DNA from: an uncultured Atopobiaceae bacterium
GTDB lineage: Bacteria; Actinomycetota; Coriobacteriia; Coriobacteriales; Atopobiaceae
Length of the DNA stretch: 16,940 nt
NCBI GenBank assembly: GCA_944321005.1
Contig: CALUJT010000279.1
Location: forward strand, 1-16,940
Direction of reading: 5' to 3'
Below, piece by piece: positions 1 through 16,940 of the stretch (its first letter is position 1; every line of letters begins with the position of its first letter). The notes under the pieces were generated by a model that did no database searches, had not been told where the DNA came from, and saw nothing but the letters and a program-made list of their open reading frames with translations. A program made the position numbers and the translations under genes.

Positions 1-110
1 ACCGGGGCGGGCCGTGCCCTCCTTCCTTAACTGGACGCTATTCCGCTGTCAAAGTGCGCAAGAAATTGTACGTTACCAGTACAGACTGCGGAACGCTTTA
101 AGCGAGAGGT

Positions 111-326
111 TTAATTAGGAGAAGGGCGCGTTCGACGGGCGCTGCTCACCACTATTCGCTCGGTTCCGCCTGGACTTGGGCCCATCATCACGCATCTGGG
201 CCCGCCTGAAAGGATGCCCGCCTTGAGCGCACGAAGACTGTCGAGAAGGGAGTCGCTTGCTGCGACGAGCTCGGATAATGCCTTTCCTTCGAGTTCGGTG
301 ACAAGTGATTCCGGGAGCTGCATCAT
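111..326 (-). CDS. Small hypothetical protein, doubtful
   Basis: This 71-codon reading frame lies downstream of the 393-aa gene on the same strand. The first 40 residues look protein-like, an amphipathic leucine- and alanine-rich helical stretch (LVTELEGKALSEL and following). The C-terminal 30 residues are rich in Gly, Pro, Ser and Arg and look like non-coding or frameshifted sequence. Two consecutive ATG codons are possible starts, and neither has a convincing Shine-Dalgarno site. It may be the 5' part of a truncated gene that originally followed the 393-aa gene. I recognise no family. Bases 1-110 and 327-410 contain nothing I can name. Confidence 0.3.
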   Translation of the reverse strand: MMQLPESLVTELEGKALSELVAASDSLLDSLRALKAGILSGGPRCVMMGPSPGGTERIVVSSARRTRPSPN

Positions 327-410
327 GATTGGTTAGCTTTCTTGTTGTAGCGAGAAGAACTTGTTGCTGCCAGCTCCTGAGGGCGCAGGCGGGAGTCAGT
401 GTGCCGCCAG

Positions 411-1592
411 CTACTCCTCGCTTGGAAGGAGGTAAAGCGCACCCGAGTCGGCGGCAATAGCCATAGGCCTCTCGCGGAGCGACGCGAGCGATTCGACGCC
501 CTGCTGGAGCGGTAGCACCTCGGGCGAGCTCATCGTTCTGAGCCTCCCCAGCAGCGAGTCGGTGATACCCTCGTTGAACTTTCCAAGGTCCTCGCCAGCT
601 CCGGCGAGTGCGTCATCGACCGGTGTTAGTTCTCCGATGGGCGTCATCGAGAGCAGCCCGCCGAGCGTCTTGCCCGCCTCGGAGATTCCGCCCAGTATCG
701 CCGCGTCGAGAGAGGAGCGCGAGCTCGTCTCGACCGCTTCGTAGCACTCGGTGTAGAGCTCACGGTAGGCGACCCCGTGGGCAGAGATTCGCTCGGCGAC
801 GGAGCGCAGGTAGGCTGCGTCGGTGTTGCCGCTTAGCAGCGGCTCAAGGAACGATGCAAGGGCATTCGCATAGGTTGCTAGGCGGTATTCCGCGAGGTGG
901 TCGACGAGCTCTCCCAACCTAGCTTCCACCGCAGCGCGGACTTCAATGGGGCCGCCGGCGAGCTTTCTCCTAACTTGGGCGCGCTGGAGTGTCACGGCGG
1001 CGTCCGCCTGCTTCCTTACCTCGAGTACCTGTGCGTGTGCGCTCTGGAGGAAGGTCACATTCCCCCAGTTGAAGCGATAGTCCCGTGCGATGTCCGCGAG
1101 GGCCTGAAGAGCTCCCCTGAGCTCAGCCTTGTCGCGCTGGCGAAGATACTCGAACATCTCCTCCTGCGTGCGCTGGATCGAGTCGAGCTTCTGTGTGATG
1201 ACCATGAGGGCGGCGGCTATGGCGAGCGTTGCCGGGTCGAACGCAACGACGGGTGCCTGGGCGGCCTCGGCGACGTGGAGGCGCGCCTGGGCGAAACCCT
1301 TCTCGGGGTCTCGGTACGAGGCGAGGAGTCCCGTGCCGTCCTTGAATGCCTGGAGCACGGAGGGGGATAGGGGAGAGCCTGCGGCATCGGTCACCGTGAA
1401 GAGCACGGGCGCGGTAGCGGCGACGACGGCCGGCGCAATCGCCTCGGCGAGCGACGCAAGACCGGCGCCGAGCGCTGGGAGCTGGTCGAACGGGATGCGG
1501 AGGGCGTTGTTGTCCGCCTTGACTTCAATATCAGTGGGCACGAGCCCCAAAGCGAGCTCTCCCGGACGCTGAATCTGCTTGCCCTCTGACAT
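411..1592 (-). CDS. Conserved hypothetical protein with central coiled-coil segment
   Basis: The function is unknown. The protein has 393 aa. Residues 1-90 are rich in Ala, Leu and Pro, with hydrophobic stretches around 38-70. A segment starting FDPATLAIAAALMVI (about 118-132) runs into a charged helix (KLDSIQRTQEEMFEYLRQRDKAE and beyond, about 135-165) typical of a coiled coil. From memory, Firmicutes and Actinobacteria have a loosely similar family of unknown function with this order: hydrophobic helix, then IQETQ-type coiled coil, then a helical C-terminal half. A Gly-rich hydrophobic stretch (about 297-320) follows and could insert in or lie on a membrane. There is no signal peptide. The ATG start is preceded by a purine-rich stretch (GAGAGGACGGGG). 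The gene is single, with no operon partner except possibly the doubtful 71-aa frame downstream. Length and codon use support a real gene. No function is assigned. Confidence 0.8.
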   Translation of the reverse strand: MSEGKQIQRPGELALGLVPTDIEVKADNNALRIPFDQLPALGAGLASLAEAIAPAVVAATAPVLFTVTDAAGSPLSPSVLQAFKDGTGLLASYRDPEKGFAQARLHVAEAAQAPVVAFDPATLAIAAALMVITQKLDSIQRTQEEMFEYLRQRDKAELRGALQALADIARDYRFNWGNVTFLQSAHAQVLEVRKQADAAVTLQRAQVRRKLAGGPIEVRAAVEARLGELVDHLAEYRLATYANALASFLEPLLSGNTDAAYLRSVAERISAHGVAYRELYTECYEAVETSSRSSLDAAILGGISEAGKTLGGLLSMTPIGELTPVDDALAGAGEDLGKFNEGITDSLLGRLRTMSSPEVLPLQQGVESLASLRERPMAIAADSGALYLLPSEE

Positions 1593-1761
1593 TGCCCCGT
1601 CCTCTCACCAGCTGGCCGAGCCGATACAGTCATTCTACTCCCGAGAGATGAGGTCATAATTCAATGGATGGGGGGCAGATGACCTCTCTGCGTGTACGGG
1701 GTGGTTGGGCTTAACCCCTGCCTGCCTCGTGGCTCTGCTTGATCTTTTTGGCTTTGCTCCG

Positions 1762-1931
1762 ATGGACGTCTACCTTCTCATTGTGAACCTCGTGACGTTT
1801 GCCCTGCTCATTTTCGACAAGCTCCGGGCGGAGCAGAGGCGGGTGGACAAGTGGATTCCCGGGGGCTCCCAGCCATAACTGTTCTTCAGCTGGCACTTTT
1901 GCTCTACCTGAGGCTCGGGGGAATCCTCTAG
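1762..1931 (+). pseudogene. Decayed DUF1294 membrane-protein remnant
   Basis: From ATG 1762 the plus strand encodes YLLIVNLVTFALLIFDKLRA, followed by RRVDKWIP and a stop at 1876-1878. This matches the start of DUF1294 proteins, which carry a first membrane helix, then a D-K-x-x-A motif, then R-I-P. One base out of frame, the sequence continues as TVLQLALLLYLRLGGIL and stops at 1929-1931, resembling the second DUF1294 helix. The pieces fit a short membrane protein of unknown function that has been frameshifted and lost its 3' end. The stretch 1593-1955 has no other gene I can support. The call rests on remembered family wording, so it is tentative. Confidence 0.4.
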
Positions 1932-1946
1932 TCCTATCGCTAGGAC
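1931..1946. repeat. Short perfect inverted repeat
   Basis: GTCCTA and TAGGAC form a perfect 6-bp stem around the loop TCGC. The stem starts 10 bases beyond the stop codon of the minus-strand lipoprotein gene. It could act as a weak terminator, but no T-run follows on either strand. Confidence 0.25.
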
Positions 1947-1955
1947 AGAGCGGTG

Positions 1956-2576
1956 CTAATCCTCTGAACTAACCACGGGTCCATCAATCCACCTAACGGT
2001 ATATTCCTCGCCCATGAGCTCGCCAACGTTCTTGACGTAGGACTCGAGCATGCTCTTTGCGCGCTCCCTTGCTTGGCTCTTAAGGGTGTCGTCCTGGTCT
2101 GCCGCCGCCCGCATTTCGCTCTGTGCGTTACCGAGTATCTCGGTTTTCTCCTCGGTAGTGAATCCAGTCATGAAGCCTGTCTCAATGACGGGGTCGGAAA
2201 TCGAGCTCTCATTGACGTTTACGTCTAGAATCTCAGCTTGGGGGAGAGTGATGCTGACGACGTTGGATTGGTCGGGGCCGGAGATGCTCACCTGGGATAC
2301 GTCAACACCCATCTCGACGATCCCGCTGTACTCAAACCAGATTTGCTTGTACCCACTTTCGAAAAACCAGGCAAATGGGCCGTTTGCCTGTTGCTCAGCG
2401 CGCGCGACATTGTGATAGTAGACCTCGAGGGTGGAGAGCTCGCAGATATATCCTGCGTTCGAGAAGCTCGGATCTGGCTTTGTCTCCTCAGGGGCACATC
2501 CGGGGAGGCAGAGCAGAAGTGTTGTGAGGCACGCTGCTGATGCAATTCTCTTCCAGGTTGCGCCGCTACTCCTCAT
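1956..2576 (-). CDS. DUF4230 lipoprotein
   Basis: This 206-aa protein has a type II signal peptide: a basic N-terminus, a hydrophobic core (about 11-24) and the lipobox LPGC with Cys27 as the predicted lipidated residue. It is expected on the outer face of the cytoplasmic membrane. The mature part matches DUF4230: an aromatic YSGIVEMGVDVSQV strand, an ITLPQAEILDVNV strand, then a charged helix (TLKSQARERAKSMLESYVK, about 165-183) and a final strand ending TVRW. The family has no assigned biochemical activity. The start at 2576 is chosen because it gives the lipobox an ideal signal peptide and has GAGGAGG six bases upstream. A longer frame to 2849 is only the shadow of the upstream gene. The start overlaps the end of the upstream DUF4230 gene by 11 bases, so the two are translationally coupled. 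Confidence 0.85.
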   Translation of the reverse strand: MRSSGATWKRIASAACLTTLLLCLPGCAPEETKPDPSFSNAGYICELSTLEVYYHNVARAEQQANGPFAWFFESGYKQIWFEYSGIVEMGVDVSQVSISGPDQSNVVSITLPQAEILDVNVNESSISDPVIETGFMTGFTTEEKTEILGNAQSEMRAAADQDDTLKSQARERAKSMLESYVKNVGELMGEEYTVRWIDGPVVSSED

Positions 2577-3417
2577 TGGTGGCCTCCTCGGACGGCTGCG
2601 CGCTGCTGCTCTCAACGTCATTGGTGGAATCCTGGGAATCTTCTGGCCAGACGAGTTCGTAACCCTTGTTCTCAAGGAGCGGGAGCGTAAGCGCCTGTAT
2701 GGCGCTTTCAAGGTTGATCTTTGCGGTACGGTAGATGTCTCCCTGGCTCTCAATTTCAGCGCGGGCGTCTTCCTTGCAGATGCTAATGATGTCCTTGAGC
2801 TCGAGGTTCGGGTTCCTTGGGATGTAGTCAAAAGACGATTCGTCAACACTCGGGTCGTAGATTGTAATCTCCGGAAGGACGGGGGTGACCGTCATTTCGT
2901 CATTGTCGATACTGAATGTAACGGCAGTGAGATCAATGCCCGCCCTAACCGTCGAGGCGTAGTAGATTCTCTGAGTGATGTTTCCGTTGTCGTCCTTGAT
3001 TTCGGCGATTCCGTTGTAGACGTACTCTGCCGTAGAGAGCTTGCTGATGCTAACGACCTTCTCAAGCTCCGACGTCGAGAGATACTTTAGCCCCTCGCCG
3101 CTCCGCAGCATACCGGGAAGGGCGAGGATGCAAAACCCGATAAGAACGCCGACGCAGATGAGTACTCCCACCAGGCGCTTTGGGGTCAATAGTCCGGAGA
3201 GCGCCTCGTTACGCGCTTTGCGTCGGCGTGTCCGCTCATCCTTGCCCTTTGACTTACGCCTCTCACGCTCTAAGCGAGCCTCCGCCTCGCTCGCTTTCCT
3301 CCGAGCCTCATAGACCCTTTCCTCGCTGAGAGGGTCACGTTCTGTTGTCTTTGCCGAATTGACACCGTGCCCATCGGCTCGCGTATCGTTTTCCGACATC
3401 TGCATGTCGTCTCGCAT
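2566..3417 (-). CDS. Membrane-anchored DUF4230 protein
   Basis: The protein has 283 aa. Residues 1-80 are charged, very rich in Arg, Lys and Glu, and presumably cytosolic. A single membrane helix follows at about 81-104 (RLVGVLICVGVLIGFCILAL). The DUF4230 domain at about 110-260 shows the family pattern: KLSTAEYVYNGIAEI, then a V-R-A-G-I-D-L strand, a TPVLPEITIY strand, a basic/acidic helix carrying ARAEIESQGDIY, and a C-terminal GYELVW strand. An acidic Ser/Glu tail ends the protein. The domain should face outwards. ATG 3417 has GAGG seven bases upstream; ATG codons at residues 5 and 7 are alternatives. It forms a two-gene operon with the DUF4230 lipoprotein downstream (11-base overlap). Function is unknown; the pair may form a surface complex. 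Confidence 0.85.
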   Translation of the reverse strand: MRDDMQMSENDTRADGHGVNSAKTTERDPLSEERVYEARRKASEAEARLERERRKSKGKDERTRRRKARNEALSGLLTPKRLVGVLICVGVLIGFCILALPGMLRSGEGLKYLSTSELEKVVSISKLSTAEYVYNGIAEIKDDNGNITQRIYYASTVRAGIDLTAVTFSIDNDEMTVTPVLPEITIYDPSVDESSFDYIPRNPNLELKDIISICKEDARAEIESQGDIYRTAKINLESAIQALTLPLLENKGYELVWPEDSQDSTNDVESSSAQPSEEATNEE

Positions 3418-3461
3418 CGTTGACCTCGCATTACGCTGTCTTAAGCGAACCTTAAATAAAA

Positions 3462-3467
3462 ACTATA
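3462..3467 (-). promoter_or_regulatory. Candidate -10 box for the DUF4230 operon
   Basis: Read on the minus strand the hexamer is TATAGT (5 of 6 to the consensus), about 45 bases upstream of the DUF4230 start. It lies in a locally AT-rich patch of a GC-rich region. No good -35 box is seen at 16-18 bases, so this is only a candidate. Confidence 0.3.
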
Positions 3468-3577
3468 GCGCGCTTCTCGCGACTTGCCGAGCAGGTGTTG
3501 GGATTACGGCATCAAATCCAGTCGGAAATCTGCTCGGGCTCGCTCGCCCTCTCATTCTTCTCTCTGCAGTACTGGGC

Positions 3578-3606
3578 TTGCCCCAAGGCGTGACTGAAAA
3601 GATAAT
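3578..3606 (+). promoter_or_regulatory. Sigma70-type promoter for the 602-aa gene
   Basis: TTGCCC (3578-3583, 4 of 6) and GATAAT (3601-3606, 5 of 6) are separated by exactly 17 bases. They lie about 35-40 bases ahead of the start codon, leaving a short leader with a G-rich ribosome-binding stretch at 3631-3637. Confidence 0.55.
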
Positions 3607-3641
3607 CAGAATTACGGCCGTCTGTGGCTCCGGGGGGATGA

Positions 3642-5450
3642 GTGGATATGCGACTCGAGAACGAGCAGCTTCACTATCGGGCAAGGTTTGAGGTCTTTCC
3701 CTACGACACTCAGAACCCAGCCATGCCCAAGATTCTGCAAATACTCTGGGATTGGCTCCGAAACAAGGAGAGGCGACGCAAAGACGGTGGAGTGCTCGGC
3801 ATCCTCTCGGCGGCAGGAGCTCGTGACGCGTTCTTCGACGGGAGTCTCGAGACTAACTATTCCGGTGAGCTGAATGCCGAGAGTCAAACGAGGCTCGCAA
3901 TCGATGCCTTCGCGTCTGAGAAGGATGGTCGAACCCTCTGGGCTATGGAGTATGACGAGCCTGACTCAAAGGTTTGGTTCAGGCACTGGCACACGCGTGT
4001 GGGGCTTTCGGGAAGTGGCTCGGGTTCCTGCTTGGTCAATGTGAGGATTACCTACTACACGCTTCCGGACTATGTTGGCAGTCCGGGTTTGGTCCCGTTT
4101 GCGAACGTTCCCAACTTTGTTAGGGAGATCGTTGAATTAGGTGCATATCAGTCATGTGTCGGCGAGACGGTCCTCAATCGCGAAGAGACCTACCTCACCA
4201 GCGATAACATCGACGATGAGTTCACGAGTAACCTCCTGAGCGAGCAGAGGGAACTCCCCCTCGTGCTCATGTGCACTGACGAGAGTGGGGCGACTCCTGT
4301 CTGGGACGCTACGGATCTTGCGAAGAAGCTCGTCGGCATGGCCAACGTCTATGTGGCCGATTGGCGAGACAACGAGGTGAGAGAGCGTTTCCGCGAGCTC
4401 TTCCCTAGAGACACTCCGGCATTTCTGTATAGATGCGGAGCGTCGATGCTTAGGATCTATCGCCCGGATATCGATCTCTCCGATTCCAGCGGCTGGCGTG
4501 CCCACGTTTTCTTTCCCAAGGAGCGCATCGACCATTACTGCCAGCGCGGGCAGAACGAGTTCGTTGACACTCTGAGCCGGGGTCTCGGGAGGAGTATCAC
4601 GAAGGGTGAGTCTGACATTCTCGAGCCGGGCGACGTCGAGTGGGTACGGAGCAACAGAGCATCCGAGGAACTGTCGAGGCGCCTCGAGGAGATGAGGGCC
4701 AACAGTCTAGTTGGAAAGCCGGTGGAGGAGGCTGCCGGAACTGGTAAGGAGCGGATAGAGGCGCTGGAGAGGGAGCTGAGGGAGAGTCAGTGGTTCCTCC
4801 AAGAATACGAGAAGGATAACGCGACGCTCAGGGGAACGACCTTCAAGCTCAAGGCGGAGAACGACGAGCTCAACAGTGAGAACTCGGTTCTGAAGTATCG
4901 GCTTAGCTCTGCCGAGGATCGAGCGGATTCCCTCGAGGCGGAGATTGGCGAGATGAAGGGCGCGCTTGCGGCGATCAACGCGCTCGACCGCATGCCCTCG
5001 GGCCTCGTTGAGCTGCTTGACCTCGCAGTGAGCATCTGGCCCTCTCGGATTGTGATACTTGATGACGCTAAGTCGTCTGCGCGGTCGTTCAATGGAGACC
5101 TTAATGAGGAGTGGCAAATAATTAGAAGCGTCGCCACGGTGCTCTGGTCACTCTACTTTGATGACGATGTTATGTCCTGCGACGTGGCGAATGAGTATAG
5201 GGCCAGGTCGGGGTACGAGCTCGCCTTGACCGAAAAGAAGCTGACTAAGGCCGACTCGAAGAAGATGAGCGAGAGGCGTCGGTGGTACAAGGGCGCAGAG
5301 ATTGACATCACACCTCATATCAAGGGGAGGGAGAAGAATCCCAAGTTTGCCTTCCGCCTCCATTATTACGTCGATAGAGATGGCAGAAGAATCGTCATTG
5401 GACATTGCGGGGCGCATCTCACTACCGCTGGAACACAGAAGCTAAACTGA
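3642..5450 (+). CDS. Three-part protein: N-terminal domain, coiled coil, small C-terminal domain
   Basis: I cannot name this 602-aa protein. Residues 1-330 form a folded region with strands such as SCLVNVRITYYTLP and a segment starting LPLVLMCTDESG, followed by DLAKKLVGMANVYVADW and a later MLRIYRP. I recall this order from long uncharacterised bacterial proteins near restriction genes. Residues about 330-445 form a heptad-rich, Glu/Lys/Leu coiled coil. Residues about 548-602 form a compact domain with WYKGAEIDITPHIKGR, RLHYYVD and IVIGHCGAHL. A similar strand-rich tail ends other proteins of this type and might have a RelE-like fold; that is a guess. Start codons are GTG 3642 or ATG 3648; the G-run at 3632-3637 lies 4 or 10 bases upstream. 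The gene stands alone and diverges from the DUF4230 operon. No signal peptide or membrane helix is seen. Confidence 0.8.
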   Translation: MDMRLENEQLHYRARFEVFPYDTQNPAMPKILQILWDWLRNKERRRKDGGVLGILSAAGARDAFFDGSLETNYSGELNAESQTRLAIDAFASEKDGRTLWAMEYDEPDSKVWFRHWHTRVGLSGSGSGSCLVNVRITYYTLPDYVGSPGLVPFANVPNFVREIVELGAYQSCVGETVLNREETYLTSDNIDDEFTSNLLSEQRELPLVLMCTDESGATPVWDATDLAKKLVGMANVYVADWRDNEVRERFRELFPRDTPAFLYRCGASMLRIYRPDIDLSDSSGWRAHVFFPKERIDHYCQRGQNEFVDTLSRGLGRSITKGESDILEPGDVEWVRSNRASEELSRRLEEMRANSLVGKPVEEAAGTGKERIEALERELRESQWFLQEYEKDNATLRGTTFKLKAENDELNSENSVLKYRLSSAEDRADSLEAEIGEMKGALAAINALDRMPSGLVELLDLAVSIWPSRIVILDDAKSSARSFNGDLNEEWQIIRSVATVLWSLYFDDDVMSCDVANEYRARSGYELALTEKKLTKADSKKMSERRRWYKGAEIDITPHIKGREKNPKFAFRLHYYVDRDGRRIVIGHCGAHLTTAGTQKLN

Positions 5451-5490
5451 GTGTCCAGCCTTAGATCAATCTGTTCTCTTGGCTTGCGTG

Positions 5491-5525
5491 CAGGGGATGC
5501 ATGAGAAAACGCTAGCAGTCCCCTG
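5491..5525. repeat. Imperfect hairpin downstream of the 602-aa gene
   Basis: CAGGGGATGC pairs with GCAGTCCCCTG around a 14-base loop, with one bulged G: seven plus three base pairs. It sits 40 bases after the stop of the 602-aa gene. It may help end transcription, but only a mixed C/T/A tract follows, not a clear T-run. Confidence 0.3.
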
Positions 5526-5652
5526 ACTCACTCCTTATTACAATTCGCTTTTCGAAACCTAGGGTACAGCGCTGAGATGGATGCTAACCGGCTATCTCTC
5601 TGTGAGACAAGCTTGACTGCAGGAACAAATCTATGTTGGCCGCTTTACTCAT

Positions 5653-6440
5653 TCACGTGCGCTGCTCGAAGACGCAGTCGTTGTGGTAGTGAATGCAATC
5701 GAGGCTCGGCCAAGTTGACTCGTCGCTTCCCAGTAGGGAGATCTTCCTCCCTTCGAAAGCGTAGAGCCATTGGTCGTTCGTGGGCGTGTGCGGTACGTGC
5801 GAGGAGACCACGACGCGGTAGCGGTCGTCGAGCGTGACGAGGCCGCGGTCGAAGGCTCGGTCATGCAGCGCGTTCAGCAGGAGGCCGTTCGACGACATGA
5901 GTCGCTCGCTCGGCGTGGCCGCCGCCCATGGCTTGATGTGGCTCGCCGTGAGGAGGGCGGGAATGTCTATGCCCGAGAGGCAGCAGGTGCCGCCGTAGTT
6001 GGCAAGAAGCACGTTGCGGAATTAGTCCTGGTTGACGCGCGTGCGAACCCGCTCGACGCGTTCCAACCCGAGCTGCTTCTCCGTGGGTGGGCGAGAAGAA
6101 CCGGGGCTCTCAATCTCGCCGTCGTAGGAGATTTGGATCCCGATTTGCTCGAGTTCCCATATCGCCTCGGACATGGTCTCGTCCGGGTTGGCAAGGTACT
6201 CGTTTATGACCTGTCGGTCCATACCAGCGGTGTTGGTGAAGCCGAGACCAGTTCGGTTTGGGTCGCACGCCTTGAGGTTGGCAATCTTGAAGCAGGCAGC
6301 AGACTCTGTGCGTCCGATCTCTCTGGCAAGAAGCTGGATCTCGGCATCGTTATCGTCCCAGTTCTTTCGGGAAAGGGAGGGCACAGGTAGAAGGCGAGCG
6401 CCATGAGGGTCTCTTGACGTGACCAGTTCCTGCGGGACAT
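5653..6440 (-). pseudogene. HNH_2 endonuclease gene broken by a frameshift and a stop
   Basis: The gene starts at ATG 6440 (AGGAGG five bases upstream) with SRRNWSRQETLMALAFYL. After about 20 codons the reading frame moves by one base, between about 6360 and 6385. It continues as EIQLLAREIGRTESAACFKIANLKA, the usual N-terminal domain of this family. The same frame then meets an in-frame TAA at 6022-6024 and carries on directly as FRNVLLANYGGTCCLSGI. After that come ASHIKPW and NALHDRAFDRGL, the HNH_2 (PF13391) core, ending at 5653. The total of 788 bases is one short of 263 codons, matching a single-base loss plus one nonsense change. Intact relatives are nucleases often linked to restriction systems. 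An active protein is unlikely unless both lesions are sequencing errors. Confidence 0.85.
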
Positions 6441-6564
6441 CGTTCCTCCTCTCATCTGCGCCTAGGATACCAGGTGCGGACGGCAACGCGTTTGTGTCTA
6501 TCTCCTGCGCTCACTGTTGTCTGCTACCGTTTAGTTGTCCCTAATACTCTTCTAGGAGCCCACC

Positions 6565-6900
6565 ATGATCTTCTCGGACGTCCAGCACGAGGCCCTTGCA
6601 TTTCGCGACGAGCGCGACTGGCTGCAGTTTCACAACCCCAAAGACCTTGCCATCTCAATCGCGCTCGAGGCGGCGGAGCTCCTCGAGTGCTTTCAGTGGA
6701 GTGGTGCCGACCTTGATCCGTCTGATGCCAAGGAACGAATCCGTGAGGAGCTCGCCGACGTCATGATGTACTGCATCTATCTCGCAGACGTCGAGGGGAT
6801 AGACATCCCGGTAGCGTTGCACGACAAGATCAAACGCAACGCCGAGCACTATCCCGCCGATAAGGCAATTGGTTCGGCCAAGAAGTACACGGAGCTTTAG
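6565..6900 (+). CDS. MazG-like nucleotide pyrophosphohydrolase
   Basis: This 111-aa protein matches the short MazG-like, all-alpha NTP pyrophosphatase family (dCTP pyrophosphatase type), which splits nucleoside triphosphates into monophosphate and pyrophosphate. The metal-binding pattern is present: E35-x2-E38 with E41 (LEAAELLECFQW) and E62-x2-D65 (REELADVMMYCIYLAD). Length is normal for the single-domain form. The ATG start has AGGAG six bases upstream. The gene converges on the GIY-YIG/DUF2075 gene with eight bases between the stop codons. I recall this protein class beside DUF2075 genes in other genomes, which suggests a functional link such as nucleotide depletion or clean-up during phage infection. 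The substrate cannot be read from the sequence. Confidence 0.9.
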   Translation: MIFSDVQHEALAFRDERDWLQFHNPKDLAISIALEAAELLECFQWSGADLDPSDAKERIREELADVMMYCIYLADVEGIDIPVALHDKIKRNAEHYPADKAIGSAKKYTEL

Positions 6901-6908
6901 GATCCGGC

Positions 6909-9017
6909 CTACAGCTCGCCTGCTTCCTGTGCCCTCAGCAACTCCGCCTGAAGCTCCGGGTCAACGGCAAACAGGTAGAGGCCGTGGACGCCACGCTTGA
7001 GAAGCACGCTCAGCTCGTTTCTGAGGTTCATCTCGGAATAGTCCAGCGTGCCGTTCCTTCTGTTCGTGGCCTGGGAGTTCTTGCTCGAGGAGGCGTCGAA
7101 GCAGATCTTGCCGTCGCGGAACTTCACGGATGGCCCGATGATGACGCCGGCGAAGTTGAGGTCAAACCCCTGGATCGTATAGGTCGAGCCAATCTCGTCG
7201 ACGGTCTCGGGCTTCTCGGCCCAAGCCGTCTCCTCCTCCAGCTTTGAGGAGCTTGGGTGGACGAGGCAGTAGTTCCAGGGATGGCAAAATCTTGTCGAGT
7301 TGGCGGCGTCGGCGCCCTTCTCGAAGCCCTTGTCGTCTTCCTCGGAAAGCCCCATTCTCCACGTTCCGTCGTACTCTAGGTGCAGCTCAACGTTCCACAT
7401 ACCGTCAGGATCGAGCTCGTTTTTCGCCTTGTTCTTGTATGCCCAGTCGTAGGTGGCAAGGACGCGGGACAGTCCCTTGTCCTCCGCCTCGCTTGTCTTC
7501 TCCTTGATGGCCAAGAAAAGGTTGACGGGGGATGAGAAGACCTTGATCTCGTAGGCGTCGCGGACCTTCTTTTTTCCCTTCCATTCTGCATGATCGCGGG
7601 GAATGGCGCCGATGTGGCGTCCGGCGGCGAAGTCCTCGATCCACCTGATGACTTTGTCACTCGCGGAGATGCGCATCTGCTGCTTGAGGAGAATCGAGGA
7701 GCGGAGGAAATGCTCACCTGTCTTTAGTGTCGTATCCTCGCCCTCGTGCCAAGAGGAGTTGTCGGTGGGGGAGAGAAGTGTCGCAAGGTCGTCTGCGTCC
7801 CACTGCTGTGACGACTGGAGAATCTGAGCGGGATCAAACACCGCGACGGTCACCTTGGCGCGGCGCATGATGTCCAGCAACATGTTCTTGCCCTGATAGC
7901 CCTGATTGCCCTGGGTGAGCAGGAGGTGCGCCTCGTCGATGAGGACGATGTCGGCACGTCCATTGGGCTTGTTGATGTCGCGCTGGCCGCTAATCGGATT
8001 GCCCTCTTCGTCCAACTTGGGCTCGCTGAAGGACCTGATGAACGAGGTCGGCTTCTGGACGACTTCTCCTGTCTTCTTCTGGAGGCCGAGTTTCTTGGCG
8101 ACTTGGTTGTAGACGTGGCGCTGCTCGTTGTGCTGGATGAGGACGTATGCGGTGACACCTTCTTCCTTGCTGTCCTCAGCCTCGTCATCATCGTCGATGA
8201 CCTCTCCTTTGATGGTCACCTCCCGTGACAGCCGGTTGAAGAGATGGCTGATAAGAACCGTCTTGCCGGTGCCGGCGGCGCCTTGGACGAGGATAAGCTG
8301 GCCAAAGTCTCCGTCGACTAGGTGATCCTCGGCCGACTGCCTAGACAGGGCCGCCCTCGTCGCGGCAAGAATCTCCTCCTCGGCGGTATGCTGCTCCTTG
8401 GTGAGTTGGTGGAAGGGGGACGCCTTGAACAGCGCAGAGTCCCGGATGACGCTCTCCAGCGGGAAGAGCTCGGGGTTGCGCTTGTGGAGCGCCTTCCAGG
8501 TCTTTGAGAAGATGTCTTCGAACTCGTATTGGGGGTAGTAGCTGCCCTGAGCGTTCGCACGCCTGTTGTTGAGCTGCTTGACTGCGTCGACGCCGAGAAG
8601 GTACTGCATCATACGGTTCTCGACGTCGAGCGTCAGGGACTTGTTGAAGTGGGCGTTTCCGATGATGTACTGTCGGACGGACTCGGGATCGCTCTCCGCC
8701 TGTGCGGCGAGCTCGCGCCAGTCTTCGCGGGACTTGGCATCCGGCCCAAAGTGTTGATAGGTTCTCGAGACAATGTCGTTGGTCTCACCGACGTAGGCTA
8801 GGTACTCGTTTCTGTGGCCGCGTCGGTTCTCGTCCCGTGAGTAGATGACGTAGACGGTGGGGTAGTCAAAGATGAATTCAAAATCCTTGAACCGGGGGTG
8901 AGCCTGTTTGAAGGCATCCCTGCTGAAGTTCCAGCATTCAACCTCGGTGATGACGGGTGCTGGGATGCGGTTTCTGAGACGGCTCACGGACGATCCAATC
9001 GTTGGGGTATATGGCAC
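6909..9017 (-). CDS. GIY-YIG nuclease fused to DUF2075 helicase-like ATPase
   Basis: The protein has 702 aa. The N-terminal GIY-YIG domain (about 50-160) has VYVIYS (55-60), YVGET (75-79), an Arg at 85, catalytic-type Glu133 and the LNNR loop at 149-152. The DUF2075 (superfamily 1-like) ATPase follows, with Walker A GAAGTGKT (246-253), Walker B VLIDEAH (358-364), a later TIQGFDLNFAGVIIGP motif and the C-terminal LLKRGVHGLYLFAVDPEL strand typical of the family. An acidic insert (about 274-286) follows Walker A. It is expected to move on and cut nucleic acid in the cytosol. GIY-YIG/DUF2075 proteins are frequent in defence islands. The start is GTG 9017: an in-frame stop lies about 40 bases upstream with no other standard start codon between, and the ribosome site is weak. 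Confidence 0.9.
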   Translation of the reverse strand: MPYTPTIGSSVSRLRNRIPAPVITEVECWNFSRDAFKQAHPRFKDFEFIFDYPTVYVIYSRDENRRGHRNEYLAYVGETNDIVSRTYQHFGPDAKSREDWRELAAQAESDPESVRQYIIGNAHFNKSLTLDVENRMMQYLLGVDAVKQLNNRRANAQGSYYPQYEFEDIFSKTWKALHKRNPELFPLESVIRDSALFKASPFHQLTKEQHTAEEEILAATRAALSRQSAEDHLVDGDFGQLILVQGAAGTGKTVLISHLFNRLSREVTIKGEVIDDDDEAEDSKEEGVTAYVLIQHNEQRHVYNQVAKKLGLQKKTGEVVQKPTSFIRSFSEPKLDEEGNPISGQRDINKPNGRADIVLIDEAHLLLTQGNQGYQGKNMLLDIMRRAKVTVAVFDPAQILQSSQQWDADDLATLLSPTDNSSWHEGEDTTLKTGEHFLRSSILLKQQMRISASDKVIRWIEDFAAGRHIGAIPRDHAEWKGKKKVRDAYEIKVFSSPVNLFLAIKEKTSEAEDKGLSRVLATYDWAYKNKAKNELDPDGMWNVELHLEYDGTWRMGLSEEDDKGFEKGADAANSTRFCHPWNYCLVHPSSSKLEEETAWAEKPETVDEIGSTYTIQGFDLNFAGVIIGPSVKFRDGKICFDASSSKNSQATNRRNGTLDYSEMNLRNELSVLLKRGVHGLYLFAVDPELQAELLRAQEAGEL

Positions 9018-9105
9018 AAGTATAGGTGGGTATCGCCGACCTGTGATTGTTGGAGGGGGTCATTATGTTGCCGTTTTTGGTCCCACTAGAAGATGAGCCG
9101 GTGAG

Positions 9106-9312
9106 TCATTGGATGAACTTAAGGATTGACCAGGCGGGCTCGTAGCTTGTTGGGCTGATTTGATAAACGCCGAAGTCATAGATCAACTGATTGTTGGGAG
9201 GTGGCCCGCGCGAGGAGACCTTCGTGTGACATCGGCCGCCGCGCTCGATGCGCCCGTCATCGAATGCACGATCTTGGAAGGCGCGAAACTGCATTCCATT
9301 GAACGCGTCCGA
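9106..9312 (-). pseudogene. 3' remnant of a second HNH_2 endonuclease gene
   Basis: Read on the minus strand, the codons encode FNG, then FQDRAFDDGRI, KVSSRGP, NNQLIYDFGVYQIS and a stop at 9106-9108. This aligns along its length with the C-terminal third of the HNH_2 pseudogene at 5653 (NG, LHDRAFDRGL, VVSSHVP, NDQWLYAFEGRKIS). Everything upstream of the NG motif, including the ASHIKPW half of the active site, is missing. The conserved His of LHDRAFD is Gln here. The copies are diverged at base level, so they are relatives rather than a recent duplication. Homology ends near 9312, just before the promoter-like region of the helicase operon, suggesting that the incoming operon replaced the 5' part. 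Confidence 0.65.
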
Positions 9313-9316
9313 TTTT

Positions 9317-9330
9317 CTATAACTTATAGT
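9317..9330 (+). promoter_or_regulatory. Candidate -10 region with overlapping palindrome
   Basis: Two -10-like hexamers, TATAAC (9318-9323) and TATAGT (9325-9330), overlap a perfect inverted repeat CTATAA-C-TTATAG (9317-9329). This is the most AT-rich spot ahead of the helicase operon and 66 bases from the preferred start codon. A TTGAAC at 9299-9304 is poorly spaced for either box. The palindrome could be an operator, but no regulator gene is seen nearby. Confidence 0.35.
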
Positions 9331-9395
9331 GCGTGATTACTGTGACGGCTTCGGCTCTCTGTGAGAAAATGAATGTTAGCGGGACAAGGAGGTCT

Positions 9396-11312
9396 ATGAA
9401 GCATTGGGAGATATGTAACGACGAGCTAGTTCTAGTTGCCGACACCGGCTTTGTTAAGCATGTCTCATCGTCGTTTGTATATAACGCTATGGGCGTCGGC
9501 TCTGGCTCTGCTCAAGATGCTCCCGATCCGCGTGGCGATCTCCCCGACCTTCACTTTTCTAAACGAGGCCTCTCTATTTCCTTTAGCGCCTCGTTCCACG
9601 ATGGAAAGTTCAGCCTCCTTCCAAAGGCTTCCAAACTCGGAAAACCCGTACCACTCGGTAAGCTTCCAATCCCGCTTCCTGATCATGTTGTCGCAGATGG
9701 CGTTTGGTACTTCATCAATGATAACGTCGCTCGTTTGAACGAGATCCTCGCAGCTACGGGGGTAAGTAGTTTTGGCCCCATCTCCCTCGTGCAATATCTT
9801 CAGCTCGTTTCGATGGACCATGCGGGGGAATGTGTCTCCATCAACGACGATCTTGTTGACGTCGCCAAGCGTAGCTCCTCGTTTTCCGACTTGGCCGTTC
9901 CGCCGCTCCTCAATGCCAAGCTATATCCCTATCAGCTTATTGGATATGGGTGGCTTAAATTCATGGCCGAACAAGCCGATGGCTGCGTGCTTGGAGATGA
10001 GATGGGTCTGGGCAAGACCCTTCAGGTGATTGCCCTACTGCTTGCGAGGCATGATGAGGGGCGTCGGACCTCTCTAGTCATTGCGCCTGTTTCACTACTG
10101 GAAAACTGGCGGCGCGAGTTTGCACGGTTTGCGCCGACGCTAGATGTTTTTATCCATCATGGCTCAGATAGGCCCGGGTGGGTTAAGACGCTCGAGACCC
10201 ATGATGTGGTGGTTATGTCTTATGGTACTGCCATTAGCGATTTGGGCATGCTTGCTATGGGTAATTGGGACGTGCTAGTCCTCGATGAGGCGCAGGCGAT
10301 TAAAAACCCCGACTCTCGACGCAGCATTTCTATCAAAAGGATTTCCAGGGCGTTCGGCATCGCGGTATCCGGAACCCCCTTCGAAAATCATATCCTAGAT
10401 GTTTGGGCGTTGTTTAACTTCGTGGAGCCGCCCCTTCTGGGGGATCGCGATGGGTTTACTGCTGAATATCCCGACAATTTGGAGGGGGCTGCGAAGCTCG
10501 AGGGGAGCATATCGCCGTTTATCCTTCGGCGCACCGTCTCTGAGGTTGCTGACGATTTGCCGCAGAAAATGGTTATCAATGTGCCACTTACGCTGCTGGA
10601 CTCCGAGGCAGAGGCTTACGAGGAAATCAGACGGCTGGTTGTTGAGGAGGCCGGAGGGGCCGGAGCCACTCTTGCTTCGCTTACCCGGCTCAGGATGTTC
10701 TGCACCCATCCCTTCGTTCTCGACGATTCGTTTGGCGTCGGGGGGAATGCTCTGCCGGCCAACCCAATCTCCGTCTCCTCGAAATATGGCTACCTCTGCA
10801 CGCTTCTCGAAGAGATTATCTTGCGCGGCGAGAAGGCTCTTATGTTCACATCTTATCGGAAGATGCTCGCGCTTTTGAGCCGTGATCTTCCCTCTCGTTT
10901 CGGCGTGAGCGTCTTCGAGATTGACGGCTCAACTGACCCGAAGTTGAGGCAGTCGATCGTTGACGAGTTCTCCGCCCAAGAGCAGCCTTCCGTTCTTGTT
11001 CTAAATCCCACGGCCGCTGGTACTGGCCTGAACATCACTGCTGCCTGCAATGTCATTCATTACAATCTTGAATGGAATCCGGCGAAAGAAGATCAGGCTA
11101 CAGCTCGCGCATATCGACGTGGCCAAGAAAGGCCCGTTAGGGTGTATCGACTTTTCTATGTCGGAACAGTCGAGGAGTCAATTAAGGAGCGGATGGACCT
11201 CAAGCGGGAAATGGCCGGTAAGGCTATCGTTGGTACGGACGGGGATAGTGCAGATCGTGAAGCTATCATCCGCGCGCTCTCCCTCTCCCCCGTAAGGAGC
11301 CAAGAACAATGA
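9396..11312 (+). CDS. SNF2-family (superfamily 2) helicase/translocase
   Basis: The protein has 638 aa from ATG 9396. Residues 1-170 are a family-specific N-terminal region with LPIPLPDHVVADGVWYF. The SNF2 ATPase starts at LYPYQLIGYGWLKFM, then motif I GDEMGLGKT (about 200-208), motif II DEAQ (about 297-300), motif III SGTPFEN (about 325), the ILRRT hallmark, and a C-terminal helicase lobe with TSYRKM, NPTAAGTGLNIT and motif VI QATARAYRRGQ (about 566-577). It should translocate on double-stranded DNA and remodel protein-DNA complexes. ATG 9396 is chosen for the AAGGAGGT just before it, although spacing is short; GTG 9333 and ATG 9369 are in-frame alternatives. Its stop overlaps the next start as ATGA. 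It is the first gene of a four-gene operon whose codons end in A or T more often than those of the methyltransferase pair. Confidence 0.9.
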   Translation: MKHWEICNDELVLVADTGFVKHVSSSFVYNAMGVGSGSAQDAPDPRGDLPDLHFSKRGLSISFSASFHDGKFSLLPKASKLGKPVPLGKLPIPLPDHVVADGVWYFINDNVARLNEILAATGVSSFGPISLVQYLQLVSMDHAGECVSINDDLVDVAKRSSSFSDLAVPPLLNAKLYPYQLIGYGWLKFMAEQADGCVLGDEMGLGKTLQVIALLLARHDEGRRTSLVIAPVSLLENWRREFARFAPTLDVFIHHGSDRPGWVKTLETHDVVVMSYGTAISDLGMLAMGNWDVLVLDEAQAIKNPDSRRSISIKRISRAFGIAVSGTPFENHILDVWALFNFVEPPLLGDRDGFTAEYPDNLEGAAKLEGSISPFILRRTVSEVADDLPQKMVINVPLTLLDSEAEAYEEIRRLVVEEAGGAGATLASLTRLRMFCTHPFVLDDSFGVGGNALPANPISVSSKYGYLCTLLEEIILRGEKALMFTSYRKMLALLSRDLPSRFGVSVFEIDGSTDPKLRQSIVDEFSAQEQPSVLVLNPTAAGTGLNITAACNVIHYNLEWNPAKEDQATARAYRRGQERPVRVYRLFYVGTVEESIKERMDLKREMAGKAIVGTDGDSADREAIIRALSLSPVRSQEQ

Positions 11313-11764
11313 CAAGTTGCCCTAAATCAATCGCCAAAGTTCTGAGTCCAAACGACACCGGTAGCAGCGGTAGCCATCAGGCGGGTATATTGATTCCAAG
11401 AAAGACTGACATCCTTTCGTTTTTCCCGGAGTTGAGCCACAGCACCAAGAACCCTAGAACGCAGATTCCTTTTGTCGATAGCCGTGGTATGCGATGGACC
11501 TTCACGTTCATCTACTACAACAACAAGTTCTTTGACCCCTCAGGGACGAGGAACGAATACCGTCTGACCGGGATGACGAGATTCCTGCGCGAGCGCGGAG
11601 CAGAGCCTGGCGACAAGCTTGTCTTCAGGCGCGATGAGAACGATTGCTATAGCGTTGAATTGGAGCGTCAGAGGAAGTTGGTCAGTAACCGGTCCATTGA
11701 TTCAGTTGGCAGGGTACACATCTCCATCTGCCCTACAAACTCTTGGAAGATTGTTGAGATCTGA
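11309..11764 (+). CDS. Stand-alone EcoRII-N-like DNA-binding protein
   Basis: The 151-aa protein resembles the N-terminal effector domain (EcoRII-N, pseudo-barrel fold related to plant B3 domains) of type IIE enzyme EcoRII, without any nuclease domain. It keeps both conserved arms: SPNDTGSSGSHQAGILIP (about 13-30; [18 protein letters not shown] in the full enzyme at 15340) and GTRNEYRLTGMTRFLRERG (about 79-97), which corresponds to the R-x-E-x-R/T DNA-contacting segment of EcoRII. GDKLVF then precedes a final strand. It probably binds a short DNA sequence and could be the specificity subunit for the helicase/MORC/HNH complex. The start overlaps the helicase stop by four bases (ATGA), with AAGGAG nine bases upstream. 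The last 40 residues (from about 112) have no evident counterpart in EcoRII. Confidence 0.8.
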   Translation: MTSCPKSIAKVLSPNDTGSSGSHQAGILIPRKTDILSFFPELSHSTKNPRTQIPFVDSRGMRWTFTFIYYNNKFFDPSGTRNEYRLTGMTRFLRERGAEPGDKLVFRRDENDCYSVELERQRKLVSNRSIDSVGRVHISICPTNSWKIVEI

Positions 11765-11784
11765 GCAACGATAGGAGGAGCGTC

Positions 11785-13401
11785 ATGTCGGAGTTCGATT
11801 CATCAGCTAAGACCATTTCCAACCCGCCTGATCCTGCACGAATCATGGACGGCCTCAGGGATACTGGTTATGACTTCAACACCGCCGTCTCAGATATAAT
11901 TGATAATTCTATTGCTGCAGACGCTAGCGAGATATACGTCCGCGTAGAAGCTGATCCCAATATGAACGTCACTGTCACGATCTCCGACAACGGGATTGGG
12001 ATGGATTACGACGGTCTGAAGAATGCTATGAAATACGGTTCCGATAAGCGCCCCGACGCCAAGAGCCTCGGCAAGTTCGGCCTCGGTCTCAAGACTGCCT
12101 CCACTGCGTTCTGCAAGAAGCTCTCCGTCGTCTCACGCCCTGCAGCGGGTGCCGAAACGCTCAAGGTCTGCTGGGACCTTGATTTCATCAGCAGAAGGAA
12201 CGACTGGTCGCTTCTGGTCCCTGAGGTTACTGAGGATGATCTTGAACTGCTTGATCAGGCGGCAAAAGGTGCCTCTGGCACGGTCGTGATTTGGGAGAAC
12301 ATAGATCGGCTCTTCAGTCGCTCGTACAGTACTCAAGCTTATGCTCGTAAAGTATTTAATAAAATTATATCCGGTCTGCGTGATCATATCGAGCTGGTTT
12401 ATCAGCGCTTTTTGGATAGGCGGTTCGAAGACGTGCAGAACGTTAGAATTTGGCTTAACGATGAAGAGGTGAGGCCCTTCGATCCCTTCTGCACGGATGA
12501 AGACAAGACGGCGCTACTCCAAGATGGGGTTCTCGATATCGAGGGGACGAACGTCTCTCTAGTCGTCAAGGCATATCTGCTTCCCCGGAAAGACGAATTC
12601 TCAACAAAAGAGGCAGCAGCAAGGTCTAGGCTCGGTAACGACACTCAAGGGTTTTATGTCTATCGCGAGAACCGCCTCATCTACTTTGGTAACTGGATGG
12701 GCATGTTCAAGAACGAGCCTCACTTCTCGTTGCTCAGGGTTGAGGTCTCATTCGATCATCTTGCTGACGACTATCTGAATGTCGACATCAAGAAATCCAG
12801 GATTATCTTCAATCAGTCGATTTACGATACTCTCCAAAATGAGTTCCTTCCTGCACCGCGTCGCCAAGCGGAGCAGCGTTACAGGCAGGGGACCATTGCC
12901 GCCGTGAACAAAACGGGCAAGACGCCGCACGATGCGGCCAACAAAACGATCGAGAGCAAGGCCCCTCATGCAGAGTCTTCCAAGACGACGATTCTTGATG
13001 AGTCCAGCAATCAGGTCAGGGTTGATAACAAGAACGGCTCTGTCGTGACACGAATCAAAATCAGGGGCAGCGAGGATGGAGCGATGAGGGTTATTCCCGT
13101 CGAATCTATCGAGTACAACGCTCTCTGGAATCCAGTCATTGCCGATGGCAAGCACGCAGTTGAACTCAACATGAGCCACCCGTATTACCAGAAGGTCTAC
13201 TATCCGCTGCTCGGCAGGCCAACCTCCATTACTGGTCTCGACGCCCTCTTTTGGTCGCTTGCGGAGGCTGAACTCGGCTCCTTTACCCAAGATTCGAAGG
13301 AGTTCTTCGAGGATATGCGCTTGGGTACCTCGAGGAATCTCAGCAAGCTCATAGCAGACCTGCCAGATCCCGACATTTCCGATGAGGACCCCGAGGCTTA
13401 A
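11785..13401 (+). CDS. MORC-like GHKL ATPase
   Basis: The protein has 538 aa. The Bergerat ATP-binding fold is clear: N box SDIIDNSIAA (36-45), G1 box SDNGIGM (67-73) and G2 box GKFGLGLKTAS (96-106), followed by a transducer-like (S5) region to about 350. Residues about 365-400 form a charged linker. The C-terminal part contains HPYYQKVYYPLL, as in prokaryotic MORC/paraMORC proteins. These are expected to dimerise on ATP binding and clamp or loop DNA. Comparative work (Iyer, Abhiman and Aravind 2008) placed them in restriction-type neighbourhoods with SF2 helicases and endonucleases, which is the arrangement seen here. The position of the usual catalytic Glu in the N box is Asp37, apparently family-typical. 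ATG 11785 has AGGAGG six bases upstream. It follows the EcoRII-N gene by 20 bases and precedes the HNH gene by 2. Confidence 0.9.
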   Translation: MSEFDSSAKTISNPPDPARIMDGLRDTGYDFNTAVSDIIDNSIAADASEIYVRVEADPNMNVTVTISDNGIGMDYDGLKNAMKYGSDKRPDAKSLGKFGLGLKTASTAFCKKLSVVSRPAAGAETLKVCWDLDFISRRNDWSLLVPEVTEDDLELLDQAAKGASGTVVIWENIDRLFSRSYSTQAYARKVFNKIISGLRDHIELVYQRFLDRRFEDVQNVRIWLNDEEVRPFDPFCTDEDKTALLQDGVLDIEGTNVSLVVKAYLLPRKDEFSTKEAAARSRLGNDTQGFYVYRENRLIYFGNWMGMFKNEPHFSLLRVEVSFDHLADDYLNVDIKKSRIIFNQSIYDTLQNEFLPAPRRQAEQRYRQGTIAAVNKTGKTPHDAANKTIESKAPHAESSKTTILDESSNQVRVDNKNGSVVTRIKIRGSEDGAMRVIPVESIEYNALWNPVIADGKHAVELNMSHPYYQKVYYPLLGRPTSITGLDALFWSLAEAELGSFTQDSKEFFEDMRLGTSRNLSKLIADLPDPDISDEDPEA

Positions 13402-13403
13402 AA

Positions 13404-14228
13404 ATGCCTTCGCCGCTTGAGATAAAACTAGCCGAATATCTTTACGACGCTTTCCGAGTCGAATTCGACGCAAAGATTAGTCGCACCGATGAAGGCATCT
13501 CCATTGCTGCGCGGCCCTCATCGACCGCTCGAGATCGCATGTGGATGGAGTGCTTCTTTCATAACTCGATTCGACTTGGCATTCGTGCTATACCGGAGTC
13601 AGCTAGCGCTCCATTCTTTGAAACCATGGCCGGCTCCGATCTGAAGCACCGGATGCGCTGCTCTGAAGATATCCTTAAGTTGCTGGAAGATGTGCATGAT
13701 CTCCACTTTATGGTCGGCGAGGTCGATCTCTGCGAGACTCCTGTAACCGACTGGCCGGATCCTTGGCCCAGCCTTCTCTTCGATGTTGTGGTCTGGCCCG
13801 TGCCGCCCCTCGAGGGCTTTGATGCTTTGGTGGAATACAGTTTTGATTGGTTGCGCAAGGCTTTCGTTCCTTTTTTCGACCTTCTAGATATCGAGTTCGA
13901 AGTTCTAGGTTTTGCGGAAGGGGAATGCCAGCGTTCGCTCGTCAACAAGTACGAGCGTGACGAGAGGAACAGGAAGCTATGTATTGAAGCGAGGGGGTGC
14001 CGCTGTGCAATCTGCGGATTTGATTTCGAAAAGAGCTATGGCGAATTAGGGAAAGGGTTCATCCACGTCCATCATATTGTTCCCGTTTCAAAGATCGGGC
14101 CGAACTATATCATCGATCCTGTCAAGGATCTAGTCCCCGTTTGCCCCAACTGCCACGCGATGCTTCATAGGGTCGATCCGCCGATGGACCCCGATGTGCT
14201 TTTGAAAATCATTGGCGACAATCGGTAG
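13404..14228 (+). CDS. HNH endonuclease, last gene of the helicase/MORC operon
   Basis: The 274-aa protein has a unique N-terminal half (1-180, rich in acidic and aromatic residues) joined to a C-terminal HNH domain. After the linker LVNKYERDERNR the domain shows C201-x2-C204 (CRCAICGF), the GKGFIHVHHIVP core with H221, H223 and H224, D238 and DLVPVCPNCHAMLH with C247-x2-C250 and H251. The four Cys form the usual zinc site, and the His and Asn residues the metal-dependent cleavage site. It should nick or cut DNA. Its position two bases after the MORC stop, with GAGG seven bases upstream of the start, suggests co-translation and a joint complex: ATPase and helicase prepare the target and HNH cleaves. 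Family members of this type often sit beside restriction genes (McrA-like context). The N-terminal half is not recognised. Confidence 0.9.
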   Translation: MPSPLEIKLAEYLYDAFRVEFDAKISRTDEGISIAARPSSTARDRMWMECFFHNSIRLGIRAIPESASAPFFETMAGSDLKHRMRCSEDILKLLEDVHDLHFMVGEVDLCETPVTDWPDPWPSLLFDVVVWPVPPLEGFDALVEYSFDWLRKAFVPFFDLLDIEFEVLGFAEGECQRSLVNKYERDERNRKLCIEARGCRCAICGFDFEKSYGELGKGFIHVHHIVPVSKIGPNYIIDPVKDLVPVCPNCHAMLHRVDPPMDPDVLLKIIGDNR

Positions 14229-14372
14229 AAGTTTTGCCTCTTTGGTTCATCCGTGAGGGGAATCTGTCGACGAGATGCCCTTTATCTCTTTCTCGCGCTC
14301 GTCCGCTGTAGCATTTTTTGTCCGGTCGATGGCATATCATGTCTATCTGTTGTTAACGCGGAAAAGGAAGCC

Positions 14373-15356
14373 ATGCCCGACTACACCTTCATAGACCTAT
14401 TCGCGGGAATCGGCGGCCTGCGGCTCGCGATGGAGTCCGCCGACGCCTGCTGCGTATACTCGAGCGAATGGAACAAGTTCAGCAGGCAGACCTACGAGGC
14501 AAACTTCGGAGAGGTGCCCGACGGCGACATCACGCAAGTACCAGCCGACGAGGTTCCCGACCACGACGTACTCGTCGGGGGCTTTCCATGTCAGCCGTTC
14601 TCGGTTGCGGGCGTCTCGAAGAAGCGTAGCCTCGGTCGCGCGACGGGCTTCGAGGACGAGACGCAGGGGACGCTCTTCTTTGATGTGTGCCGCATACTCG
14701 ACGCAAAGAGGCCCAAGGCTTTCTTCCTCGAGAATGTAAAGAACCTCACGAGCCATGACCACGGCCGCACGTTCGAGGTCATCGAGCAGTCCCTCGACTC
14801 GCTCGATTACGATGTCTTCTACCGAGTGCTCGACGCTCAGGACTATGTGCCCCAGCACCGGGAGAGAATCGTCATCATTGGCTTCGACCGCAGGCGCTAC
14901 GGCAATGGCCCAGAGTTCTCCTTCGACCTTCCCAAGCCGGAGATAAAGCCCGTGCTCGCTGACATTCTCGAGCACGATGTCCCCGAGAAGTACACGCTCT
15001 CGGACAAGCTGTGGGCGTACCTGCAAGCCTATGCTGCCAAGCACCGTGCCGCCGGGAACGGCTTCGGATACGGACTCGCTCGCCCCGACGGCGTCGCCAG
15101 AACGCTCTCGGCCCGCTATCACAAGGACGGCTCGGAGATTCTCATCCCCCAGGATGGAAGGAACCCGCGCCGCCTGACCCCTCGCGAGTGCGCGCGGCTG
15201 CAGGGGTTCCCGGACAGTTTTGTCATTCCGGTTTCCGACACTCAGGCCTACCGCCAGTTTGGCAACTCCGTCGCCGTGCCCCTCATGAGCGAGGTGGCGA
15301 AGGAGCTCGTCGCCGAGCTGAGGAGGCTGGACGAGGGAGATGGGCATGGAGATTGA
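14373..15356 (+). CDS. dcm: Dcm/EcoRII-type DNA (cytosine-5) methyltransferase
   Basis: The 327-aa enzyme transfers a methyl group from S-adenosylmethionine to C5 of cytosine. Motifs are in order: [13 protein letters not shown] (8-19), [11 protein letters not shown] with catalytic Cys73, [11 protein letters not shown] (E120, N121, V122), [15 protein letters not shown] (161-171), [17 protein letters not shown] (266-280) and [13 protein letters not shown] (293-304). The target-recognition region (about 190-262) has [16 protein letters not shown], as in the CCWGG enzymes Dcm and M.EcoRII. M.EcoRII and Dcm are about 470 aa with an N-terminal extension; this protein begins directly at motif I, so any autoregulatory N-terminus is absent. 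ATG 14373 is chosen for AAAGGAAG just upstream and for motif I; the frame is open back to 14253. It overlaps the EcoRII-type endonuclease gene, its cognate partner. Confidence 0.95.
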
Positions 15357-16539
15357 TCTTGCCGCCAAGGCGATAGAGACGACTCAGTCCGGGTTCGAGA
15401 CCTACTTCAAGTTCCTCTCCGCAAACGACTCAGGCGCGACCGGCGCCCACCAGTCGGGGATTCTCCTGAGCAACCGGGCAATGCCGATGATATTCGGCGA
15501 CCGCCCGACGGAGCACGTCGCCAAGCGCGAGAACATGCGCATAACCTGGCAGGATGACGTGGTCACCTACAGTACCTTCACGTGGTACGAGAGTAAGGGC
15601 GAGCTCAGGCTCACCCGACTCGGGCGCGGCTTTCCCTATCTCAATCCCGACTTTACCGGTGCCCTGTTCGTCTTCACCCGCGTGGCGGAGGGCGAGTACG
15701 AGGCCTTCCTTCTCAACAGCGAAGACGAGATCGACCGCTACCTCGCCGCCTTCTCGCTCGGCCCGCAGGATGCAGGGCAGATGTTCGACCCCCTCGCCGG
15801 CCCGAAGAGTCACGAGGACGCCGAGGAGGCGGCAATCAGGGCCTTCGTCAGATACCTGGGCATCGGGGCAAACTCGGATTTCCCGCTCTCCGAGACGATC
15901 TCCGGCAAGGCGCGCGAGATCCAAAATGCCGTCCATGACCGCCGAGACCTCATCGTAGAGAACCCCGACCTCAAGGTCATCGAGTACACGCGCGTTGAGT
16001 ATGCGATCTTCCGCGAGGTTGAGGCTCAGATGTACGGCCCCATCATCAGCAGGGGCTTCGACACAGTGGAGCAGTTCGTCTCCGTCGCCAACACCGTCCT
16101 CAATCGCAGGAAGAGCCGTGCGGGCAAGAGCCTTGAGCATCATCTCGCATCTATCTTCCACGACAACAGTCTCCCCTTCGAAGAGCAGGTGGTAACCGAG
16201 GGAAACAAGAAGCCCGACTTTGTTTTTCCTTCGGGGGCGGCATATCATGACCCGTCGTACTCGGCGGACAAACTCGTTGTTCTTGCGGCGAAAACGACTT
16301 GTAAAGACCGCTGGCGCCAGATAATCACGGAGGCCGACAGGATGAGGGATCGGACTCACTTCCTCATGACGCTTCAGCAGGGCAACACCCCACGTCAGCT
16401 TGAGGAGATGCGGGCGGCGAACGTGAAGCTCGTCGTTCCGAAGCCCTACATCAAGGCGTATCCACCTGAATTTCAAGACGAAATATGGCCGCTCAAGCAG
16501 TTCATCGAGTATGCCAAGGAAACCGTCTGCTCGCTCTAG
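15340..16539 (+). CDS. ecoRIIR: EcoRII-type type IIE restriction endonuclease
   Basis: At 399 aa the protein is full length against R.EcoRII (404 aa). The N-terminal EcoRII-N effector domain (about 20-140) has [20 protein letters not shown] and [11 protein letters not shown]. The C-terminal catalytic domain (about 190-395) has [26 protein letters not shown], then [10 protein letters not shown] with D293, AAYHD with Y302, [11 protein letters not shown] with K318 and K322, and TEADR with E331. These match D299, Y308, K324, K328 and E337 of EcoRII, so the active site looks intact. The expected target is CCWGG, with two sites needed for efficient cutting, as known for EcoRII. ATG 15340 and ATG 15346 are both possible; GAGGGAG sits immediately upstream of the first and six bases from the second. 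It overlaps the methyltransferase by 11-17 bases, linking restriction to modification. Confidence 0.96.
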
Positions 16540-16552
16540 AATTGTTCCCCTC

Positions 16553-16861
16553 CTATTCGGGCTGCGATGAAAGACCCAAATCACTTCGATTGGCAAGATT
16601 AACAAAGTCTGAGTCTAGCCACATGCTCGACTTACCTAGGCTGAGCACGAGCGGCATGCGGCCGTGGATGGGCACCACACTGGCGTTCGGCTTAGTGGTG
16701 ACGATTGAGAATTGGCCGCCTTCGCGCATGGCGGCGAGCGGGAACCCCCTTGCCCCGGGGCGTCGGAATAGGTGCTGGTGGAGAACCGACCTGCCGGTTC
16801 TCTCGCTGTCTGTGTCAACGATAATTTGCCCTGATTCACAATCCGTTTGGGACACCTTCAC
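16553..16861 (-). pseudogene. SRAP (YedK/HMCES-like) gene fragment
   Basis: Residues 51-83 of this minus-strand frame (FSIVTTKPNAS, then PIHGRMPLVL, then MWLD) match the C-terminal part of SRAP proteins, which shield abasic sites in single-stranded DNA by a Cys2-linked adduct; the His of HGRMP is a conserved active-site residue. The N-terminal half, including the catalytic MCGR start, is not in this frame. The remaining 79 bases to the window edge have stops in all three minus-strand frames. A GTG at 16861 is the only start. The region around residues 20-45 does not read like SRAP and contains a strong inverted repeat, so a frameshift or small insertion is likely. It is convergent with the endonuclease gene (13-base gap) and may mark the island's outer edge. 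Confidence 0.5.
16781..16802. repeat. 8-bp perfect inverted repeat
   Basis: GAGAACCG and CGGTTCTC form a perfect 8-bp stem around a 6-base loop (ACCTGC). It lies inside the SRAP fragment. No T-run follows on either strand, so it is not a standard terminator. It may be the footprint of a small insertion. Confidence 0.4.
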
Positions 16862-16940
16862 GACGGGGAAATCCCCAGCTTCACGATTCCGCTACGACGA
16901 CCGCATCAGTGCGTGTCGGAGCCTGTAGCTTTCGCCCTCG

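Follow-up and report, generated by a model that had tools for sequence, protein, structure and literature searches.

Organization of the six-gene locus

The window analysed here, a stretch of 16,940 nucleotides from an uncultured Atopobiaceae bacterium, holds a tight operon of four genes, whose products are a SNF2 ATPase, a free-standing EcoRII-N (B3-type) protein, a MORC ATPase and an HNH nuclease; a Dcm gene and an EcoRII gene that overlaps it come next. All six genes were located on the window sequence at the positions given in an initial annotation. The SNF2 and EcoRII-N genes overlap by 4 bases, gaps of 20, 2 and 144 bases precede the MORC, HNH and Dcm genes, respectively, and the Dcm and EcoRII genes overlap by 17 bases. 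The features are as follows:

9396..11312, + strand: SNF2/SWI2-type SF2 ATPase, 638 aa (Pfam SNF2-rel_dom and Helicase_C; motifs)
11309..11764, + strand: free EcoRII-N (B3-type DNA-binding) protein, 151 aa; candidate specificity subunit (Pfam, family profile, motifs)
11785..13401, + strand: prokaryotic MORC (GHKL + S5) ATPase, 538 aa; candidate clamp or looping subunit gated by ATP (Pfam, family profile, MORC motif)
13404..14228, + strand: HNH nuclease, 274 aa; proposed cutter (Pfam HNH, EcoKMcrA match, invariant residues)
14373..15356, + strand: Dcm-type C5 cytosine methyltransferase, 327 aa; would supply the mark that protects against both effectors (Pfam, target-recognition region)
15340..16539, + strand: EcoRII-type endonuclease (EcoRII-N + EcoRII-C), 399 aa; optional second effector (Pfam, locus counts)
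9358..14223, + strand: four-gene cassette, the block common to the window and Collinsella locus L002 (blastn; ends approximate)

All catalytic motifs sought by pattern were found, except that the MORC N-box carries an Asp. The SNF2 gene starts at an ATG at 9396 with AGGAGG just 5′ of it, and an alternative GTG lies further up at 9333; the Pfam values of its product (SNF2-rel_dom, 1.4e-53; Helicase_C, 2.2e-18) are those of the protein from the longer 9333 start, and the scan was repeated from the 9396 start. Its motifs GLGKT, DEAQ, SGTP and RAYRRGQ were recovered by pattern, as were NDTGxxGxHQAG and TRNEYRLT in the free EcoRII-N protein, which matches Pfam EcoRII-N (2.0e-14) and whose family profile retrieves the EcoRII-N domain of PDB 3hqf (E 1.3e-13). 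The MORC protein matches Pfam HATPase_c_3 (5.2e-30), and its family profile reaches human MORC2 (E 8.8e-08). The S5-domain motif GhXhhpXXRhl, which unites MORCs (Iyer et al. 2008, PMC2292703), is present as GFYVYRENRLI at residue 289, with G289, R297, L298 and I299 invariant in 21 sequences. The GHKL motifs DNGIG and GLGLK were also seen, and the N-box residue Asp37, likewise invariant in 21 sequences, aligns to the Glu of human MORC2.

In the HNH nuclease (Pfam HNH, 7.7e-08) an uncharacterized N-terminal domain spans about residues 1–165; its HNH part matches EcoKMcrA (6ghc), its nearest solved relative, at E 2e-07, and residues C201, C204, H223, H224, C247, N249, C250 and H251 do not vary among 71 aligned sequences. 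The resemblance of the HNH domain to a methyl-dependent enzyme runs counter to the restriction-arm reading set out below.

The Dcm gene opens with an ATG at 14373. Its product (Pfam DNA_methylase, 1.6e-94) is the only C5 methyltransferase found in its own assembly, which is 85% complete, and its target-recognition region is 56% identical to that of E. coli Dcm, the one sequence-based pointer to a putative CCWGG specificity of the Dcm/EcoRII pair. The EcoRII protein joins EcoRII-N (2.8e-14) to EcoRII-C (2.1e-56) and adjoins this Dcm-type methyltransferase, the arrangement expected of Type IIE EcoRII. TRNE is missing from its N-domain, as it is in 11/16 EcoRII proteins scanned, an absence that counts against the restriction-arm reading and leaves equal specificity of the window EcoRII and the free EcoRII-N protein no more than a possibility.

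Conservation of the four genes and their methyltransferase

All four genes are present in 57/81 MORC-anchored loci, so the four-gene module of the initial annotation holds up as a conserved unit, and the finding that would have spoken against it, that no other genome keeps them together, clearly did not materialize: the set recurs in many genomes. The four genes stay together in many kinds of bacteria, with the EcoRII-N gene almost always after the SNF2 gene, and the arrangement in the window is not a chance one, since dozens of loci from different phyla show these adjacencies as well. For neighbourhood counts we drew on every labelled reading frame (100 bits or more for C5 methyltransferase, 60 or more for HNH) and on the 33 of the 57 loci that were well flanked, having 7.5 kb or more to either side. 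The co-occurrence survey proposed by the initial annotation thereby gave a C5 methyltransferase in 32/33 loci and EcoRII in 11/33, a frequency that rules out EcoRII as a core partner of the four genes. Both the joint occurrence of the four genes and the near-constant methyltransferase argue for reading them as the restriction arm of an ATP-dependent restriction-modification system, which we consider the probable explanation. Two options had been raised at the outset, a methylation mark shared with the Dcm/EcoRII pair and an independent system beside it; the first is favoured by the nearly constant adjacency of a Dcm-type methyltransferase, and the second is not. Against the restriction-arm reading, Dcm is absent within about 10 kb in loci L055 and L081, where the best Dcms lie on other contigs.

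Comparison with Collinsella locus L002 gives the cassette its borders. The four genes are 87.2% identical in DNA over 4868 columns (blastn), the match ends near the borders of the four genes (blastn ends being approximate), and the only other blastn match between the two loci joins one Dcm gene to the other at 65%. No 9-mer shared by the two border stretches (9301–9400 and 14171–14290) was found. The L002 cassette adjoins a different Dcm (64% protein identity to the window Dcm) and EcoRII is absent from that locus; both Dcms nonetheless retain the motifs by which E. coli Dcm recognizes its target. The cassette has thus been kept and its Dcm exchanged with target motifs intact, which supports the restriction-arm reading.

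The same data bear on an independent defence role, in which the four genes would sense a cue other than Dcm methylation (DNA ends, replication intermediates or phage proteins), Dcm lying nearby since genes of this kind accumulate in restriction islands, or EcoRII-N doing no more than parking the complex on host CCWGG sites. Consistent with this role, the methyltransferase occupies at least six positions and orientations in well-flanked four-gene loci, and its strand varies; gene distances correlate less with Dcm (r 0.40–0.53) and with EcoRII (r 0.44–0.52) than among the four genes themselves (r 0.70–0.86); and SNF2 and MORC resemble components of other defence systems. Retention of a C5 methyltransferase in nearly every well-flanked locus, and of target motifs in swapped Dcms, points the other way and leaves independence unlikely. 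The high correlations among the four genes, and the presence of a methyltransferase through all these placements, also speak for the restriction-arm reading.

A function in maintaining Dcm sites, with MORC in a MutL role during MutL/Vsr-like repair or mutation avoidance at deaminated 5mC, seems very improbable. Vsr is encoded in 21/50 four-gene loci with Dcm, MORC is MutL-like, and recruitment of some relatives to repair has been discussed (Iyer et al. 2008, PMC2292703); over half of the four-gene Dcm loci nevertheless lack Vsr, a separate SNF2 motor with an HNH nuclease and a sequence reader is typical of restriction, and the module is patchy, with MORC matches at E<=1e-50 in 3/140 genomes of the family.

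The free EcoRII-N protein and its substitute

The initial annotation had singled out the free EcoRII-N protein as unusual, whereas it belongs to the regular make-up of this neighbourhood and was already listed by Iyer et al. (2008, PMC2292703). In searches anchored on EcoRII-N, in which MORC was not used, the free protein lay beside MORC in 16/16 cases (one of them, L097, is apparently locus L050 of the MORC set). Its (T)RNExRxT stretch, shared with EcoRII, is kept in 54 of 59 free EcoRII-N proteins, and natural EcoRII-N/HNH_2 fusions adjoin Dcm; all three observations favour the restriction-arm reading. The four intact exceptions to (T)RNExRxT are those of the four loci with two methyltransferases lacking Dcm target motifs, a covariation that likewise favours this reading. 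That these loci form a single clade on a quick MORC tree, so that the covariation counts as one event, is a point against it. So are 16 loci without EcoRII-N; in other lineages an unrelated protein of ~271 aa takes its place.

Proposed mechanism and its implications

From gene content and domain assignments we infer a complex with a division of labour. The free EcoRII-N protein would bind the unmethylated Dcm target, predicted to be 5′-CCWGG, and recruit the SNF2 motor, which would translocate or remodel DNA; MORC, with its HNH partner encoded directly 3′, would clamp or loop the DNA under the control of ATP and license cutting by the HNH nuclease. The host would be protected by the adjacent Dcm, methylating the same site, and EcoRII would be an optional second effector on that mark. 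In the window the same Dcm would also guard against EcoRII, so that one mark would serve for two different effectors. The Asp of the MORC N-box may imply weak ATP hydrolysis, which would count against this scheme.

The HNH protein also invites a Type IV-like interpretation, in which it would cut modified DNA and the module would attack DNA bearing foreign methylation. Besides the kinship with EcoKMcrA, its sole PADLOC match is to a model of methyl-directed Type IV enzymes (2.3e-05), and 6 of 120 listed homologues are named '5-methylcytosine-specific restriction protein A' at source. The likeness is limited to the HNH part, however, and a 5mC cutter acting at the Dcm target, beside Dcm, would hit its own host, so that we regard this interpretation as highly doubtful.

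The role of prokaryotic MORC ATPases has been a standing question since 2008, and this compact and widespread set of four proteins comes with a predicted target site and, in Dcm methylation, a predicted means of being switched off. If the restriction-arm reading is true, a MORC ATPase gains a defined substrate, and a B3-type domain can act as a separate, swappable specificity subunit.

Comparison with known systems

EcoRII is a single polypeptide that requires no ATPase. The window Dcm/EcoRII pair corresponds to Type IIE EcoRII (PMC4081073), and the free protein to the EcoRII effector domain alone. Resemblance to Zorya (ZorD), DISARM (DrmD) and Dpd (DpdE) lies in the SNF2 ATPase and that to MZA in MzaB, a GHKL ATPase related to the window MORC (NCBIfam MzaB, E 3.4e-55). 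These four systems were rejected, the likeness being confined to SNF2 or MORC with every NCBIfam match of both below its curated cut-off (bits against cut-off: ZorD 250/1500; DrmD 61/610 and 90/950); among the nine window proteins scanned, other matches to Zorya, DISARM or Dpd models were to methyltransferase models only, e.g. DrmMII. BREX was set aside too, with just a weak BrxH match for SNF2.

The window belongs to the prokaryotic MORC / SWI2-SNF2 neighbourhood type already described by Iyer, Abhiman and Aravind (2008, PMC2292703), which likewise combines MORC, a SWI2/SNF2 helicase, HNH or EcoRII-like nucleases and a VP1/RAV (B3-type) protein, cytosine methylases and Vsr being frequent companions. 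There the EcoRII-like nuclease and HNH are alternatives, whereas the window has both, and the portion of that text available to us contains no cassette borders, Dcm swaps, specificity covariation or EcoRII-N substitute. As far as the literature searched extends, the cassette borders, the Dcm swaps with the target motif retained, the EcoRII-N/methyltransferase covariation (one event) and the unrelated EcoRII-N stand-in are new, and the same literature gave no sign of an experimental test of the gene set noticed in 2008.

CglI/NgoAVII, in which a C5 methyltransferase accompanies a B3-like DNA-binding domain and an SF2 ATPase required for site-specific cleavage (PMC4267653), offers by analogy a proven precedent for restriction by such a combination and favours the restriction-arm reading. 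Its PLD-type nuclease is fused to the B3-like domain, in contrast to the HNH nuclease and free B3-type protein of the window, where no PLD match was found among the proteins scanned (Pfam). We put forward, tentatively and at somewhat less than even confidence, a distinct ATP-dependent restriction architecture in which an exchangeable free specificity subunit (mostly EcoRII-N, elsewhere the unrelated ~271 aa protein) would dock on a SNF2 motor and on an HNH nuclease gated by MORC. Such a system could borrow a nearby Dcm-type methyltransferase, even one belonging to a simple Type II pair, two effectors then being licensed by a single mark.

Gene content of the cluster

All six genes of the cluster proposed in the initial annotation were confirmed with the same coordinates and spacings, each with Pfam support.

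Genes of the cluster
9396-11312 (+), SNF2
11309-11764 (+), free EcoRII-N (B3-type)
11785-13401 (+), MORC
13404-14228 (+), HNH
14373-15356 (+), Dcm
15340-16539 (+), EcoRII

A pattern check of the window proteins found activity motifs in SNF2, HNH, Dcm and EcoRII, and Dcm is the sole C5 methyltransferase found in its own assembly (85% complete). At residue 37 of the MORC (gene 11785-13401) the N box carries Asp (Asp37) versus Glu in human MORC2, this Asp being invariant across 21 aligned sequences. The same protein bears the motif defined by Iyer et al. 2008 as uniting prokaryotic and eukaryotic MORCs (PMC2292703).

Elsewhere in the window, a Schlafen group 3 helicase domain (3.5e-76) is found in a 702-aa protein encoded divergently from the cassette (6909-9017, -), which also has a GIY-YIG match near its N-terminus that is weak and below cut-off (8.9e-04). 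For a 602-aa coiled-coil protein (3642-5450, +) PADLOC gave a match to HEC-07, a model for a candidate defence system (4.5e-30), and a weak one to NsnC; also present are an HNH_2 nuclease frame broken by one in-frame stop (5653-6486, -), two DUF4230 proteins side by side (1956-3417, -) and a MazG-like protein (6565-6900, +).

Conservation of the four-gene module

To collect comparable loci, a MORC alignment was scanned against a genome collection, and the best 80 of 218 relatives plus the window gave 81 MORC-anchored loci, so that close relatives of the window's MORC are over-represented. To label reading frames, profiles were used for MORC, EcoRII-N and HNH and single-sequence searches for SNF2, Dcm and EcoRII; locus counts depend on these single queries and are affected by contig ends. 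SNF2, MORC and HNH were co-present in 74 of the 81 loci, and the full set of four, which had been put forward as a co-occurring unit from the sequence of the window, was held by 57. EcoRII-N, recognised in 59 loci, directly followed SNF2 in 57 (27 with a 4-base overlap), and HNH directly followed MORC in 76. The order SNF2-EcoRII-N-MORC-HNH is replaced by MORC-HNH-SNF2-EcoRII-N in 5 of 49 loci with a mapped Dcm, so that, from both gene orders, SNF2-EcoRII-N and MORC-HNH are two fixed pairs. One Eggerthellaceae locus reads SNF2-MORC-HNH-MORC, with two MORC genes flanking one HNH and EcoRII-N absent.

Hosts of all four genes include Bacillota, Pseudomonadota, Actinomycetota, Bacteroidota, Acidobacteriota, Verrucomicrobiota, Planctomycetota, Spirochaetota and one archaeon, where SNF2 and EcoRII-N are each split in two pieces. 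The module is patchy in the window's family: at E<=1e-50 a MORC match was found in just 3 of 140 genomes, that of the window and two others whose identity is 34-38%. Mirror-tree permutations, which cannot tell co-evolution from shared ancestry and were used only to contrast the four genes with Dcm/EcoRII, gave 0/500 for all pairs except EcoRII-N with EcoRII (1/500).

Since these loci were all found via MORC, EcoRII-N-anchored searches were added. Plasmids yielded 14 records (annotated as nine free EcoRII-N, four Type II endonucleases and one HNH endonuclease); all nine free proteins have a MORC match <3 kb away, and the four of these loci that were opened each contain SNF2, HNH, Dcm and Vsr, two with a Type II endonuclease. 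Among six EcoRII-N loci on viral contigs, five are free and lie in a four-gene module with Dcm, the other being an EcoRII of full length. Genomes were also sampled from three phyla (398, 398 and 395), with at most nine candidates scored per genome so that misses are possible; 25 genomes gave matches, three of which are the known centres. Two of the other 22, L096 and L097, hold a strong free EcoRII-N, in each case within the module and with Dcm; L097 and L050 are apparently one locus. The frames of the remaining 20 are longer and for the most part as long as EcoRII (393-436 aa), four of the matches being weak (G955, G975, G987, G1248). Over these searches, free EcoRII-N adjoins MORC in 16 of 16 cases (15 without L097): it belongs to the module.

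Dcm as the constant partner

Among the 45 loci that extend 7.5 kb or more on either side of MORC, 43 contained a C5 methyltransferase; for both exceptions, L055 (none local) and L081 (SNF2 and MORC only), another contig of the genome encodes a Dcm with 63% identity to the window's. The 33 well-flanked four-gene loci include 32 with a C5 methyltransferase and 11 with EcoRII, the corresponding counts for all 57 being 50 and 15, and six of the seven lacking a methyltransferase are short or cut contigs. Dcm is thus the constant partner of the module, whereas EcoRII is not. The place of the methyltransferase varies across the 49 mapped loci: in the common gene order it lies upstream (18) or downstream (14) on the same strand, or upstream (5) or downstream (6) on the opposite strand; in the alternative order, upstream (4) or downstream (1); and in L035 it was scored as inside owing to a weak HNH fragment. 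The association of module and methyltransferase has been re-made more than once.

A natural swap is seen between the window and a Collinsella locus (L002), which share one block, 9358-14223, at 87.2% DNA identity (blastn, ends approximate). Its left end lies 38 bases ahead of the SNF2 start and its right end 5 bases short of the HNH end, with faint likeness persisting slightly upstream. The Collinsella Dcm, which has an N-terminal helix-turn-helix region, shows 64% protein identity to the window's, and no EcoRII was labelled among the reading frames of that locus. In Collinsella aerofaciens (L103) and genome G180 (L099) a Type II endonuclease accompanies Dcm, and the stretch fetched contains no cassette; in the window, then, a four-gene cassette is set against a Dcm/EcoRII pair of a type that occurs elsewhere without it. 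Two further pairs of close modules repeat the pattern, with MORC versus Dcm distances of 0.07 versus 0.31 (L051/L056) and 0.01 versus 0.35 (L014/L016).

The target-recognition region of the window's Dcm is 66% identical to that of L002 and 56% (38/68) to that of E. coli Dcm, with the target motifs GNGFG(Y/F)G and TLSARYxKDG preserved; two methyltransferases of another locus, L007, reach 25-27% in this region. Dcm is isospecific with M.EcoRII (PMC12707154), and EcoRII cuts CCWGG (PMC4081073).

Covariation and substitution of EcoRII-N

From sequence comparison, EcoRII-N and METHYLTRANSFERASE appear to vary jointly across loci. TRNExRxT, a stretch common to EcoRII, occurs in 53 of the 59 free EcoRII-N of the MORC-anchored set and RNExRxT in one more (TRNE itself in 118 of the closest 120 of 1139 homologues). 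Among these 54 loci, 47 have any Dcm hit; at least one of the two Dcm-type target motifs is present in 46 of them, the 47th having a 100-aa Dcm fragment only. Five EcoRII-N lack the stretch: one in pieces (L043), and those of L004, L007, L008 and L042, which coincide exactly with the loci that have a tandem pair of C5 methyltransferases carrying neither Dcm-type motif. Such joint change would be expected of a specificity subunit, and these four modules perhaps recognise another target sequence; as they form one clade in a quick MORC tree, the covariation counts as one event. Against a simple specificity picture, however, the window's EcoRII has KGELRLT where the stretch is expected, and RNExRxT is absent from 11 of 16 EcoRII proteins scanned.

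Sixteen loci that have SNF2, MORC and HNH but lack EcoRII-N encode an unrelated ~271-aa protein, c1 (for example L010:662-1474), directly upstream of SNF2, with a C5 methyltransferase in 16/16 and EcoRII in 0/16; a further locus at a contig end (L073) reads c1-SNF2-MORC. None of the 81 loci contains both c1 and EcoRII-N. One c1 protein searched against Pfam and one against NCBIfam gave zero matches, and fold searches (model pLDDT 77.8) nothing convincing; one possible role for c1 is that of an alternative subunit for specificity or loading. A single protein in which EcoRII-N precedes an HNH_2 nuclease is encoded beside a Dcm on Thauera aminoaromatica plasmid pTha01 and in genome G910:

L104:5923-6924, EcoRII-N/HNH_2 fusion
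L098:6974-7915, EcoRII-N/HNH_2 fusion

The G910 EcoRII-N passes the Pfam cut-off of 25 bits (37.1) and that of Thauera fails (20.4). Here EcoRII-N is directly joined to an HNH cutter, although HNH_2 is a different family from the window's HNH.

Proposed mechanism and relation to known systems

Beyond gene content, we infer a mechanism in which EcoRII-N, within an SNF2 complex, would locate an unmethylated site; ATP hydrolysis by SNF2 would move or strain the DNA; and MORC, closing on DNA, would position HNH for cutting. DNA looping was proposed for MORC in such systems by Iyer et al. 2008, whose second group of MORC neighbourhoods has the same components (PMC2292703).

The small free EcoRII-N protein is already named by NCBI. 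No model in PADLOC or NCBIfam claims the module, and no experimental study of it was among the literature matches listed. As far as the portions of the literature searched extend, the cassette borders, the methyltransferase swaps with target motif preserved, the joint change of EcoRII-N and methyltransferase, the exchange of EcoRII-N for c1, the Asp of the MORC N box and the reading of EcoRII as a second effector with a shared mark are new. In PADLOC/NCBIfam, the window's MORC scores as a distant relative of MzaB and its SNF2 as one of ZorD. That an ATP-dependent restriction system can combine a B3-like domain, an SF2 ATPase and a C5 methyltransferase is shown by CglI/NgoAVII (PMC4267653).
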